Source: Candidatus Peribacterales bacterium
GTDB lineage: Bacteria; Patescibacteriota; Gracilibacteria; Peribacterales; Peribacteraceae
DNA length: 64,000 nt
Direction: 5' to 3'
Assembly (NCBI GenBank): GCA_020058765.1
Contig: JAGVDM010000001.1
Location: forward strand, 1-64,000
Shown: in pieces, positions 1 through 64,000 of the stretch
How the letters are laid out: the number at the start of each line of letters is the position of its first letter
How positions within the stretch are numbered: position 1 is the stretch's first letter
Made by a program: the position numbers and the translations under genes
Notes under the pieces: generated by a model
Databases searched by the model: none
Told to the model about the DNA's origin: nothing
What the model saw: the letters and a program-made list of their open reading frames with translations, nothing else

Positions 1-663
<663 letters not shown>

Positions 664-754
664 CCAGGGAATTTATTCTTTGGACCGTGCGCTGGCCGGT
701 AGCAATGCCATCACGGAACCAGATTGACCGGGGCTACCTCCCGGCGCTCTGTCT

Positions 755-799
755 CTTGCCCCCGCCCGACCGATTACGGTCGTTCGGGCGGGTAGCAAG
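755..799 (+). other. Long GC-rich stem-loop downstream of 16S
   Basis: CTTGC (755-759) pairs with GCAAG (795-799), and CCCGCCCGA pairs with TTCGGGCGGG inside it, giving a long interrupted hairpin. There is no U-tract after it, so it is more likely an rRNA-processing structure than an intrinsic terminator. The rest of 664-966 holds no recognisable tRNA and no 23S start. Confidence 0.5.
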
Positions 800-871
800 T
801 CGATATGGAGCGTCGTGGACCCGGACTTGCTTCTCTACTCGGCGATGGGGTGAGGGGTTCGTCGTACCCGC

Positions 872-906
872 AGAAACGCGCTCAAGAACTACGCGTTTCT
901 TTGTTG
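872..906 (+). terminator. Probable terminator of the 16S transcript
   Basis: AGAAACGCG (872-880) and CGCGTTTCT (892-900) form a perfect 9-bp stem with an 11-nt loop, followed by TTGTTG. The T-rich tail is interrupted by G, so efficiency is uncertain. Confidence 0.5.
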
Positions 907-952
907 TAGCCAAAACACTCCCCAGATGATTGGCTGAATAAGAACGACGGGG

Positions 953-958
953 CATACT
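953..958 (+). promoter_or_regulatory. -10 box CATACT for the gene at 967
   Basis: CATACT ends 8 nt before the ATG, predicting a leader of about 0-2 nt. No clear -35 is seen. Confidence 0.45.
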
Positions 959-966
959 CGCTCCCA

Positions 967-1299
967 ATGTTTGAACAGTACTTCAGCGAGGAAAAGGGCG
1001 GAAGGCAGGTGCTGCGAGGCGAAGTGCACGACAAGTTCTTTACAGACTTACACGAAACACTCCAAAGCCAAGTCTTTGAAGGGGCAAGCCTGTTGTATCA
1101 GACCTTGGATCAAGGCGGTACGGTAGAAGTCCGGCTCCCCGAGCCAGAAGAGCTTATTGCCTATATCCGCATGCAACTCATCGACGGCGATATTCTCATC
1201 ACCGCAGACTTCCCTGCTACCTCCTTCCCAGAAGGAGAAGCAAAAACCTACTCCATGCAAATCGTCTATGCGCCACCTCCACTCGAGTCAGGCGATTAA
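967..1299 (+). CDS. Hypothetical protein, 110 aa
   Basis: I do not recognise this family. The predicted protein is acidic and soluble, with no signal peptide or membrane segment. It begins MFEQYFSEEKGG and has a central predicted beta-rich stretch (GGTVEVRLPEP, then DGDILITADFP). It is the first gene after the 16S locus and lies on the same strand, but a probable terminator at 872-906 separates them. The ATG is supported by a -10-like CATACT 8 nt upstream. The stop is followed by about 120 bp with no recognised feature before the convergent sufD stop. Confidence 0.6.
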   Translation: MFEQYFSEEKGGRQVLRGEVHDKFFTDLHETLQSQVFEGASLLYQTLDQGGTVEVRLPEPEELIAYIRMQLIDGDILITADFPATSFPEGEAKTYSMQIVYAPPPLESGD

Positions 1300-1418
1300 A
1301 CTTCGCAGTTCTCGAGCATGAGAGTGACGAGTAACAGTACGCCGAGGAGTACATCGTACCGAAGCCGAGTATTTTGAAGAATTGTCTGCATAGAGACTAT
1401 TGAAGCATGCGGCCGCCT

Positions 1419-2312
1419 TTAGCGCACGTACTTCTCACGTAAAGCAGTTTCTACAGTCTCCCGCCACTGCTGTATTTCCACAGAACGCAGCACATCGGTA
1501 AGGAACCCCTGCACGTACATATGGCGCGCCACATCGGCAGGTATGCCGCGTGCCGCAAAATAGAAAATATCAGCCTCGCTCACACGCGATACTGTTGCGC
1601 TATGGCTCGCTTTTACGTCATTGGTGCGGATTTCTAAAGCAGGCACCGCATCAACCTTGGCTGTGGCATCCAGCATAAGTACATCTTCTGTGAGGTACGT
1701 TTGGGTGCCATTTCCTGCTTCGCCAATCTCGATCATGCCATCGCACCGAGCAGATGCGTGCCCCTCGGCAACACCCTTGATGGTGATTTCTCCACCACCA
1801 TTGCGGCCATGGAAGACATTACGAGCGCTGAGAGTGCAACGCTCTTTATCGCACGCATAGAACGCCCAATCGATGGAGCTTGTCGCGTGTGCACCTTCAA
1901 TCAGCGATGCTGCATCTTGTGTGACTACACCGCTGCCGATCGTGACATTCTGCATGTGCAACGTGGCGTCCTCTGCCACACGTGCACGCTGCGTAATGCG
2001 GATGTTCTGCCCCCCTGCACGCTGCAGGAAGAGCACGGTAAGACGTGCTTTAGGCTCCAGGAAAATTTCTACGGCACAGGTATCTCCAGCCACCGCAGTG
2101 AAATCAATGAATACCGAAGCGGTGCTGCCACGTTCAGACACTATCACCACATGATTGCGTTCTGCCTCCAATTGCAGGGAGATCGGCTCATCGTGATCTG
2201 CAGGCACGCTGAACGCACTCACTTCGACATCCTTCTCTATGGGGATCAACGACCCACCCAGAGAGGGCACAGATCCCGATGCCTTTCGTATATCGCGGAA
2301 AATGACGAACAT
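1419..2312 (-). CDS. sufD: SufD-like Fe-S cluster scaffold subunit
   Basis: This is a SufB/SufD superfamily protein of 297 aa, shorter than typical SufD (about 420 aa) because the N-terminal helical part is reduced. The right-handed beta-helix core is followed by the diagnostic C-terminal block DVKASHSATVSRVSEADIFY and ARGIPADVARHMYVQGF. In the known pathway SufD joins SufB and the ATPase SufC to assemble Fe-S clusters in the cytoplasm. sufB lies 1.6 kb away and sufC 7 kb away on the same strand, with hypotheticals between, so the locus is fragmented. A -10-like TAGGCT sits 9 nt before the ATG. Confidence 0.88.
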   Translation of the reverse strand: MFVIFRDIRKASGSVPSLGGSLIPIEKDVEVSAFSVPADHDEPISLQLEAERNHVVIVSERGSTASVFIDFTAVAGDTCAVEIFLEPKARLTVLFLQRAGGQNIRITQRARVAEDATLHMQNVTIGSGVVTQDAASLIEGAHATSSIDWAFYACDKERCTLSARNVFHGRNGGGEITIKGVAEGHASARCDGMIEIGEAGNGTQTYLTEDVLMLDATAKVDAVPALEIRTNDVKASHSATVSRVSEADIFYFAARGIPADVARHMYVQGFLTDVLRSVEIQQWRETVETALREKYVR

Positions 2313-2321
2313 GGAGCCATC

Positions 2322-2327
2322 AGCCTA
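2322..2327 (-). promoter_or_regulatory. -10 box TAGGCT for sufD
   Basis: On the minus strand TAGGCT is separated by 9 nt from the sufD ATG, predicting a leader of about 3 nt. Confidence 0.4.
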
Positions 2328-2366
2328 CGCAGGCCATCGCGCGAAGTCACGGAAGCAATTGTCGTT

Positions 2367-3167
2367 TTACACTAGGCGCCAGAGGCTCGGCAGATATCCG
2401 TCCAACATCTGCAATTTGCGAGAAGACACGCTGCTATTCTTCGCATACTCATTGGCGAGAGGGAGCCAGATCTGCATGGAATAGGCCATGATCGCAGCCT
2501 TACGCTGGTCACGCTGACGACCTACCGGCACTTCTTCGATCATTGCACGCAAAGCTCTAGCGCGCTCATGCAGTAATACATTCGTTTCAACGGCATTGTC
2601 TGCTTCGCTGGTGAATGCAACATTCACAATGCGTGCTGCAAAGTCTTTTATATTCATTTCCACAGCGTGCTTATCAGCAGCATTCAAAACCTCTGTTTGC
2701 CCCTCGGGTCTAGCCACTCCGCCAGGGAGCTTCCTGGGAGGAATGGACAATGTGGACTGCACATCATGACGTACACCTGCAACTGGCGCTTCCACGGACT
2801 GCTGCGCAGGAGGGGAAGCCTCACGAACGGCTTCTACCGTACACGCTGTGAGCAAACGCCTATATGCGGCTTCAGCCGATTGCGGCACGTTTGATCCAAA
2901 TTCCGCAGCGGCAACCTCGCTCCACGTTTTCCGTAATGCTGCTTCAAACTCATTGGCAAAATCTGCGCGCTCAGCTGCAGGCACCTGCTGCAAACGTGCA
3001 ACGTACTGTTTGCCGAATTCCGATCGCAGCTGGATGGATCGGTCACGGAGTTCCGACGAATCCCCCTCACGCTGGCGCCGTTCCATTGTTCTCACCATCG
3101 CAGGTGCAAGGCGACCAATAAGATCGTGGTCACGAAGTTCAAGTGATGATTGTGGCACTTCTGACAT
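2367..3167 (-). CDS. Hypothetical protein, 266 aa
   Basis: Unrecognised. The protein is largely alpha-helical and charged, with no signal peptide or membrane segment: an N-terminal helical region (residues 1-120), a Pro-rich linker around 120-155, and a second helical region at 160-266. It is transcribed toward sufD, 55 bp upstream of it, and diverges from the gene at 3236. The 68-bp divergent spacer holds a 16-bp palindrome. The minus-strand half of that palindrome, TACAAT, would act as a -10 giving a leader of about 26 nt; that leader carries ATTCCCCC 6 nt before the ATG rather than a Shine-Dalgarno. Confidence 0.6.
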   Translation of the reverse strand: MSEVPQSSLELRDHDLIGRLAPAMVRTMERRQREGDSSELRDRSIQLRSEFGKQYVARLQQVPAAERADFANEFEAALRKTWSEVAAAEFGSNVPQSAEAAYRRLLTACTVEAVREASPPAQQSVEAPVAGVRHDVQSTLSIPPRKLPGGVARPEGQTEVLNAADKHAVEMNIKDFAARIVNVAFTSEADNAVETNVLLHERARALRAMIEEVPVGRQRDQRKAAIMAYSMQIWLPLANEYAKNSSVSSRKLQMLDGYLPSLWRLV

Positions 3168-3189
3168 AGATCTGGGGGAATTGTCGGAT

Positions 3190-3205
3190 TACAATATATA
3201 TTGTA
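3190..3205. repeat. 16-bp perfect palindrome in a divergent promoter
   Basis: TACAATATATATTGTA is its own reverse complement. It lies between the start of the minus-strand gene (3167) and the plus-strand gene (3236). Each half contains a TACAAT -10-like hexamer, so it may be a two-way promoter core or an operator. Confidence 0.55.
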
Positions 3206-3223
3206 GAATATAACTAGAAATTG

Positions 3224-3229
3224 TACAAC
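3224..3229 (+). promoter_or_regulatory. -10 box TACAAC for the gene at 3236
   Basis: TACAAC is followed by exactly 6 nt and then ATG, predicting a leaderless mRNA. This favours the start at 3236 over the upstream in-frame TTG at 3221. Confidence 0.45.
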
Positions 3230-3235
3230 TGCCGT

Positions 3236-3646
3236 ATGGCACAAAATGAGCCGACACAGCGCAGGCTATTCCCTGGGGAAAGAGCGGAAGCAAGCCACGC
3301 CATTTGGCATGGCAACCCCCAGGAGCTATTGGATTTCCTCCTCCAGGAACGCCTCTGCACACAAGCATTCTTGCTCGATGCCATGCAACAATACAACGAG
3401 AGTATCGCCAACAATCCACTACTGAAGCCCTACGATTCGCTGGAAGCATTTGTAGACGACAAGGGTATCCGATCGAAGATCGCGCAGGTCTACAATCGAA
3501 CAGCCAATGGCGATTTTGCCTCATATGCGATGGCGTGGCAGACGGTACAACTCGCCCCGCAGCGGCCACCTCGCAGGACTATGCGCGATGCACTCGAAGC
3601 CGCTATTGAGCAGCGAAAACAAGCCGTAAAACGCGTAATTGAATAG
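3236..3646 (+). CDS. Hypothetical protein, 136 aa
   Basis: Unrecognised. It is a small, soluble, mostly helical protein beginning MAQNEPTQRRLFPG and ending in a basic segment (EQRKQAVKRVIE). The open frame extends 15 nt further to a TTG, but the ATG at 3236 lies exactly 6 nt after a -10-like TACAAC, the commonest spacing in this window, so I prefer it. It is divergent from the 266-aa hypothetical, and 46 bp separate it from another small gene on the same strand. No function is proposed. Confidence 0.55.
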   Translation: MAQNEPTQRRLFPGERAEASHAIWHGNPQELLDFLLQERLCTQAFLLDAMQQYNESIANNPLLKPYDSLEAFVDDKGIRSKIAQVYNRTANGDFASYAMAWQTVQLAPQRPPRRTMRDALEAAIEQRKQAVKRVIE

Positions 3647-3692
3647 TTCTGCTTTATATTGTATAATATACTTAACATTCCCCAATCACTCC

Positions 3693-3935
3693 ATGGTGAA
3701 CACAAAGCAGTACGGCGATGAGCATTTTGAGCCAAAGGAAGGCGGCATGAGCGTGCGGCCATCTGCAGGTCCGCTCCCACTTGGGACACAGTATGTGCCA
3801 GAGGACACTTCACCAGTGGAACTCCGCCGTATGTGGAAGTCGTTGGAAGGTCAGGATCCCGATACCGTTGTGGACTATGAAATCCGCAAGCAGGAGATCC
3901 AAGCGCGTATGGTAGAGCTCGGTATTGCGATGTAA
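3693..3935 (+). CDS. Hypothetical small protein, 80 aa
   Basis: Unrecognised. It begins MVNTKQYGDEHFEPKEGG, is hydrophilic, and has a C-terminal helix (PVELRRMWKSLEG then EIRKQEIQARMVELG). The frame opens upstream at 3639, overlapping the previous stop, but the ATG at 3693 lies 20 nt after TATACT and has TTCCCC 9 nt before it, the pattern of other leadered genes here. It converges with sufB, 24 bp away. Confidence 0.5.
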   Translation: MVNTKQYGDEHFEPKEGGMSVRPSAGPLPLGTQYVPEDTSPVELRRMWKSLEGQDPDTVVDYEIRKQEIQARMVELGIAM

Positions 3936-3959
3936 ATGTGTAGGAGATGTGGGGGCGCG

Positions 3960-5363
3960 TCACCCGACGCTGCCCTCCATTTCCAGTTCAATTAGTCGGT
4001 TCATTTCCACTGCATATTCCAAGGGCAGCATGCGCACAATCGGCTCAATAAAGCCGTTCACGATCATGGCCTTCGCTTCTTCTTCTGCAATGCCTCGACT
4101 GGTGAGATAGAAAATATCTTCCTCGCTCAGTTTCCCTACCGTGGCTTCATGCGCGACAGTTACATCGTTATTGCGAATTTGAATATCGGGAATGGTGTCG
4201 GTGCGACTGCGCTCATCTAAAAGCAGCGCGTCGCACTCCACACTCGCAATGCACCCATGCGCATGTGGTGCAACTTTGAGCATGCCGCGATACACCGCAA
4301 CACCACCGCCTTTGCTAATAGATTTGCTTACGACATTACTCGTAGTGTGTGGCGCCATATGGAGCACTTTGGCACCTGTGTCTTGCCACTGTCCTTCGTT
4401 CGCAAAAGCGATGGCCATATGGTCGCACCGTGCACCTTCCCCAACAAGCATGGAACACGGGTAGAGCATCGTGACGCCGCTCCCCATATTGCCGCCGATC
4501 CATTCCATCGTGGCATCACGCTCTACAATCGCGCGCTTGGTGTTGAGGTTATACGTATCGCGACTCCAGTTTTCTACCGATGAATACCGAGCTTTGGCGC
4601 CGGGCTGTACAAAGATTTCCACGAGGCCGGCATGGAGTGCCTGGCTCCCATACTTGGGTGCGCTGCAGCCCTCAATGTAATGCACGTCTGCACCCTCTTC
4701 AACAATGATGAGCGTGTGCTCGAACTGCCCCATATTCCGCGCATTCATGCGGAAATACGCCTGCAGCGGCTCTGTTACTTTTATGCCTTTTGGTACATAC
4801 AGGAACGTGCCACCGCTCCACACTGCGCCATGGAGCGCGGCGAATTTGTGATCGCTCGGAGGCACGCACTTCATGAAGTATTCCTGCACGATCTCCGGGT
4901 GCTGCTGCACTGCGTCATCCATATCGAGGAACACAACACCAAGCGCCTCCCATTGCTCCTTCAAACGATGGTAAATCATATCGCTCTCGTACTGCGCCCC
5001 CACACCCGCAAGCATTTTGCGCTCTGCCTCCGGGATGCCCAGACGGTCGTAGACCTTGCGGATGTCTGCGGGAACTTCTGCCCAGTTATCGGTGTTTTCC
5101 GCACCGGACTGTGCGTAGTAAATAATGTCATCTAAATCGAGTTGTGATAAATCTGGCCCCCACGTGGGCAGTGGTTTTTCGCGATAGATCTGCAAACTCT
5201 TCAGCCGATGTTCGAGCATCCACTCCGGCTCCTTCTTATCTGCGCTAATGCGCCGAACAAGCGATTCGCTCACACCGCGTTCCGCGCCTTCCGCATACGG
5301 CGCAGGGTTTGCGGTATCAAATACCTCACGATTGAGAGCCCCAAAAATTGGTGCGGAATCCAT
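3960..5363 (-). CDS. sufB: SufB, Fe-S cluster assembly scaffold
   Basis: This 467-aa protein matches SufB across its length: the N-terminal SESLVRRISADKKEPEWML block, the central PKGIKVTEPLQAYFRMN, and the C-terminal block DVTVAHEATVGKLSEEDIFYL ending RGIAEEEAKAMIVNGF. SufB is the scaffold on which the SufBCD complex builds Fe-S clusters in the cytoplasm; SufC and SufD are nearby. The frame opens at 5408, but the start at 5363 (MDSAPIFGALN) is preferred because TATACT lies 8 nt upstream of it. No sufS or sufU is in this window. Confidence 0.95.
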   Translation of the reverse strand: MDSAPIFGALNREVFDTANPAPYAEGAERGVSESLVRRISADKKEPEWMLEHRLKSLQIYREKPLPTWGPDLSQLDLDDIIYYAQSGAENTDNWAEVPADIRKVYDRLGIPEAERKMLAGVGAQYESDMIYHRLKEQWEALGVVFLDMDDAVQQHPEIVQEYFMKCVPPSDHKFAALHGAVWSGGTFLYVPKGIKVTEPLQAYFRMNARNMGQFEHTLIIVEEGADVHYIEGCSAPKYGSQALHAGLVEIFVQPGAKARYSSVENWSRDTYNLNTKRAIVERDATMEWIGGNMGSGVTMLYPCSMLVGEGARCDHMAIAFANEGQWQDTGAKVLHMAPHTTSNVVSKSISKGGGVAVYRGMLKVAPHAHGCIASVECDALLLDERSRTDTIPDIQIRNNDVTVAHEATVGKLSEEDIFYLTSRGIAEEEAKAMIVNGFIEPIVRMLPLEYAVEMNRLIELEMEGSVG

Positions 5364-5371
5364 GAGCGCAC

Positions 5372-5377
5372 AGTATA
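5372..5377 (-). promoter_or_regulatory. -10 box TATACT for sufB
   Basis: TATACT on the minus strand is separated by 8 nt from the preferred sufB ATG at 5363. It is a near-consensus hexamer that predicts a leader of 0-2 nt. Confidence 0.5.
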
Positions 5378-5419
5378 GCTCTGCTCCTCGCGTAATGACC
5401 GAAAACACAGGGAACTTCC

Positions 5420-5986
5420 TTAGGCTTCTTGCTCGGCCTTCTGTAGGAAGGCTTCGATATCCGTGTTACACATCAGAGGCAAAAAGCTGTCGATTTTCTG
5501 ATCTGGCCAATCCCACCACTGCAGAGCGCACAATCGTTGAATCTGATCTTCAGGAAAGCGAAAACGGATCACCTGCGCGGGGTTTCCTCCGACGATCGCA
5601 TACGGTGGGACATCTTTGGTAACAAGTGCGCTGTTGGCAAGAACAGCACCATCGCCAATATGCACCCCACTCATGATTATCACATTCTCTGCAATCCACA
5701 CATCATTCCCAATAACCACATCCCCCTTGGTAGCAGGGTGCCCCGCTCCGCTGCAATTTGGGAAATGCCTTTTGAAAATATGACCAAACGGATACGTCGT
5801 CACCCAATCTGTACGATGGTTCCCGCCAAGATATACGCGAATATTGCTCCCGATCGAACAAAAATTACCGATAGTAAGATGCGCCCCCTCGCCCCATTCG
5901 AACACGCGCACGTGCTTGATGCCATATGTGTACTTCCCAACATGGGTAATGGCCGGATGGCGGCGCTTGAAGCTGAAGATCCTCAT
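5420..5986 (-). CDS. Hexapeptide-repeat acetyltransferase (CatB/XAT type)
   Basis: The 188-aa protein has the left-handed beta-helix hexapeptide pattern (IGNFCSIGSNIRVYLGG, VVIGNDVWIAENVIIMSGV, HIGDGAVLANSALVTKDV) and the ending PYAIVGGNPAQVIRFRF typical of xenobiotic or sugar O-acetyltransferases that use acetyl-CoA. The loop with GGNHRTDWVTTYPF resembles the active-site loop of the CatB/Vat group. The true substrate could be a surface sugar rather than an antibiotic. The start at 5986 (MRIFSFKRR) is chosen over the upstream frame because TATCCT lies 8 nt before it. That -10 falls just before the stop of the upstream SLH gene. Confidence 0.82.
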   Translation of the reverse strand: MRIFSFKRRHPAITHVGKYTYGIKHVRVFEWGEGAHLTIGNFCSIGSNIRVYLGGNHRTDWVTTYPFGHIFKRHFPNCSGAGHPATKGDVVIGNDVWIAENVIIMSGVHIGDGAVLANSALVTKDVPPYAIVGGNPAQVIRFRFPEDQIQRLCALQWWDWPDQKIDSFLPLMCNTDIEAFLQKAEQEA

Positions 5987-5994
5987 GAGGAAAC

Positions 5995-6000
5995 AGGATA
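5995..6000 (-). promoter_or_regulatory. -10 box TATCCT for the acetyltransferase
   Basis: TATCCT on the minus strand lies 8 nt before the ATG at 5986 and directly abuts the stop codon of the SLH gene at 6001. Confidence 0.4.
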
Positions 6001-7389
6001 CTATTCCACCGCGATTGCCTCCACTGCGAATACGCGACTTTCGGCGTATCCCCACTGCATCTGGCCCTCTACTGTTACTCGCGCACCCACATAGTCATCA
6101 AAATCTTCAAAGAGGATTTCGTTGGTATAGACGAGTACCACTTTCTCCACCATTGCCCAAGGCCCCATGGCGCTCAATGGATCACGCATAGGCGTATCGA
6201 GCACTAGAACGAAATCATACGCAATATCCTCTGCAGGGCGCTCTATCCGTTCAATACGCCCCGTTAGGCTCGTTTCGCCCTCGCTAATTGGCTTCGCGAG
6301 AAGTTTATACATGAGCTCTACCATTTCGGCGCGGGTGATGTACTGCCCAACATCACGAATGCTGGAAACAATTGCGCCATGCTCCTTGATGTAATCGGTG
6401 TAGGGCAGGTACCACATGGCACCATCTTTCACATCCAGCTCTGCTTCGGAATCGAGGTTAGCAATGATTTTCGCGGCCTCTGCATAATTAATATTCGCAC
6501 TTGGTCGAAATGTGCCATCGGGATAGCCACTAATCACCCCCTGGCACCGTGCTGCGTGCACATACGGGCCATACCACTGTTGCATCGGCGCATCGGGGAA
6601 TTCCGCCATGCGACATAGAGCGACTGTATTGATGCCATATGCCTCAATGAGAATCTTGGTGAATTCGGCACGGTTCACGAGTGCCTTGGGCCGAAAGGTA
6701 CCATCGGCGTAGCCCTCCACGATGCCATTCTGACGTGCCCACATGATCGCCTCGAAGGATGCGTGTGTCTCGGGTACATCGGTAAAGTCCCCACCGATGG
6801 CGCCGGGGATTTCCTCGTTTTCCGGCTCCTCCTCGATCGGCCCACCAGACATGTGGCAGGGCTCCGCGAAATAATTGATCTGGCTGCCATCTTGCGTGCA
6901 CGCAGGGTGCATACTCCCGTCCTGGCACACATGGGGCACGCACGAAAGGTCTTCATTCATCACCAATGGTTCACGATCAGCAACTAGCTGTTCAGGGCCA
7001 ATGCCTTCGCCTGTTTCTGGATCGGCGTAATGCTGGCCACAGAGCTGTGCCCACCACTGACCTTCATTACTGTTTGCAACAACTGTGTACTCCTTACCCA
7101 CCTCGAAATTCATGCCACACATTGCACTGTCCAAACCCGTCTGAATCACCATGCCATTTACAGCAGGGCCATGCCAAACCGTATCAATTGCGAATGCGAC
7201 TGACTTCTGCCAATTCTCTCTGTCTTCGGACACGGCGAGAACTTCACCATGGAATACCATCTTCCCATCGGTGAATGCTGACTCTGCATCACCAAGCATG
7301 CAGCTGCATGCATGTGCTTGCCCAGCGGGCAGCGCTACCGTGAGCAATGAGAGCAACGACGCAGAAAGGAAAATACGAGAGAAACGCAT
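6001..7389 (-). CDS. Secreted SLH-domain surface protein with N-terminal NTR-like domain
   Basis: This 462-aa protein has a signal peptide (MRFSRIFLSASLLSLLTVAL, cleavage near AHA-CSC). The mature protein starts CSCMLGDAES and continues FHGEVLAVS, like the netrin/TIMP-type NTR fold. About three S-layer homology repeats follow (residues 200-370), each with FxDV or FPDAP, YADGTFRPKALVNRAEF or YPDGTFRPSANINYAE motifs. The C-terminal 90 residues form a beta-rich domain. SLH repeats normally tether proteins to cell-wall polymers. Its predicted leader (about 18 nt after TACACT) has TTTCCCCC 7 nt before the ATG and no GGAGG. Confidence 0.88.
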   Translation of the reverse strand: MRFSRIFLSASLLSLLTVALPAGQAHACSCMLGDAESAFTDGKMVFHGEVLAVSEDRENWQKSVAFAIDTVWHGPAVNGMVIQTGLDSAMCGMNFEVGKEYTVVANSNEGQWWAQLCGQHYADPETGEGIGPEQLVADREPLVMNEDLSCVPHVCQDGSMHPACTQDGSQINYFAEPCHMSGGPIEEEPENEEIPGAIGGDFTDVPETHASFEAIMWARQNGIVEGYADGTFRPKALVNRAEFTKILIEAYGINTVALCRMAEFPDAPMQQWYGPYVHAARCQGVISGYPDGTFRPSANINYAEAAKIIANLDSEAELDVKDGAMWYLPYTDYIKEHGAIVSSIRDVGQYITRAEMVELMYKLLAKPISEGETSLTGRIERIERPAEDIAYDFVLVLDTPMRDPLSAMGPWAMVEKVVLVYTNEILFEDFDDYVGARVTVEGQMQWGYAESRVFAVEAIAVE

Positions 7390-7396
7390 GATGGGA

Positions 7397-7404
7397 GGGG
7401 GAAA
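7397..7404 (-). promoter_or_regulatory. TTTCCCCC motif at Shine-Dalgarno position of the SLH gene
   Basis: The minus strand reads TTTCCCCC ending 7 nt before the ATG at 7389. Similar tracts precede other genes predicted to have leaders (SIMPL, ssb, the 266-aa gene). Observed; role unknown. Confidence 0.35.
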
Positions 7405-7482
7405 TCACAGTGCAGTGTATCACTGCAGATGTAGACGTAATACACGTCACATACATACCACTACGACGATGGAATGGACTGG

Positions 7483-8178
7483 TTACGACCGCACCACCGA
7501 AGGCAGAACCTCTTTCAAGTCCTCCGTATCCTCAATACACGTGGAGAAAATCACATTGAGCTCATCAAGCTGTAGCTCGTAATTCTGGAGCAAACAGGCA
7601 CCAGCAACGCGATACGAGAGGAATGTGTGTTCACCGAATGCCTCTTCTGTAAGCAGCAACTCGGGCGTGGAGCGCTCAATGGGTATACCCATGCGCTCAC
7701 CCAGATCTGTTGCAATCGCCTCGGATGTGCGGGCAGGAATGACTGTGAGCTGCAACGTATGTGCCCATTCGCATACACCGGTGGGGCGTGGCCGACCAAA
7801 GAGCACGCCATCTATACCAGAAAGGAGAACGTACGGCTCCGGCGCAATTTCACCAGTACCCCACGCCGGGTTGTAGGGGATATCGAATGTCACACCGGAT
7901 CGCTCATGTGTGAATGGCACTGTTGTAGACGGCGCATCGGCGTTCACCTCGCAAGCCGTTTCAGCGGCTGTAGTTGGATCTTCCGTGCCGGTAAGCTGAG
8001 CAATCCGTTGCTGCAATGTTTGCACTTCTGCGGCCAGATCCTCAACCTGCGCCTCTAAGCCCACACGTTGTTCCGCGGTGATCTGCATGTAGCGTACTTC
8101 TTGCCAGCGATACATGCCGGCAGCAGAAGCTGCTCCGGCCATCACTGCCATTACCAGAAATGCGAGAAACAAACGCAC
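7483..8178 (-). CDS. Hypothetical secreted or membrane-anchored protein, 231 aa
   Basis: It has an N-terminal hydrophobic segment (MRLFLAFLVMAVMAGAASAAG) that could be a signal peptide or anchor. A short coiled coil follows (residues 35-65, LEAQVEDLAAEVQTLQQRIA), then a beta-rich C-terminal domain (FDIPYNPAWG onward) with four cysteines. I do not recognise the C-terminal domain; it resembles the small PsbP-like modules common at envelopes, but that is a guess. The GTG start is supported by TACCAT 7 nt upstream. It is divergent from the gene at 8226. Confidence 0.65.
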   Translation of the reverse strand: MRLFLAFLVMAVMAGAASAAGMYRWQEVRYMQITAEQRVGLEAQVEDLAAEVQTLQQRIAQLTGTEDPTTAAETACEVNADAPSTTVPFTHERSGVTFDIPYNPAWGTGEIAPEPYVLLSGIDGVLFGRPRPTGVCEWAHTLQLTVIPARTSEAIATDLGERMGIPIERSTPELLLTEEAFGEHTFLSYRVAGACLLQNYELQLDELNVIFSTCIEDTEDLKEVLPSVVRS

Positions 8179-8185
8179 GGACTGT

Positions 8186-8191
8186 ATGGTA
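8186..8191 (-). promoter_or_regulatory. -10 box TACCAT for the 231-aa gene
   Basis: TACCAT on the minus strand is 7 nt from the GTG start at 8178; it predicts a leaderless mRNA and supports the GTG. Confidence 0.4.
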
Positions 8192-8225
8192 GCAAGAAGC
8201 GTGAACGCGTGAAATACTGCAGAGC

Positions 8226-8642
8226 ATGGACTTCAAGGAACGTCTGCACGGACTCGGGAGGAACATCGTGCACTTGCGGTTCACGCATGCACAGATTGTG
8301 GAAGCGGCGATGGTAACCGCACAGGGGATACGCTCTCGGCTCACTACACTAGAAACAGGAGATGCACCGGAGAACGCGGAAATCGCGTATCTCGGCAGCA
8401 GGATCAAAGAATTGCGTGAGCTCACCCGCCAATTGAACCACAACGACGAAAAAGACCGTGTGCGGCAACTCGTGCATATTCGTCATATGTTGCACAAACG
8501 CATCCGTGCGCTGGCAGAAGGGAACAACATGCACGCAGATGTCATCGTGCCGCACGATGAGGCAGAGGCAGATGAGAGCCATCAACAAAAGGAGCCACAA
8601 TCCCCGCGGACCATGGCTCCCAAAGAGAACGAACCGATTTAG
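8226..8642 (+). CDS. Hypothetical helical protein, 138 aa
   Basis: Unrecognised. It is a soluble, strongly helical protein (residues 1-105, with GSRIKELRELTRQLNHNDEK in the middle) ending in a disordered charged tail rich in E, Q and P. It is divergent from the 231-aa gene, and its stop overlaps the convergent SIMPL gene stop by 4 bp. AATACT lies 7 nt before the ATG, consistent with a leaderless start. Confidence 0.6.
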   Translation: MDFKERLHGLGRNIVHLRFTHAQIVEAAMVTAQGIRSRLTTLETGDAPENAEIAYLGSRIKELRELTRQLNHNDEKDRVRQLVHIRHMLHKRIRALAEGNNMHADVIVPHDEAEADESHQQKEPQSPRTMAPKENEPI

Positions 8643-9373
8643 CGTACTTCGTACGTCAGGTTCACGGAGATCACGATCTCCTGCTCTCCTGTAGGCACGG
8701 GAACGGCTTTCATTTCTTCGACACCTACATCCATCATGACTGCTTCACGAGCCATGTAGGGCATAGGCGGTGTGCCACCGTATCCACCTTCGGAGTAACT
8801 CTTGATATCGCCAAGCCTCTTGCCAAGCTGTGCAGCAAGCACTTTTGCCTTGGCCTCAGCATCTTTGATAGCAAGTTCACGAGCTTGTGCCTGCAGTTCT
8901 TCAGGATCATCGATGGTGAAACTCACGCCACCCGCCTGATTGGCGCCGGCAGTAGTTGCCGCAGAAAGAACTGCACCGATCTTGTCGAGGTCGCGCACTT
9001 TCACGCTTAGGCTCTGGTTTGCCTCGAAACCCTGATCTTCACGCACTCCTTCATTCCAGTCATACGACGGGTAGAGGGAGAGATTCTGTGTAACGATATC
9101 TTTCTCCTCAATATCGAGCGCCTTCACAGCATCAACAATGGCGTTCATTTTTTCGGAGAGTTCGGTCATTGCCTCTTCCGCAGTGGGGTGACGCTCCGTT
9201 TGCACACCAAAGCTCAATTGAGCGATATCGGGGGAAGCATTCACTTCGCCGCGGCCATCTACCGAGATGAGCACGGGGCTATAGTCCTGCTGCTCTACAT
9301 ACTTGCCTGTGATGAACATGCCGCCTGCGAGCAGGGTAACGATGACCGGAACGGTCAGTGTTTTGGTATCCAT
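8639..9373 (-). CDS. SIMPL-domain protein, membrane-anchored
   Basis: The 244-aa protein starts with a transmembrane or signal segment (TVPVIVTLLAGGMFITGKYV). It is followed by a SIMPL/DUF541 domain: ISVDGRGEVNASPDIAQLSFGV, then AEEAMTELSEKMNAIVDAVK, IVTQNLSLYPSYDW, and the terminal VPVPTGEQEIVISVNLTYEVR. SIMPL proteins are extracytoplasmic and of poorly defined role, some tied to oxidative stress. TAGAAT at 9405-9410 predicts a leader of about 25 nt, which contains TTTCCCCC 10 nt before the ATG. Confidence 0.85.
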   Translation of the reverse strand: MDTKTLTVPVIVTLLAGGMFITGKYVEQQDYSPVLISVDGRGEVNASPDIAQLSFGVQTERHPTAEEAMTELSEKMNAIVDAVKALDIEEKDIVTQNLSLYPSYDWNEGVREDQGFEANQSLSVKVRDLDKIGAVLSAATTAGANQAGGVSFTIDDPEELQAQARELAIKDAEAKAKVLAAQLGKRLGDIKSYSEGGYGGTPPMPYMAREAVMMDVGVEEMKAVPVPTGEQEIVISVNLTYEVR

Positions 9374-9404
9374 ATGTGTAGAAGGGGGAAAGGTCTAACA
9401 AGCT

Positions 9405-9410
9405 ATTCTA
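9405..9410 (-). promoter_or_regulatory. -10 box TAGAAT for the SIMPL gene (leadered)
   Basis: TAGAAT on the minus strand lies 31 nt before the ATG at 9373, so the leader would be about 25 nt. This is one of the few clearly leadered genes in the window. Confidence 0.4.
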
Positions 9411-9459
9411 CGAACAAGCGGCGCAAAAGTAACGTGACGGCGTGCAACTTGCTACGGAA

Positions 9460-10227
9460 TTACGCCGCCTCGGTAATGCCGTACCGCTTGTACCCTTCGC
9501 GCTCCAGTTGCACTGCAAGCTCTGAGCCACCACTTTCCACAATGGAACCGCGGACCATCACGTGCACATGATCCGGGCGAATGTGATCAAGAATGCGAAC
9601 ATAATGTGTAACGAGCAGCGCAGAAAACTGCGGACTGCGCATGCTGTTCACGCCTTCAGCAACGATCTTCAGCGCATCGATATCGAGTCCGCTATCTGTT
9701 TCATCAAGGAGCGCGAGGAGCGGCTGCAGGAGCAGTAATTGCAGAATTTCTGCCTTCTTCTTTTCGCCGCCACTGAACCCCTGGTTGAGCGCGCGATCAG
9801 CAAATGCAGGATTCATGGAAAGTTCCTCCATTTTTGCAGCGAGCATTTTCTGAAACTTAATGGGTGAGCGCTGCACCGCATCTGGAGTGCGCACTGCCAT
9901 CTGCGCATTGTAGGCCGCATGCAAAAAACTTCGGAGGCTCACACCAGCGATTTCTTTGGGGTACTGAAACGCGAGGAACACCCCAGATTGCGCGCGCTCA
10001 TGTGGCTCCATAGCCAATAGATCCTTGCCCATAAACCGCACTGAGCCTCCGGTAACGGCGTAGGCAGGGTGCCCGGCAAGCGTGCTCACGAGTGTCGATT
10101 TCCCGGAACCGTTCGGCCCCATGATTGCGTGCACTTCGCCAGCATCAATGGTGAGCGACAAACCGGACACTACCGGTGTATCGCCAACAGCGATGGAAAG
10201 ATCGCTGATTTGCAGGAATGGGGACAT
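9460..10227 (-). CDS. sufC: SufC, ATPase of the SUF Fe-S assembly complex
   Basis: This is a 255-aa ABC-type ATPase. It has Walker A GPNGSGKST (near residue 37), a Q-loop region FLAFQYPKEIAGVSL that is characteristic of SufC, the signature FSGGEKKKAEILQLLLL and Walker B LLALLDETDSGLDIDALK, where the usual acidic catalytic residue and D-loop are present. SufC powers SufBCD scaffold rearrangement. CATACT lies 7 nt before the ATG. It is divergent from the ferredoxin gene, with 106 bp between the starts. Confidence 0.95.
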   Translation of the reverse strand: MSPFLQISDLSIAVGDTPVVSGLSLTIDAGEVHAIMGPNGSGKSTLVSTLAGHPAYAVTGGSVRFMGKDLLAMEPHERAQSGVFLAFQYPKEIAGVSLRSFLHAAYNAQMAVRTPDAVQRSPIKFQKMLAAKMEELSMNPAFADRALNQGFSGGEKKKAEILQLLLLQPLLALLDETDSGLDIDALKIVAEGVNSMRSPQFSALLVTHYVRILDHIRPDHVHVMVRGSIVESGGSELAVQLEREGYKRYGITEAA

Positions 10228-10234
10228 CGGGGAA

Positions 10235-10240
10235 AGTATG
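10235..10240 (-). promoter_or_regulatory. -10 box CATACT for sufC
   Basis: CATACT on the minus strand is 7 nt from the ATG at 10227; it predicts a leaderless or near-leaderless mRNA. Confidence 0.4.
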
Positions 10241-10333
10241 CATCATTCGTGCAGCGCCTGTGGAAAAAAATGCTGGAAGTGGCGGCAATGCTCTTCCGCA
10301 AACGGGTGCGGCTCGCGCATACTCATTGCCCAG

Positions 10334-10621
10334 ATGCCAAAGGTGACATACCACTTCAACGGCCAAACAAGAACCGTGGAAGGGAAAGAGGGCGAAACCA
10401 TCCTGCAGATCGGGCTGGATAACGGCATATCCATTGAACACGCTTGTGGCGGTAATGGGTTCTGCACGACATGCATGTGCAAGGTGAAGAGCGGTATGGA
10501 GCACCTTTCTCCACGTAGTGATCGCGAAGACAACATGGGCGTCACTGATGACCCCGATCGCTTAAGCTGCCAATCCATTGTGGGGAGTGGCGACGTAGAG
10601 GTGGAAATGGTGGAGTTTTAA
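10334..10621 (+). CDS. 2Fe-2S ferredoxin
   Basis: The 95-aa protein has the adrenodoxin/plant-type cluster motif CGGNGFCTTC (C-x5-C-x2-C) at residues 35-44 and a fourth ligand in RLSCQS. An N-terminal beta-grasp (MPKVTYHFNGQTRTV) precedes it and an acidic surface (DREDNMGVTDDPDR) follows. It likely donates electrons, possibly to Fe-S assembly given the adjacent, divergent sufC. The frame opens far upstream at 10082, antiparallel to sufC; the ATG at 10334 gives the normal ferredoxin N-terminus, with CATACT at 10318-10323. The stop overlaps the convergent TPR gene by 4 bp. Confidence 0.92.
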   Translation: MPKVTYHFNGQTRTVEGKEGETILQIGLDNGISIEHACGGNGFCTTCMCKVKSGMEHLSPRSDREDNMGVTDDPDRLSCQSIVGSGDVEVEMVEF

Positions 10622-11391
10622 GCGTTTGCCAGTGCGGCAAGTTTCGCCTTCACATCTTCATCGTATGGTTGCAAACGATTGATGCGACGATAGACCTCTT
10701 CTGCGCGGTCAATTTGCCCCAAGCTCACGTAGCATTCCGCCAACATACGTAGCAAATCAATATCGCGCGAAAGGCGCGCGCTGGCTTTTTCCAGAAGCGG
10801 CGCAGCATCACGCAGGCGACCAGCAGCAATACATGCACGACCCAGTGCATAGCAACGATCCGGATTGGCAGGGTCGCGGCTGAGAGCCTGTTTGTACGCA
10901 TCACAAGCATCCTCGTACTGCTCAAGGCGGTAGTACGCCAAGCCCAGATTGCTCCAGTACGATACGTCTTCTTGCTTATCGAGAAGCTCGCGATAGAGCG
11001 CCGCGGCTTTCAGTTCGCGATCTGTTGTAAGGTACAGCTTCGCCAATTCCGCGCGCACCTCGTACGCTGCGGGATCGATGGTAAGCGCTTGGATGTAGAG
11101 GCGCTCCATCTCTTCTGTTTGCCCCTGTGCCTGTGCACGCTCCGCCTTACGGATCAAGGAGCGCACCTCCTGTAATTGACGTGCCGTAGCGCGGGAGTTG
11201 CCATCGGGACGATCCACAGGAATATCCTCTACTGCGTTGAATCCGCGCTCTGCAGCAGAGTCTGCTCGCTTCTTAATTCCACGCACGAATTTGCGCACCG
11301 TGCGATAGCGCAGTGCAAGCCGCACGCCGAGAAACGCGCACAGACCAATAAGAGAGCCGAGCAGGACGAGGAGGTACACCACGCGGGACAA
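10618..11391 (-). CDS. Membrane-anchored TPR protein
   Basis: The 257-aa protein has one N-terminal transmembrane segment (VVYLLVLLGSLIGLCAFLGV), a basic linker, then five or so tetratricopeptide repeats (residues 85-255). Examples are AAALYRELLDKQEDVSYWSN, LGLAYYRLEQYEDACDAYKQ and LAECYVSLGQIDRAEEVYRR. TPR arrays mediate protein-protein contacts; the partner is unknown. The start is uncertain: the longest frame begins with TTG at 11391, with TAGGTT only 3 nt upstream, and a GTG 9 nt further in is an alternative. Confidence 0.8.
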   Translation of the reverse strand: MSRVVYLLVLLGSLIGLCAFLGVRLALRYRTVRKFVRGIKKRADSAAERGFNAVEDIPVDRPDGNSRATARQLQEVRSLIRKAERAQAQGQTEEMERLYIQALTIDPAAYEVRAELAKLYLTTDRELKAAALYRELLDKQEDVSYWSNLGLAYYRLEQYEDACDAYKQALSRDPANPDRCYALGRACIAAGRLRDAAPLLEKASARLSRDIDLLRMLAECYVSLGQIDRAEEVYRRINRLQPYDEDVKAKLAALANA

Positions 11392-11465
11392 GCAAACCTA
11401 GCACTGTAGCAAAGCATCAATCAAGGAAATGCTGCGGAATTCTCGCACAAATACGTGCTTTTCTC

Positions 11466-12434
11466 TTATTTGGCATCTGCCGCGAGTGCAAACTGTTGCA
11501 AGAGGAGTTTGCGGTGCACATTCGTCTGCAATCCGCGAGCGAGTTGGTGCAATGCATCTACTCTCGCCGGCTGGTACTTCTGCTCCCGCAGGGCGATAGC
11601 GAGATGGAGTAAAAACTGCTCTGCTTCGTCGCTACGTTTCTCGAGCGATTCGAGTGATCGCATGCGAGCAAGGAGTGTGTCGGAATCCCAAAACGACCGC
11701 GCACGAGCCGCAATTTGCCGATGCGCGCGCAATTGATCTGGATCATCACGCAACGCGCAGGCAATGCCCGGTGCGCCCTGTGCAATCTGCAGAATGAACT
11801 GCCGATCATCATCGGACACATCGTTGAGCAACGAAAGAATGGATCGCTGTGACAGTGGCCGAAAACGCAGCACACGCGTGCGGGAAATGACTGTAGGGAG
11901 CAGTGACGTGAGCGCCTGTGTAGTGAGAACGAACACCAGCTTTGGCGGCGGCTCTTCCAGAATTTTCAAAAACGCATTGGCAGCGGCAGCCTGCATGCGT
12001 TCCACAGAACGGATGATGCAACAGCGGTACTGCCCAGTTGTGGTTTCGTAGAGGCGTTCTTGCAGCGCACGAATGTCGTCGATGCTGATCACATCGGTTT
12101 TCGCAGACGGCTTCTTGGCACGGTGCTGCTGTGGAGCGTTGGATGTTTGCGCAATCACATTCCAGTCCTCTCGCGTCTCTTCTATCCACAATTGGTCGAG
12201 TACGAGGAGATCGGAATGCGTAAGATTCTCAATCTGTCGGAGTGTGTCTGCCCGCTCTGCATCACCAATGCCAACGCACAGCAATTCGGTGGCAAACCAC
12301 CGAGCAACCGTCATCTTTCCCACGTGTCGTGGGCCAGAGAGGAGGTACGCATGCGACACATTCTCTTGGGCAAGATCGTTGGAAAGCTGCCCAAGAATTT
12401 CGCTATGGCCAACAATAGAGTGCTGCTCTGCCAA
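11466..12434 (-). CDS. holB: DNA polymerase III delta' subunit (clamp loader)
   Basis: The 322-aa AAA+ protein has the clamp-loader N-terminus (IVGHSEILGQL), a P-loop-like GPRHVGKMTVA, a sensor-1 region with AFLKILEEPPPKLVFVLTT and the SRTRVLRFRPLS segment, all typical of HolB/DnaX family proteins. It is too short and lacks the zinc cysteines and C-terminus of DnaX, so delta' is the better call. Start is TTG, supported by TACCAT 7 nt upstream. It lies 21 bp downstream of the secA stop on the same strand. Confidence 0.85.
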   Translation of the reverse strand: MAEQHSIVGHSEILGQLSNDLAQENVSHAYLLSGPRHVGKMTVARWFATELLCVGIGDAERADTLRQIENLTHSDLLVLDQLWIEETREDWNVIAQTSNAPQQHRAKKPSAKTDVISIDDIRALQERLYETTTGQYRCCIIRSVERMQAAAANAFLKILEEPPPKLVFVLTTQALTSLLPTVISRTRVLRFRPLSQRSILSLLNDVSDDDRQFILQIAQGAPGIACALRDDPDQLRAHRQIAARARSFWDSDTLLARMRSLESLEKRSDEAEQFLLHLAIALREQKYQPARVDALHQLARGLQTNVHRKLLLQQFALAADAK

Positions 12435-12441
12435 GGGAACT

Positions 12442-12447
12442 ATGGTA
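12442..12447 (-). promoter_or_regulatory. -10 box TACCAT for holB
   Basis: TACCAT on the minus strand is 7 nt from the TTG start at 12434, in the short secA-holB spacer. It supports an independent leaderless transcript and the TTG start. Confidence 0.4.
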
Positions 12448-12455
12448 ACAGAAAC

Positions 12456-15143
12456 CTAGGCTCCGTGGCACTTCTTGTACTTCTTCCCGCTACCGCACGG
12501 GCACGGGTCGTTGCGACCGGCCTTGTCTGCCATCAGCTGTGGCTGCGCTTTGATTGGAGCGCGAAGAGCAGATGGATTCTCGATTAAAGCACCCTCGCGG
12601 GTGACACCCGTATCGCTCAGTTCCGCAACAATGTCTGCCTCATTGGTCTGCACGTTCTCCAGTTGGCGCTGCTCCTCGGCAAGAATCGCCTGCGGTGCAA
12701 ATTGACGGAAGTCGATCTGGAGCAAAGTACGCACTATTGTGTTGTCGATGGCGACGAGCAATTGCTGGAAACGTTTGAATCCCTGATCTTTGTATTCGAT
12801 CAGCGGATCGCGTTGTGCGTAGCCAGAGAACGCCACCTGTTCGCGCAGGTGCGACATTGCGTCAATGTGATCCATCCAGTGTGTATCGATGGAGCGGAGC
12901 GTGATCACACGCTCAGCCTGTGCAACGGTCGAAGCATCATTGTCGGCACACTTTTTCTCGTAGAAGCTCACAAGAGCATTTTCCAAATGCGACTGCAGCG
13001 CACTGGCACTCTGCAAGCGTGCGAGAATTTCTGCAGAAACTTCTGATCGCATCGCGGGGTGCAGGGCGGCCATTGTTTCAATGATTTCGTTCGTGTTCCA
13101 ACGCTCAGGGTCATCGGAAGATGCATGAACGGTGACGAGCGCCTCCGCTTCTTTGCGGATGGCGGAAACCACATCCTGATGCAACGGCCTGGTGCCCACA
13201 TCGCTCACACCACTTTCGTCGGCAGCGAGACGCTCAAGTACTTTTTGGCGACGGACGTAGATGATTTCGCGGTGCTTGTTCATCACGTCGTCGTACTGCA
13301 ATACGTGGCGTCGGATATCGAAGTTTCGGCCTTCTACGCGCTTCTGCGCACTCTCAATACTACGGCTCACAATCGGGTTTTCGAGTGGTTGATCGTCGGG
13401 AACATTGAGGCGCTCCATCATGGATTTGAGGCGATCACCACCGAAGAGGCGCATGAGTTCATCCTCCATAGAGACGAAGAACTGGCTCTCGCCCGGGTCA
13501 CCCTGGCGTCCGCTGCGTCCACGGAGCTGGTTATCGATGCGGCGCGCCTCGTGGCGCTCAGTACCCAAGATCGCGAGACCGCCGAGATCCGCAACACCAT
13601 CACCTAATTTGATGTCTGTTCCTCGACCAGCCATGTTCGTGGCAATCGTGACAGCACCCTTTTGCCCGGCACCTGCGACAATCTCCGCCTCTTTTTGGTG
13701 CTGCTTTGCATTGAGCACTTCATGCGGCACTTTCATTTGCTCAAGAAGTGCACTCATGGCTTCGGACTTCTCGATGGACGTGGTGCCAATGAGTACTGGC
13801 TGCCCGCGCTCGTGCTTCTCTTTGGCAATTTTTGCTGCAGCGCGGAACTTGGCCTCCACGGTGCGGTAAATCGCATCAGATCTGTCCTGGCGTTGTATAG
13901 ATCGATGCGTGGGAATGACGAATGTTCGCACACGGTAGATGGATTCAAATTCCTCTTCCTCCGTTTTGGCAGTACCAGTCATGCCGGCAAGTTTGTCGTA
14001 CAAACGGAAGTAGTTTTGGAATGTAATTGTGGCGAGTGTTTTGCTCTCACGCTGCACGGGTACGCCTTCCTTGGCTTCTATAGCCTGGTGCAGACCGTGG
14101 CTGTAGCGACGGCCGGGCATTAAGCGCCCGGTGAACTCATCGACAATGATGATCTCGCCATCCTTCACGACGTAATCCACATCGGACTGATAGATAGCCT
14201 GCGCTCGGAGTGCTTGCTCGATGTGATGTACCTCTTCAAAACCGCGATCGGTGTAGATGTTCTCGATGCCGAGCACTTCCTCGAGCTTCTTGATACCTTC
14301 ATCTGTAAGGGTCGCAACGCGCTGTTTTTCGTCGCGATTGAAGTGCACATTCTCCTGCAGATTGCGGACAACTGACGAGTACTGCACGTACTTCTGTGTG
14401 GATTCCTCTGCCGGCTGGCTAATGATGAGCGGCGTACGCGCTTCATCGATCAGAATGCTGTCGACTTCGTCCACGATGGCGTAGTACCGCTCGCGCTGTA
14501 CCTGTCGCCCAATGGACGTTGCCATGTTATCGCGCAGGTAGTCGAAACCGTATTCGTTATTGGTGCCGTAGGTAATGTCGCAATCGTATGCGGCTTTGCG
14601 CTCGTTGTGACGCAACTCGTGCAAGATGGTTCCGACCGTAAGGCCGAGTGCTTCGTAGAGCATATTCATCCAGAGCGCGTCGCGTCGCGCGAGGTAGTCG
14701 TTCACGGTAACCACATGTACGCCCTTACCAGCAAGTGCATTGAGATACACAGGCAGCGTACATACGAGTGTTTTTCCTTCTCCTGTTTTCATTTCGGCAA
14801 TATTGCCGCGGTGCAGAATGATCCCACCGAGGATCTGCACATCGAACGGCACCATGTTCCACGTGAATTCCTGTTTCCCAAGAGCGGCCTTTTTGCCCTG
14901 GATGAGTTCGCACGCGCGAATGACCGTGGCAAATGCCTCTACAAGGAGATCATCGGTAGATGCGCCACCTTGAATACGATCGCGAAATTCCTGTGTGCGC
15001 TTGGGCAGATCTTCGAGCGTAAGTGCCTGTACTTCTGCGCTCTGCGCACGCTCGCGCACTTGCCGCACCAGCGGCATGAGCCGCTTGAGTTCCTTTTCAT
15101 TCGGGTCGCCCAGTAAGCGATTGAGTGTATCAAAAATGGACAC
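12456..15143 (-). CDS. secA: SecA, preprotein translocase ATPase
   Basis: The 895-aa protein is complete. It has the N-terminus SIFDTLNRLLGDPNEKELKR, NBD1 Walker A region MKTGEGKTLVCTLP, DEVDSILIDEARTPLIIS (Walker B), the preprotein cross-linking domain, NBD2 with TNMAGRGTDIKLG and the C-terminal SEC-C zinc motif CPCGSGKKYKKCHG. It drives export through SecYEG, matching the many signal-peptide proteins in this window. The frame opens at 15245, but GTG at 15143 fits the SecA N-terminus and lies exactly 6 nt after TATGCT. Confidence 0.98.
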   Translation of the reverse strand: MSIFDTLNRLLGDPNEKELKRLMPLVRQVRERAQSAEVQALTLEDLPKRTQEFRDRIQGGASTDDLLVEAFATVIRACELIQGKKAALGKQEFTWNMVPFDVQILGGIILHRGNIAEMKTGEGKTLVCTLPVYLNALAGKGVHVVTVNDYLARRDALWMNMLYEALGLTVGTILHELRHNERKAAYDCDITYGTNNEYGFDYLRDNMATSIGRQVQRERYYAIVDEVDSILIDEARTPLIISQPAEESTQKYVQYSSVVRNLQENVHFNRDEKQRVATLTDEGIKKLEEVLGIENIYTDRGFEEVHHIEQALRAQAIYQSDVDYVVKDGEIIIVDEFTGRLMPGRRYSHGLHQAIEAKEGVPVQRESKTLATITFQNYFRLYDKLAGMTGTAKTEEEEFESIYRVRTFVIPTHRSIQRQDRSDAIYRTVEAKFRAAAKIAKEKHERGQPVLIGTTSIEKSEAMSALLEQMKVPHEVLNAKQHQKEAEIVAGAGQKGAVTIATNMAGRGTDIKLGDGVADLGGLAILGTERHEARRIDNQLRGRSGRQGDPGESQFFVSMEDELMRLFGGDRLKSMMERLNVPDDQPLENPIVSRSIESAQKRVEGRNFDIRRHVLQYDDVMNKHREIIYVRRQKVLERLAADESGVSDVGTRPLHQDVVSAIRKEAEALVTVHASSDDPERWNTNEIIETMAALHPAMRSEVSAEILARLQSASALQSHLENALVSFYEKKCADNDASTVAQAERVITLRSIDTHWMDHIDAMSHLREQVAFSGYAQRDPLIEYKDQGFKRFQQLLVAIDNTIVRTLLQIDFRQFAPQAILAEEQRQLENVQTNEADIVAELSDTGVTREGALIENPSALRAPIKAQPQLMADKAGRNDPCPCGSGKKYKKCHGA

Positions 15144-15149
15144 GCGGAG

Positions 15150-15155
15150 AGCATA
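15150..15155 (-). promoter_or_regulatory. -10 box TATGCT for secA
   Basis: TATGCT on the minus strand is followed by exactly 6 nt and then GTG (15143); it predicts a leaderless secA mRNA and fixes the start. Confidence 0.5.
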
Positions 15156-15223
15156 GCAGAGGGGAGGCGACCCTTCCGGAGGAAACTCCCGGTTTTTCGG
15201 AGCGAGAGAATGCGAAGAAACAC

Positions 15224-15832
15224 TTAGAACCCGCGGCCGTACCACGGCATGAGTGGCGCATTGCTATAGGGCAACCCTGCAAGGAGAGCAGGGAGAACCT
15301 CCTGCACTTCGCGCAGCTTCGCCTGTTGCGGCGAGCGCGCTGCAAGTGCGACTGAATGTTCTGCAATACATTCCCCCATCCAGAGTGCGTTGGTGGGGAA
15401 CAGTGGAACAAACTCTTCAAGTTGTACCAATATCGGTTCAGGCCAATTGGTGGCATATGTGCCAAACCCGCGTACGAACAGTTCGTGCTTGCGGGTGGAA
15501 TGCAACCAGAGGCAGTCTGCTTTACCACTGCGCGCATGGTACACATCGCTCAGATGTACTCCTGCAATAGGGAGTGTGCGCTGATCGGCAACGGTATTCG
15601 CGCAGGTCACGCCAACACGCAGGCTGGTGAATCCACCGGGACCGGTAACGCAAGCCACGTGTGTGAGTGATTGCCATGATGTATTCGCAGTAGCAAGCAC
15701 GCGTTCAATAGCGGGTATCAACGCGTCATCGCGCATGCCCGGCGATGCGGGTTCGAACGCAAGCACCTGCGCTGTATCGCAACAGGCAATGCAGCCTTCG
15801 TGGCTCGCCAGATCAAGGAAGAGCGTACGCAC
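15224..15832 (-). CDS. tsaB: TsaB, tRNA t6A biosynthesis protein
   Basis: The 202-aa protein has the TsaB/TsaD actin-like ATPase fold N-terminus MRTLFLDLASHEGCIACCD. It also has the hallmark TGPGGFTSLRVGVTCANTVA (usual form GPGSFTGLRIG). In bacteria TsaB forms a complex with TsaD and TsaE to transfer threonylcarbamoyl to A37 of tRNA; tsaC, for the preceding step, is also in this window (36281). The GTG start is exactly 6 nt after GATACT. It is divergent from the glycosyltransferase. Confidence 0.87.
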   Translation of the reverse strand: MRTLFLDLASHEGCIACCDTAQVLAFEPASPGMRDDALIPAIERVLATANTSWQSLTHVACVTGPGGFTSLRVGVTCANTVADQRTLPIAGVHLSDVYHARSGKADCLWLHSTRKHELFVRGFGTYATNWPEPILVQLEEFVPLFPTNALWMGECIAEHSVALAARSPQQAKLREVQEVLPALLAGLPYSNAPLMPWYGRGF

Positions 15833-15838
15833 ATTGTG

Positions 15839-15844
15839 AGTATC
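15839..15844 (-). promoter_or_regulatory. -10 box GATACT for tsaB
   Basis: GATACT on the minus strand lies exactly 6 nt before the GTG at 15832. A second GATACT on the plus strand (15895-15900) serves the divergent glycosyltransferase, 11 nt before its ATG. Confidence 0.4.
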
Positions 15845-15911
15845 GCGAAGAGCGAAACGAAGAGGAAGTATTTCCCCTCACATCCTAAAGGAGCGATACT
15901 GTGCTTCTGCC

Positions 15912-16757
15912 ATGCCAGCGCTCTCCGTCATCATCCCCACGCACAAGCGGCCCGACGTGCTGCGCGAGTGTTTGCGTCACTTGCAATCACAAACTGCACG
16001 GGAAGATATCGAAGTGATCGTCGTGAGCGACGGGCCGGATGCGAGTGCGTGCGCCGTGTGTACGGTGACCGATTGGAAGATGCCTGTGCAGTTCATCGAA
16101 ATCCCCAAACGACAGCAGGGCACGGCGCGCAATGCCGGTCTGCAATTAGCGCGCAGTCCGAGTGTGCTCTTTATTGGTGATGATATTTTCTTGGACGCAC
16201 ACGCGTGCGCTGTGCACCTGCGCACGCACGATCGTGTAAAAAATCACGCCGTATTGGGCCACACAACATGGCACCCGAATGTAGGCATTACGCCGGTAAT
16301 GGAATGGCTAGAACAGAGCGGCTGGCAGTTTGGGTACCCCATGCTGGAGCCGTATACGAAAAGATTCGTACCGGAAGCGGATCAGCATCGATTCAGTTAC
16401 ACGAGCCACATTAGCCTGCCAACACGACTGGCCAAGAAGCACCACTTCCGCGAGGACATGCACCTGTACGGCTGGGAAGATATTGAGTGGGGCACACGCC
16501 TCCGTGATTCCGGCATACGTGTGTTCTACGAACCGGATGCCAAAGCACTGCATCACCACCGCATCACATTAGAAGATTCCTTGAAACGAATGGAAACACT
16601 AGGCAAATCCGCAGCAACGGTGCATAGGCAATCCGAGAGCTTTGACCGGCTCCCAAAGGGAATGAGGCGATTTGCTTATGCGATTGCGGCATTGCTTCCT
16701 ACAACCGCAGGCAAACACCGCAAGGCGTTCCTGGCAGGAATCCGCTCGGGTTCCTAG
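15912..16757 (+). CDS. Family 2 glycosyltransferase
   Basis: The 281-aa GT-A enzyme begins with PALSVIIPTHKRPDVLRECL and has EVIVVSDGPDASA in the nucleotide-binding part. QQGTARNAGLQLARSPSVLF leads to the metal-binding GDDIFLD in place of DxD. The acceptor-side WEDIEWGTRLRDSGIRVFYE follows near residue 195. It transfers a sugar from a nucleotide donor, probably to a surface glycan. No membrane segment is seen. It is upstream of the ftsW-murG pair on the same strand, 36 bp away. Confidence 0.88.
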   Translation: MPALSVIIPTHKRPDVLRECLRHLQSQTAREDIEVIVVSDGPDASACAVCTVTDWKMPVQFIEIPKRQQGTARNAGLQLARSPSVLFIGDDIFLDAHACAVHLRTHDRVKNHAVLGHTTWHPNVGITPVMEWLEQSGWQFGYPMLEPYTKRFVPEADQHRFSYTSHISLPTRLAKKHHFREDMHLYGWEDIEWGTRLRDSGIRVFYEPDAKALHHHRITLEDSLKRMETLGKSAATVHRQSESFDRLPKGMRRFAYAIAALLPTTAGKHRKAFLAGIRSGS

Positions 16758-16778
16758 CGGGTATGTGAACGGTACTCG

Positions 16779-16784
16779 TATACT
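16779..16784 (+). promoter_or_regulatory. -10 box TATACT for ftsW-murG
   Basis: TATACT ends 9 nt before the GTG at 16794, predicting a leader of about 3 nt. murG, 4 bp after the ftsW stop, is probably cotranscribed. Confidence 0.45.
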
Positions 16785-16793
16785 ATTGTCCCC

Positions 16794-17972
16794 GTGCTTC
16801 GGCGACTCGACCTTCTCCTCTGCGGCATCACCGTGGTGCTCACGTTCTTCGGCCTCGCGATGATCGCGAGCGTGAGCGTGTTTGAAAGTTACCAGCTTAC
16901 CCAACGCCTGGTGGCAGATGGATTGCGTAGTGAGCCCAGCAATTCGTTCTATCTCATCCGCAGCTCGATGCATGCAATTGTGGGACTGGGTTGCATGTGC
17001 ATCACCACATTGATCCCCTACCGAACATGGGAGCGGCTCGCCCTCCCACTCTTTGGGGCAACACTCCTGTTGCTCCTCGCAGTATTCCTCCCAGGCATCG
17101 GTGCAGACTACGGCACAAGCTACAGCTGGCTGCGCATCGGCGGCTTCTCGCTGCAGCCGGTGGAATTCTTCAAGATCGCATTCATTTTCTACATGGCAAT
17201 CTGGCTGCAAAAACGCGAACAGCTTGTGAGCACGTTCCACGACGGATTTCTGCCGTTTGCCACACTGCTCGTGATCAGTACGTTCCTTGTGGCTGTACAA
17301 CCAGACTTCGGCTCGTTCCTGATTCTGTCTGGTATCGCGATCACGATGTTCTTCATCGCAGGGGGGAACATGATCCACATGATTCTGGGCGGTGCGATTG
17401 CTGGCGTGCTCGGTCTGCCGATCATTTTAAACAAAGGCTACATTCGCAATCGCTTCCGGGCATTCCTCTCGCCCGATGACCCGGCAATCTCTGAATCGAT
17501 CGGATTCCAAATCAAGCAATCGCTCATTGCGATCGGTAGCGGTGGATTCTTTGGTGTGGGCTACGGCAAATCGATCCAGAAATTCGGCTATCTGCCAGAG
17601 GTGCAGGCAGACATGATTTTTGCCGCAATGAGTGAAGAGCTTGGATTCATGCGCCTACTTATCATCCTTGGGATGTACGGCATTTTCGTGTGGCGAGGGT
17701 TCCACATTGCACAGAATGCACCGGATCGTTTTGGCTTCCTGGTGGCCACTGGCATTACCACATGGATCGGCTTGCAGACGGTGATCAATATTTCTGTAAA
17801 CGTGGCACTGTTCCCTATTACTGGCCTCACGCTACCGTTTATTAGTTACGGCGGATCTTCGCTGCTGGCGCTGTTGAGTGCAGTAGGTATTCTGCTCAAT
17901 ATTTCCATGAGCTCTACTGAAGAGGCCAGCCGGGAAAGGCGCACTCGTAGTCGCCCTCGAATGACCTGGTAA
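16794..17972 (+). CDS. ftsW: FtsW/RodA-family SEDS glycan polymerase
   Basis: The 392-aa protein has about ten transmembrane segments and the SEDS pattern: YGTSYSWLRIGGFSLQPVEF, then KIAFIFYMAIWL, AVQPDFGSFLILSGIA, FQIKQSLIAIGSGGFFGVGY, PEVQADMIFAAMSEELGF and the final LTLPFISYGGSSLLALL. SEDS proteins polymerise lipid II into peptidoglycan with a class B PBP. The pairing with murG favours FtsW, but RodA cannot be excluded. GTG start with TATACT just upstream. Confidence 0.9.
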   Translation: MLRRLDLLLCGITVVLTFFGLAMIASVSVFESYQLTQRLVADGLRSEPSNSFYLIRSSMHAIVGLGCMCITTLIPYRTWERLALPLFGATLLLLLAVFLPGIGADYGTSYSWLRIGGFSLQPVEFFKIAFIFYMAIWLQKREQLVSTFHDGFLPFATLLVISTFLVAVQPDFGSFLILSGIAITMFFIAGGNMIHMILGGAIAGVLGLPIILNKGYIRNRFRAFLSPDDPAISESIGFQIKQSLIAIGSGGFFGVGYGKSIQKFGYLPEVQADMIFAAMSEELGFMRLLIILGMYGIFVWRGFHIAQNAPDRFGFLVATGITTWIGLQTVINISVNVALFPITGLTLPFISYGGSSLLALLSAVGILLNISMSSTEEASRERRTRSRPRMTW

Positions 17973-17976
17973 TACC

Positions 17977-19026
17977 ATGCGCACCATCCTCTTTGTTGGC
18001 GGCGGATCCGTGGGGCACATCGCTCCATGTGTCGCTATATGGCGAGCGGTGGAAAAGTTGGATAGTACGTGCGCCGCACACTTCATCTGCGCGAACCGCG
18101 CGGATGATCGCGCATTTTTAGAGCACGAACATGTGCCGTTCACACCAATTGATGCGCCAAAGCTTTCACTGAGTTTCCTTTGGAAATTCGGTAGGGCAGT
18201 CGTGCAGTCCGCAGCAGTTATCCGCGCGCACAAACCTGCAGTGGTATTCAGTAAGGGGGGCTTTGTAAGCCTTCCGGTTTGTATTGCAGCAACATGGCAT
18301 GGCATTCCGATTGTGCTGCATGAATCCGATGCGGTGAGCGGACGAGCCAATCGTATTGTGGGGCTCTTTGCCAAGCAGATTTGTGTAGGCTTCCCGCAAA
18401 AGACTGCATCAAAAAAAGTGATGCTCACGGGGAACCCATTACGCACAGAAGTGCAGAGCGGGGACAAAAAAACGGGCTACGCGCTCACTGGATTCTCGGG
18501 GAAACGGCCAGTGCTCCTTGTAATGGGAGGCAGTCAGGGCGCGCTCGCAATCAACAAAGCCATCGACGTGTTACTGCCGGAATTATTACAAACATTCGAC
18601 ATCATTCACCTTACGGGAACAGGGAAGAGCGAAGCGAAAAACATCCCTGGATACTGGGCACAATCTTTTGTGCAGCACGAACTTCCCCACCTGTACGCAA
18701 TTACCGATTTCGCTGTAAGCCGTGCGGGTGCGGGTAGCATTGCAGAGCTCGCGGCAAACCGCATAGCAACCATACTCGTACCACTGCGCGGCGTGGGGCA
18801 CGACCATCAGCAGCGAAATGCAGAGAGCGTAGTGCATGCAGGTGCATGCATCATCTTGCAGCAAGAATCTCTGGTAGAGAAATTGCCTAACACACTGCAG
18901 GAGCTGCAACGAGACACAGCGCAACGCGAAGCAATAACTACACACTTTGCGGCGTTCGCGCATCCAGATGCTGCGGCGAAGATTGCCAAGGTGATATGCA
19001 ATCACATTGCCAATACACGCAGATAA
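17977..19026 (+). CDS. murG: MurG, lipid II synthase
   Basis: The 349-aa GT-B enzyme (UDP-GlcNAc to lipid I) has the N-terminal glycine loop FVGGGSVGHIAPCVAI, VVFSKGGFVSLPVCIAA, HESDAVSGRANR, LLVMGGSQGALAINKAI, and the donor-site DFAVSRAGAGSIAELA and HDHQQRNAE motifs. It acts at the inner face of the membrane. It starts 4 bp after ftsW, so they are likely cotranscribed. Together with murB it shows an intact peptidoglycan pathway. Confidence 0.95.
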   Translation: MRTILFVGGGSVGHIAPCVAIWRAVEKLDSTCAAHFICANRADDRAFLEHEHVPFTPIDAPKLSLSFLWKFGRAVVQSAAVIRAHKPAVVFSKGGFVSLPVCIAATWHGIPIVLHESDAVSGRANRIVGLFAKQICVGFPQKTASKKVMLTGNPLRTEVQSGDKKTGYALTGFSGKRPVLLVMGGSQGALAINKAIDVLLPELLQTFDIIHLTGTGKSEAKNIPGYWAQSFVQHELPHLYAITDFAVSRAGAGSIAELAANRIATILVPLRGVGHDHQQRNAESVVHAGACIILQQESLVEKLPNTLQELQRDTAQREAITTHFAAFAHPDAAAKIAKVICNHIANTRR

Positions 19027-19045
19027 TCGTAGCTTATGAGGCAAC

Positions 19046-19627
19046 GTGCGCCTCTGGGCGATCCTCCTGCCATTGGCACTCCTCTCCGCCTGTTCGTCGG
19101 AGATCACGAACACGTCCATGCACGGTGCCGCTCGGCAGCCGAAGGTGGAGCTCTTAAGTGGCACACATACGGCAACAATTACAACATCCATGGGTGCCGT
19201 TGTTCTAGAGCTCGATGCAGATAAAGCACCGAAAGCGGTGACGAATTTTGTGGAACTCGCAAAGAATGGATTCTACGACAATCTGACGTTCCACCGTGTC
19301 ATGCAGGATTTCATGATCCAAGGCGGTGATCCGCGCGGTGACGGTAGTGGTGGGGCAAGTATTTTCGGCAGCCCGTTCGAAGATGAAATCACCGATGCAC
19401 CCTTAGTACGTGGAACTATTGCCATGGCGAACCGGGGACCCAACAGCAACTTGAGCCAGTTCTTCATTGTGCACAGAAATGATGGTGCACCTTGGCTGCA
19501 AGGAAAGCACACAGTCTTCGGCCGTGTGGTAAGAGGTATGGATGTTGTGGACAAGATCGCACAGGTGGAATGTGATGAAAATCATGCACCGAAGAGCCCC
19601 GTTCCATTCCGCGTAACGGTAAACTAA
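19046..19627 (+). CDS. Lipoprotein cyclophilin-type peptidyl-prolyl isomerase
   Basis: The 193-aa protein has a lipoprotein signal (RLWAILLPLALLSACSS, lipobox LSAC, Cys16). A cyclophilin domain follows: ATITTSMGAVVLELDADKAP, VTNFVELAKNGFYDNLTFHR, DFMIQGGDPRGDGSGG, TIAMANRGPNSNLSQFFIV and HTVFGRVVRGMDVVDKI. It isomerises prolyl bonds at the cell surface and probably helps fold secreted proteins. The GTG at 19046 is chosen because it gives a proper signal peptide; the ATG at 19036 is out of frame. Confidence 0.92.
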   Translation: MRLWAILLPLALLSACSSEITNTSMHGAARQPKVELLSGTHTATITTSMGAVVLELDADKAPKAVTNFVELAKNGFYDNLTFHRVMQDFMIQGGDPRGDGSGGASIFGSPFEDEITDAPLVRGTIAMANRGPNSNLSQFFIVHRNDGAPWLQGKHTVFGRVVRGMDVVDKIAQVECDENHAPKSPVPFRVTVN

Positions 19628-19663
19628 TCGGCTTTCGGCGATGCAATCGCACTGAGGTTCCAG

Positions 19664-19669
19664 TACGCT
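19664..19669 (+). promoter_or_regulatory. -10 box TACGCT for gltX
   Basis: TACGCT is followed by exactly 6 nt and ATG (19676); it predicts a leaderless gltX mRNA. Confidence 0.45.
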
Positions 19670-19675
19670 ACGTAC

Positions 19676-21163
19676 ATGCGAACGCGCTTTGCGCCATCGC
19701 CAACGGGATTCCTGCATGTGGGAGGACTGCGCACCGCGCTGTATTCCTATTTGGTAGCAAGGCAGGCAAAGGGGCAATTCCTCGTGCGTATTGAAGACAC
19801 AGATCAGGAACGAAGTGTGGAGGGTGCTGTAGAAAACATGCTCAAAACACTGCACTGGGCAGGAATAAGCCCAGAAGAAGGGGTGATGCTACAAGACGGT
19901 ATTGTTACGGAACATGGGTCAAAAGGGCCGTACACACAGTCAAAGAGACTGGACATCTACCGCAAGCACGTCGACCAACTGCTGGAGACCGGTCATGCGT
20001 ATTACGCATTTGATACGGTGGAAGAAATTGATGCCATGCGCACGCGTATGCAGCAAGCAGGGAACCCCGCACCGCGGTACGACTCCTCGGTGCGTATGGA
20101 GATGCGCAACTCGCTCTCCTTGCCTGCGGCAGATACGCAAGCACGCCTGGCCGCCGGAGAACCGTATGCCATTCGCATGAAAGTAGACTCTGCGCGTGTG
20201 ATCACTTTCCAGGATGACATTCGTGGAAAGGTGGAGTTCCAAGGTGCCGTAGTGGACGATCAAGTCCTGCTGAAGAGTGACGGATTCCCCACCTATCACC
20301 TCGCACACGTTGTGGACGATCACCTGATGGATATCGACATTGTGATTCGTGGTGAAGAATGGCTGAGCTCGCTCCCCAAGCACCTGCTGCTCTTTGAGGC
20401 ATTCGGATGGCACGCACCGCGCTACGCACACGTGCCGCTGCTCCTCAACCAAGATCGATCAAAGCTCAGCAAGCGCCAAGGTGATGTGGCAGTGGAGGAA
20501 TACATCGCAAAAGGATATCTGCCAGAGGCGGTGCTGAATTTCCTGGCGATGCTTGGGTGGAACGCAGGCACCACGCAGGAGTTGTTCTCGCTCAATGAGC
20601 TGATCGAACAGTTCTCTCTCGAGCGTGTGCAGAAGGCAGGAGCTGTATTCGATGTGGAGAAGCTCGATTGGCTGCAGGGGCAGTGGATGCGCCGCTTCCC
20701 TCTTGAGGAATTCGCGCAAAGAATCTTGCCGATCGTTGCTGCAGAATTCCCTGCTGCAGCGGAAGATGATCATTTCGAACAGAAAGCCGCGCTCATCCAA
20801 GAGCGCATCACTTTCTTCCCGGAGGCGCCGAGCATGCTTGGGTACTTCTATGCAGATCCAACTGTAGAGAAAGAACTCCTCGCAAACCCAAAGCAGAAAG
20901 TAACACCCGAAATGCTCCCTGAGCTCCTCCCCGCACTGCTTGATACGCTAGAAAACGTAGCGGAAGCGCAATGGGAAGAGGAAACGCTACAGGAGAAGCT
21001 GGAGAAACTCGCAGAAACAATGGGATGGAAAAAGGGGCAAGTGCTCTGGCCGTTACGTGCGGTACTTACGGGATTGCCGTTCAGCCCGGGTGCGTACGAA
21101 GTAGCAGCCGTACTAGGGAAGGAAACAACACTGCGGCGCGTGCGAAACGCATTGGCGCTGTAG
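19676..21163 (+). CDS. gltX: Glutamyl-tRNA synthetase
   Basis: The 495-aa class I synthetase has RFAPSPTGFLHVGGLRTALY (HIGH-type motif), FLVRIEDTDQERSVEG, FPTYHLAHVVDDHLMDI, VIRGEEWLSS and the KMSKS-type KLSKRQGDVAVEEY near residue 262. The C-terminal anticodon-binding region is helical and of normal length. It charges tRNA-Glu, and in many bacteria lacking GlnRS also tRNA-Gln; which applies here cannot be told. Confidence 0.97.
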   Translation: MRTRFAPSPTGFLHVGGLRTALYSYLVARQAKGQFLVRIEDTDQERSVEGAVENMLKTLHWAGISPEEGVMLQDGIVTEHGSKGPYTQSKRLDIYRKHVDQLLETGHAYYAFDTVEEIDAMRTRMQQAGNPAPRYDSSVRMEMRNSLSLPAADTQARLAAGEPYAIRMKVDSARVITFQDDIRGKVEFQGAVVDDQVLLKSDGFPTYHLAHVVDDHLMDIDIVIRGEEWLSSLPKHLLLFEAFGWHAPRYAHVPLLLNQDRSKLSKRQGDVAVEEYIAKGYLPEAVLNFLAMLGWNAGTTQELFSLNELIEQFSLERVQKAGAVFDVEKLDWLQGQWMRRFPLEEFAQRILPIVAAEFPAAAEDDHFEQKAALIQERITFFPEAPSMLGYFYADPTVEKELLANPKQKVTPEMLPELLPALLDTLENVAEAQWEEETLQEKLEKLAETMGWKKGQVLWPLRAVLTGLPFSPGAYEVAAVLGKETTLRRVRNALAL

Positions 21164-21201
21164 GGGAAAAGGAAAGAGTGGCTCTACCGCCGCGGGTATC
21201 G

Positions 21202-21207
21202 TAGAAT
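21202..21207 (+). promoter_or_regulatory. -10 box TAGAAT for the gene at 21215
   Basis: TAGAAT lies 7 nt before ATG 21215 and overlaps the alternative upstream ATG at 21206. A transcript from here would lack the first ATG, so 21215 is the likely start. Confidence 0.4.
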
Positions 21208-21214
21208 GCCAGAC

Positions 21215-21682
21215 ATGCAAATGAATAAGCCTGCTGATCTGGAAGTCTCCATTAAGCCTGGTGACACCAAGGCCATTATCGAAGGAAAAACATCCGTGAG
21301 CTTCAAGACCCTGGTGCAGCTCATTTTGCAACGCAAGGTAACGGCATTGTTCAAAGAGTGGGGCGGGGAGGCAGTGATTGTACCAAGCGAGCTCCTTACA
21401 GGTCTCGCTAGTGCACCACAAGATTCACAAGAGAACCGTTCACAGCTCGTGCTCGTGACACTCGGAACGGGTGTGCTCGCAGGTGTATTCGTATTCGCGG
21501 CTGTACAGGCAGGGCTGCTCTGGATAGATATAGTTTTGGGCTTCAAAGAACTCTCCATTGTTGTGGGAAGCCTGTTCGGCTTACTGCTGCTTGTTCTCCT
21601 TTTGGGCAAAGTGCGCCGCAACAACAAGAGCGACCGACTCGTGGAAAGCATGGAGAAACTCTCCAGCCTGCTTACGAAGTAA
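21215..21682 (+). CDS. Hypothetical membrane protein, 155 aa
   Basis: Unrecognised. A soluble N-terminal part of about 75 residues is followed by two transmembrane segments (LVLVTLGTGVLAGVFVFAAV and IVVGSLFGLLLLVLLLG) and a basic C-terminal tail (KVRRNNKSDRLVESMEKL). The overall shape is a small hairpin membrane protein. It sits between gltX and murB on the same strand with its own predicted promoter. Confidence 0.65.
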   Translation: MQMNKPADLEVSIKPGDTKAIIEGKTSVSFKTLVQLILQRKVTALFKEWGGEAVIVPSELLTGLASAPQDSQENRSQLVLVTLGTGVLAGVFVFAAVQAGLLWIDIVLGFKELSIVVGSLFGLLLLVLLLGKVRRNNKSDRLVESMEKLSSLLTK

Positions 21683-21723
21683 TTTTTCGAGAGATTGTTC
21701 CACTGCTCAAGGGCGATGCTCCG

Positions 21724-21729
21724 TATCAT
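21724..21729 (+). promoter_or_regulatory. -10 box TATCAT for murB
   Basis: TATCAT is followed by exactly 6 nt and ATG (21736); it predicts a leaderless murB mRNA. Confidence 0.45.
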
Positions 21730-21735
21730 GCCTCT

Positions 21736-22743
21736 ATGCTAGAACCGCAGCAGAACGTTGATCTCTCATCCCATTCCACCATGCGCCTTGGTGGGAAAGC
21801 TGCCTATCTTGCGGTAGTGCATTCCGAAGAGGAGCTACTGGAGGCAATTGCCTTTGCAAAACAACAAGGCCTGCGGCTGAAAATCATTGGCTCAGGCAGC
21901 AACATTGTCTGGTCCGGGGATTTCGACGGCATGATCCTCGTGAATGCCATCGAGGGGTTCGCTCTAGATGGAACGACAGTCACCATTGGCGCCGGGGAAA
22001 ATTGGGATGCCGTTGTACACAGAACTGTGCAGGCCGGCTTAAGCGGGATTGAGTGTTTAAGTCTTATTCCTGGCACCACCGGCGCAACACCCGTGCAAAA
22101 TGTAGGCGCCTACGGCGCAGAAATTGCCGATACGCTCGTCTCTATTCGTGCCTACGATAGGCAAAAGGATGCGTTTGTATCGCTACAGAAAGCAGACTGC
22201 GGATTCGGATATCGCAGGAGCAGATTTAATCAGGAAGACCGCGATAGATTTTGCATCACGCAAATCACCCTGCAACTGCGCAACACCCCCCCACAGGGAC
22301 CGTTCTACAAAACCCTAGAGGAAGCGCTGCAGGCACAAGGAATCAGTAAGCCGACGGCTCTGGTCATTCGCAATACTGTGATTGCCATACGGCAGTCGAA
22401 GTTACCCGATCCGCGAACCATACCCAACTGCGGATCATTCTTTAAAAATCCGATTCTGTCTTTGGAACGCTACGAAGCACTGAAGCAGGAATACCCCGAT
22501 GTCCCGGGGTGGCAGACTGGAGAACACATGAAGATCTCCGCTGCATGGCTTATTGAACAAGCGGGATATAAGGGATACGTAGATGAGCAAACAGGAATGG
22601 GAATCTATAAAGACCATGCACTAGTCGTCATTAACATATCGGCAACGCAGATCGAGGATTTGCACAACTTTACGCAGAAACTCGTCGACGCTGTACGGAA
22701 AAAATTCGGGCTCACGCTGGAGCAGGAGCCCGAATTAGTTTGA
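21736..22743 (+). CDS. murB: MurB, UDP-N-acetylenolpyruvoylglucosamine reductase
   Basis: The 335-aa FAD enzyme reduces UDP-GlcNAc-enolpyruvate to UDP-MurNAc. Motifs seen: LSSHSTMRLGGKAAYLAVVH, the FAD-binding IIGSGSNIVWSGDFDGMIL, GIECLSLIPGTTGATPVQNV with YGAEIAD, GFGYRRSRF, and PNCGSFFKNPI with the catalytic serine of type I MurB. The ending (SAAWLIEQAGYKGY and GIYKDHALVVIN) is also standard. It converges with ssb, 6 bp away. Confidence 0.95.
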   Translation: MLEPQQNVDLSSHSTMRLGGKAAYLAVVHSEEELLEAIAFAKQQGLRLKIIGSGSNIVWSGDFDGMILVNAIEGFALDGTTVTIGAGENWDAVVHRTVQAGLSGIECLSLIPGTTGATPVQNVGAYGAEIADTLVSIRAYDRQKDAFVSLQKADCGFGYRRSRFNQEDRDRFCITQITLQLRNTPPQGPFYKTLEEALQAQGISKPTALVIRNTVIAIRQSKLPDPRTIPNCGSFFKNPILSLERYEALKQEYPDVPGWQTGEHMKISAAWLIEQAGYKGYVDEQTGMGIYKDHALVVINISATQIEDLHNFTQKLVDAVRKKFGLTLEQEPELV

Positions 22744-22749
22744 TCGCGA

Positions 22750-23604
22750 TTAGAACGGCAAGTCTTCTACCTTCACTTCGGATTCGTACTGCACTGCGGG
22801 CATTGCCGCACCTACCGGTGCAGGCTGCGCAGAGGATGGCGCCGTATCTCGTCGCACCACAGGCGCACCAGAAGCATTGATCGAGTCGGCAACGGACGGA
22901 TTGGCCGTGCCGAGGAGTGTGCACTGCTCTGCAATCACCTCTGTGGTGTAGCGCTTACTGCCGCTCTGTGTTTCCCAACTGCGCGTTTGTACGCGACCAG
23001 TAACGTACACGCGAGAACCCTTTTTCATCTGCTTACTGACTTGCTCGGCAAGTGCGCCCCAAATGACGACATTGTGGAACTCGCTGCGCTCTTTGTCTTC
23101 GCCTGTACTACGATCCTTCCAGCGATCATTGGTTGCCACACCGATCGTCACCACCTGCTGGCCGCTCGTTGTGGTGCGTACTTCTGGGTCACGTGTAACG
23201 TTCCCAACAATCTCTGCACGGTTCACACCGTCAAGAAGTGCCGAGCCCTCCGGAGCCGGGAGCTGGCCATCTTTAGGATCAAGCATAATCATATCGAGAC
23301 CGACGATCTTGGTTTTGGAGCGCTTCTCTTTACTCTGTTCGTCTTCCCAGCTGTCTGTTTGCAAGCGACCGCCAATGAACAATTGAGAACCGGGGCGAAC
23401 ATACTGCCCAGCAATATCTGCCATGGCACCCCAAAGGGTAACCGTATGAAAACTTTTGCCAGTGAGCCGTTCGCCGGACTCCGACTGGAATGCATAGGGC
23501 ACGACCAAGTTCAGGTCAGTCACGCTTGTGCCGCCGGGAGTCTGTCTGATCTCCACGGGCTGTGTTTGATAACCGATGATGTGTACGCGATTGTAGGAAT
23601 ACAT
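22750..23604 (-). CDS. ssb: Single-stranded DNA-binding protein with two OB folds
   Basis: The 284-aa protein contains two SSB-type OB folds in tandem. OB1 is residues 1-112 (YNRVHIIGYQTQPVEIRQTP and SFHTVTLWGAMADIAGQYVR). OB2 is about 125-230 (NRAEIVGNVTRDPEVRTTTS and EFHNVVIWGALAEQVSKQMK). A flexible tail follows that ends VKVEDLPF, like the partner-binding tip DDDIPF. Most bacterial SSBs have one OB fold and form tetramers; the two-fold form is known in Deinococcus-Thermus. The frame opens far upstream, but the ATG at 23604 gives the normal N-terminus; TTTCCCC lies 9 nt before it. Confidence 0.93.
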   Translation of the reverse strand: MYSYNRVHIIGYQTQPVEIRQTPGGTSVTDLNLVVPYAFQSESGERLTGKSFHTVTLWGAMADIAGQYVRPGSQLFIGGRLQTDSWEDEQSKEKRSKTKIVGLDMIMLDPKDGQLPAPEGSALLDGVNRAEIVGNVTRDPEVRTTTSGQQVVTIGVATNDRWKDRSTGEDKERSEFHNVVIWGALAEQVSKQMKKGSRVYVTGRVQTRSWETQSGSKRYTTEVIAEQCTLLGTANPSVADSINASGAPVVRRDTAPSSAQPAPVGAAMPAVQYESEVKVEDLPF

Positions 23605-23668
23605 GCCACAAAAGGGGAAATGGAAGTAGAGGATGCCTCTGGCACCGATCCTATAAAAAGAACGGATC

Positions 23669-23684
23669 GTGTACAACCGTACAC
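23669..23684. repeat. Inverted repeat between ssb and the secreted-protein operon
   Basis: GTGTACAACCGTACAC is a perfect 6-bp inverted repeat with a 4-nt centre in the 223-bp divergent spacer. It could be an operator or a small hairpin. Nothing else is recognised in the spacer apart from promoter-like sequences. Confidence 0.35.
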
Positions 23685-23813
23685 CTCTTGCTACATAGAA
23701 ATCCAGCGACTCAGATTGCAGCCGAGAAAATCTATGGTCTGCAAAAACGGTGATCGTAATTCTTCGGGCGAACTCGTCAAGCGGGTCGACCGGATGAAGC
23801 GCGTCCGCTCCAG

Positions 23814-23819
23814 TACTAT
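23814..23819 (+). promoter_or_regulatory. -10 box TACTAT for the five-gene secreted operon
   Basis: TACTAT lies 8 nt before ATG 23828; an overlapping TATATC lies 5 nt before it. It predicts a near-leaderless transcript for the whole operon. Confidence 0.4.
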
Positions 23820-23827
23820 ATCTTCCG

Positions 23828-26800
23828 ATGTACTGCGCACGCTCGCGGCTTCGGGTGCACCCTCTTCTCATGATGGGTGCGGGGCTCCTACTTGGTGGGG
23901 TATTTGCAGGCAGTGCGAATGCCGCGTTATTTCGCATAACGCCATTCCCTCCCACGAGCCCCACAGGAGTGCAAACCATGACCAATAATGTGGAGCAATA
24001 CATTGATGATGCGCAGTGTGGTGGCTGGAATTACGAAGAATCTGCCGCAGGGAAGATTGCAACAGTAACCGGACTGCCCGGGAGAACAGGCGATCCGTTC
24101 GCAGTTGTGGAATTGGGTATGGCTCTGCGCGATGAGCGCGGGGAGCTGCTCGATGACGGGTTCCAGTTCCCCGATACATCTGACGTGTGGGGTTGGACAT
24201 CCGCATGTGCACCGGGAAGCCCTCCGTACTACCAAGACACCGCGGCAAAAACTCCGTGCAAGAATTCTGGAGAATGCGAACAATTGTGCGCTCGCATTAA
24301 CCGATGGCAACAACCTCGATGGCTCTGCACGGTCTACCACACGGATGACGAGGGAAATGTGGTACCGCGGTTTTCGACACTGCGTGGAGACTGTCGTGAG
24401 CATAAGGGGAACAACCCGAGGAACGAACCGGCAAGACCGGCTGCGGCCCGTGGCTGTGACGAGGTGCAGTTCCTAGGCTGGTACTACTGTTGTACAAGCC
24501 AAAAAGTGACATACATGTTCTACGAACAGTGTAAGGAAGGAAGCTCTGCAGCATGCCTGTCGCACCCAGATCATCTGCGCAACTGTATTCGCTGCGAGGG
24601 TGATGGAGCGAACACTGGGAAGGCTGGCGTCCCTACCGATAACAACGGGGAGAAAATCCAGCGCGGAGCGGGGGCATTGTTCAACGAAACGGGGTGCCGC
24701 GTGGGGCGATCAGAAACACAAATGCCACTCCCCGATCCAGACATTCAGGATGTTGCCGGTCGCAAGCAGATTCTTGCGCGCCGCTATCGATCGTTCTTCC
24801 GAAAATATGTGGGCGCGTCATTCACGCGTGATGCGGTACAACCGGAGGTTCCGCGAGATAACAACTCCGAAAACAATCTGCCTGTCCTGTGCTTCGGGCG
24901 ATACGCTGAGTTCGACCCCAAGCTCACTCGAGTGAACAACAAGGCACACAACTGTGTGCTGTATATCCGCAACCATACGCAAATATGGATCAACAACATG
25001 GAAAGGTCTCAAAAAGGAAAAGGTGACCTCGCAGACGCACTCAATCTGCCCGATCCGCCCTACCCCAAAAAGCAGGAAGAGGGGGAGCAGACGTTCTGGC
25101 GCAACAATCGCATTGGCGGAGGTGACGATGAAACCAATTTCCTGGAAATGGCGATCAAGTACCAGCGTGTAAACCCACAGCTGAAAGTGAAGCAGATTCG
25201 TTCCAGCGGTTCGTTGATCCGCGCATTCGACGAAACGGTCGCAACCGACCCAATTGATCCTGCGAATATTAACAATCTGAAGCGCACGCTCGTGGAATGG
25301 TGGCAGGGCTTACAAACAGAGGGGAACAAATTGTTCAATGAACCCACAATACGCGTGGTAATCCCCCCAGCATGGTCGCTCGACTTAGACCCAACACACC
25401 CCATTCTTTCGCCTGTGCCTCCAGAGGAAGAGGCAGCACAGTGGGACACCGATCCGTTGCAACAGCCAATAGAAGTGCAGGTAGAGCTGCGGGATGATTT
25501 GCTGGGAGATGTGGCAGACTTCTTAGAAAGCTCGCTGCTGCTGCAGGTGCAGCAAGAACGTGTACCGATTGCCGTGCCTATGGGCTCTTCCACCGAGCTG
25601 CGCATTGCGCGGGAAGGGTGGTGCAAATGGCATCGGTACCAAAACCCCGATGAATCGTGCGATGACGCCAGCGGCGACATGGGCGATCTACTCGATCGAT
25701 TGGAAGAATACGCAGACCGCATCGACGAATACCGCAAACTGCGCGCGGAGCTTTCTACCTACCTTGCAAAGTACTTAGAAATGCACAACACCATTAACCG
25801 TAACGTTGGTGAGTGGGTGCTCGATAATGCACGAGTCATTCAGGAACACCGCGAAGCGCGTGATGCACTGGCTCCGCTCAAGAATGAATGGATGGCCATT
25901 CAGCAGGTGTACCGTCGCTTCCACGATGACGGCAATTTCCCTTGGTGCCGCAATGACCGTTTCACCACCCCAATCTATTCCCTCCTTGATCCATGGATGC
26001 CCGGGCGACCGGATCTACGGGATCAGCAACAGCTGCTACCGACCTTTGAAATCCCACGCGCACCAGATCTACTATTCGATATGACACGGCTTACTGTTTC
26101 AACGGGATCAATCAAAATCCCCGTATTGGAACCGATCCAAGTGACAGTGGATGTCACGAGTTTGCGTGCGCCATTGGACTACAACAAAGACGCGAAGATT
26201 CCGAAGATTCCGCCACTCCCTCCTATTCCTACCATCAGTGCGAATATTGATGATCGTATCCCGGAAGTGAATGTGGGGCAGGACTTACCACCTATTGTGG
26301 AGAATCCTCGTCCGCCCGAGGTGAACCCAGAAGAAATTCTGCAAAAAATGCGCACCGTCCGCCAGATCATCACGAGAATGGACCAAGAATACCGGCTGTT
26401 CTGGGGTACGCTGAACCGTGTGAATGATCCGTCAGATCTGGATTGCTCACGCCCCAATTCCGGACGATGCAGACATGTAGAAATGGATCTGGTGGAACGC
26501 TTCACTCGCATCGGCGCACGGCCAGCAGTGTTACTGAAAGAAGATTTCCTCTCGGTCAAAGGCCCCTATCAGTTCTCCAATGGCCCACGGTTCCGCGAAC
26601 CTGCTCGGTACGATGGGTACGATTCCTGCCCAAAGGAAGACTGGGCGTGCTACCTCATGAATCCGCAATTGGATAAAGGCCGTGCTGGTTGGCATATTCA
26701 ACATCCAACGCCAGAGGAGCAGGAAGAGTTCATTAGTGAAATCCGCAAGGAAGCAATTGAGTCGTCGCTATTCAAAGGAATCAATCTGCAAGTGCCGCCT

Positions 26801-26875
26801 GCAAAGATTCTGCCGTCGTTCAATAAACCAGCGGACATTCAGCTCTACCCAATTGAAGACGAAGACGAACAATGA
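23828..26875 (+). CDS. Large secreted cysteine-rich protein of unknown function (operon gene 1)
   Basis: The 1015-aa protein has a signal peptide (residues 1-32, LLMMGAGLLLGGVFAGSANA). I do not recognise a family. The mature N-terminal third is rich in cysteines (about 17 up to residue 380), including PCKNSGECEQLCARINRWQ, GWYYCCTSQK and RNCIRCEGD, suggesting a disulfide-stabilised outer domain. The middle (about 620-700) is helical (DLLDRLEEYADRIDEYRKLR). A Pro/Ile-rich linker KIPKIPPLPPIPTIS follows near residue 790, and a last Cys-containing helical domain follows that. It is the first of five genes that each overlap the next by 4 bp. Confidence 0.75.
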   Translation: MYCARSRLRVHPLLMMGAGLLLGGVFAGSANAALFRITPFPPTSPTGVQTMTNNVEQYIDDAQCGGWNYEESAAGKIATVTGLPGRTGDPFAVVELGMALRDERGELLDDGFQFPDTSDVWGWTSACAPGSPPYYQDTAAKTPCKNSGECEQLCARINRWQQPRWLCTVYHTDDEGNVVPRFSTLRGDCREHKGNNPRNEPARPAAARGCDEVQFLGWYYCCTSQKVTYMFYEQCKEGSSAACLSHPDHLRNCIRCEGDGANTGKAGVPTDNNGEKIQRGAGALFNETGCRVGRSETQMPLPDPDIQDVAGRKQILARRYRSFFRKYVGASFTRDAVQPEVPRDNNSENNLPVLCFGRYAEFDPKLTRVNNKAHNCVLYIRNHTQIWINNMERSQKGKGDLADALNLPDPPYPKKQEEGEQTFWRNNRIGGGDDETNFLEMAIKYQRVNPQLKVKQIRSSGSLIRAFDETVATDPIDPANINNLKRTLVEWWQGLQTEGNKLFNEPTIRVVIPPAWSLDLDPTHPILSPVPPEEEAAQWDTDPLQQPIEVQVELRDDLLGDVADFLESSLLLQVQQERVPIAVPMGSSTELRIAREGWCKWHRYQNPDESCDDASGDMGDLLDRLEEYADRIDEYRKLRAELSTYLAKYLEMHNTINRNVGEWVLDNARVIQEHREARDALAPLKNEWMAIQQVYRRFHDDGNFPWCRNDRFTTPIYSLLDPWMPGRPDLRDQQQLLPTFEIPRAPDLLFDMTRLTVSTGSIKIPVLEPIQVTVDVTSLRAPLDYNKDAKIPKIPPLPPIPTISANIDDRIPEVNVGQDLPPIVENPRPPEVNPEEILQKMRTVRQIITRMDQEYRLFWGTLNRVNDPSDLDCSRPNSGRCRHVEMDLVERFTRIGARPAVLLKEDFLSVKGPYQFSNGPRFREPARYDGYDSCPKEDWACYLMNPQLDKGRAGWHIQHPTPEEQEEFISEIRKEAIESSLFKGINLQVPPAKILPSFNKPADIQLYPIEDEDEQ

Positions 26876-27837
26876 AGCTCTATCGCATTCTCGCCATCGG
26901 CCTCGGCATCGCTCTCGTAGCGCCCATATCGCTAGTGTCTGCACAGGGTGATGAAAACTCCTGCGTAGAAGCAATCAACACTTCACTCGCCCGTGAACAG
27001 CGCATGTACCGCGGGGTATTGTTTGGCGAACCGTCAGTAGAGGATGCGCCAGTCGGGAACGTGAAGTTCGATGGATCCGGAAAACCGTGGATACGCATTA
27101 AGCCCATCCCACCGGGGGAAGATGAGGCAGAAGATAGCTGGGCGTCCGTATCCGGCGAAGGGGAAGACTCCAAAACCATGCAGGAGGCGGCGGATGACTT
27201 TGGACTGAGTGTGGAAGCTGCGAGCAGTGCCCCCGATGGCACAGCGCGCGCAGATGAAGACAATGAAATATGGGTAAAAGTCGGCGGTTCCTGGAAAGAA
27301 GCACTCGATTTGAAAGACGATGATGAAATATACGGTGATGTGCCTACGGGCGATGGCATCTTCGGCACGCGCCGCATCATGACATCGGAGCTTGTGCCGT
27401 ATCTCACGCAAACCATGCGTGCACTCCAGTGCAAAACCGCTGCATTGTGCCAGCAGGTGGAATTGTCGTTCAGCGGGGGTTCGGCGCAAGACGGCCCCGC
27501 CGGCTGCATGCAAATGGGTGGCACCATTTCTGCATGCGACTTTACAGACAACACCAGTGGGCAGCCTGACGTGAGTAAGTTGCGTTCCTACTGTGAACGC
27601 ACGAGCAAAGAACTGCTTGAACGCGAAGCCGAGCTCCTCAAACTCGCAGTGGAATACGACGCCGCATACCGCAGTATTCTGCAATTTGCCGGCAACTTCG
27701 ATCTTGCCTTACACGAGTTCCGCTGGCCGCTCACGTTCAGCCTTCGGCAATCAACTGGCGTCATCGCCGAGCTTGGGCGCATCCCGTGCTTCCTTGGGAG
27801 CTGTGATGCTTATCCTGATACTCCTGAATTCCGGTGA
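26872..27837 (+). CDS. Secreted protein of unknown function (operon gene 2)
   Basis: The 321-aa protein has a clear signal peptide (MKLYRILAIGLGIALVAPIS, cleavage near VSA-QG). An acidic central region (residues 80-160, rich in D, E and S) may be disordered. The C-terminal half holds nine or so cysteines, with the pattern CKTAALCQQVELSF, GCMQMGGTISACDF and IPCFLGSCDAYPD, plus a helix LLEREAELLKLAVEYDAAYR. Its ATG overlaps the upstream stop by 4 bp, so translation is probably coupled; no Shine-Dalgarno is seen. Family unknown. Confidence 0.72.
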   Translation: MKLYRILAIGLGIALVAPISLVSAQGDENSCVEAINTSLAREQRMYRGVLFGEPSVEDAPVGNVKFDGSGKPWIRIKPIPPGEDEAEDSWASVSGEGEDSKTMQEAADDFGLSVEAASSAPDGTARADEDNEIWVKVGGSWKEALDLKDDDEIYGDVPTGDGIFGTRRIMTSELVPYLTQTMRALQCKTAALCQQVELSFSGGSAQDGPAGCMQMGGTISACDFTDNTSGQPDVSKLRSYCERTSKELLEREAELLKLAVEYDAAYRSILQFAGNFDLALHEFRWPLTFSLRQSTGVIAELGRIPCFLGSCDAYPDTPEFR

Positions 27838-28661
27838 TGCAAAAAACGCCCTCGCGCACATCGGCGAAAAAAGAGCTGCTCTTTGCGGGCATTGCCCTAT
27901 GCGCATTAGCAGGTTTTGCTTTTTGGAAAGGGGACAACCTGCGACTTGCCGGCCAAACGGTTGTTGGCGGTGTTGGTGGACCCAATATGCCAATACTAGG
28001 TGCATGCACCGGCCGTGAGGAGGAAGATCTCTACGAGATCACACGCGAAGATTTGCAGTTCCCGGGTCCGCCCGATGTGATCGACATGTGGACCGAGCGC
28101 TACCACAAGCGTGTGGAGCAAATTGTGGATGAGTATTTGGCGAATATGCAGTTTGAAATTGACTGCCTCAATTCGAATGTGGATCAATTGGTGCCACCCG
28201 GAGCCCAAATGCTCGCTCTTGCTGCGCAGCTACCACCCTGGGAAAACGGCGGAGGTGCGGACTTATCGTACGTGGATACGCCTACCGTACTCCTAGAATT
28301 TCTACGCACGTACGAATGTGCACTCACTGAGAGGTACTTCTTCTCCTTTGGCGATGTGACGAAGGAACTCAAGGAAATTATGGCACGCAACGATGCAGAG
28401 TTGTTATGGGGAGAAGTGATTGAAGAGTACGTCGAACAAGCTCGAAAAATCGGGCACGAAATGTCTATCGCTCGCCCGGCAATGAATCGTGTGCTCACAG
28501 TCACGAGCGGTCGGGGAAGGCTGAAAAACTTGGACATTGAGGCGGAGTGTTTCTACCGAGCAACAATGGATTTGCGAAATGCGATGTCCCTTGCTGCAGA
28601 GGCCTCTGCCTGCTTCCCACGTGTACAGGATACGAAAGACCCTCTTCGCGATTACGAATGA
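27834..28661 (+). CDS. Membrane-anchored extracellular helical protein (operon gene 3)
   Basis: The 275-aa protein has a basic N-terminus and a hydrophobic segment (LLFAGIALCALAGFAFW, residues 15-31) acting as signal anchor or uncleaved signal. The rest is predicted extracellular and mostly helical, with five scattered cysteines (LGACTG, EIDCLNS, TYECALTER, EAECFYR, SACFPR). The start is GTG at 27834 or the adjacent ATG at 27837; it overlaps the previous stop either way. Unknown family; cotranscription with its neighbours is inferred from the overlaps. Confidence 0.7.
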   Translation: MMQKTPSRTSAKKELLFAGIALCALAGFAFWKGDNLRLAGQTVVGGVGGPNMPILGACTGREEEDLYEITREDLQFPGPPDVIDMWTERYHKRVEQIVDEYLANMQFEIDCLNSNVDQLVPPGAQMLALAAQLPPWENGGGADLSYVDTPTVLLEFLRTYECALTERYFFSFGDVTKELKEIMARNDAELLWGEVIEEYVEQARKIGHEMSIARPAMNRVLTVTSGRGRLKNLDIEAECFYRATMDLRNAMSLAAEASACFPRVQDTKDPLRDYE

Positions 28662-31054
28662 TGCGGAGAACCCTCGTCCTCATTGGCGGACTCTGCGTGC
28701 TGCTCCCTGCGGCAACGTTGGCAGCGGAAGAAGCGCCCATAACGGGGCTCTATCCAACGGTGCTGCAAATGACGCGGCAGGAAAATAACCAATCATCAGC
28801 GGAGCTCGCACTAAAAATGGGCATACCGCAAATACTCGCTGGAAAAACGGCATTCCCGATCACGGCGCAACACGTTGAGGCAGCAATCACCAATAAGTTC
28901 TCTACGCTCTGCAGTAATGGTGAATTGAAAGACGTGACGTTCACGGAATGCATGGAAGTGGCAGCACAAATCGTGGAAGTGGCACAAAGAGAATCATGGA
29001 TTCGCGCGCTGGGGCGGGACTTGATGATGATTGCGACAAGTTACGAACCAGAAGCCGATGGCCACACCGGCAGAAAGCATGAGCTATCTGTAAAGCTGCC
29101 CGCTGCAATGTACTGGTGGCAATCCGGATCCGACAGGGCAACAAACCCCGCAATGAGCACAAAAATACGGTTAATGACCGTGGACGACGACGAATTCGAA
29201 GAGCATGCCGACGACATCAGCGGGATCCTCAGTGACTTTAGTTTTGATAGTATAGTGACGTTATTGCAACGCTATAAACACGGATATGCGGTGGTGCAGG
29301 GGAAAGACAATCGCGGCGATTGCGATGAAGATGAGGATGAGGGTGGAGGCGGCGGAGAATTGGGCGAGCTCACCATACGCAGCTGCGAATTGGAGGTGGC
29401 GCTACACAAGACATGGGAAGATTTACCACACGATGAACTACAAAACGTTCAGGAAGGTGAGCTCGTCGTGTTCCCTGTTTTTGACCTCACGGTACCAGGT
29501 TTTTCGAATGTCGTACTGTGGTTGCGAGCGGATGACGTGGGGCTGCTCTGGGGATTGCCTGTGCAGCCCGTACTCCCCGATATCACTGTACCGGGTGGCA
29601 GTTACATTGGCGGACCCGGGGCACCGGGGTTGGATGAAGGTATTTGTTCACATGCATTCGGCAAGCGCGGTTACTTGTGCAGGCCGCAAGAATTGGAGGA
29701 CTGCCCTATTGATCTGGAACCTCTTGAGCCTGAGCAAGGCGAAGAAGAGCCTGTGGGCGGCACCATCGAATTGCATGCGTGTGTGCCGCATAAGTTTGAA
29801 ACACGCAAAATAGAATCCGGATCGAACTCGTGCCAGGTAGGCGGATGGCGGATCCCTACGGAACCAAGCATCATGCTGCAGGAAGATACACCGACCAAAG
29901 ACAATAAATTGCAGGCAGAGTTGTGCGAGAACTGCAAAGTAGATCTGTACTGCCAAGGTGACTGCGATGGCGCATTGGGAATGACCTACAATAAAAACGA
30001 AAAGGGGGTTATTCCTATTTGTTTGAAACAACAGCAGGAAGTGGCTCCATACGAATACATCGTGCTACACGAACTGGTACATGCGCAGCAGAAGTGCAAT
30101 CTTCCTATTGAAGGAACCTTGGATAGTGACACGCAGGCAGGCTGCTGTACTGCGGAGTACTACCCGAATGTGGTCATGTGCAAGGCAATGATGGAAGACG
30201 GACTAGTCGACGTGAAGAAATTCACTCTAGAGGAGTGCGCCATGATGCTTTCAAACGAGAGTTGTGCGACGTGGGAATATGCATGCACGGGGGAACCGCC
30301 CGATATTGACTCCTACAACGAACGAAAGGAACTGCTCTGGGAATCATTTAAGCCCCCGCCTCCACAGGGGCAAGAGTGTCAGAACGCTATCCGCCAAATG
30401 AGTGAACGGGCACTTTCCATCAAAGAATCCTTAAAACTGAGCTGCACTCCTGGATGCGAAGCGCAGTACGAAAATACGATTGGGAATAACCTCTGCTACA
30501 TCAGCCAGTGCGTAGAGGAATCGCTCGAGGCACATCGCCTCATTCCGGGGCGCATTCCATACGTCACGCAGGATGAGGCATATCCATGGGATTCCTGCAT
30601 GAAGGATCGCTCGGAGTTGCCGGATCTGGTGGCAATACCGCCACTTACCCGTACGTTCCTGCCGCAGTACCGTGGCCGTGATTTGGTGGAACAAATGGAT
30701 ATGCTGCTCTGCCAAGTCAGCGGACTCCCCAAGCTCTCGCCACCGATCCTTTGCACCTTCCATCCCAATCGTAGAACAAACCAGCCACTTCGGGATTACG
30801 CAGACACATTCTCAAGCTTACTGAGCCTGAACGAAGAGAGTGCCATGCGTGCGCAAGATCTGCAGGGCAGTGCACAGAATATCGGCACACGTATGGGAAC
30901 CATGATGTACCAAAACTATCTGCATAAAGCGTTGCGGGAATTCGCAGACCTCGTGCGCGCCGCAAACGGCTTGATCTATGCTGTAGGCGATACACAAATC
31001 CCTTCTGTTGCCTGCCCGCGCAATTACACCGGCGGCTGCGGCATTTTCCAATGA
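28658..31054 (+). CDS. Secreted cysteine-rich protein with HELVH zinc-protease motif (operon gene 4)
   Basis: The 798-aa protein begins with a signal peptide (MMRRTLVLIGGLCVLLPAAT, cleavage near LAA-EE). About 30 cysteines lie in the mature part. At residues 467-477 is IVLHELVHAQQ, the HExxH signature of zinc metallopeptidases, embedded in a Cys-rich region; a third zinc ligand is not obvious, though glutamates in AEYYP and WEYACTGE are candidates. An acidic low-complexity patch (CDEDEDEGGGGGELGE) lies near residue 225. The frame opens at 28547; the ATG at 28658 is chosen for the signal peptide and 4-bp overlap. Family otherwise unknown. Confidence 0.72.
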   Translation: MMRRTLVLIGGLCVLLPAATLAAEEAPITGLYPTVLQMTRQENNQSSAELALKMGIPQILAGKTAFPITAQHVEAAITNKFSTLCSNGELKDVTFTECMEVAAQIVEVAQRESWIRALGRDLMMIATSYEPEADGHTGRKHELSVKLPAAMYWWQSGSDRATNPAMSTKIRLMTVDDDEFEEHADDISGILSDFSFDSIVTLLQRYKHGYAVVQGKDNRGDCDEDEDEGGGGGELGELTIRSCELEVALHKTWEDLPHDELQNVQEGELVVFPVFDLTVPGFSNVVLWLRADDVGLLWGLPVQPVLPDITVPGGSYIGGPGAPGLDEGICSHAFGKRGYLCRPQELEDCPIDLEPLEPEQGEEEPVGGTIELHACVPHKFETRKIESGSNSCQVGGWRIPTEPSIMLQEDTPTKDNKLQAELCENCKVDLYCQGDCDGALGMTYNKNEKGVIPICLKQQQEVAPYEYIVLHELVHAQQKCNLPIEGTLDSDTQAGCCTAEYYPNVVMCKAMMEDGLVDVKKFTLEECAMMLSNESCATWEYACTGEPPDIDSYNERKELLWESFKPPPPQGQECQNAIRQMSERALSIKESLKLSCTPGCEAQYENTIGNNLCYISQCVEESLEAHRLIPGRIPYVTQDEAYPWDSCMKDRSELPDLVAIPPLTRTFLPQYRGRDLVEQMDMLLCQVSGLPKLSPPILCTFHPNRRTNQPLRDYADTFSSLLSLNEESAMRAQDLQGSAQNIGTRMGTMMYQNYLHKALREFADLVRAANGLIYAVGDTQIPSVACPRNYTGGCGIFQ

Positions 31055-32496
31055 AACTACTTCATGTGTTCCCTCTCGGCATTCTTGCAACTGCACTGTC
31101 TGTGCAGAGTGCAATTGCTGCATGCCCCCCAGGAGACACCGGAGATATTTTGGATCTTGACCCGATTTCGAGCCACTATACGGCAAAGGTGTTGGAGCGT
31201 GCCGAGGCGGGCATCACTAAGGCTGAATCGTTTGACCCTATCGATCTGGATTTGGAGTTTCTCTATTTCGACTGGCTCGACGAAATCACAGCATTCATCG
31301 GCGAACTACTCGATACCGATTTGCGGCTGGCGCAGGAGCAACTCGATCTACGGCAGCACACAGCCTGCCTCTATATTGATTTGGAAATCATTGAAGCAAC
31401 CATGGCCAAAGTGCAGTGCATGATGAGTGAGGAAACACTTACGGAAGACGAAGTGAATCCCGGAAAGATTTTCTATCTGCACACAGTGTTGATGTTCTTA
31501 AACGAACGGTACCGCAACCTGGCCGCAGGGGGCACGGATCCGAAGTACCGAGATAATGGTTGGACGGTGCCACAAATCTTCGACGCAACGGACTACAGCA
31601 AAGAAGATCCTCTATGCCCATTCCACAGCAACTACTTGCCACCCACCATCCATGGCTACGGCTGCGACACAGAAGTGATGGGACAATATTCACTCACGCC
31701 AGTTGATGAGGAAAATGACGCACTGGAAGACCTAATTGAGGAGCGAAATGAGTTCATTGAAGACTCGCAAGATCTTGATGATCTCATCCTCCGGTTAAAC
31801 TGGTTCACTGGCCAAGCGCCTCCAGATCTCAGCAATTTTGGCGCAGGTCTTGATCGTGAGCATGAAGAGTTCTCTGGGTGCTTGGAAGAGGACGACGAGA
31901 GTATCTTCGCACGAGGCGGCACGCAGGTGGAGCTGCGAGGGCCGTTCTCTTTTGAGAAAGACGAACCCAAAATTGTTCGTGAATTTTTGGAACAACGATC
32001 GCTCTGGGGCGCAAGCAGACCGCAATCTGAAGAATTAAAATTTCCTACGGAAATAGAAGATGACGATGAGCGTGAGGCCGCAGAAGAGCGCGAGTTCAGC
32101 CTATCGATACTTGATAAGCTAGTACGCAACGTCGCGCGCTTATTCATTCACTATTGGAATATTGAACAGAGCCGGCGAGAGGCGGGCATCATCGCCAAGT
32201 CCTCCGACCCATACCTGCAGACGCAAAAAGAGCTGCAGGGACTGCGTACGCAGGTGAAGTGGCTCGCAGAGCTCGCAAGTGTAAAGGAGACGGGTGGCCG
32301 CCTATTTACAGCCAAATTGGGCACGTTTCTCCGCGCTTCGTGTATTTATCGCCCCTGCAACCAACAGCTGGAAAATGTGCTTAAAGTGACGCTCACGGAT
32401 AACTGCTTCCCGTTTGTGAGTGGAGAGCATGCACGAATGACCGAGGCAGATGAGGATCCAGATGCCCGATGCGTGGAGTCCGCACGTTTGCAATAA
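31051..32496 (+). CDS. Secreted helical cysteine-containing protein (operon gene 5)
   Basis: The 481-aa protein has a signal peptide (MKLLHVFPLGILATALSVQS, cleavage near AIA-ACP). The mature part is acidic and mainly helical: residues 65-130 (FLYFDWLDEITAFIGELLD, and LYIDLEIIEATMAKVQCMM) look like a long helical hairpin joined by cysteines. A charged region (EDDDEREAAEEREFSLS) sits near 335. The C-terminal part has paired cysteines in ASCIYRPCNQQ. Overlaps gene 4 by 4 bp. No recognised family. It is followed after 42 bp by dnaE, which has its own promoter. Confidence 0.7.
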   Translation: MKLLHVFPLGILATALSVQSAIAACPPGDTGDILDLDPISSHYTAKVLERAEAGITKAESFDPIDLDLEFLYFDWLDEITAFIGELLDTDLRLAQEQLDLRQHTACLYIDLEIIEATMAKVQCMMSEETLTEDEVNPGKIFYLHTVLMFLNERYRNLAAGGTDPKYRDNGWTVPQIFDATDYSKEDPLCPFHSNYLPPTIHGYGCDTEVMGQYSLTPVDEENDALEDLIEERNEFIEDSQDLDDLILRLNWFTGQAPPDLSNFGAGLDREHEEFSGCLEEDDESIFARGGTQVELRGPFSFEKDEPKIVREFLEQRSLWGASRPQSEELKFPTEIEDDDEREAAEEREFSLSILDKLVRNVARLFIHYWNIEQSRREAGIIAKSSDPYLQTQKELQGLRTQVKWLAELASVKETGGRLFTAKLGTFLRASCIYRPCNQQLENVLKVTLTDNCFPFVSGEHARMTEADEDPDARCVESARLQ

Positions 32497-32523
32497 AACA
32501 GGCGAATCCATCGGCAGCTCTGC

Positions 32524-32529
32524 TACACT
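32524..32529 (+). promoter_or_regulatory. -10 box TACACT for dnaE
   Basis: TACACT is separated by 9 nt from ATG 32539, predicting a leader of about 3 nt. No good -35 hexamer is seen 17 nt upstream. Confidence 0.4.
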
Positions 32530-32538
32530 GTTTCCCTC

Positions 32539-35500
32539 ATGCGCCCAGAGGATTTCGTTCACCTGCATTGTCATTCCACGTACTCGCTACTGGAGGCGCT
32601 GCCGAGCCCAGAGGAGATCGTTGAGCGAGCAAAGGAATTGGGACAATCCGCAGTGGGCTTGGCAGATAAGGGATACACCTACGGCCTTACGGAGTTCTAC
32701 AAGGCAGCCAAGTCTCACAAGCTCAAGCCGATTCTTGGGCTAGAGACATACGTTGCTGCACGCACCCGATTCGACAAAGAGAGCGGCACCGACACGCGTC
32801 GGTATCCGCTCGTGCTCCTGGCAGAAACACAGGAGGGCTACGAAAACCTGCTGGAGTTGGCTACACATGCTGCACTCGAAGGCATGTACTACAAACCTCG
32901 TGTGGATGCGGAATTACTCCAGAAGTACGGGAAAGGACTCATTGCGCTCTCTGGGCCTATAAGCGGTGCATTGCCTCAGGCAGCACTCGCAGAAGATGAA
33001 GACCGCATACGGGAGCTAGTAGGCCAATACCGAGAATTTTTTGGTGATGAAAACGTATATTTCGAACTCATGGATTTGCCGTCTGTCACCGGACAGGCAG
33101 AAGTGAATCAACAACTGATTCATTGGGGAAAGGAACTCAATGTGCCACTGGTGGCGACATGCAATTCGCATTACTGCAGGCAAGACGATGCAGAGGCACA
33201 CGACGTGCTGCTGTGCATCCAGAAAAATGCGCGGATTGATGATCCAAGCCGGTTTTCCATGCGCGACAGTGATTTTTCCATGCGGCCGTACAGCGAGGTG
33301 GAGAAGGCATTCGCTCATGTGCCCGAAGCATTGGAGAACACAAAGTTGATCGCTGATCGGTGCAATGTGCGGCTCGATTTTTCCACGTATCACATCCCTC
33401 GCTTCCCTGTACCCACGAAGCAAAATGAAGCTGCGTATCTGCGCACGGTATGCGAGGAAGGGTTTGCGAAGCGCTATGCGAACCCCACAGACGAACACCG
33501 CGAACGCCTAAATTACGAGCTGGGTGTGATTGAGCAATTGGGGTTCCCAGGATACTTCTTGATCGTGTGGGATTTTGTACGAGAGGCGAAGAGTCGCGGC
33601 ATTACGGTGGGCCCAGGTCGCGGATCTGCTGCAGGTTCCATCGTGTCCTATTGTTTAAACATCACGACATTGGACCCCATTGAGCATGGACTACTGTTCG
33701 AGCGCTTCCTGAACCCAGCACGTGTAACGATGCCAGATATCGATATCGACTTTGCAGACAACCGCCGTGACGAAGTGCTCAACTATGTTCGTGATAAATA
33801 CGGGAAAGACCGAGTAGTGCAGATCTGCACATTCGGAACACTGGCGGCGCGTGCCGCAGTGAAGGACGTTGGCCGTGCGTACGGTGTGCCATTCCTCGAA
33901 ATGAACGCGCTTGCGAAACTGATCCCAGAACGACCCGGTACCACACTCGACGAAGCGCTGGCGACTCAAGAGCTGAAGCTCGCCTACGAAAGCAATGACA
34001 CGTACCGCAAAATCATCGATGCGGCATTAAAGCTGGAGGGAAAGGCACGCCACGTATCGGTGCATGCCTGTGGTGTGATCATTACGGAAGGGCCCACGGT
34101 GAAGTACACCGCCATTCAGCGTGCTCCAAAAGATGAAGACACCATCATCACGCAATCGTCCGCAAAGCCGCTGGAGGCTCTTGGATTGCTAAAAATGGAC
34201 TTCCTAGGACTCATGAACCTTACGGTGATTCAAACAACGCTCGAGATCATCGAGCGCACGGAGGGTGAGAAAATTGATATTACGGCAATACCGCTCAACG
34301 ACGCAGCGACGTACACGCTACTGCAGCATGGCGACACCACCGGTGTGTTCCAGCTGGAATCCGGCGGTATGCGCCGGTACTTAAAGCAACTCAAGCCGAC
34401 TGAGTTCAACGACATCGTAGCAATGGTGTCACTCTATCGCCCTGGTCCAATGGAATGGATCCCGAGCTATATCAAGCGCAAGCATGGCAAGGAGGTGGTG
34501 AAGTACAGCCACGACGATCTGAAGCCCATCTTGGAACCAACGTACGGTATCGGTATTTATCAGGAACAGATCCTGCAAATCGCACAAGTGTTCGCGGGAT
34601 TTTCTCTTGGAGAAGCTGACTTGTTGCGCCGTGCGATCGGAAAGAAGATTAAAGAAGAGCTGGACGCACAGCGCGAAAAATTCATCGAGGGTGCAACGAA
34701 AAAAGGGTACGACAGCGCACTCGCTGAAGAGATTTTCGACGATGTTATTACGCCGTTCGCCGGATACGGTTTCAACAAGTCTCACGCTGCGGGCTATGCG
34801 CGCGTCGCCTACGAAACTGCATACCTGAAAACGCGGTACCCCACAGAGTTCATGGCCGCGCTATTGAGTGCAGATGCACAACGCACGGATCGTGTGATGA
34901 TTGAGATTGAAGAGTGCCGCACGATGGGGCTAGAAGTGCTGCCTCCGGATATCAACGAATCGTTGCGCCACTTTACAGCGCTGCCACAGCGTACGGACGA
35001 GGCAGGCAACCTCCGCCCAGGCATTCGCTTCGGCCTCACTGCGATCAAAGGCATTGGTGACAGCTCTGTGATGGAGATCATCGCTGTACGCGAAGAAGGT
35101 GGAAAATTCACCAGCATCGAAGACTTCGCGCAGCGTATCCCGAAGAAAATTCTCAATAAGAAACTGCTGGAATCCCTTGGGAAATCTGGCGCACTCGACT
35201 CGCTCCTTGAGCGAGGGCTCGTTGTGCAGCATTACGAAAAAATCGTGGAATACGGCAAATCAGGGCAGGACATTGGCGCAGGGCAAACCGACCTGTTCGC
35301 AAATCTTTCGGCCGATACGGGCGCTGCGGCAATCGAGTTTCCCGCGGCCCCGCCCGCCACGCATTTGGAAAAGCTGAATTGGGAAAAAGAGACCATGGGT
35401 CTCTACGTTTCTAGTCACCCACTCGCCGGCTTAAAAAAGTACATCGGCAAAAAAGCGCACCTCATCGCCAACTTGGAACCCAAGCAGGTGAAAAAGAAAG

Positions 35501-36276
35501 TGACGGTCGCCGGCATCGTGGAATCGATCAAGAAGATCAACACGAAGAAGGGGGAAACCATGGCGATCGTGATGCTGGAGGACCCAACAGGCAAACTGGA
35601 GGTGACGCTCTTCCCACGAACACTCGCAGAGGCTGCTGGCTTCTTAGAAGATCCAGATTCTGTGCTGGTAGTAGGAGGAACCCTGGATGAGCGCGGCGGC
35701 CAATTGCAGGTACGAGCAGACGCCGTAAAGCGAGCATCACTGAGTACCATGATTCAGAAGGCCAAAGACGCGGGAATGTACGACGAAGAGGCGGCGAAAA
35801 CCGGCATCATGCCTGTACGACAGCACGCAGTAGATGATGAGGTCGAAATGTTGGATGAGGAGGGAAACGTTGTGGCTGGCGTCACATTGAAAGTAGTAGA
35901 AGAAAGCGCAGTAACCGATGATTTCCTAGGGCCAATCGGCCGGTGGATTACGCAAGGTATGGATATGCAATCCGCTATGCGGCAGTTGGGGATTTTGGAG
36001 GGGGCAAAAGCGACGGACGAGCCCGCCACGGTAGAAGATGATCTGCCCGCTGGGCCCAAGATTTCCATTCATACGATCACGCTCCCCACACACGCGCCAA
36101 AAAAACTGCTGCTCGACCTCAAAGAGGTGCTGCAAGCATTCCCCGGGAAGGAGAAGGTACAATTGAAAATCGGACCGCAGCAGATCCCTCTGCCCATCAC
36201 GATCAACATGTCCACAATCCTCGAAAAGAAGGTGGCAGATCTGCTCTCTGCGTACGAAGCTCAAGCATTGCGCTGA
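32539..36276 (+). CDS. dnaE: DNA polymerase III alpha subunit
   Basis: The 1245-aa replicative polymerase has an N-terminal PHP domain (VHLHCHSTYSLLEALPSPEE), the palm with VGPGRGSAAGSIVSYCL and the catalytic PDIDIDFADNRRDEVLNYV, the fingers region with SLYRPGPMEWIPSYIKRKHG and FAGYGFNKSHAAGYARVAYE, a helix-hairpin-helix region (RFGLTAIKGIGDSS), an OB fold (VTVAGIVESIKKINTKKGET) and a C-terminal extension. The PHP motif reads ADKGYTYG where active domains have DHGN, so PHP proofreading may be lost. tsaC starts 4 bp after it. Confidence 0.97.
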   Translation: MRPEDFVHLHCHSTYSLLEALPSPEEIVERAKELGQSAVGLADKGYTYGLTEFYKAAKSHKLKPILGLETYVAARTRFDKESGTDTRRYPLVLLAETQEGYENLLELATHAALEGMYYKPRVDAELLQKYGKGLIALSGPISGALPQAALAEDEDRIRELVGQYREFFGDENVYFELMDLPSVTGQAEVNQQLIHWGKELNVPLVATCNSHYCRQDDAEAHDVLLCIQKNARIDDPSRFSMRDSDFSMRPYSEVEKAFAHVPEALENTKLIADRCNVRLDFSTYHIPRFPVPTKQNEAAYLRTVCEEGFAKRYANPTDEHRERLNYELGVIEQLGFPGYFLIVWDFVREAKSRGITVGPGRGSAAGSIVSYCLNITTLDPIEHGLLFERFLNPARVTMPDIDIDFADNRRDEVLNYVRDKYGKDRVVQICTFGTLAARAAVKDVGRAYGVPFLEMNALAKLIPERPGTTLDEALATQELKLAYESNDTYRKIIDAALKLEGKARHVSVHACGVIITEGPTVKYTAIQRAPKDEDTIITQSSAKPLEALGLLKMDFLGLMNLTVIQTTLEIIERTEGEKIDITAIPLNDAATYTLLQHGDTTGVFQLESGGMRRYLKQLKPTEFNDIVAMVSLYRPGPMEWIPSYIKRKHGKEVVKYSHDDLKPILEPTYGIGIYQEQILQIAQVFAGFSLGEADLLRRAIGKKIKEELDAQREKFIEGATKKGYDSALAEEIFDDVITPFAGYGFNKSHAAGYARVAYETAYLKTRYPTEFMAALLSADAQRTDRVMIEIEECRTMGLEVLPPDINESLRHFTALPQRTDEAGNLRPGIRFGLTAIKGIGDSSVMEIIAVREEGGKFTSIEDFAQRIPKKILNKKLLESLGKSGALDSLLERGLVVQHYEKIVEYGKSGQDIGAGQTDLFANLSADTGAAAIEFPAAPPATHLEKLNWEKETMGLYVSSHPLAGLKKYIGKKAHLIANLEPKQVKKKVTVAGIVESIKKINTKKGETMAIVMLEDPTGKLEVTLFPRTLAEAAGFLEDPDSVLVVGGTLDERGGQLQVRADAVKRASLSTMIQKAKDAGMYDEEAAKTGIMPVRQHAVDDEVEMLDEEGNVVAGVTLKVVEESAVTDDFLGPIGRWITQGMDMQSAMRQLGILEGAKATDEPATVEDDLPAGPKISIHTITLPTHAPKKLLLDLKEVLQAFPGKEKVQLKIGPQQIPLPITINMSTILEKKVADLLSAYEAQALR

Positions 36277-36280
36277 TGGT

Positions 36281-36868
36281 ATGCACATACTCTCTGAAAC
36301 CCAGGACTGGCTGCCCCAAGCAATCGATATTCTCCGGCAAGGCGGCGTTGTGGCACATGCAACAGAGACCTGTTACGGGCTCGCTTGCGATATGACGAAC
36401 CCCGAAGCGGTTGCGCGCCTCTTCGCGGTAAAGGATCGCCCGGCACACCAACCCGTGAGCGCGTTGTTCACATCTGTAGAGGATGCGAAGCGGTACATGG
36501 AATGGAATGCGCAGGCAGAAGAGCTGGCACAAGACGGACTCCCCGGACCGCTCACGATTATCCTGCGCGTACAGCCACAGGCGCCGCATGCTCTGTTCCC
36601 TACGCCCACAGGCGGAGCAACAGTGGGTGTGAGGGTGTCTCCGCACCCTATAGCAACAGCCCTAGTGCAAGCCTTCGGTACGCCGATCACGACCACTTCG
36701 GCAAACGTGCACGGGCTGCCAAACCCCTACAGTGTGGAAGATATTCTCTCGCAATTCAGCAAGAATCGTATAGTACCTGATTTGGTGATTGATAGCGGAA
36801 AACTTGATCAGAATCCGCCTTCTACAGTCGTCGATGTGAGTGATGGTGTCAAAAAGACTAGGCGCTAG
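36281..36868 (+). CDS. tsaC: TsaC/YrdC-type threonylcarbamoyl-AMP synthase
   Basis: The 195-aa protein has the YrdC/Sua5 fold: the N-terminal ILRQGGVVAHATETCYGLAC, LFAVKDRPAHQPVSALF, PGPLTIILRVQPQAPH, VGVRVSPHPIATALVQAFG and PITTTSANVHGLPNPYSVEDI. The C-terminal STVVDVSDGVKKTRR has the usual PSTVVD signal, here PPSTVVD. It makes threonylcarbamoyl-AMP for tRNA t6A37. It follows dnaE by 4 bp, so is probably cotranscribed. It complements tsaB at 15224. Confidence 0.92.
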   Translation: MHILSETQDWLPQAIDILRQGGVVAHATETCYGLACDMTNPEAVARLFAVKDRPAHQPVSALFTSVEDAKRYMEWNAQAEELAQDGLPGPLTIILRVQPQAPHALFPTPTGGATVGVRVSPHPIATALVQAFGTPITTTSANVHGLPNPYSVEDILSQFSKNRIVPDLVIDSGKLDQNPPSTVVDVSDGVKKTRR

Positions 36869-36935
36869 GACCCTTGACTGAATTCGGAAAGGAGATTATA
36901 GCACGCGCTCTATTTTCTTTCCCCATTTTCATTGT

Positions 36936-37118
36936 ATGAGTATTGCCGACCTCGAACGGCCAGACGTCACTTCGGAGAAATCCGACCATGACTTCTCGCC
37001 AGAGACGGACGCTGCGAAGACGCCAGAGCAGCTCCAGCAGATGATCGCGTATAGCGTGCAGCGTGAGCAGGCTGCAGCTCGTCTTCGACTGCAAAAGAAG
37101 ACGTCAGCTGCTTTGTAG
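36936..37118 (+). CDS. Possible small protein, 60 aa
   Basis: Unrecognised, and weakly supported. The frame begins MSIADLERPDVTSEKSDHDF, is very hydrophilic and ends in a helix (PEQLQQMIAYSVQREQAAAR) with a basic tail. It fills the 278-bp gap between tsaC and nrdR. A TTCCCC tract 11 nt before the ATG matches the leadered genes in this window, and the codon choice resembles the neighbours. Confidence 0.42.
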   Translation: MSIADLERPDVTSEKSDHDFSPETDAAKTPEQLQQMIAYSVQREQAAARLRLQKKTSAAL

Positions 37119-37134
37119 AACCGATAAGCAACGC

Positions 37135-37140
37135 TAGGAT
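37135..37140 (+). promoter_or_regulatory. -10 box TAGGAT for nrdR
   Basis: TAGGAT is followed by exactly 6 nt and ATG (37147); it predicts a leaderless nrdR mRNA. Confidence 0.45.
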
Positions 37141-37146
37141 CGTGCT

Positions 37147-37611
37147 ATGTACTGCCCGCGTTGCAAATCAACAGAGACCTCGGTGATTGATTCCCGCCTC
37201 GCAGAAGATGGGCGCGCAGTGCGCCGGCGACGCGAGTGCGGCAAATGCGACCACCGCTTCACCACCTTTGAACGCCAAGAACTGAGTGCGCTCATTGTGG
37301 TGAAGCGAGACGGGACCAGGGAACCCTACAGCCGCTCCAAACTGGAACGCGGTATTTGGCTTTCGTGCACCAAGCGACCAGTAAGCCAAGAAGCAGTGGA
37401 TGACTTGCTGAATAAACTGGAAGAAAAGTGGGCAGCAAGCAGGAAAGAAGTAGGCAGCTCAGCGATCGGGAACGACGTCATGCGAGAACTCAAAAAGCTC
37501 GACCAGGTCGCCTATATCCGCTTTGCGTCGGTACACAGGGAATTCAAGGATGTGGAAGAGTTTAAAGAAGAGCTTGGAAAGCTGTTTGTGAAGGGAGGAG
37601 AGGCAAATTGA
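37147..37611 (+). CDS. nrdR: NrdR, ribonucleotide reductase repressor
   Basis: The 154-aa protein has the N-terminal zinc ribbon (MYCPRCKSTETSVIDSR and RRRECGKCDHRFTTFER, four cysteines) followed by an ATP-cone (LIVVKRDGTREPYSRSKLER and VAYIRFASVHREFKDVEEF). NrdR senses ATP/dATP and represses ribonucleotide reductase genes. No ribonucleotide reductase gene and no convincing NrdR box are in this window. It stands alone between tsaC and aspS. Confidence 0.96.
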   Translation: MYCPRCKSTETSVIDSRLAEDGRAVRRRRECGKCDHRFTTFERQELSALIVVKRDGTREPYSRSKLERGIWLSCTKRPVSQEAVDDLLNKLEEKWAASRKEVGSSAIGNDVMRELKKLDQVAYIRFASVHREFKDVEEFKEELGKLFVKGGEAN

Positions 37612-37683
37612 GTTTTGTAATTAGTAAGCAGTGTTCAGTGCAGAAATCAGAGCTTTCCTCTACACCAAGGTTTTTCGCTCCTG

Positions 37684-37689
37684 TAGGCT
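37684..37689 (+). promoter_or_regulatory. -10 box TAGGCT for aspS
   Basis: TAGGCT is followed by exactly 6 nt and ATG (37696); it predicts a leaderless aspS mRNA. Confidence 0.45.
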
Positions 37690-37695
37690 TTTGCC

Positions 37696-39459
37696 ATGCT
37701 ACGAACCCACACCTGCGGAGAACTCCGAAAGGATCACACTGGCGAGAGCGTGACGCTCTCGGGGTGGGTCCATCGTCGCCGTGACCACGGCGGACTGATT
37801 TTCGTGGATCTTCGTGATCGATACGGGTTTACGCAGATTGTCTTCGACCCAAAGCACAAGGATTTGTTCACGATTGCCGAGCACATCCGGTCTGAATGGG
37901 TGCTGCAAATTACCGGTACAGTACGCGCCCGTGTGGCCGGCGCTGAACGCGACGAAAACCCAACGGGGCACATCGAAGTGGAAGTGGCGAAGATTGTGGT
38001 GCTCAACGAAGCAGAGACGCCTCCGTTCGAGATCGACCAGGATCGTGACGCGGGAGAGGAACTGCGCCTCACCTACCGCTATTTGGATCTGCGCCGCGAG
38101 CGCATGCAGCGCAATATCCTGCTGCGCCACACCATGCTGCAGCACATCCGCAGCTTCTTCTACGATCGCGGATTCGTGGAGATTGAAACGCCGATCCTCA
38201 TTAAGGGAACCCCAGAGGGATCACGTGAATACCTGGTTCCATCGCGCATATACCATGGCGAATTCTATGTTCTGCCCCAATCGCCACAGCAGCTCAAGCA
38301 GCTCAGCATGGTCGCAGGGTTCGACCGGTACATGCAGATCGCTCGCTGCTTCCGTGACGAAGACCAACGTGGCGATCGCCAGCCGGAGTTCACACAGGTC
38401 GACGTGGAGATGTCCTTTGTGGAAGCAAACGACGTGATGCAACTCACGGAAGAAGCCCTCATTTCACTGGTGAAAAAAGCTCGGCCGGACGTAAAGATTC
38501 AGTCCGAACCATTCCCGCGCCTCACGTACGATGAAGCAATGAGCCGATACGGTTCAGATAAGCCCGATTTGCGCTTTGGTTTGGAATTCACCGATATTTC
38601 CGCCCTCTGCAAAGGTTGCGGCTTTGGCGTGTTCGCCAAAACGGTAGAAGCAAACGGTGTAGTGCAGGCACTCTGCGTGCCTGGAGGAGCGGAAAGCAGT
38701 CGCAAGGAGATCGACGATCTTACGGAAGTTGCGAAGATCTACGGCGCCAAGGGACTCGCATGGATCAAAGTGGGTGACGATACGCACGAAGGTGTGCCTG
38801 TGGAAAAACTCGGCGCAGAGAAGACCGGGGAAATCCTGAAAGCAGTACAGGCGAAGGCAGGCGATATGGTGCTCTTCATGGCGGATCAATTCGACATTGC
38901 CTGCGCTAGTTTGGGCGCAGTACGATTGGAAATCGGCAAGCGCAAAAACATGATGGATCCGCAAGTCTTTGCCTTCTGTTGGGTAACGGACTTCCCGATG
39001 TTCGAGAAGGACGCAGAAACCGGCGGCATCGCTGCGGTGCACCACCCGTTCACGCGCCCGCGTGCATCGGATGTAGAACTCCTCAATACCGACCCGCTCA
39101 AGGCCAAGGCAGTGGCATACGACGTGGTACTCAACGGCAGCGAGATCGGCGGAGGATCAGTGCGTATCCACGAGCCCGACTTACAGAAGAAGATCTTTGA
39201 TATCCTGCGGATTTCTCCAGATGATGCAGAGCGTCGATTCGGCCACCTGCTACGCGCATTCAAATTCGGTGCGCCTCCGCATGGCGGTATCGCCTGGGGT
39301 GTAGACCGCCTGGTTATGCTCTTTGCCGGGGAACCCAACATCCGCGAGGTGATTGCCTACCCCAAAGATCAGAAGGCGAAAGACCTGATGCTCGGTGCAC
39401 CATCGCCCATGCCGGAAGCCCAGCTCAAAGAGCTCGGCGTGCAGATCTTGGAAGAGTAG
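37696..39459 (+). CDS. aspS: Aspartyl-tRNA synthetase, bacterial type
   Basis: The 587-aa class IIb synthetase has an N-terminal OB anticodon-binding domain (VTLSGWVHRRRDHGGLIFVD), class II motif 1 (RSFFYDRGFVEIETPIL), motif 2 (MQIARCFRDEDQRGDRQPEF), a bacterial GAD insertion (residues about 280-420) and motif 3 (GGIAWGVDRLVMLFAGEPNI). It charges tRNA-Asp; whether it is discriminating or also charges tRNA-Asn cannot be told by eye. Length is normal for the bacterial type. Confidence 0.97.
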   Translation: MLRTHTCGELRKDHTGESVTLSGWVHRRRDHGGLIFVDLRDRYGFTQIVFDPKHKDLFTIAEHIRSEWVLQITGTVRARVAGAERDENPTGHIEVEVAKIVVLNEAETPPFEIDQDRDAGEELRLTYRYLDLRRERMQRNILLRHTMLQHIRSFFYDRGFVEIETPILIKGTPEGSREYLVPSRIYHGEFYVLPQSPQQLKQLSMVAGFDRYMQIARCFRDEDQRGDRQPEFTQVDVEMSFVEANDVMQLTEEALISLVKKARPDVKIQSEPFPRLTYDEAMSRYGSDKPDLRFGLEFTDISALCKGCGFGVFAKTVEANGVVQALCVPGGAESSRKEIDDLTEVAKIYGAKGLAWIKVGDDTHEGVPVEKLGAEKTGEILKAVQAKAGDMVLFMADQFDIACASLGAVRLEIGKRKNMMDPQVFAFCWVTDFPMFEKDAETGGIAAVHHPFTRPRASDVELLNTDPLKAKAVAYDVVLNGSEIGGGSVRIHEPDLQKKIFDILRISPDDAERRFGHLLRAFKFGAPPHGGIAWGVDRLVMLFAGEPNIREVIAYPKDQKAKDLMLGAPSPMPEAQLKELGVQILEE

Positions 39460-39511
39460 TTTTGCTCTACCATAAGCCCTGTAAACGCCAGCGGAGCGAG
39501 GGATTTTGTGG

Positions 39512-39517
39512 TATACT
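39512..39517 (+). promoter_or_regulatory. -10 box TATACT for the coiled-coil gene at 39524
   Basis: TATACT is followed by exactly 6 nt and ATG (39524). This selects the inner ATG over the upstream ATG at 39506, which would lie before the transcript start. Confidence 0.5.
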
Positions 39518-39523
39518 ATTGGG

Positions 39524-40582
39524 ATGGCACTCCCTGCAGACGACGCAGCGGCAAACGACCAACGAAAGAAGGACTTCGACAAATACCTTGAGCGAAGTGC
39601 GGAACGCCGTGAGGAGGTAAAGGAAGAGCAACGTGAACACGCCGAAGAGCGCACCATTGAAGAACAGGCACGTGCAGAGCGGCAGCACCAGGAAGCACTG
39701 GGAGAAGAGCAACGAGAAGTGGAGCGCCAAGAGGCACTCGCAGATTGGCGAGAGCAGGAGAAGCAGCGCAAAAAGGATGTGGAGGCCGACCAAGCTCGGC
39801 GCCAGCGCGAACGTGAATTGATTCTCAAGAAGCAGAAAATCCACGAAGAAGAGGAAAAGAAACACAAGGAATACATGCAAAACCTGGAATGGGCTGCAGC
39901 AATTGAGCGTTTGAAAAAGCGCAAGTCAGACGAATCACACGCGGCAAAACTCGCCATTTATCATGCAGCAGAGCGCGAAGCGAAGGAGAAAAAGGAGCAT
40001 GCAAGCCAGGCGGATACTCTTCGGCAAAAAGAAGCGGAGCGTGTGGGGAGGCAGCTGCGAGGCGACATTGAAAAAGAGGAGCTGCAGGCGTTTAGCGAAA
40101 TCGAAGAGGATATTAACCAGCGCAAAGCGAAGCTCTTTGCCAAGGAGCAAACGGAGCAGATGCAGCTGCAGGCGGAGTGGAACCGCAAGCGAGCGATACT
40201 GCGGAGTATTCGCGATCAGAGTTTGCTGCAACGCACACGGGATGAACTGGAACGCGCAGAAAAGGCATCGCTTGCAAAGTTGCGGCAGAAGTACCAAGCG
40301 CAGGCAACGGCACTGGAGGTAGAACGCACACGCCGAATTGATGATGTACGTGCAGATGCCAAGCGTGGTATGGAACAAGCCACCGCAGATGAGCGGAACA
40401 CCAAGAACCGCAGTAGGCAGCAAGCCTCACAGGAGCGCTTGGAAAGCGATATCGATATGCATCGTCGGTTTAAGGAGGGTGTGGAGCGAGAGAAGGAGAT
40501 TCTGGGCATGACTTCGGAAGAGATGGCCGAAGCATCGGACGAGCGCCGCGAGAAGAAGCAGGAAGAAGAGAACAAAAAATAA
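39524..40582 (+). CDS. Long charged coiled-coil protein, 352 aa
   Basis: Almost the whole protein is predicted as one continuous alpha-helix or coiled coil, rich in E, K, R, Q and A (for example REEVKEEQREHAEERTIEEQ and KKDVEADQARRQRERELILK), with no hydrophobic segment. Such composition resembles TolA-like or structural rod proteins, but homology cannot be claimed because low complexity causes spurious matches. The inner start MALPADDAAAND is chosen from the -10 spacing. It sits between aspS and tRNA-Leu, facing the four-gene cassette at 40.7-45.5 kb. Confidence 0.7.
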   Translation: MALPADDAAANDQRKKDFDKYLERSAERREEVKEEQREHAEERTIEEQARAERQHQEALGEEQREVERQEALADWREQEKQRKKDVEADQARRQRERELILKKQKIHEEEEKKHKEYMQNLEWAAAIERLKKRKSDESHAAKLAIYHAAEREAKEKKEHASQADTLRQKEAERVGRQLRGDIEKEELQAFSEIEEDINQRKAKLFAKEQTEQMQLQAEWNRKRAILRSIRDQSLLQRTRDELERAEKASLAKLRQKYQAQATALEVERTRRIDDVRADAKRGMEQATADERNTKNRSRQQASQERLESDIDMHRRFKEGVEREKEILGMTSEEMAEASDERREKKQEEENKK

Positions 40583-40629
40583 GCCTATCCCTCGGCAAAA
40601 GGACACCGAGGCAATACACTAACGGCTAT

Positions 40630-40716
40630 GCCGAGGTGGCGAAACTGGTAGACGCACTAGCCTTAGGAGCTAGCGTCCGCAAGGACATGAGAGTTCGAAT
40701 CTCTCCCTCGGCACCA
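40630..40716 (+). tRNA. tRNA-Leu (anticodon UAG)
   Basis: The acceptor stem GCCGAGG pairs perfectly with CCTCGGC, then discriminator A and an encoded CCA (40714-40716). The anticodon arm is CTAGC-CTTAGGA-GCTAG, giving UAG, which reads CUN leucine codons. A long variable arm (GTCC-GCAA-GGAC) marks a class II tRNA, and the T arm is GAGAG-TTCGAAT-CTCTC. The stop of the convergent 414-aa gene lies 4 bp downstream. Confidence 0.97.
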
Positions 40717-40719
40717 CAA

Positions 40720-41964
40720 CTACACTGTAGGTTTTGGCACCTCTGTAACAGCACGTAAGGCTACTTTTTGCATAGCCTCAATGAATTTGAGAGGGCTTGT
40801 TACTTCGTTCGTTGCGGCATTTACTCCAAGCGTATCGAGGTTGGTAACACCTGCAGTGTTAAATGCTTTGAGGAGTTTTGGCATATCCATACCTGTCTTA
40901 AATCCAAGAGCGATGTCGATGCCGTTTGCTCCTGGTTTCACTTCCAATGCTGCGAGTGCTTTTGCCAGATCCCCTGTTGCTGGGAGCTTGGCGAGCACTT
41001 GCATGAGCACATCTTTCAGGCGTACTTGCATCTGCTCACAAGCAGCGACCGCACTGTCGATAGCAGTGAGATCTGCCTTTGCCTGCTCAAATTTCTTCTG
41101 CGCATCGGCAAGATCGCGGTTGAGCTGATCCACTTCGCGGCGTGCAGTATCTACGGCGGATTCCGCGGTACGGAGATCATCCGTTTTGGTATCACTTTTC
41201 GCACGCAGCGTCTTTAGCCGCTCTTCGGCAGTCACCAGCCCGCCCTTTGCCATGTCTCTGCTTTTTTCAATTGCAGGAATGCCTGCCTGGAGCCGGTCGC
41301 GTTCCTCCGTTTTCTTCTGCTTGAGCGTAGTGGCACTCGTTTCACCGGATTCGCGAAGAATGCGACGGGTATGTTCAGCGGGTGTGCCCGTAATACCAGG
41401 AACTTCTGCACCTGTTTTTGCTGGCTCAGTGATCTTCCCCATCGCCTTATCCAGCTCGCCGGTAAGGTATTTGAAGTACTTCTGTATTGCAGCGAGCACC
41501 AGCAGGAACGCCTTGAGCGCATCCTTCATAGTAACATTCTCTTTTTTCATGAAGCTGGATGCTTGGTCGAGTGCAAGGAAGAGCTCATCCTCTGGTGAAA
41601 GCTGCTTGCGCAGTGCCTCTAGGCGAGAGTTTGTTTGATCCATCACTGCGCGCTTTTCCTGCTCCTGACGCGAAAGCTCTTCGATCTTCGCATCAAGCTT
41701 GGCCGGCATATCCCGAGCGGCAGCATCAATCCCTTCTGCCTCTAAGGCAGCTGCATCTGGGTCCTCCAGTGCCTGCCCCTCAAGGAGCTGCTGCTGGATG
41801 AATTTGAGCTGATCTAATTTTTGCTGAAGAGCAAATACTTCACTCTGCGCCGCATCAAAACGTTGCTGTACTTGTAACACACGATCCTTGGCAGTCACCA
41901 CTTCTGGTGCCTGTTGAGGAAGGTCTGGCACATTGATCTCTTCTGGTGTTGGTTTTGCGGGCAT
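40720..41964 (-). CDS. Coiled-coil protein of unknown function, 414 aa (cassette, large gene 2)
   Basis: Unrecognised. No signal peptide. N-terminal coiled coil (residues 25-140, RFDAAQSEVFALQQKLDQLK), a short hydrophobic helix (ALKAFLLVLAAIQKYFKYL, near 155), a second long coiled coil (about 210-330, VDTARREVDQLNRDLADAQK) and a small C-terminal alpha/beta domain with GIDIALGFKTGMDMPKLLKA. That last motif resembles segments of the 943-aa protein upstream (TDMPKILAFAQAH). It is the last gene of a four-gene minus-strand cassette. TAAAAT and the run CCCTCTAT precede the ATG. Confidence 0.68.
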   Translation of the reverse strand: MPAKPTPEEINVPDLPQQAPEVVTAKDRVLQVQQRFDAAQSEVFALQQKLDQLKFIQQQLLEGQALEDPDAAALEAEGIDAAARDMPAKLDAKIEELSRQEQEKRAVMDQTNSRLEALRKQLSPEDELFLALDQASSFMKKENVTMKDALKAFLLVLAAIQKYFKYLTGELDKAMGKITEPAKTGAEVPGITGTPAEHTRRILRESGETSATTLKQKKTEERDRLQAGIPAIEKSRDMAKGGLVTAEERLKTLRAKSDTKTDDLRTAESAVDTARREVDQLNRDLADAQKKFEQAKADLTAIDSAVAACEQMQVRLKDVLMQVLAKLPATGDLAKALAALEVKPGANGIDIALGFKTGMDMPKLLKAFNTAGVTNLDTLGVNAATNEVTSPLKFIEAMQKVALRAVTEVPKPTV

Positions 41965-41979
41965 AGGGATAGAGGGATT

Positions 41980-42300
41980 TTAAGCGGCAAGAGGACTAAA
42001 ATTGAGCACTGCTGCTTCCTGTTCGCGCGTGCGCTGTTCAACAGTACTCGCGAACTGTTGTACTTCTTGTTCCTTGGCGCGCATGTACGCACGGTACTGC
42101 CGATCATATTCGGCAAGTGCCTCATCGTAGTGAGCGTTACGTGCAGCAAATGCCTCTTCGGTTTCGCCCTCCTCGCGAGAGAAAATAGCTGCTGCGTCCT
42201 CGGGCGAAAGATTGGGGATATTCGCCAGATCCGGCTCTATGGGAGCCATAATCTGGAAGTAGAGTGCGCGGCCGTCGAGGATGGTGGGTGTGGGAGTCAT
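41980..42300 (-). CDS. Small helical protein, 106 aa (cassette, small gene 2)
   Basis: Unrecognised. It begins MTPTPTILDGRALYFQIMAP followed by IEPDL, then a charged helical part (HYDEALAEYDRQYRAYMRAK). By eye it is a paralogue of the 115-aa protein at 45170: both have R-x(2)-Y-x(3)-M-x(2)-IEPDL early and a Y-D-E/A-A-x(4)-Y helix later. It lies between the two large cassette genes (gaps 23 and 15 bp). The ATG at 42300 is preferred to a TTG 6 nt upstream. Confidence 0.62.
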   Translation of the reverse strand: MTPTPTILDGRALYFQIMAPIEPDLANIPNLSPEDAAAIFSREEGETEEAFAARNAHYDEALAEYDRQYRAYMRAKEQEVQQFASTVEQRTREQEAAVLNFSPLAA

Positions 42301-42323
42301 GTACAAAGAAGATGTTTATTTAC

Positions 42324-45155
42324 TTACGCTGTAGCGTTGAGATCATCCGCAACGGGGTCTGCCTGTTGCATCTCCTCGGCAACTTTGGTCTTGGCGGCCT
42401 CAATCTGCTTCGCGCGAGGGGTATCGACAGAATCAATATTCTCTCCGCCGTAGTACCCAAGTCCGTCGAGCTTGCCTGTTACATTCAGTGTAATCTGGCG
42501 TGCTGGAGGAGCGGAGTCACCAAAGTCTGTGCTCTGTGGCACGAGTTCGTGTGCCTGTGCAAAGGCGAGAATTTTTGGCATGTCTGTTTCGGCACTGCCG
42601 TCTGTCTCCTGGATGAGCAGTGTTCCATTTTGCTGATCAAGGCTTACCATCACGTTGTAACCGGCCTTGTCGGCATTTGCCTGTATATTCTCTGCCCATC
42701 GAGTGAGTTCTAGTAAGCGCTCGTTGCCAATCTCAGTACCTGCTGGGGTTGCATCTGGAGTGTTCTCTGAAGCTGTTGGATCTTCAGCGGGAGCAGCTTC
42801 AGCATCATCTGTAGGTTCTGGTGTAGGCTCTTCTGCTGGAGCAGAGGCTGTTGGATCCTCAGCGGGAGCAGCTGTAGGTTCTGCTGGAGGCTCTTCTGCT
42901 GGAGCAGCATCGGGGGCCTTTGCAACCTCTTCAGTAGGTGGAGTAGTTGGCTCGGGAGTTTCTGTTGGCTCTGGTTTCAGAACCAATTTCCCATCCTCCT
43001 GCATGACTACCTTTTCTGCATCAGATCCAAGTTCATTTTCCAATGCAGATACAAGCATGTCATTCACATCTGCAACATCGTCACCGCCGGCTTCGCGAGC
43101 CTGCGCTGCAATTGGATTAAGCTGATCAAGTGCTGCCTGTGGATCGCCGCCAGTTTGGAGTGCGTCACGGAGGATCGCCCCAGATGTAGTGAAGTCCTGC
43201 ACTAACTGATCAACCGTCTTCTCTGATCCATCTTCTGTCCCTTTGTCCTCGACTTCCTCGGCTTCCTTATACTTCTCTTTGGTGGCATCGATAACCTTTT
43301 GATCTGGAGTCGTGCCGGACACCTCCCCATCCACTGCAAACTCTACGGTGCCAAGCTTGGCACCCTCGCTGTGGAATACGTCGGCGGAGCGGCGATCCTC
43401 AGAGAGGATGACCGTGACGTCCCCCTTCGGAATGCCATCCAGACCAAGATCGGAATAGGCAAGATCTTCTAGCGTTTCATTTGTCACCTCGGCATCAACC
43501 GGCTCTTTTTCACCTGTTTCAGATGTGGTTTCGTCGGTTTCCGTACCAGACTCTGCCGGCTTCTCAGTAGAATCTTTCGGCTTGGATGCTGGCATCTTGG
43601 AGAGCAGCTCTGCATTGCCCACATCAAGCTGATACCCATCTTCTGGGTTATCATTCGCATCGTGCTCTGTCACAAATTCTTGGAACCACTTCGGTGTGGT
43701 TTCACTGAATGAATCAATGTTAATGACTGTCTGGCCATTATCGCGTGTCATATTCACCTTCACGCCGAATTTCTTTTCGAGTGCCTGCTCGATTTTGTCG
43801 AACGTGCTTTCGAGTGTATCGAGGCGACTCTCCAGCTTATCAATAGCGGCAATAGATGCTTCGAGCTTCTTGTTTTGATCCACGAGCTCGCGTCGGCGAT
43901 CCAATGCTTTGTCGATTTTGGTCTGAATACGCTCTGCCTTACGCTCAAGCTTGCGGAGATCTCCCTTCATCTTGGAAAGATCTTCTTCGCTCTTCCCTTC
44001 TTGCTCGGCATCAATGAGCTGCTTTTTGAGAGCTTGTACCTGGTCATCGACGCTCTCCTTCTTTGTCTGGAGACCGTCGATTTCCGTATCCAGTTCGCTG
44101 ATTTCCTCTTTGTTCTTTTCCACCTTCTCCTGTGCCTGATCGCGAAGATCGGCCAACTCTTCGCGCTGATCTTCAATACTTGTTGCACCGCGATCCTTGA
44201 GTTCGGCACGCAGACCAGATTCTGTAGAAGTATCTGCACTGCTCTCTGCACCGCGCTCGCCAGTGGACTTCCCTTCCTGCTTGTCCGCTTCTGTCTGGAT
44301 ACCAAGTGTCCGCTTCACCATTTCGATGATGGCAGAGAGGATCTTACCAAGTGCTGCCAAAGCCTGTGCTGGTGTTTTGGCCGCCTCTAGATCCTTCACA
44401 CCCTGATCAACCTCCTTGCCGAGCCTATCCATTTCCGGATCGTCAGAAGGCTTTTCTCCTTTCTCTTCGGCTGCTTTATCTGCTTTGTCTTTTGCTTCAA
44501 TTTTCGCCTTCACTGTATTGATACCCTCTTCGTTTGGCGTGGCACTCGACACTTCTCCATCAACATCAAATGTTACTTTGCCCAACAACGTGCCCTCTGC
44601 ATCGTACACATCGGCATCGCGATTGCCCGGGCCAAAGCTCATGTAGACATCTCCATCAGGAATACCACTAAGCCCAAGGCTTTGGTAGGCAACGCTTTTC
44701 ATTTGTTCCTGGGTAACTTCAGCTACTACCGGCTCCACTGTTTCTTTAGCGGAATCAGCTGCTCCCTCGGCCGCCTTGTCTGTGGATACCTCCTCTGTTT
44801 CTCCCTTTTTTAGCTGTGCTTTGTCAAAGTCCGTTTTTGTTTTTCCCTCATTTCCTGGGAGACCTTCGGCAATTTTCACACCAACGGTTTTGCCATTCGT
44901 CCCCTCAACAACCAATGGTGCTACCACCCCTTCTGGGGCAGGAGTGGAATCCACCTCTGTAGAGGTAGCATCCACTGCGCTTTCTGCGCGTGCTGCTACC
45001 GGACCTGCATCAGCAGATTCTGGAGCAACTGGTCCCGCCTCAGGCTTCGCCTCGATGGGCGTAGGGTCTGGGTTCGGCGTTTCCCCATCAAAGATGAGGC
45101 GGTGTTCACGATCGGCAGGATTGCCGCGGAACTGGGGGTAGAGGAAGTGAACCAT
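42324..45155 (-). CDS. Large acidic repeat and coiled-coil protein, 943 aa (cassette, large gene 1)
   Basis: Unrecognised; no signal peptide. A disordered Pro/Ala/Glu-rich N-terminus (25-140) is followed by a domain at 141-220 that recurs at 551-630 with no gaps (SGIPDGDVYMSFGPGNRDAD versus DGIPKGDVTVILSEDRRSAD, then FDVDGEVSSATP versus FAVDGEVSGTTP). Residues 320-465 form a coiled coil (EEISELDTEIDGLQTKKESV). A compact alpha/beta segment follows (VNMTRDNGQTVINIDSFSE, then TPKWFQEFV). A Pro/Ala/Glu-rich stretch (about 735-830) leads to a last alpha/beta domain with TDMPKILAFAQAH. It may be a structural or scaffolding protein, but this is speculation. Confidence 0.68.
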   Translation of the reverse strand: MVHFLYPQFRGNPADREHRLIFDGETPNPDPTPIEAKPEAGPVAPESADAGPVAARAESAVDATSTEVDSTPAPEGVVAPLVVEGTNGKTVGVKIAEGLPGNEGKTKTDFDKAQLKKGETEEVSTDKAAEGAADSAKETVEPVVAEVTQEQMKSVAYQSLGLSGIPDGDVYMSFGPGNRDADVYDAEGTLLGKVTFDVDGEVSSATPNEEGINTVKAKIEAKDKADKAAEEKGEKPSDDPEMDRLGKEVDQGVKDLEAAKTPAQALAALGKILSAIIEMVKRTLGIQTEADKQEGKSTGERGAESSADTSTESGLRAELKDRGATSIEDQREELADLRDQAQEKVEKNKEEISELDTEIDGLQTKKESVDDQVQALKKQLIDAEQEGKSEEDLSKMKGDLRKLERKAERIQTKIDKALDRRRELVDQNKKLEASIAAIDKLESRLDTLESTFDKIEQALEKKFGVKVNMTRDNGQTVINIDSFSETTPKWFQEFVTEHDANDNPEDGYQLDVGNAELLSKMPASKPKDSTEKPAESGTETDETTSETGEKEPVDAEVTNETLEDLAYSDLGLDGIPKGDVTVILSEDRRSADVFHSEGAKLGTVEFAVDGEVSGTTPDQKVIDATKEKYKEAEEVEDKGTEDGSEKTVDQLVQDFTTSGAILRDALQTGGDPQAALDQLNPIAAQAREAGGDDVADVNDMLVSALENELGSDAEKVVMQEDGKLVLKPEPTETPEPTTPPTEEVAKAPDAAPAEEPPAEPTAAPAEDPTASAPAEEPTPEPTDDAEAAPAEDPTASENTPDATPAGTEIGNERLLELTRWAENIQANADKAGYNVMVSLDQQNGTLLIQETDGSAETDMPKILAFAQAHELVPQSTDFGDSAPPARQITLNVTGKLDGLGYYGGENIDSVDTPRAKQIEAAKTKVAEEMQQADPVADDLNATA

Positions 45156-45169
45156 AGAATAGAGGGGTA

Positions 45170-45517
45170 TTACTGGAGAAAGAGGGATTCCAATTGGAGG
45201 AGCTCTGTACCTTCCACCTCACGTTCTTTTGCCTCGGTGGAAGCGAGTGCCTTGCGCTTGGATTGCTTTGAGTGCGTACGCATCTGCTTCATCAAATTCT
45301 TCATAAGTGTGTTGTATTCCTTGAAAGCTGCATCATATCGCTTGGCACGCGCCTTCTTATCCGCAGGTGTTTCGCCTGTGTATTTCGCGGTCAGACCGGG
45401 GATCGCAGATGTCACTAAATCTGGCTCAATTGCGCCCATAAGAGCGTCATACACCTGGCGAGCATCGAGCTTCCGGGTTTTTGGATCCACCTGCAGTGTG
45501 AGTGTCTGTGTGGGCAT
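45170..45517 (-). CDS. Small helical protein, 115 aa (cassette, small gene 1)
   Basis: Unrecognised. It begins MPTQTLTLQVDPKTRKLDAR then QVYDALMGAIEPDL, followed by a basic helix (YDAAFKEYNTLMKNLMKQMR). It is a likely paralogue of the 106-aa protein at 41980. The start at 45517 is chosen over an upstream TTG at 45556, which would overlap the promoter-like TACAAT. It is the first gene of the cassette and ends 14 bp before the 943-aa gene, so cotranscription is likely. Confidence 0.6.
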   Translation of the reverse strand: MPTQTLTLQVDPKTRKLDARQVYDALMGAIEPDLVTSAIPGLTAKYTGETPADKKARAKRYDAAFKEYNTLMKNLMKQMRTHSKQSKRKALASTEAKEREVEGTELLQLESLFLQ

Positions 45518-45546
45518 GACGAGATGTGTGTTTGATAAATCCAGAT

Positions 45547-45552
45547 ATTGTA
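45547..45552 (-). promoter_or_regulatory. -10 box TACAAT for the four-gene cassette
   Basis: TACAAT on the minus strand lies 29 nt before ATG 45517, giving a leader of about 23 nt. It is the only clear promoter for the cassette outside short motifs before each large gene. Confidence 0.35.
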
Positions 45553-45584
45553 CCAAAAATCGCGCTTTGGAGCAATATGGGAGT

Positions 45585-48500
45585 TTAGTCCTCTTTTGTC
45601 TTCTCGGCCTTGGCGTGTTTCTTGGGCTGCAGTGCTTCGATCTGTTTGCCGAGTACGCTCATCCAAGCAACGTCGTTCTTGCCACCAGCACGAACAATCT
45701 CTTCGTCATTTAACCGCAGCATGGAGCCGCTAATTCGCCACTGCGCATTCACTTTGAGGAGCTGCATGATTTCTTGCGCTGTCACGCGTGGGCTTAATGT
45801 GAGCACCACTTCTCGCATGGTTTTGCTCTCTTCCACCTTTACGCGCGTAACCCCACTCTTGCGGCAGGCAAGCTTGAGGCGCAACACAGCAAAGAGGTTT
45901 TGTACTTCTTTGGGCAAGGTGCCGTACTCCTGCTGCAGGTCTTCTTCGAACTCGGAGAGAATTGCCTCATCTTCGCTGCCCGCGAGCTTTTGGTATACAG
46001 AAATCTTCTCCTGTTCGTCGGGAATGTAATACGTAGGAATGAGTGCGGCAAACGGCAGAAGGATCTCCACGGTGATCTCTTCTTCCACGCCGACTTCGCC
46101 AGATTTAAGCTCTTCCACTGCGGCTTTGAGCATGCGCAGGTAATGGCTTACGCCAACAGTCTGCATATTGCCCGACTGCCCGGCACCCAGGATCTCGCCC
46201 GCGCCACGGATCTCCAGATCGCGCATAGCCACCTGGAAGCCACTACCCAGCTCACAAGCCTCTACGATCGCGCGTAGGCGCTTCCGAGCGTCATCCTTGA
46301 GCTTCTGTGTGTGGTACAGGAAGTATGCGAACGCCTGTCGACTGCTACGACCCACACGGCCACGGAGCTGGTAGAGCTGCGAGAGCCCAAAGCGTTCTGC
46401 TTCGTTGACGATCAGTGTGTTGGCACGCGGGAGGTCGATACCGTTTTCGATAATCGTTGAACTCACGAGTACGTGATACTTGCCCTCTTTGAAGGCCACA
46501 ATACGCTCCTCGAGTACCTCCGGTTTGAGCTGCCCGTGACCGACAATGAACGTCGCCTCGGGAATGAGTTTGCGGAGCTTGTCTGCAAATGCGTCGATGG
46601 TTTCCACGCGGTTGTGGAGCACATACACCTGCCCTTCGCGCTCCACCTCATCCAGGATCGCCTTGCGTACGAGTGCATCGGAATACTTTCGCACTTCGGT
46701 AATAATCGGTAAGCGCCCGGGTGGTGGCGTAGTGATCGTGGTGATGTCGCGCAGCTTATGGAGACCGAGGTTCAGCGTGCGAGGAATCGGCGTTGCCGTG
46801 AGTGTGAGGATATCGACGTTCGCACGCAGTTCCTTGAAGCGCTCTTTTTGCTTCACACCAAAGCGCTGCTCTTCGTCGATGATCACAAGACCAAGGTTGT
46901 GGAAGTGCACATCTTCCTGGAGCAGGCGGTGCGTACCGATCACAATGTCGATATCGCCTTTGCGCAGACGCTCTAGGCTCTCGCGCTGCTCCTTGGGCGA
47001 CCGGAACCGGCTGAGCATGTCGATGCGAATGCCGAAGCCCTGCATACGTTTGCTAAACGATTGTAGGTGCTGGTCTGCAAGAATGGTGATCGGCGCAATC
47101 ACAGCAACCTGCTTGCCGCTCTTCGCTGCCTTGAAGGCTGCGCGCATTGCCACTTCGGTTTTCCCGAATCCCACATCTCCGCATACCAGGCGATCCATGG
47201 GGTGCGGATCTTCCATGTCGTTTTTAATATCTTCGATCGCTTTGATCTGGCCAGGAGTGACTTGATACGGGAACGCCTCCGCGAATTTTTGCTCTTCGTC
47301 GTGGTCTTCTGGATAGGCGTGCCCGCGAGACTTTGCGCGCTTGGCATAGAGCTCCAAGAGCTCCTTTGCGAGCTTCTGCGTTTCCTCTTTTGCCTTCGCC
47401 ATCACACGCTTCCACTCCTGCGTTCCAAGGCGGGTAAGCACGGGCTCATTGCCTTCCTCATAGACGAATTTACTGAGCTTGTCGGCCTGGTCGACCGGCA
47501 CAAAGAGTTTGTCTCCTTCCGCGTAGGTGAGCTCCAAATACTCGCGAGCAGTGCCGTCCACTTCTTTCTGCGTCATGCCTTCAAAGTGACCAATGCCGTG
47601 CTCCATATGCACCACGTAGTCACCGGGAACGAGTGACGTAATGAAATCCAGTGCAAGCTTTTGCACACTGCGCTGCTTGCCCGCTTTTTTGAGCGAGAAG
47701 ATCTCGCGGTCGGTAAGCAGTGCGCACTGTAGGTCTGGGTTTTGTACTGAATGTGGGAGTAGCTCCGCTTCTTCTGCGGATACAAGCGTCACCGCACCCT
47801 GCCGCCGCTCTGCCTTGGCAGTAAAGGGGACGTGCTCCTCTGTACAAATTTCCGCGAGCTCGTCTGTCCGCTTGGTCACAATCACGAGCGACCATTCCTG
47901 CTGCAGCTTATCGCGGACATCGTTTAAAAAGTCTGTGAGTGTGTAGAACTTGAGCACAGACAAATACCGCAAGTGCACATGAAATTCTTGGCTCTCTGGA
48001 AATGCAGTGAACCGTAGTGTGTGGATTGCTGCTGGAGCGGGCACATCATCCTGATCATCCAGAATGAGCAGGGAATTCTTCGGCAATTGCTCTTGGAGCA
48101 ACGCCGTCTTCTCATAACTCACCGGGAAGAGCTCGAGTGACTCACCAGCGTCTTTTGTCTTGGAAAGATCTGCACTATCCACCGCGAGAATCGCCTCTAC
48201 TGTGTCGAACGCGAGAGAAATACGATAGGGATGCGTTGATTGGATGGGATACACATCAATCACATCACCTGTTCTGCGGTACTCGCCAGGGTGCAGATAG
48301 AGATCATCACCATGGCCGTACCCGCGGTCGATAAGCGTTTCCACAAGCTCGGTGAAGGCAATTTTTTCACCCTTGGTAAGAATCACCTTACGATTGCTTA
48401 ACTCGTAGTAGGAAGGGAATGGCATATCCCACGCCTCACGTGTGAGCACGAATACCTCAGGTGATTGCCCTGCAATGAAGCGGAGGAATGTTCCCAGTGC

Positions 48501-48773
48501 CTCGGGCTCAATTTCATCATTCTCATTCTCCACAGGATTGAGTGCGCACGCCTCGCGCTCAAAAAAGGTAAGCCAGTGGCGCACTGCATCTGCCTGTACA
48601 TCTTTGTCTGCCACGAAGAGTGTTGTACGTGGCGTGAAGTCCAACAGCTTGGCGGTAAGGAGTGCTTTGGATGTTTCGTTGGATGCACCCGAAAGAACCA
48701 ACCTGCGGTTGGCCTCTAAAAGTTGCGCCAGATCTCTGTGCGTCTCCTCACCAAGGAGGAGGGAGGGATGCAT
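45585..48773 (-). CDS. mfd: Mfd, transcription-repair coupling factor
   Basis: The 1062-aa protein has the UvrB-homologous N-terminus, an RNA polymerase-interacting domain (VPGDYVVHMEHGIGHFEGM) and the RecG-like translocase motifs. These are DRLVCGDVGFGKTEVAMRAA (Walker A), IVIGTHRLLQEDVHFHNLGL with VIIDEEQRFGVKQKE (DEEQ box), TLTATPIPRTLNLGL, VLVSSTIIENGIDLPRANTL and YQLRGRVGRSSRQAFAYF. The TRCF C-terminal domain follows. It removes stalled RNA polymerase and recruits UvrA. Length is slightly under the E. coli protein. The stop is 28 bp before the dnaN-side neighbour's promoter region; dnaN lies just upstream on the same strand. Confidence 0.96.
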   Translation of the reverse strand: MHPSLLLGEETHRDLAQLLEANRRLVLSGASNETSKALLTAKLLDFTPRTTLFVADKDVQADAVRHWLTFFEREACALNPVENENDEIEPEALGTFLRFIAGQSPEVFVLTREAWDMPFPSYYELSNRKVILTKGEKIAFTELVETLIDRGYGHGDDLYLHPGEYRRTGDVIDVYPIQSTHPYRISLAFDTVEAILAVDSADLSKTKDAGESLELFPVSYEKTALLQEQLPKNSLLILDDQDDVPAPAAIHTLRFTAFPESQEFHVHLRYLSVLKFYTLTDFLNDVRDKLQQEWSLVIVTKRTDELAEICTEEHVPFTAKAERRQGAVTLVSAEEAELLPHSVQNPDLQCALLTDREIFSLKKAGKQRSVQKLALDFITSLVPGDYVVHMEHGIGHFEGMTQKEVDGTAREYLELTYAEGDKLFVPVDQADKLSKFVYEEGNEPVLTRLGTQEWKRVMAKAKEETQKLAKELLELYAKRAKSRGHAYPEDHDEEQKFAEAFPYQVTPGQIKAIEDIKNDMEDPHPMDRLVCGDVGFGKTEVAMRAAFKAAKSGKQVAVIAPITILADQHLQSFSKRMQGFGIRIDMLSRFRSPKEQRESLERLRKGDIDIVIGTHRLLQEDVHFHNLGLVIIDEEQRFGVKQKERFKELRANVDILTLTATPIPRTLNLGLHKLRDITTITTPPPGRLPIITEVRKYSDALVRKAILDEVEREGQVYVLHNRVETIDAFADKLRKLIPEATFIVGHGQLKPEVLEERIVAFKEGKYHVLVSSTIIENGIDLPRANTLIVNEAERFGLSQLYQLRGRVGRSSRQAFAYFLYHTQKLKDDARKRLRAIVEACELGSGFQVAMRDLEIRGAGEILGAGQSGNMQTVGVSHYLRMLKAAVEELKSGEVGVEEEITVEILLPFAALIPTYYIPDEQEKISVYQKLAGSEDEAILSEFEEDLQQEYGTLPKEVQNLFAVLRLKLACRKSGVTRVKVEESKTMREVVLTLSPRVTAQEIMQLLKVNAQWRISGSMLRLNDEEIVRAGGKNDVAWMSVLGKQIEALQPKKHAKAEKTKED

Positions 48774-48801
48774 GAAGGGAACCGAAAATGGTTGTACTGG
48801 T

Positions 48802-49980
48802 TTACTCCTCCTGAATGCGCAATGGCATGATCAGGTGGAGGTACCGGTCACTGGAGGGGAGTCGGAAGAGCGCCGGGTGCATACTGTCTGTCACCCCTAC
48901 TTCTACCAGCTCTTCTTCCATATGACCTAAGAAGTCTAGGAGGTATGACGAGCTTAACGCAATCTTATTGTCGTTTCCGGTGACTTCCGCGTCGAGCGTT
49001 GTCTCGTCTTTCCCGAGCTGTGTTTGCGGTGTAGCAATGTGCACACCCTGCTTTGTGAAACTGAGTGTGAGGTTGTTATTCATCTCTTTCGCAAAGTAGT
49101 GCATGCGCTTCACCACAGTAGTGAGATCTTTTACTGGGAGTACCGCACGAGTCTTTACTTCTTTGGGAATAATCTGCTGATAGTCTGGGAATTTGCCTTC
49201 AATAAGCCGAGAAAGGAGTCTGGTGCTCCCCACCTGCAATTCGATTTGCTGGCTGCTCAGCACAATTTTCATTTCCTGCTTTGTTTTCTTTTTTGAGGAT
49301 TCCTCCTCATCTTTCTCTTCTTTTTCCTCTTTCTTCTCTTCCTTCCCAGGCTTCTGCGCACCGAGCACAGCGCGCAACTCTTCGAGCACTTTTGTGGGGA
49401 TAATGCAGGAAATATCCGATGCATCCAGATCGGCCTGCACAGCAAACTCAGAGAGGCGATAGCTGTCTGTTGCAACAAGAATCAACTTCCCCTTCTCAAT
49501 ACGAGCATATGCACCTGCAAGCACAGGGCGAAGTGTGGAACGTGCAGAGGAAAATGTGACTTTATTCAAAGCCTCCAAAAGCGGTCCAGTAGCTATAGAA
49601 AGGGAATTCTCCTTCTCGATTTTAGAAATAGTGGGGAACTCATTCGATGCCTCACCAGAGATCAATGTTTTTGCATGAGAAGAAACACATTTTAATTGTG
49701 TTCCTTCAATGGTTTCTAAAAGAACTTCTGTATCTGTGTTGTATTGTGCAAAGTTTAAAATCGCCTTTGCGGGAACAGTAATTGCTCCTTCATTTTCAAT
49801 TGATGCCTCAAAGCTTGTCACAATACTTAACTCCAAATCAGTTGCACTCACAGTGCAGCGCTTTCCTTCAACTTCAATTAATACATTATTTAAAATTGGG
49901 AGCGCCTGCTGGCCACTAATAGCGCGACTTGCGAGTTGTAGCGCATGAAGAAAATCAGATGTTTTACAGGAAAATTTCAT
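48802..49980 (-). CDS. dnaN: DNA polymerase III beta sliding clamp
   Basis: The 392-aa clamp begins MKFSCKTSDFLHALQLASRA and has ISGQQALPILNNVLIEVEGK in domain 1, LLEALNKVTFSSARSTLRPV at the start of domain 2, RLLSRLIEGKFPDYQQIIPK, and the ending SMHPALFRLPSSDRYLHLIM with the usual MPLRI-type tail. An unusual insert of about 25 residues, nearly all K and E (KEEKKEEKEEKDEEESSKKK), lies around residues 210-235. It falls where E. coli has the short loop in domain 2. The frame opens further upstream, but the family N-terminus fixes the start. It abuts the candidate oriC. Confidence 0.95.
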   Translation of the reverse strand: MKFSCKTSDFLHALQLASRAISGQQALPILNNVLIEVEGKRCTVSATDLELSIVTSFEASIENEGAITVPAKAILNFAQYNTDTEVLLETIEGTQLKCVSSHAKTLISGEASNEFPTISKIEKENSLSIATGPLLEALNKVTFSSARSTLRPVLAGAYARIEKGKLILVATDSYRLSEFAVQADLDASDISCIIPTKVLEELRAVLGAQKPGKEEKKEEKEEKDEEESSKKKTKQEMKIVLSSQQIELQVGSTRLLSRLIEGKFPDYQQIIPKEVKTRAVLPVKDLTTVVKRMHYFAKEMNNNLTLSFTKQGVHIATPQTQLGKDETTLDAEVTGNDNKIALSSSYLLDFLGHMEEELVEVGVTDSMHPALFRLPSSDRYLHLIMPLRIQEE

Positions 49981-50033
49981 AGGTGGGGATTCATGGTACG
50001 AAAGACTCTTCAATCCTGCCAGACAATTTTCCA

Positions 50034-50378
50034 CTTTCCACATTCCCACATCGCCATAAATAGAGAGAAGTATTTGTATTTAAAATTCGTAGCAATAGAA
50101 GGCTATTTACAAAAAGGAAAAATCCTCTTCTTTCACGACCACAATTCTCCTCATTTCCTAAGGAAGACCTAGGTGAAAAGCGGAAATTTCACTCATCGAG
50201 CACAAAATGTATGTGTGGTGGGTGTGGAAAACTCGTGGAAAGGTCACCCGCGAACGGCTCTACTCCCTAAAAGTGGTATTAATGGCTTAATAAAGCGAAA
50301 AAATGAAAATCGCTGTGCACAACTTTCCCCGGGGCACCTCAGTATCCACAATGGCTTATCCACACCGAATGTGGATTA
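50034..50378. other. Candidate chromosomal replication origin (oriC)
   Basis: The 416-bp gap between dnaN and the GlmU-like gene has no gene. It holds a perfect DnaA box TTATCCACA (50356-50364), GTATCCACA (50342-50350) and TGTGGATTA (50370-50378, inverted TAATCCACA). Their starts are exactly 14 bp apart. Weaker boxes lie at 50034-50042 (CTTTCCACA) and 50223-50231 (inverted TTTTCCACA). An A+T-rich stretch at about 50051-50120 could be the unwinding element. Adjacent dnaN is a classic origin neighbour; dnaA itself is not in the window. Confidence 0.75.
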
Positions 50379-50396
50379 CCCCGGCGCAACTTCACA

Positions 50397-51710
50397 TCAA
50401 ATTCCAGCCGTTTTGCGGAAATTCACTCGATCTTCGGGGTTGGGGGTGGTGCCGCGGTTGTCACTACATTGGAGAACCCCCGCCTTCATGCGGGCGAACT
50501 GTTTGTCTGCAATATCCTCTTCTACAAGCGCGCCGCTACTCACAAACGTACCGCTGCCGATCTTCACACCCGGGTTCATAGTCGTGCGCACTCCCAGGCG
50601 GCAGTCATCGCCAATCACCGCGCCGAACTTCTGGAGGCCGCTATCCACCTTCTCTCCATCGACTACAGAGACGATTGTGCCCTCATCTAAGCGCAAATTC
50701 CCAGTCATGCTCCCCCCGCCAAACGACACATTTCGCCCAATAATACTATCCCCGATGTACGACATATGCGTCCATACATGGCTGTGGAGCACGCTGCCCT
50801 TCACTTCGGTGTTGTATCCCACCACACAATGGTCGCCGATGCTCGACTGCCGCACGAGGGCGTTATTGGCGATAACAGAACCTTTCCCAATACAACATGG
50901 GCCAACAATCGTTGCGTGGGGGAAGACCTTCACACCCTCTTCAATGACAACTGGCCCCTCCACCACTGCTGTTGGGTGGATGGATGCACTCTTATGAATG
51001 TGCGGCTTCTGGATATCTTGGAGCAAGATTGGCAGGAGCGAGAGTAGATGCCAGGGGTACTTCACTGCTTGCCACGCACCGTCGTACGGAACGGCCGCAT
51101 AGGATGCCGTGCCAAAGAGGCCATCCAATGCCTTTTCATAGCCGTATCCATCGTCGTTCGCATCATCAATGGCTCGCAGCGCCTCAAGCAATACAGCACC
51201 ATCGGCATGGTAATGGCAGACGATATTCACCAGGTTACTCGGTTCGTTCCCTGCACCCGGTTTTTCCACAATGCCGGTGATGCGATCACCGTCCACAGAT
51301 AAATACCCTCCAGGGAAATACTGCGCGACCGTTTGCCCCAAGAGCGCGCCGTTCCGCCCCTTCTGCTTGCCCGCGGCAACGGTGGAGCGGTAGGCAGTAG
51401 GATCAATCACATCGTTGGCGCCCACCACCAGAATATCCTCCGCACCAATTGCCGGGAGCGCACTCAACAGTGCACCGCGCATGCCTTGTGCTAAGTTCTC
51501 CTGCTCCACAAGCACGGCGTTTGGATAGAGCATATGCACCTCATCCAAATTGTTTTTGCTTCCAATGAAGACCACATCATCGCAACCAGCTTGCGCCAAG
51601 CGATCCACTACATGGGAGAGCAGCGGTTTCCCACAAATAGGGAAGAGTGGCTTCTCGGTGAGTGGCCAGAATCTGCGCGACTTGCCGGCGAGCAGCACTA
51701 GGGTCTTCAA
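50397..51710 (-). CDS. GlmU-like sugar-1-phosphate nucleotidylyltransferase with beta-helix domain
   Basis: The 437-aa protein has a nucleotidyltransferase domain (LLAGKSRRFWPLTEKPLFPI, then VVGANDVIDP). A left-handed beta-helix of hexapeptide repeats follows from about residue 245 (IHPTAVVEGPVVIEEGVKVF, SIIGRNVSFGGGSMTGNLRL). The architecture is that of GlmU and related UDP-GlcNAc or glucose-1-phosphate enzymes. The glycine-rich loop GKSRRFWPLT departs from the common GxGTRMxPLT, so the exact substrate is open. The start is TTG, with TACAAT 8 nt upstream. Confidence 0.85.
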   Translation of the reverse strand: MKTLVLLAGKSRRFWPLTEKPLFPICGKPLLSHVVDRLAQAGCDDVVFIGSKNNLDEVHMLYPNAVLVEQENLAQGMRGALLSALPAIGAEDILVVGANDVIDPTAYRSTVAAGKQKGRNGALLGQTVAQYFPGGYLSVDGDRITGIVEKPGAGNEPSNLVNIVCHYHADGAVLLEALRAIDDANDDGYGYEKALDGLFGTASYAAVPYDGAWQAVKYPWHLLSLLPILLQDIQKPHIHKSASIHPTAVVEGPVVIEEGVKVFPHATIVGPCCIGKGSVIANNALVRQSSIGDHCVVGYNTEVKGSVLHSHVWTHMSYIGDSIIGRNVSFGGGSMTGNLRLDEGTIVSVVDGEKVDSGLQKFGAVIGDDCRLGVRTTMNPGVKIGSGTFVSSGALVEEDIADKQFARMKAGVLQCSDNRGTTPNPEDRVNFRKTAGI

Positions 51711-51718
51711 CGTCAGTT

Positions 51719-51724
51719 ATTGTA
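51719..51724 (-). promoter_or_regulatory. -10 box TACAAT for the GlmU-like gene
   Basis: TACAAT on the minus strand is 8 nt from the TTG start at 51710 and supports that rare start codon. Confidence 0.4.
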
Positions 51725-51769
51725 GTCGCAGAGGGCATTCTAGAGCCAGCGGATGCGGCGGAATTTGCA

Positions 51770-52588
51770 TTACCACTCCAGGGGAATTGTCCGTTCATGC
51801 TGCGTGTTACGAATAGGAATACCTAGTTGTTTGTAGCGATCCATCACATCCGCATGCGGGTGGCCGAATGTGTTGTTTCGTCCCGCAGAAAGCACGGCAA
51901 GTTTCGGTGCAACGGCAAGCAAGAACCCTGTAGAAGAAGAGGTTCTGCTGCCGTGATGTGGCACTTTCAGAATGTCAGCCTCCACATCTGCACCACTGGC
52001 AAGGATCCCCTGCTCAGCATCTTTCCCAATGTCACCAGTGAGAAGTATGCGAGTGTCGCGAGCGAGTACACGGAACACAACCGAGGCGTCGTTCGGTTCA
52101 TCTTGTTCCCTGCCGAACACATCCGTCGGCGGCCACACCACGTCCAGTACTGTGCCGTCGTCGAACACAATGTCCTGCGCGGGATCCGCCGGAAGAATAG
52201 GAACGGCATGCGATGCGAGCAGAGCAAGCAACGCCTCATATCGGCCAGAGCGCTGCACGGCACCGCTCATCAGTACGGCGTTCACGCGGTAGCGCCGCAA
52301 CACTTCTGGCAGGGCAGTTACATGATCCGCATCGGGGTGAGACAGCACCACAAGCTCTATGGTGCGATCAAAGAATGGTAGATGTGTACCAAGGTGCGAG
52401 AGGAGATCCAAATTCGGGCCACCATCTATAACGATCTGTGCGCCGCCCGGAGTGACCAGCAGCAGAGCATCACCCTGACCAACGTCGAGCGTGTACATCT
52501 GCAGTGTGCCGTTTGGGAGCAGTGCATATTCCCGCAAACAGAGCAGGCACAGAATGCTGAGCGCTGGGAGTACGAATCGCGAAAGCAT
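51770..52588 (-). CDS. ComEC-like metallo-beta-lactamase-fold hydrolase, exported
   Basis: The 272-aa protein has an N-terminal hydrophobic segment (FVLPALSILCLLCLREYALL) and then the ComEC/Rec2 C-terminal hydrolase domain. Visible parts are MYTLDVGQGDALLLVTPGGA, IVIDGGPN, VVLSHPDADHVTALPEVLRR (the HxDxDH-type metal site) and ILKVPHHGSRTSSSTGFLLA. The ComEC channel domain is absent, so this is a stand-alone domain, plausibly an extracellular nuclease or phosphodiesterase. TAGCAT lies exactly 6 nt before the ATG. Confidence 0.87.
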   Translation of the reverse strand: MLSRFVLPALSILCLLCLREYALLPNGTLQMYTLDVGQGDALLLVTPGGAQIVIDGGPNLDLLSHLGTHLPFFDRTIELVVLSHPDADHVTALPEVLRRYRVNAVLMSGAVQRSGRYEALLALLASHAVPILPADPAQDIVFDDGTVLDVVWPPTDVFGREQDEPNDASVVFRVLARDTRILLTGDIGKDAEQGILASGADVEADILKVPHHGSRTSSSTGFLLAVAPKLAVLSAGRNNTFGHPHADVMDRYKQLGIPIRNTQHERTIPLEW

Positions 52589-52594
52589 GTACGC

Positions 52595-52600
52595 ATGCTA
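52595..52600 (-). promoter_or_regulatory. -10 box TAGCAT for the ComEC-like gene
   Basis: TAGCAT on the minus strand is followed by exactly 6 nt and ATG (52588); predicts a leaderless mRNA. Confidence 0.45.
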
Positions 52601-52680
52601 ACAATCACATTCGTGCACACTCTTGTTTTATGCCCAAAAAACGGGGGTGTTCTGCATACAGCAGGAACCATTCCCCAGGC

Positions 52681-54072
52681 TTACACTGCGGCTTTCTTCG
52701 ACATGCGCATGCGCTGCCAACCTACAGCCATGCCCGAGAGTGCGAGGCTCGCTGCGAGGAAGCCCATGCCCGATTGCGGTAATCCGCTCGCCGGTGGCGT
52801 ACCGAGTGGCAGCTGTGCAGACACCGGAGGAAGAACTGGTGCTGGCACAGGTGGTGTAGGGATCGGAGTAGGTTGCACTGGTGCAGGTGCAGCTGGCGTC
52901 GGCATGTTTTTACCGAGCCACGCTGTTTCGAACACGCCCGAGGACAGTGTTCCTTGCTCATCCATAACTTGCACGAGCAATCCAAAGTGGCCAGCAGGCA
53001 CACTCTGTATGTTCACTTGCGTTGCATTGGCCGGCACCATTGCGGGGCTCACAAAACTATTCCCCGCGTCGAAGCTCTGACCCACGAGCAAGAATGCTGC
53101 GTTGGTGGAGACTGATGCCAGATCCCATTCTCCCGTTACATTGAATGTGCCGTTCGCACCGGGTGCAACGCGTAGGCGTAGACCCGTGATGTTCTGGATC
53201 CCTTGAGGAGCCTGTGGCACTTGTGGTGCGGGCGCTGGTGATGGCGGGAGAGGTGGCTGCGTTGTAGGTAATGGTGGCTCCACTGGAGCAGAAGACGATG
53301 ACGCTACAGACGACACAGAAGATGCGCTCGCCGGTGGCGGTTCGCCTTTCCCTGTGAAGAACGCAGCTTTACTTGCTTCATCAAATGTCACGCCAAGTTC
53401 AGTGCGTAGCGCGTCTGTGAGCTGTACCTGATACACCACACCACCCTGCTGCAGATCGGTAACGAGCGTAACCGTATTCCCTTCACCCTGGAGCGTTCGT
53501 ATAGCGAGCACTTCGCCACCTGCCTTGGTGATGCGAAATGCAGTTGCCGCAGACTTCGGGCGCACCTGAATAGATGCGGAGAACGTGAGGCGTACGCTAT
53601 CGGGCGTAAGGGATTCCGCAGAGAGGAGTGCCAAAGATCCCGACTCTTCTGGTGCTGGTAGTGGTGGAGTGGGTTCCGGTGATGGTGGAAGTGGTGCCTC
53701 GGCATCAGGGTTCTCTACAGGGAGAATTTGGATCTCTTCCATAAAGTACTCACTCTCATCGCCATCCATATTCACGGCCATCACTGCCATGTAGAGGCCT
53801 TCTGCTGGGATAGCTTCTGTAAAGATGTATTCCGGCTTACTATCTTCTGTTTCTTCAAAATCGTCGTATGCACCGCCGCTCTCCAAGATTGAATCCGCAG
53901 CGTAGTACACACGGTAATAGGCGATGTCTCCACTTGCTTCAGCATCCCATGTAATCAGCACAGATCCGTCATTTTGAGCCTTTGCCTGTAGGTTCATTAC
54001 ACCACCAGGTGCCGCCGCAAATGCGGAAGTGGCAACGGTGAACGCGAAGACTGCAGAGAGGAATCGGTTCAT
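52681..54072 (-). CDS. Secreted FN3/Ig-like surface protein with LPQSG sorting signal
   Basis: The 463-aa protein has a signal peptide (MNRFLSAVFAFTVATSAFAA) and a fibronectin type III domain at residues 25-110 (LITWDAEASGDIAYYRVYYA). A second beta-sandwich of the Ig type follows (SLTPDSVRLTFSASIQV), then Pro/Ser linkers and a third beta domain. The C-terminus is GLPQSGMGFLAASLALSG followed by a basic tail RMRMSKKAAV. This is the LPxTG-like tripartite sortase signal (LPQSG, hydrophobic span, positive tail). It would be linked to the wall or a surface polymer. The frame opens upstream at 54177, but 54072 gives the signal peptide. Confidence 0.82.
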   Translation of the reverse strand: MNRFLSAVFAFTVATSAFAAAPGGVMNLQAKAQNDGSVLITWDAEASGDIAYYRVYYAADSILESGGAYDDFEETEDSKPEYIFTEAIPAEGLYMAVMAVNMDGDESEYFMEEIQILPVENPDAEAPLPPSPEPTPPLPAPEESGSLALLSAESLTPDSVRLTFSASIQVRPKSAATAFRITKAGGEVLAIRTLQGEGNTVTLVTDLQQGGVVYQVQLTDALRTELGVTFDEASKAAFFTGKGEPPPASASSVSSVASSSSAPVEPPLPTTQPPLPPSPAPAPQVPQAPQGIQNITGLRLRVAPGANGTFNVTGEWDLASVSTNAAFLLVGQSFDAGNSFVSPAMVPANATQVNIQSVPAGHFGLLVQVMDEQGTLSSGVFETAWLGKNMPTPAAPAPVQPTPIPTPPVPAPVLPPVSAQLPLGTPPASGLPQSGMGFLAASLALSGMAVGWQRMRMSKKAAV

Positions 54073-54127
54073 GGTTTGTGTGTAGATTTCCAAATATTCT
54101 ATCACAAACCGCCTCCTAGAGCCAGAG

Positions 54128-55591
54128 CTACTCTGCGCGCCTCGGCAGCACAGTTGTGTGCAAACCACAGAGCACAAACAGCACCACGAGCAGTACGCTC
54201 ATACTCATTAGGCCAATCACTGTTGCGATCTCGCCCAGTAGGAAGGGCTGGTACATCCACAACGAAGCCGCAAGAAGCGTAGTAAAGGCGAGCCACCGCC
54301 CAATGTGATTCCAGGGGAGCGCTACAGGCATGCGACGCAGTGCCTGCGGCAACAAGAGTACCGTCAGCACAATGTGCGTGATGATCGATGTAATCCCTGC
54401 ACCAACGAACCCTTGCTGAGGGATGAGTACAAGATTGAGCGCGACGGACAACACGGCACCAATGGATAAACTCGCAACGAGGGGTTTCCATGCGTTGCCA
54501 GAAAGCAGTGTATAGAATCCAAACGTCACAAGACCGTTTAAGAACATTGGCAGTGCGAGCAGCGCCAGGGCAGTATCGGAACCCGGTGTTGTGGCCGTGG
54601 ACAAATACGCTTCGCGCGTAAGGAGCAGCACAAGAGGCCGCGTCCACAGTGCAGAAAACAACGCCGACACAGAGCCAAGAATGAGGAGCAGGAGCAGAGT
54701 TTTCCCCAGTAATGCACGCGCTTCATTGCTCTTGCTCTCCATGCTACTGAGCACTGGCAGTACCGAATTGAGCAGGAATGTTGGGAGCAGATATCCCATG
54801 TCTGCCATGCGCAGCACAAAGCCGTAGTACGCATTCTGCAATTCGAAGTCCGGTCGCAGCAGCGCAATGAGCGTTACATCTAATTGCCGGTAGAGCGCGG
54901 TGCACAAAAACGCGAGACCGAAGGGGGCAGCCTGCTTGAGCATGCGCAGCATTTCACCGCGATCAAACACAAGTCGAGGGCGGATTCTGCTCTGGCTAAA
55001 GTAGAGCGAGAGCAGGAGCAAAATGAGCGCGCCCGCTCCGCCGATTGCGAGGAACGCAAAGCACAACATGACGTCATCGCTCTCGCGGAAACCAGCCACA
55101 ATGAACGCGCCGATCGCTGCGGCAGTGAAGATGCGTTGAGTAACTTCCGCAATGAAGACCGTGTGCATGGAATACGTCACCTGGAACACTGTGCGCAGAA
55201 TACCGGCAAGTAGCGTGAAGAACGGTACAAGTGATGCGATGGTGACTGCGAGTGGCAGTGGCGTGCCCTGCCATGCAGGCAAAATCCACACGAGCACAAT
55301 CGCGCTCCCCAACGAAAGCAGTAGTATTACAGTGCGAAGCACAATGAGTGTGCCAAGCACCCGTTCCTTGTCCGTTGCACGGCTCACTTCGCGCACGGCA
55401 ACCGCATACAAGCCGAAGTCGGCGAGTATGCCGAAGAGCTGTAGGAATCCGTATGCCGAGTTGTAGGTGCCTGCAAGTTCCTGGCTCAAACCCACTGCCA
55501 CAAATTTCACCGTGAGAATACTCAGCGCAGCCATGGTGATCTGGCTGGCCATCTGCCACAGCGTGGACGTTGCAATCTGTTTGGTCGGCAC
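54128..55591 (-). CDS. Polysaccharide flippase, MOP superfamily (Wzx-like)
   Basis: The 487-aa protein has 12-14 predicted transmembrane segments. Its N-terminus STLWQMASQITMAALSILTV and the GTYNSAYGFLQLFGILADFG loop are typical of O-antigen or teichuronic-type polysaccharide flippases (PST family). It would move lipid-linked oligosaccharides across the membrane, in keeping with the glycosyltransferase and GlmU-like enzymes nearby. MurJ is an alternative but the N-terminus fits Wzx better. GTG start, exactly 6 nt after TACCAT. It is divergent from pyrB. Confidence 0.85.
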   Translation of the reverse strand: MPTKQIATSTLWQMASQITMAALSILTVKFVAVGLSQELAGTYNSAYGFLQLFGILADFGLYAVAVREVSRATDKERVLGTLIVLRTVILLLSLGSAIVLVWILPAWQGTPLPLAVTIASLVPFFTLLAGILRTVFQVTYSMHTVFIAEVTQRIFTAAAIGAFIVAGFRESDDVMLCFAFLAIGGAGALILLLLSLYFSQSRIRPRLVFDRGEMLRMLKQAAPFGLAFLCTALYRQLDVTLIALLRPDFELQNAYYGFVLRMADMGYLLPTFLLNSVLPVLSSMESKSNEARALLGKTLLLLLILGSVSALFSALWTRPLVLLLTREAYLSTATTPGSDTALALLALPMFLNGLVTFGFYTLLSGNAWKPLVASLSIGAVLSVALNLVLIPQQGFVGAGITSIITHIVLTVLLLPQALRRMPVALPWNHIGRWLAFTTLLAASLWMYQPFLLGEIATVIGLMSMSVLLVVLFVLCGLHTTVLPRRAE

Positions 55592-55597
55592 GGACGC

Positions 55598-55603
55598 ATG
55601 GTA
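55598..55603 (-). promoter_or_regulatory. -10 box TACCAT for the flippase gene
   Basis: TACCAT on the minus strand is followed by exactly 6 nt and GTG (55591); supports the GTG start and a leaderless mRNA. Confidence 0.45.
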
Positions 55604-55691
55604 GCGGATTTGCGCTATGCGCGTGCTGCAAGAATCGCCATTTTGGCGGTGGACATATCCCTACAGAGTCCGTAGGATATGCCGCGAACAG

Positions 55692-56612
55692 ATGCCACTT
55701 CCCTTCCAGCATCTCACGTCCACTAAGCAGCTCTCTCGGAGCGATACGGACGCAATTTTGGTGAAGGCAAAAGAAATGGAGGCGGTTGTAGCGAAGGGAG
55801 AAGCCAATCATGTACTGCAAGGCAAGATCCTTGCGAGCCTCTTCTACGAACCAAGCACACGCACACGCCTCAGCTTTGAGTCTGCCATGCAGCGCCTTGG
55901 CGGCCAGATCATCACGGCAGAAGGGATTCAGTTCAGCTCCATGTACAAAGGCGAGACACTGGAAGACACCATCATGATGGTGTCGCAGTACGCAGACATC
56001 ATTGCCATGCGCCACCCGGAACAGGGCAGTGCAGATCGCGCTGCAGCTGTGAGCACGGTTCCCTTCATCAACGCGGGAGACGGCCCTGGCCAGCACCCCA
56101 CACAGGCGTTGCTCGATATGTACACCATTCTCAAGGAACGCGGCACACTCGATGGCATTCACATCACCATGGTTGGCGACCTCAAGTTCGGCCGAACAGT
56201 GCACTCACTCAGCTATCTGCTCGGTCTCTACAAAGACGTCCGCTTTACCCTCGTGGCGCCGCAAGAATTGCGCATGCCCGAGAAAGTCACATCGTTCTAC
56301 CAAGAACACGCAGTGCCGTACACCGAAGTGGAATCGATCGAAGAAGGCTTGGATGCAGATGTGCTCTACATGACACGCGTGCAGCAGGAACGCTTTGAAG
56401 ATAAAGCTGAATACGAGCGCCTCAAGCTCAAGTACGTGCTCACTGCGGCGCAGATCAAAGGTCGAGATATTACCGTAATGCACCCACTCCCACGCGTTGG
56501 CGAAATCGCAACAGATGTTGATGCACTCCCGAACGCTGCATATTTCCGCGAGGCTGGTAACGGTGTGTTCGTCCGTATGGCACTGCTCGCTATGCTCCTC
56601 GGGAAAGCATGA
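55692..56612 (+). CDS. pyrB: Aspartate carbamoyltransferase catalytic subunit
   Basis: The 306-aa protein joins carbamoyl phosphate and aspartate, the second step of UMP synthesis. Motifs seen: LFYEPSTRTRLSFESAMQRL (carbamoyl phosphate loop), PFINAGDGPGQHPTQALLDM, ITMVGDLKFGRTVHSLSYLL, VLYMTRVQQERF and ITVMHPLPRVGEIATDVD. The frame extends upstream to 55617, but the start at 55692 matches the family length. tauE and pyrC follow with 4-bp overlaps, suggesting one operon. No pyrI is present. Confidence 0.95.
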   Translation: MPLPFQHLTSTKQLSRSDTDAILVKAKEMEAVVAKGEANHVLQGKILASLFYEPSTRTRLSFESAMQRLGGQIITAEGIQFSSMYKGETLEDTIMMVSQYADIIAMRHPEQGSADRAAAVSTVPFINAGDGPGQHPTQALLDMYTILKERGTLDGIHITMVGDLKFGRTVHSLSYLLGLYKDVRFTLVAPQELRMPEKVTSFYQEHAVPYTEVESIEEGLDADVLYMTRVQQERFEDKAEYERLKLKYVLTAAQIKGRDITVMHPLPRVGEIATDVDALPNAAYFREAGNGVFVRMALLAMLLGKA

Positions 56613-57340
56613 TGGAACCCTCTGTGCTCCTCCTCCTAGGAATCGTGATCTTCCTGGGAAGTATTTTTGCGACAATCGCAGGAGGAGGATTAGGAATCGT
56701 GATTATCATCGTGCTCACGTTCTTCCTCGACATACGCGCAAGCGTTGTACTGGTTTCGCTTATTGGATTCTTCATCCAGCCCGCAAAAATTTACCACTTC
56801 CGACAGTTTGCTGACTGGAACATTGTGCGGTGGTACGTGCTTACAGGCATACCCGCCAGCTTTCTTGGAGGACTCATGCTCTTTACGTTGCCACAGCGAA
56901 TAGTGGAAATCCTTTTGGGAATATTCTGCCTCTGTTTTGCGGCATTTCGCCTTTGGCATCCCACATTCCGAGTGGAGCCCCGCATCCCCACATTACTCGG
57001 CATGGGTGCTGTAAACGGGCTGCAGGGTGGGGCAGTGGGAGAGGCCATGTTGCTGCGCTCGCCGTTTCTGCTGTCACTTGGTCTCAAAAAAGAAGCCTTC
57101 GTCGGCACGTCGTCGATCATTGCATTCGTAATGAATATTGGGAAAGTAACGGCATATCTGCCCAATGTGTCGTGGGATCGCACAACGTTTTCCATTCTCG
57201 CCGTTGCGCTGCTGCCCATTTTCGCGGGAGTCGCTATCGGGAAGCGCTGTCTGCGATTCGTGAGTCACAATGCCTTCGAAAAACTTCTCCTGTGCGTGAT
57301 TACGATTGGTGCATGTAAACTCCTCTTGATCCCATCATGA
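56609..57340 (+). CDS. TauE/SafE-family membrane transporter
   Basis: The 243-aa protein has about eight hydrophobic segments and the TauE/SafE duplication pattern: GSIFATIAGGGLGIVIIIVL at the N-terminus and AVNGLQGGAVGEAMLLRSPF in the second half. Family members export or import small anions such as sulfite, sulfoacetate or related organic acids. It overlaps pyrB and pyrC by 4 bp on each side, so it may move a pyrimidine pathway compound; that is inference. The start is ATG 56609, with ATG 56612 as alternative. Confidence 0.85.
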   Translation: MMEPSVLLLLGIVIFLGSIFATIAGGGLGIVIIIVLTFFLDIRASVVLVSLIGFFIQPAKIYHFRQFADWNIVRWYVLTGIPASFLGGLMLFTLPQRIVEILLGIFCLCFAAFRLWHPTFRVEPRIPTLLGMGAVNGLQGGAVGEAMLLRSPFLLSLGLKKEAFVGTSSIIAFVMNIGKVTAYLPNVSWDRTTFSILAVALLPIFAGVAIGKRCLRFVSHNAFEKLLLCVITIGACKLLLIPS

Positions 57341-58476
57341 TGAAGATTCCCGCTCTCATCGATTGCCACGTGCACTTTCGTGAGCCCGGCCTCACGCACA
57401 AGGCAGATATGGAAACAGAATCCGCAGCAGCCTTTGCGGGTGGTGTACATACGGTGTGCGAGATGCCGAATACCAACCCCCCAGCAACGAGTGTCGAAGC
57501 ATTCCAAGATAAAGTTGAGCGAGCAAAACGAATAAAGAATGTCGATGTCCGCTTCTTTTTCGGAATTACCGAATTACCGCATCTGGAAGGGCTCCGGGCA
57601 GTATGGGCTGATCCTGCCCTGCGCGCACGATGCTGCGGCGTGAAGATCTACTTTGATCATTCCACCGGGAACCAAGGTGCATCCGCAGATGTAATCGCGG
57701 AAGCATTCCGCGTATGCGGGGAACTGGATATTCCCCTCGTTGCGCATTGCGAAGACGCGCACATGAATGACGAAGCGAAACGTGTGGTTACACAAGATAT
57801 TGGCGGCTCAGGCGTTGCGCTGCATTCACTCCATCGCCCACCAGGGTCCGAAGCACAGGCGATCGAACATGCGATTCGCCTTGCTCGGCAGCACGGCACG
57901 CCATTCCATGTCGCGCACCTCTCCACCATGCAGGGCATCGATCTAGTGCGCGGCGCCAAGGCGGAAGGGCTGCGCATCACTTGCGAAGTTGCGCCACATC
58001 ATTTGTTCTTGAGCACGCAGGATTACGGCACGCTCGGGACATTGGGGAAGATGAACCCACCTCTTCGCGAGGCGGATCATCAACGCGTGCTGTGGGAAGG
58101 TATTGCCGACGGCACAGTGGATTGCATCTCCACTGATCACGCGCCGCATACCCTGCAGGAAAAACAAATTGATAATCCCCTCGATGCGCCGAGCGGTGTA
58201 CCTGGCGTGGAAACCATGCTGCCGCTTCTCCTCACTGTTGCCGCTGGCGGGTGGCCACATCCGCGCGGAGAACGCTGTATCGAATCATTCACAATCGACG
58301 ATATCGTTCGTCTCTGCTTCGCGAATCCCAATCGCATTTTCCGCCTTGGGAAAGATGGCAGCGACGTGATCACTATCGACTCCGATGCACAGTGGGCCAT
58401 CACTGCAAATCAGCTCCATTCCAAATGCGGGTGGACCCCGTACGAGGGATGGAAGGTGCGAGGAAAGGTTGTTTAG
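57337..58476 (+). CDS. pyrC: Dihydroorotase
   Basis: The 379-aa amidohydrolase cyclises carbamoyl aspartate to dihydroorotate. It begins with the metal motif IDCHVHFREPGLTHKADM and continues with CEMPNTNPPATS, VKIYFDHSTGN (in the place of the carboxylated lysine region), PLVAHCEDAHM, PFHVAHLSTMQGIDLVRGAK, CEVAPHHLFLS and the catalytic aspartate in CISTDHAPHTLQEK. This is the class I (AllB/PyrC-like) type. Its stop overlaps the convergent HAD gene by 4 bp. With pyrB it indicates de novo pyrimidine synthesis. Confidence 0.93.
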   Translation: MMKIPALIDCHVHFREPGLTHKADMETESAAAFAGGVHTVCEMPNTNPPATSVEAFQDKVERAKRIKNVDVRFFFGITELPHLEGLRAVWADPALRARCCGVKIYFDHSTGNQGASADVIAEAFRVCGELDIPLVAHCEDAHMNDEAKRVVTQDIGGSGVALHSLHRPPGSEAQAIEHAIRLARQHGTPFHVAHLSTMQGIDLVRGAKAEGLRITCEVAPHHLFLSTQDYGTLGTLGKMNPPLREADHQRVLWEGIADGTVDCISTDHAPHTLQEKQIDNPLDAPSGVPGVETMLPLLLTVAAGGWPHPRGERCIESFTIDDIVRLCFANPNRIFRLGKDGSDVITIDSDAQWAITANQLHSKCGWTPYEGWKVRGKVV

Positions 58477-59105
58477 AGGAGTGTGAGCAACTCGGCGAGC
58501 GAGTGGATCACCGTATCGGCTTTTTGCTTTGCCTCATTTGGCGTGTTTGCATTGGGAACCACCCAACAGGGCATGCCCGCAGAGTGTGCCGCTGCCACAT
58601 CGAACATCTGGTCACCAACATACAAACACTCACTCGGTTGCAGATGCAGGCGTTCTGCTGCAAGCAGCAGCATATCCGGCTCGGGCTTTCCTTGTTCCAC
58701 GTCATCGCACGTAATAATCATTTCCGCATATCGAGAGAGACCAAGCTTCGCATCGAGCGGATCGGTGTAACTGCGGTGAGAACCGGTGGCGATCGCGATG
58801 CGCGTTCGCCCCTTCAATTCTGTGAGCACTTCTTCTGCGCCAGCAATCCACACAGCGCTCGTTTCAAGAGCGCGAATGTACCGCGCGTCCCTGCTTGTAC
58901 GGAAAGCATCCACTGTCTCCAGTTTCCCTATACCTTCAAGCACGGTGTGTACATGACTCGCCTTCGTATACAGGTTCTCAATGAAATCTTCGTCGCTCAT
59001 AGAGACGCCAATATCTTCCAATGAATCCACATACGCCCGTGTCCACAGTGTGATGGTGTCCACGAGGGTTCCATCCAGATCGAAGATGACGGCGGCGTAC
59101 GACAT
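58473..59105 (-). CDS. HAD-superfamily phosphatase, phosphoglycolate/phosphoglucomutase type
   Basis: The 210-aa protein has motif I VIFDLDGTLVDT (nucleophile Asp and acid-base Asp), motif II IAIATGSHRSYT, motif III lysine in DVEQGKPEPDMLLLAAERL and motif IV YVGDQMFDVAAAHSAGMPC. A helical cap lies between motifs I and II. The substrate is unknown; phosphoglycolate, sugar phosphates and nucleotides are all used in this subfamily. The start at 59105 is preferred because it begins just before motif I; TACACT lies 9 nt upstream of it. Confidence 0.88.
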   Translation of the reverse strand: MSYAAVIFDLDGTLVDTITLWTRAYVDSLEDIGVSMSDEDFIENLYTKASHVHTVLEGIGKLETVDAFRTSRDARYIRALETSAVWIAGAEEVLTELKGRTRIAIATGSHRSYTDPLDAKLGLSRYAEMIITCDDVEQGKPEPDMLLLAAERLHLQPSECLYVGDQMFDVAAAHSAGMPCWVVPNANTPNEAKQKADTVIHSLAELLTLL

Positions 59106-59114
59106 GACCGCGGC

Positions 59115-59120
59115 AGTGTA
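59115..59120 (-). promoter_or_regulatory. -10 box TACACT for the HAD gene
   Basis: TACACT on the minus strand is 9 nt from the ATG at 59105, as for dnaE. Confidence 0.4.
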
Positions 59121-59159
59121 GGGTGCTGCCACGGTCAGTGCATCTATTCCGGGGAGTGT

Positions 59160-61082
59160 TTACACCTCCATCACCACCGGGATCACCATTGGCTCGCGGT
59201 CGAGCTTGCGATCGAAGTACCGGTAGAGGGCGCCAGTTACGGCACGCTTGAGTTGCTTGCGGTCATTCTCACCACGGTCGAGAGCTTCCAGATACGCCTT
59301 CTTGGCGGTTTGCACCACTTCAGCCGTAATCGTCTGCTGCTCAGATCCGTAAATGAGTCCGCGCGTGAGCACGTCAGGATCGCCTACAAGGCGCTTGCTG
59401 TCGCTATACGCTTTGAACATCACGATAATCACACCGTTTTTGCTCATGATCTTACGATCGTCCATCACGCGTTGGCCTTCGCCAGCGCTGCCTTTTCCGT
59501 CGATGATCACATCGTTGAAGGTGAGCTTCTGCTTACTCTTTCGCACATTGCGTTGGTTATCCACCTCAAGGATTTCACCGTTGGTGAGCAAGTGAATGCG
59601 GTTGTCCGGGTAGCCCATCATCTTGGCCAGCCCTGCGTGCGCAGCGCGCATGTACGGTTCGCCGTGTTCGGGGATGATGTGGTCAGGCTTCAGCAGACGG
59701 TGCATGAGCAGGATGTCTTCCTGCATACCGTGACCGGTTGTGTGGAGCGCGAGCTCCTGATTGGTTTTCACCTTCGCACCTTTCATGTGCAGGTTGTTGA
59801 TTACTTTTGCGACTGCGCGCTCATTCCCGATGATCGGGTTAGAGCTCAAAATCACAGTGTCCCCCTCCTTCACAGTAATGTGACGATGGGTACCCAGGCC
59901 GATGCGAGCCAAGCCCGCTGCCTCTTCACCTTGGCTGCCGGTCGTAATAATCAACACTTCGCGGTCGGGAATCTTGTCCATCGCTGGAGTCACCTTGCGG
60001 ATGAGGCCGCGCGGTGCGCGCAAGTAGCCGAGCTGTTGTGCGATTTCGATGTTCGTCTCCATGCTTCTGCCGGAGAGGAATACTTTGCGATTATGCAGCT
60101 TCGCGTAGTCCACCACCTGTTGAATGCGGTTGAGGAGCGAGCTAAATGTGGACACGATGATGCGTCCTTTTGCATCGCGAATGAGGTTGCCGAGCGTTTC
60201 ACCAATTTCCCGTTCACTCAAAGAGAAGCCGGGCTTGGTTGCATTCGTGGAGTCTGCGATCACCGCGAGTACGCCTTTTTCGCCGAGCTCTGCAAGACGA
60301 TGGAAGTCTGCGGGGTACTCGTTCTGCGGTGTGAGGTCGAATTTGAAGTCACCCGTGTGCACAATGGTGCCGTACGGTGTGTGGATCGCGATCGCAGCAG
60401 AATCTGGGATGCTGTGCGTGACCTTTAGGAACTCTACTTCAACTTTGCCGAAGCGGAGTTTTTCGCGGTAGGCGACAGTATTCAGTTTCGCTTTGCTGGT
60501 CAGCCCTTCTTCATCCAAGCGCTTCTTTACAAACGCCATGGTGAGCTTGGTGCCGTAGCACGGAGGGAAGTGTAGATCCGGTAACAGATGCTGCACTGCG
60601 CCAATATGGTCTAAGTGACCGTGGGTGAAGAGCACAGCTTTAATTTTGTTCTCCCTGCCCTTAAGGCTAACGATATCCGGGATCAAGTAGTCGATGCCGA
60701 GCATTTCGTCATCGGGGAACTGGAGCCCAAGGTCGATAATGAAAATATCGCCGTCTACTTCTATACCGAAGCAGTTGCGGCCGACCTGTTCAAATCCGCC
60801 AAGCGGATACAGCTTGAGCCCTCCACGCTGCAGTGTTTGCTGCTGCGGCTGTTGAGGTTGTTGCGCCGGCCGTGGGCCGCGCTGCTCGTTCGGGCGTTGT
60901 CCGCCCTGCCGGTGGTGTTGCCCCTGTTGGGGGTGGTGCGCTGCGCCACGATCTTGTCGTGGCTGACCCTGCGCGGGTTGTGGCAGCTGCTGCACGGGTG
61001 CAGGCTGCTGATTCGTGGGATCTGCAGGATCCACCGGCGTGTTGCCAGTGCGCTGCTTGATCCAGTCTCCGATGTTTTTCAT
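59160..61082 (-). CDS. rnj: Ribonuclease J with Gln/Pro-rich N-terminal extension
   Basis: The 640-aa protein is a metallo-beta-lactamase/beta-CASP ribonuclease: LKLYPLGGFEQVGRNCFGIE, FTHGHLDHIGAVQHLLPDLH (zinc motif), HSIPDSAAIAIHTPYGTIVH, TGDFKFD, VSTFSSLLNRIQQVVDYAKL, LIITTGSQGEEAAGLARI, HTTGHGMQEDILLMHRLLKP and the C-terminal domain. It degrades and processes RNA 5' ends. The first 90 residues are a disordered Q/P/G/R/H-rich tail (QPAQGQPRQDRGAAHHPQQG), longer than in Bacillus. The start at 61082 (MKNIGDWIKQ) is chosen by reading sense; an upstream frame extends to 61160. Confidence 0.93.
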   Translation of the reverse strand: MKNIGDWIKQRTGNTPVDPADPTNQQPAPVQQLPQPAQGQPRQDRGAAHHPQQGQHHRQGGQRPNEQRGPRPAQQPQQPQQQTLQRGGLKLYPLGGFEQVGRNCFGIEVDGDIFIIDLGLQFPDDEMLGIDYLIPDIVSLKGRENKIKAVLFTHGHLDHIGAVQHLLPDLHFPPCYGTKLTMAFVKKRLDEEGLTSKAKLNTVAYREKLRFGKVEVEFLKVTHSIPDSAAIAIHTPYGTIVHTGDFKFDLTPQNEYPADFHRLAELGEKGVLAVIADSTNATKPGFSLSEREIGETLGNLIRDAKGRIIVSTFSSLLNRIQQVVDYAKLHNRKVFLSGRSMETNIEIAQQLGYLRAPRGLIRKVTPAMDKIPDREVLIITTGSQGEEAAGLARIGLGTHRHITVKEGDTVILSSNPIIGNERAVAKVINNLHMKGAKVKTNQELALHTTGHGMQEDILLMHRLLKPDHIIPEHGEPYMRAAHAGLAKMMGYPDNRIHLLTNGEILEVDNQRNVRKSKQKLTFNDVIIDGKGSAGEGQRVMDDRKIMSKNGVIIVMFKAYSDSKRLVGDPDVLTRGLIYGSEQQTITAEVVQTAKKAYLEALDRGENDRKQLKRAVTGALYRYFDRKLDREPMVIPVVMEV

Positions 61083-61314
61083 CCTATCGTTTTGGAAAGT
61101 GAGTAGGTGCGGGGATTCCCGCTTCAAATTCACACTACGCTTTTTAAGGCAGATTTGCAAGTAATCTTTTGTTCACGTACCTAGTATTTGGCTTCAGAAT
61201 AACAAATTTTTACTTTCAATATTTGTTTATAGGAGAGATGTTCCCTTGTGCGCACACAGGAAAATATTGTAGCCAATGCGATGAAATTGCCAATTGCATC
61301 ATGAGCAGGTAGCC

Positions 61315-61320
61315 TACCGT
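61315..61320 (+). promoter_or_regulatory. -10 box TACCGT for the gene at 61326
   Basis: TACCGT is followed by 5 nt and ATG (61326). The 243-bp divergent spacer with rnj holds nothing else that I recognise. Confidence 0.35.
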
Positions 61321-61325
61321 CCCGT

Positions 61326-63275
61326 ATGGACGCACATGTCCAGACAGGTCAAACCAAAGCGCTCGACGATACAACACTCGTCGCCAAATCTCTTTCCGGG
61401 ACACGGGGAGAACATGTCGTTGTGCTCTTGCAGGCGGAGTCCTCTTCCCCCGCAGGGAAGAACTTCCAAAAGGAGTTCTTAGACATCGTTACAACCGCTC
61501 TGGTAGAGGCAGAAGGCGATGCGGCTACTCGTCTAGATAGCACCCTCAAAGAGCTTAACGGGCTTATTAAGGGCATGCTTTTAGGGAAGACCGTGACGGA
61601 TTTGCACGCCATCATTGCGGTTGCAACCGCAGATGGCGCATTGCACGTGTCACATGCTGGTCGTGCAGAGGCGTATGTTGTTCGCGCAGGTGCCGCAAGT
61701 CAGATTACTGAGTACACCAAGGGGAAACCTGCACCCGCATTCGTGCATATCGCAAGCGGCCAATTGGAATCCCGCGATGTGATTGTCCTCAGTACGCAAC
61801 GATTGCTACGCGCACTCACACCCGCGCAATTGGCGCAGATTGCCGCGAAGCCAGATTCACTCCTTGCCGACGTGAGGAGCTCACTTGAATCTGAACAGGA
61901 GCAGGCAGCGTTGGCATACGTGCACATGGAATCGGCAAAGGAATCGAAGGCAGAAGCGCCTGCGCCCGTGCGCACACGCAGTCGTGCCAAGGGGGCGAAG
62001 AACGGAAACGCAGTGACTTCCGTGCTTGCTATGGCGAGCGGTGGAGCGGATTCCGCCATGCGGTTTATTCGCGGCGAACGTGTGCAGCATCTTGCTGGCA
62101 CACTGCGCAGTCGTTTCTCTGCATTCCACAAAGACCTGCGTGATCCTTCCAGGAAACGCCGAGCACACTTGCTGCTCATTGCCGCGGTGCTTGCCACGAT
62201 CGTGATCGTGTGGGCAGTGGCGCACCTCACACTCTTTAGTCAGCGTAGTCAGACACGCGCGCAATTACAGGCGCTGGTAGAGGAAATCGAAACAGACCTG
62301 CGTACAGCGGAAAACCGCCGTCTCACTGGGGAAATGGATGCGGCGAATGCCATCTTGCAGCGTGCCGAAGAGCGCGCCAAGCAGGTGATCGACAACGAGA
62401 GCGGGTACTACCGTGACGAGGCAATGGAAATCTTTGCTCGTATCCAATCCAAGCGCGAGGAGCTCAATAATATCGTTCGCCTTTCGCCCCGCGTGGTCGC
62501 CAACATTGCTGCCAAGAACCCCAATGTGAAAGCGCTCGGGTTCCTTGGTTTCGAAGATGAGGAATTCCTCGTCTACGATCGTCAGGATACGTATCGCGTG
62601 TTGCACAACAGTATCGATGATCCGAGCCGCATTACCGAAGAAGAATTGATCTTGGATGGGGCGGACTTCCCTCGCTACCAAACAACTGTGTACCAAACAA
62701 CAGGGAACGGCATGATGGAAGTCATTGGAGGCCAGTCGACTTCCATGAAGACAGAAGACCCAGCCGGATGGATTGCCGGCAAAGACATGAAGTCGTACCT
62801 GCGGTTCATGTACGTGCTCTCGCCCGAGAACAATCAGATCTACAAGTATGAACGCCTGAGCAATCGGTACGCAGCACCGAGTGAATACAACGTGAACGGT
62901 GAGCTCTCCGATGCGCTCGATATGGCCATAGACGGCAGTGTGTATGTACTCAAAGAGGACGGCCAAGTGGTGAAGCTGCTGCGTGGGGAAACGCAGCCCT
63001 ACACCATCCGCAATGCGCCCGATGGCTTACTGACGCATGCTACGAAAATCTTCAAGATCCCAGAGAGCAATGTGTACTTCCTTGATCCTGTCCGCGCTCG
63101 CGTGATCATCGTGACCGACGGCGGTCCGGCAGGCGATGCTTCGTATGTGAAGCAGTATGTGCTGGAGAGTGAAGGCGTGGGTGAGCTGATCGACCTCTTC
63201 GTGGATCCCGATGAAACACGGCTCTACGTCTCAGACGAGAAGCGTATCTACGCAGTTGATTTGAGTGCGAGTTAA
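61326..63275 (+). CDS. Membrane protein with PP2C-like and extracellular beta-propeller-like domains
   Basis: The 649-aa protein appears to have four parts. Residues 1-190 resemble a PP2C/SpoIIE-like phosphatase fold (LHAIIAVATADGALHVSHAG, QLESRDVIVLSTQRLLRALT). The acidic metal-binding residues are not obvious, so it may be a pseudophosphatase. A basic linker leads to one transmembrane segment (LLLIAAVLATIVIVWAVAHL, near 285). A coiled coil follows (ALVEEIETDLRTAENRRLTG), then a beta-rich repeat region (about 400-649, FLGFEDEEFLVYDRQDTYRV, YVLKEDGQVVKLLRG). The last part looks like a propeller but is unproven. A signal-transduction role is inference. Confidence 0.75.
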   Translation: MDAHVQTGQTKALDDTTLVAKSLSGTRGEHVVVLLQAESSSPAGKNFQKEFLDIVTTALVEAEGDAATRLDSTLKELNGLIKGMLLGKTVTDLHAIIAVATADGALHVSHAGRAEAYVVRAGAASQITEYTKGKPAPAFVHIASGQLESRDVIVLSTQRLLRALTPAQLAQIAAKPDSLLADVRSSLESEQEQAALAYVHMESAKESKAEAPAPVRTRSRAKGAKNGNAVTSVLAMASGGADSAMRFIRGERVQHLAGTLRSRFSAFHKDLRDPSRKRRAHLLLIAAVLATIVIVWAVAHLTLFSQRSQTRAQLQALVEEIETDLRTAENRRLTGEMDAANAILQRAEERAKQVIDNESGYYRDEAMEIFARIQSKREELNNIVRLSPRVVANIAAKNPNVKALGFLGFEDEEFLVYDRQDTYRVLHNSIDDPSRITEEELILDGADFPRYQTTVYQTTGNGMMEVIGGQSTSMKTEDPAGWIAGKDMKSYLRFMYVLSPENNQIYKYERLSNRYAAPSEYNVNGELSDALDMAIDGSVYVLKEDGQVVKLLRGETQPYTIRNAPDGLLTHATKIFKIPESNVYFLDPVRARVIIVTDGGPAGDASYVKQYVLESEGVGELIDLFVDPDETRLYVSDEKRIYAVDLSAS

Positions 63276-63287
63276 TCACAGGCCATA

Positions 63288-63293
63288 TACGAT
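63288..63293 (+). promoter_or_regulatory. -10 box TACGAT for the gene at 63303
   Basis: TACGAT is separated by 9 nt from ATG 63303, as for dnaE and the HAD gene. Confidence 0.35.
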
Positions 63294-63302
63294 CATTCCG
63301 AT

Positions 63303-63716
63303 ATGAAGCGCGTTCTCACATTCGGCACGTTCGACGGTCTCCACGCGGGGCACAAGGCGTATCTTTCCTTTGCACAGGCAATGGGTGATTTGTGGGTAGT
63401 CGTTGCGCGCGACGAAACCGTACGGCGGATCAAAAAACATGCGCCACGCCATTCCGAAGATGATCGCTATCGCGCGGTTGCAGAGGCATTCCCCAGTGCA
63501 CACGTGCAACTGGGTGACACAGAGGATTACTCCGTGCCGCTTGTTGCGGTGAATCCCGACCTGATCGTGCTCGGTTACGATCAGCAATTACCTCCGGGCA
63601 TTGATCCATCGTACTTCCCCTGCCCTGTTGTACGAGCCCCGGCATTTGAGCCAGAAACCTACAAAAGCACACTTATACGCAAAAGAGAGGAAGAATCATC
63701 GCAAGAATTGCCCTGA
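63303..63716 (+). CDS. Cytidylyltransferase-like nucleotidyltransferase, FAD synthetase (RibL/TagD) type
   Basis: The 137-aa protein has the HxGH-containing nucleotidyltransferase motif TFGTFDGLHAGHKAYLSFAQ and DLIVLGYDQQLP. The ending KSTLIRKREEES stands for the ISTTxI motif. Enzymes of this group transfer AMP or CMP: archaeal FAD synthetase (RibL), glycerol-3-phosphate cytidylyltransferase (TagD) and others. The GYDQ segment followed by a cysteine region favours RibL-like FMN adenylylation, but the substrate is not certain. Confidence 0.85.
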   Translation: MKRVLTFGTFDGLHAGHKAYLSFAQAMGDLWVVVARDETVRRIKKHAPRHSEDDRYRAVAEAFPSAHVQLGDTEDYSVPLVAVNPDLIVLGYDQQLPPGIDPSYFPCPVVRAPAFEPETYKSTLIRKREEESSQELP

Positions 63717-63730
63717 GTTTCATCGGCGCC

Positions 63731-63736
63731 TACAAT
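63731..63736 (+). promoter_or_regulatory. -10 box TACAAT for the desaturase gene
   Basis: TACAAT is separated by 9 nt from ATG 63746. Confidence 0.4.
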
Positions 63737-63745
63737 CCCTTTGTC

Positions 63746-64000
63746 ATGCAAGATGCGACTGCTGCCGTGGCACCCGTGAACCACTTTCCCGCTGTCCGGA
63801 AGCTGGTCGCAGATGAGGGGCTATTTGCGCATAGGCCAGTATGGTCTATTGGTGCACTCATAACGAATATACTGCTCTTTGTTGCGGGTTTTGCGGCGCT
63901 CTTCTTCTTCCGCCCCGTGTGGTTTGCGCTGCTCGATGCAGTGTTCCTTGCAGTGCTCAGTGGTCAGTTCGGTTTCCTGATGCACGATGCAGGGCACAGG
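63746..64000 (+). CDS. Fatty acid desaturase family protein, N-terminal part (cut by window edge)
   Basis: Eighty-five codons are visible. The protein begins MQDATAAVAPVNHFPAVRKL, then has a hydrophobic hairpin (SIGALITNILLFVAGFAALF and VWFALLDAVFLAVLSGQFGF) leading to MHDAGHR. This is the first histidine box (HxxxH, here HDAGH) of membrane di-iron desaturases. These enzymes insert double bonds into acyl chains using O2. The two later histidine boxes lie beyond the window, so hydroxylase relatives remain possible. Confidence 0.8.
   Translation, partial: MQDATAAVAPVNHFPAVRKLVADEGLFAHRPVWSIGALITNILLFVAGFAALFFFRPVWFALLDAVFLAVLSGQFGFLMHDAGHR

Follow-up and report, generated by a model that had tools for sequence, protein, structure and literature searches.

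A putative zinc-metallopeptidase module in an exported cysteine-rich protein of a five-gene operon from Candidatus Peribacterales

Bacteria of the candidate phyla are regarded as living on other cells or at their expense, and to our knowledge very few surface enzymes have been described from them. One protein encoded in a 64,000-nucleotide stretch of a Candidatus Peribacterales contig (the window) carries the peptide IVLHELVHAQQ. A preliminary description, made from the letters of the DNA, took this peptide for the HExxH helix of a zinc protease in an exported protein full of cysteines, and drew from it an enzymatic role for the surrounding operon. Here we ask whether the motif belongs to a real metallopeptidase domain, and what such a domain would do in this operon.

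The protein is the product of gene 4 (28658..31054, forward strand, ATG at 28658 and stop codon ending at 31054) and has 798 amino acids. Its N-terminus, MMRRTLVLIGGLCVLLPAATLA, was judged by eye to be a Sec-type signal sequence and 32 of the 798 residues are cysteines, in agreement with the exported, Cys-rich protein described earlier. IVLHELVHAQQ is in frame in gene 4. Its eleven codons occupy 30059..30091 on the forward strand, where the first His codon is found at 30068-30070 and HELVH (residues 471-475) at 30068-30082. The peptide had been read correctly in the preliminary description, but the coordinates given for it, 30058-30090, lie one base to the left, and their translation is not the motif. 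From its composition, the gene 4 protein would be expected to contain 0.025 HExxH motifs. The bare motif also occurs in three other open frames of the window, so on its own it proves little, and these three frames are what speaks for a chance motif in a long protein.

Two checks had been named in the preliminary description, conservation of HExxH among homologues and a third zinc ligand near the two histidines. The full HExxH is found in 39 of 46 related domains (34 in gene 4, four in gene 1 of the same operon and one in an orphan protein). Position by position, H471 is found in 42 of the 46 modules, E472 in 40, H475 in 40 and Q478 in 41; H471, E472 and H475 rank with the best conserved positions other than Cys, and the remaining near-invariant positions are for the most part Cys and Gly. 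Downstream lies a motif CCxxE, here CCTAE (residues 496-500, 30143..30157, forward strand), where both C496 and C497 are kept in 46/46 modules and E500 in 45/46. This glutamate, encoded at 30155-30157 and positioned 25 residues after the second His of HExxH, is the candidate third zinc ligand.

The whole module covers about 190 amino acids (approximately residues 393-587, 29834..30418, forward strand), with boundaries set by gene 4 proteins that do not carry it, and stands between conserved N- and C-terminal parts. It comprises three strands, the active-site helix, the CCxxE helix, a Cys framework and C-terminal helices. Folded alone with AF2 from 46 sequences, the module reached a pLDDT of 89.9 and a pTM of 0.87. 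The model of the whole gene 4 protein had a mean of 76.1 and a pTM of 0.66, with block means of 84-96 over residues 411-560. In the model the strands are 427-433, 441-443 and 451-457, HELVH lies on the active-site helix 465-480, and C496-C497-x-x-E500 lies on the consecutive helix 493-513, followed by further helices. That HELVH sits in a real zinc-metallopeptidase domain is supported by the aligned sequences and by the model, where the two His and the Glu are found on two consecutive helices predicted with confidence, and the zinc-protease identity proposed earlier is supported. HExxH stands above chance here because it is conserved in 39 of the 46 domains, the Glu is conserved in 45 of them, and the fold is predicted, with high confidence, to be zincin-like. 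Against this conservation, the third-ligand candidate, the fold and the small expected number, a chance motif is extremely improbable, and we consider it ruled out by conservation and model.

Which fold family the module resembles was examined by structure and by sequence. Foldseek searches gave no solved structure reaching an E-value of 1e-3. VIA-align gave as best rows for the module the HExxH oxygenase domain of ChlB (8s5f_F, Z 4.9, the top row), IrrE (3dti, 4.5), Dcp (4.4) and SPRTN (6mdw, 4.2), all with Z below 5, where the tool warns that a score may mean only a common arrangement. Judged by their titles and by what is known of these proteins, 48 of the 50 VIA-align matches listed are HExxH metal proteins. 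These rows support a zincin-type fold for the model and name no family. The top row is also what suggests an HExxH enzyme with zinc or iron but without peptidase function, but its score is tied with those of the peptidases or peptidase-like proteins that follow (IrrE, Dcp and SPRTN), and an exported, Cys-framed setting would fit a secreted peptidase better; we regard a non-peptidase enzyme as improbable.

Pfam gives no significant match for any of the five operon proteins, the only trace being Peptidase_M76 (PF09768, Atp23) at an E-value of 0.045 over the gene 4 motif region. The M76 score is 14 bits for gene 4 and 17.4 for the module alone, with a cut-off of 25.2, and none of 30 genomes had this family above the gathering cut-off. 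For 8 of 35 members, M76 is the Pfam family that the module matches best (lowest E-value 2.7e-5), and no M76 structure is named among the VIA-align or Foldseek matches listed. Membership in the M76/Atp23 family was rejected, as the resemblance is present but below the Pfam cut-off. Both Atp23 and the module have a HELxHA helix and then a Cys-x-x-Glu segment. In contrast to Atp23, a protease of the mitochondrial intermembrane space according to passages of PMC5665977, the module is bacterial, exported and placed inside a large Cys-rich protein.

SprT/SPRTN and IrrE/ImmA are absent among the Pfam matches of the 35 members at E-values up to 10. These zincins are cytosolic or nuclear and are not known to have the Cys framework of the module, which has no significant sequence or Foldseek match to them. 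The model of the module has a small layout of three strands, an active-site helix and a Glu helix, like theirs and that of the mini-Glu-zincins; the mini-zincin concept is presented in PMC3890501. DUF6782 (PF20573, a putative metallopeptidase) weakly matched 4 of the 35 members (best E-value 6e-4) and left the module of the window unmatched at E-values up to 10. Searching PDB sequences using the module profile gave no match at E-values up to 10. Among anti-phage defence and phage families, PADLOC profiles matched 0/5 operon proteins at an E-value of 0.1, and PHROGs gave for the five only one family of unknown function, with gene 5 (E-value 0.071).

The operon (23828-32496) consists of five genes on the forward strand: gene 1 (23828..26875, an exported 1015-residue protein which carries the module in four related genomes), gene 2 (26872..27837, exported, 321 residues), gene 3 (27834..28661, 275 residues with an N-terminal hydrophobic segment), gene 4, and gene 5 (31051..32496, exported, 481 residues). 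Neighbouring genes overlap by 4 bases at all four junctions (26872-26875, 27834-27837, 28658-28661 and 31051-31054), which points to one co-translated operon. According to Pfam, murB and the divergent ssb (22750..24003, reverse strand, SSB 8e-59, with its true start lying downstream of that of the mechanically called ORF) lie on one side, and dnaE (32539..36276, forward strand, DNA_pol3_alpha 2e-98) on the other. The gene order is kept across the family, and in most relatives the block lies between ssb and dnaE. The host genome is 1.17 Mb in size, and VKOR, as disulphide machinery of its own, was not found in it at an E-value of 0.01.

Searching with gene 4 gave matches in 48 of 96 genomes, counting that of the window. 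All 48 belong to family f1; none was found in 39 genomes from other families of the class. The module profile matched 46 of 74 genomes of the family, with one copy in the genome of the window, so that all 46 modules fall within one Candidatus Peribacteraceae-type family. In 379 genomes of the phylum the same profile found 11 genomes of family f1 and three weak matches (E-values 9e-4 to 5e-3). The latter were rejected by eye as separate small HExxH proteins, two of ImmA/IrrE type and one of YgjP type.

Sixty loci were read. The module is present in 46 and absent from 12 with a readable gene 4; the remaining two (L077 and L078), where the contig ends inside gene 4, were counted neither with nor without it. 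Twelve module-less gene 4 proteins, including those of the four genomes with the module in gene 1, were aligned to five with the module. Absence shows as one clean gap, with the preceding segment ending near Cys392 and the conserved C-terminal part following. The module in gene 1 follows directly on a conserved CGGW in three genomes (G025, G049 and G046), whose genus mates have no module there, and is found at a different site, further on, in G038. A single clade of the four gene 1 modules was not rejected (p 0.459, on a short module alignment), and in the dnaE tree G038 is far from G025 and G046, while G049 is not represented in it. These sequences could be read as a single move combined with transfer; the two insertion sites speak for two events. 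A further copy (G005) is found in an orphan exported-looking protein of 1069 residues with DUF4215 repeats, with no gene 4 relative in the fetched stretch.

Outside the family the operon is recognised by gene 2, whose profile reached 13 genomes there when 192 genomes of the class were searched. In all eight of the 13 loci that were read (L164-L171) three genes for exported-looking proteins come after a gene 2 relative, and in seven of the eight a very long gene 1-like protein (2187 to 3216 residues, open at the edge of the stretch) lies upstream. The fourth and fifth genes of these loci match genes 4 and 5 weakly but co-linearly in a profile comparison (probability 53 and 75, with 2.3 for a mismatched control and 20 for genes 4 when a smaller gene 4 alignment was used). 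HExxH was found in the called proteins of none of the eight loci, the fourth gene included. The operon predates the module or at least extends further, and the module was probably added in the family of the window or lost outside it.

The motif is also lost within the family. HExxH is broken in 7 of the 46 modules, all seven in gene 4, and E500 is kept in six of these. On the operon-gene tree (40 rows, leaving out L035, L066, L077 and L078) at least six changes are needed for the loss, and the Cys framework is kept throughout. The broken modules read as having a non-catalytic job, or as decaying, in those lineages. Repeated loss of HExxH, with C496, C497 and nearly every E500 preserved, could also be taken to mean that the whole family is a zincin-derived binding or scaffold domain in which catalysis is incidental or dying out. 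We hold this to be unlikely: the motif is intact in the large majority of copies, all four gene 1 copies and the orphan among them, H471, E472 and H475 are highly conserved, and loss in a minority is more like an enzyme in decay than like a family without enzymes.

Because 12 operons are free of the module, 7 of 46 modules are without HExxH and the fourth gene of the sister families has none at 8/8 loci read, these comparisons place the putative protease as an accessory and not as the core function of the operon. The enzymatic role proposed for the operon earlier is therefore retained as far as the zinc-protease identity goes and given up as a core function.

The same comparisons bear on the main rival explanation, in which the module is a maturation or assembly peptidase that cuts a partner protein of a five-protein assembly and also helps to assemble it, as Atp23 does for Atp6. 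The module always stands in the operon's own proteins except in G005, its move from gene 4 to gene 1 stays within the operon, and a weak M76/Atp23 resemblance is seen. According to passages of PMC5665977 the interaction of Atp23 with Atp6 is essential and the processing of Atp6 is not, a precedent that would make loss of HExxH tolerable while the fold is kept. Against it stand the 12 operons that have a gene 4 but no module at all, three of them in genera whose other member carries it in gene 1, the lack of HExxH in the fourth gene at all eight sister-family loci read, and the orphan copy, found without a gene 4 relative. We give this explanation a limited chance, and think it somewhat unlikely.

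The reading which we favour, at about even chances, is that of an accessory ectopeptidase of the Glu-zincin type, which a surface assembly would display and whose targets would lie outside that assembly. The five exported proteins would probably form one such assembly, and a disulphide-framed module inserted in one of them would be held on the outside of the cell. His471, His475 and Glu500 would hold the zinc and Glu472 would be the general base. The bond cut would be a peptide bond in a protein outside the assembly, on the surface of a neighbouring or host cell or in a nutrient protein. We favour this ectopeptidase because the operon persists without the module, because the module has changed place, between two subunits and also to a surface protein unrelated to them, and because it turns over fast. 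A further reason is that the lineage is described, in the Results and Discussion of PMC4736985, as reliant on external protein and rich in exported Cys-rich proteins. That section infers a life on externally derived protein for the lineage and describes, for Ca. Peribacter riflensis, large exported Cys-rich proteins (like gene 4 in lineage, export and Cys content), a 14-gene Cys-rich cluster and Myxococcus-type repeats; it mentions neither the present operon nor any metallopeptidase within such proteins. A literature search on metallopeptidases and surface proteins of Peribacteria, Peregrinibacteria and candidate phyla (titles and starts of abstracts of open-licence PMC papers) gave no description of the module or the operon.

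Turnover was measured on close pairs of genomes, using dN/dS on 10 pairs and a test for excess silent change on seven (five of those 10 and two more). In the pair G002 and G040, fourfold sites differ at 37/71 positions in the module and at 64/403 in the rest of gene 4 (p = 2.8e-10), i.e. three times as often in the module. NG86 dS is 2.07 for the module and 0.24 and 0.32 for the flanking parts, and a second stretch of gene 4 (windows from codons 241 and 271) shows a lesser rise. As silent sites should not respond to selection on the protein, the simplest interpretation is that a diverged copy took the place of the module, and a swap of this kind is likely. The silent excess is clear in one of the seven pairs and marginal in L116 and L118 (p = 0.047), and the p-values of the other five range from 0.1 to 0.84. 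Four of the five, all of genus g28, have far diverged silent sites, and only amino-acid identity is lower in the module (0.43 to 0.45 vs 0.66 to 0.80 elsewhere). L056 and L057 show no difference for the module (0.90 vs 0.89 identity). In the pair G012 and G043, selection is strongly purifying in all parts of gene 4, the module included (dN/dS 0.05).

More tentatively, and with less than even confidence, the five-gene surface assembly of the class Peribacteria may be ancient and carry a hypervariable, exchangeable ectoprotease cassette. Such a cassette would be replaced by recombination, would hop from one to the other of two subunits and to unrelated surface proteins, and would be disarmed time and again, as a part that faces outward should be under pressure from changing hosts or prey. 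A compact, portable putative zinc peptidase, encoded within a conserved operon for exported proteins, offers a concrete and expressible candidate for extracellular protein cutting by this lineage. The natural catalytic losses, the module-free sister operons and the relocations between gene 1 and gene 4 are ready comparisons for the function of the module, in an operon which looks wider than the family and uncharacterised.

The C-terminal part of gene 4 (residues 595-788, 30440-31021), with NTIGNNxCYIGQC, is strongly conserved and belongs to no known family. The whole of gene 4 gave no matches in a search of genome contigs and the C-terminal part gave 28 loci, mostly in MAGs named Candidatus Peribacteraceae, Peribacteria or Peregrinibacteria; no relative of it was found in viral contigs. 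One locus (L139, JAIPIN010000018.1) has the C-terminal part at 45% identity on a contig labelled Kiritimatiellales, where the label or the binning is probably wrong. In G039 (L047:8508-16376) gene 4 is replaced by a giant protein of 2623 residues, left out of the gene 4 alignment, which consists mostly of CGDG...GEECDDGN repeats (Myxococcus/DUF4215-like, by eye) and keeps only the C-terminal part of gene 4.

Follow-up and report, generated by a model that had tools for sequence, protein, structure and literature searches.

A lineage-specific pairing of small helical and large coiled-coil genes in Peribacteraceae, and the N-terminal tag carried by its large members

The class I chaperones that serve type III effectors have an alpha/beta fold. 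The LXG effectors of type VIIb secretion have small helical partners, Lap1 and Lap2, which act as targeting factors for export (PMC9600955). The uncultured Peregrinibacteria are inferred to live as symbionts, and little is known of how they shape their envelope or deliver proteins to neighbors. The exported large proteins of Candidatus Peribacter are Cys-rich and mostly have predicted signal peptides (PMC4736985), so the clients described here are a different set.

The present analysis concerns a 64,000-nucleotide stretch of a Candidatus Peribacterales genome (the window; contig JAGVDM010000001.1, positions 1 to 64,000). It contains a four-gene cassette that is two copies of a wider, lineage-specific module of one small and one large gene. 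The literature searched, largely open-access, contains no description of this pair or of the short N-terminal tag found on many of the large proteins.

The locus and the small-partner family

Four minus-strand open reading frames of 115, 943, 106, and 414 aa (small1, large1, small2, and large2) were confirmed between mfd and a tRNA-Leu, with gaps of 14, 23, and 15 bp along the cassette, in the order, sizes, and single-strand arrangement given by an earlier sequence-only reading (Table 1). The 352-aa coiled-coil gene which that reading had placed just across the tRNA is also there, and a similar 350-aa gene occupies the equivalent position in a relative (locus L184). Near-identical pyrimidine-rich leaders precede large1 (45156-45172; ACCCCTCTATTCTATG) and large2 (41965-41980; ATCCCTCTATCCCTATG), where they stand in place of an obvious Shine-Dalgarno sequence.

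Table 1. Cassette genes, protein features, and neighboring genes in window coordinates
Feature	Position	Strand	Remarks
small1 (P0001), 115 aa	45173..45517	-	all-helical small partner, two short helices and one 64-residue helix
large1 (P0002), 943 aa	42324..45155	-	tagged client
large1 N-terminal tag, MVHFLYPQFRGNPADREHRLIFDG	45084..45155	-	PSSM 23.6, HMM E 5.5e-5
large1 repeat copy 1 start, residues 145-162	44670..44723	-	internal ~95-residue repeat
large1 hydrophobic/amphipathic helix, residues 265-285	44301..44363	-	similar helices in many partners
large1 coiled-coil hairpin, residues 327-463	43767..44177	-	high confidence in the model
large1 repeat copy 2 start, residues 555-572	43440..43493	-	internal ~95-residue repeat
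small2 (P0003), 106 aa	41983..42300	-	second copy of the small-partner family
large2 (P0004), 414 aa	40720..41964	-	same kind of partner, without tag; C-terminus related to tagged partners (profile)
large2 hydrophobic/amphipathic helix, residues 149-169	41458..41520	-	
large2 C-terminal domain, residues 327-401	40762..40986	-	matches C-termini of tagged partners
mfd	45585..48773	-	conserved upstream neighbor of the cassette
P0005, 352-aa charged coiled-coil gene	39524..40579	+	convergent to the cassette, across the tRNA-Leu

The motif R-x2-Y-x3-M-x2-IEPDL that had been noticed in both small proteins is indeed common to them, and the two are homologous, with 33% identity over 104 aligned residues (BLASTP E 3e-10). 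Further copies, which the same reading had suggested looking for, exist: the window genome has a third small gene, between rpoC and the rpsL region and followed by a 982-aa large gene, and the pair recurs widely in relatives. A profile of the small family detected one to five copies per genome in 67 of the 74 genomes of the GTDB family of the window, judged from named matches to be Peribacteraceae, and none in the 363 other genomes of the phylum sample. The named matches are Candidatus Peribacteria, Peribacteraceae, and Peregrinibacteria MAGs, together with two MAGs under different names. A contig filed as a Planctomycetaceae MAG (locus L200) carries a small-family gene and is probably a misbinned Peribacteria contig. 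The viral contigs searched contain no relative of small1.

An AlphaFold model of the small protein, based on 79 sequences, is entirely helical (helices at residues 19-30, 36-45, and 51-114; mean pLDDT 91.8). The small profile matched no PDB sequence below E 0.05, and Foldseek and VIA-align of the model against the PDB gave no match with E < 1, the best Z score of 3.8 being to unrelated proteins.

Eighty small genes were collected from 61 stretches and the window, and on these MAG contigs, which may be incomplete, most are followed directly on the same strand by a large gene. For the 53 partners that bear the motif, the start mostly lies within 20 bp of the end of the small gene; the two genes overlap in 19 cases, 18 of which involve 4 or 1 bases, the gene calls being mechanical and the partner starts having been picked partly with the motif in view. 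The pair recurs downstream of mfd (at least 29 of the 80 small genes examined), between rpoC and rpsL, and near carA. The small-plus-large module proposed earlier is therefore borne out by its wide recurrence in the family, and the small protein is probably a dedicated helical partner of the large one.

The large proteins and their N-terminal tag

The large proteins (partners, or clients) range from 135 to more than 1,700 aa and diverge fast, while mfd stays ~70% identical. Profile comparison links several groups of partners, the common ground being a coiled-coil core and a short domain at the C-terminus. The median Cys content of partner bodies is 0.09% versus 1.1%; near Cys-free clients are compatible with a life outside the cytoplasm, but low Cys and hydrophilicity also suit plain coiled coils. 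Pfam and NCBIfam scans of partners found no effector, surface, or toxin domain above cut-off, and the same databases gave no match above family cut-off for the five window proteins of Table 1; below cut-off, the matches in these and in the other partners scanned were to coiled coils, apart from one to eCIS_core in a tagged protein.

The model of large1 (overall pLDDT 53) starts with a disordered stretch (residues 1-237), continues with a hydrophobic helical hairpin and then a confident coiled-coil hairpin, and ends in an alpha/beta domain. The internal repeat of ~95 residues has a local alignment score of 217 versus 61 for the best of 300 shuffles; its copies lie 410 residues apart and follow the pattern EPVxAEVTxE...AYxxLGLxGIPxGDV...VDGEVS. 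Large1 is recognized in five of the 74 family genomes including its own, and in three of the four relatives the match directly follows a small gene and has the tag. Large2 was found in its own genome only.

The two large proteins had been described as sharing coiled coils, a short hydrophobic helix, and C-terminal DMPKxL segments. These features are present in both, with one hydrophobic or amphipathic helix each and DMPK segments at residues 857-863 of large1 and 359-365 of large2, but convincing direct similarity is lacking. BLASTP aligned the two with E 0.004 over the hydrophobic helix and coiled coil only, the profile comparison suggested with that description gave a probability of 3%, and direct homology was rejected at the sequence level. 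On the other hand, tagged partners from two other genera have C-termini that match that of large2 with 65-69% profile probability, versus 0.3% or less for large2 against unrelated coiled-coil controls; no control-partner pair came up to 10%. On these comparisons large1 and large2 appear to connect only through third sequences. The most informative feature, missed by the sequence-only reading, is the tag, which large1 has and large2 lacks.

The tag spans ~25 residues and consists of an F/H/S-rich stretch followed by E-x-R-L-[ILC]-[FH]-[FM]-x-[GP]; a Pro/Glu/Ala-rich linker comes after it. The tag was detected in 54 of 78 partners versus 8 of 405 neighboring genes (leave-one-out, above the 99.9% null), and at least five of those eight non-partner genes start with recognizable tags; large2 and some other partners are without it. 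A PSSM built from relatives, with the window genome excluded, was applied to the ~1,060 genes of the window genome. The four highest scores all belong to tagged proteins, namely a 159-aa protein (29.0), the 982-aa partner (24.4), large1 (23.6), and a ~1,810-aa protein (13.1), compared with 10.8 for the best of 5,295 shuffles.

With a tag HMM (E <= 0.02), 65 of the 67 family genomes with a small gene have the tag versus two of the seven without (Fisher p 2.6e-5), and the three genomes lacking a tag match even at E <= 10 are all without the small gene. In other families of the class the tag was found in 31 of 231 genomes versus 5 of 342 in the remaining phylum (p 1e-8), an approximate class-wide frequency because many genomes have a single weak match to a 27-column model with a background of ~1.5% at E <= 0.02. 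The inspected cases from these other families have the tag right at the start of large hypothetical proteins (MHFFKRHQWIKENRLIFMAGETPDFEPE and MLNPMFKSWGFKENRLIFMAGTTPEVAS, for instance). None of the 21 other-family genomes of the class tested in the phylum sample has the small family, so the tag is wider than the small family; tagged proteins without a small gene also mean that the small protein is not needed for every tag. Since the tag starts other large proteins, in other families as well, it is probably a class-wide targeting signal.

Where tagged genes lack a small-family gene, other short helical ORFs of 73-129 aa often lie directly upstream with short gaps or overlaps (L213 before 3663, L220 before 8443, L222 before 5687, L204 before 3485, L207 before 1845, L159 before 14456, and L215 before 2122). 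The copies in G014 and G010 are homologous to each other, those in G004, G230, and G424 are weakly related, and none is clearly related to the small family. These ORFs give hints of a general rule of a partner plus a tagged client. A ~160-aa membrane protein, similar in L216, L217, and L242 and seen in two families of the class, precedes a tagged gene with zero gap. On contig C6 of genome G000, a 191-aa protein (320206-320781) has a tag-like start, MYPPFLMEKRLIH, and a JAMM-like stretch, HTHLPHHQSGPSSAD, and adjoins a 459-aa protein with an HELGH motif (318734-320113).

The cassette had been interpreted as a module duplicated and diverged. The module stands, while duplication in place is not supported by the tree, in which small2 clusters with small proteins of another genus (98/93 support), although a sister relationship of small1 and small2 survives an AU test (p 0.345). 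The partners of those other-genus small proteins are among the best profile matches of large2, and for these two reasons the second pair may descend from an old lineage of its own instead of having been copied locally. We regard as very unlikely a reading in which one ordinary coiled-coil gene pair was duplicated in tandem at this locus and the tag reflects chance or composition: the homology of the small proteins and the AU test would permit it, but the grouping of small2 argues against it, and the leave-one-out statistics, the genome-wide ranking, and the class-wide N-terminal placement of the tag exclude chance.

Possible roles of the pair

The reading we favor, tentatively, is that the small partner helps to target tagged coiled-coil clients, via the class-wide tag, to the envelope or the outside. 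It draws on the observed gene pairing with close or overlapping starts, the enrichment and N-terminal placement of the tag, its co-occurrence with the small gene, and the fast divergence of the clients. A co-translated helical partner and a client that has a hydrophobic helix and a signal-like N-terminus suggest a dedicated targeting chaperone. The small all-helical partner and the large coiled-coil client would be translated together, and we infer that the small protein binds its client during synthesis, probably at the N-terminal or a helical region. Once bound, it would keep the hydrophobic helix of the client masked and hand the client to a tag-recognizing factor at the envelope, and the client would then work at the envelope or outside. 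The tagless large2 could be a cytoplasmic relative or depend on the other copy. Against targeting speak the housekeeping neighbors (mfd, rpoC-rpsL, and carA), among which there is no secretion machinery, the lack of recognized effector or surface domains above cut-off, the partners without a tag, large2 among them, and the tagged proteins without a small gene.

The main rival is an internal scaffold, which we consider possible but rather doubtful: small and large proteins would assemble together into a coiled-coil structure in the cytoplasm or apposed to the membrane, with the helix and the tag as docking elements and no export. Consistent with this are the confident coiled-coil hairpin of large1, the hydrophobic helix common to many partners, the further charged coiled-coil gene (P0005) adjoining the locus, and the lack of linked secretion genes and of any noted Sec-type signal peptide. 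Scaffolds are usually conserved, however, whereas these large proteins diverge beyond recognition next to a well-conserved mfd, and the tag is also found on unrelated giant proteins and outside the family. The sequence-only reading had argued from the missing signal peptide to a cytoplasmic scaffold; this could be so, but the step is weakened by the signal-like N-terminal tag that large1 shares with proteins across the class.

It is unlikely, in our assessment, that the large proteins are effectors or pore formers directed against neighbor or host cells, with the small protein as chaperone or immunity protein. The disordered tagged N-terminus, the hydrophobic helix beside a long coiled coil, the absence of a Sec signal, and the fast evolution would all suit such a role, and the related Candidatus Peribacter is inferred to be symbiotic (PMC4736985). 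The first Foldseek rows for large1 include the alpha-pore-forming toxins (ClyA/XaxA-like) AhlC, YaxA, and XaxB, but at a non-significant E of 0.015-0.06 and mixed with SMC, BAR, and other generic coiled coils that score equally. In one tagged protein (1,308 aa, L216) a stretch at about residues 355-401 with an HELTH motif matches eCIS_core below cut-off (E 0.0029), while no scanned partner has a toxin domain above cut-off. Unlike typical immunity genes, the small gene stands before the large one and is the conserved member of the pair.

Returning to targeting, a broader version would have the tag direct proteins into a class-wide route of targeting or export that has not been described in Peregrinibacteria, with the small family as one of several sets of dedicated helical adaptors that load tagged clients. 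The several sets are suggested by the other small helical genes that directly precede tagged genes where the small family is absent, and we put this forward as a possible but rather doubtful extension. The tag marks a few specific large proteins per genome and so yields concrete, testable candidates for envelope or interaction proteins, as well as a sequence handle on the machinery that reads the signal.

Comparison with described systems

The core of LEPR-type N-termini, '(E)xRLxF', is visually like that of the tag, a likeness that we take as a lead only. LEPR-type N-terminal domains (NF012209, LEPR-8K) resemble the tag in being very short N-terminal motifs on very large proteins. As the signal involved here they were rejected: NF012209 has no match in the window genome, and NCBIfam has no model that fits any of ten tagged or similar N-termini. 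A 708-aa protein of G000 (C6:10704-12830) has a start, RRLLFETFEAKLPMAGD, that resembles LEPR-type N-termini by eye and has no NCBIfam match.

Intermediate-filament-like proteins and crescentin (PF00038 and PF19220) are likewise coiled-coil rods, with weak matches here (E 1.3e-5 and 0.0056). They too were rejected, the scores reaching 25.5 of 40 bits for Filament and 16.2 of 100 for Rod_CreS and being confined to the coiled coil.

Type III effectors and their class I chaperones (e.g., PMC3846842) are similar in combining a short N-terminal signal on diverse clients with a small cytosolic partner, but the small protein here is predicted to be all-helical (pLDDT 92) rather than alpha/beta. In the LXG/Lap system, as here, small helical partner genes co-occur with large variable proteins that have a common N-terminal feature. 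It differs in that the small protein is modeled with two short helices and one long helix, apparently not as a hairpin, the tag is ~25 residues instead of a domain, and no T7SS gene is linked to the small and large genes. Neither large1 nor large2 matches LXG in Pfam, and the small proteins have no significant WXG100 match (E 0.054 at best, in 2 of 79). The tagged client with its small helical partner looks like a so far undescribed means of protein sorting, inside the cell or out of it.
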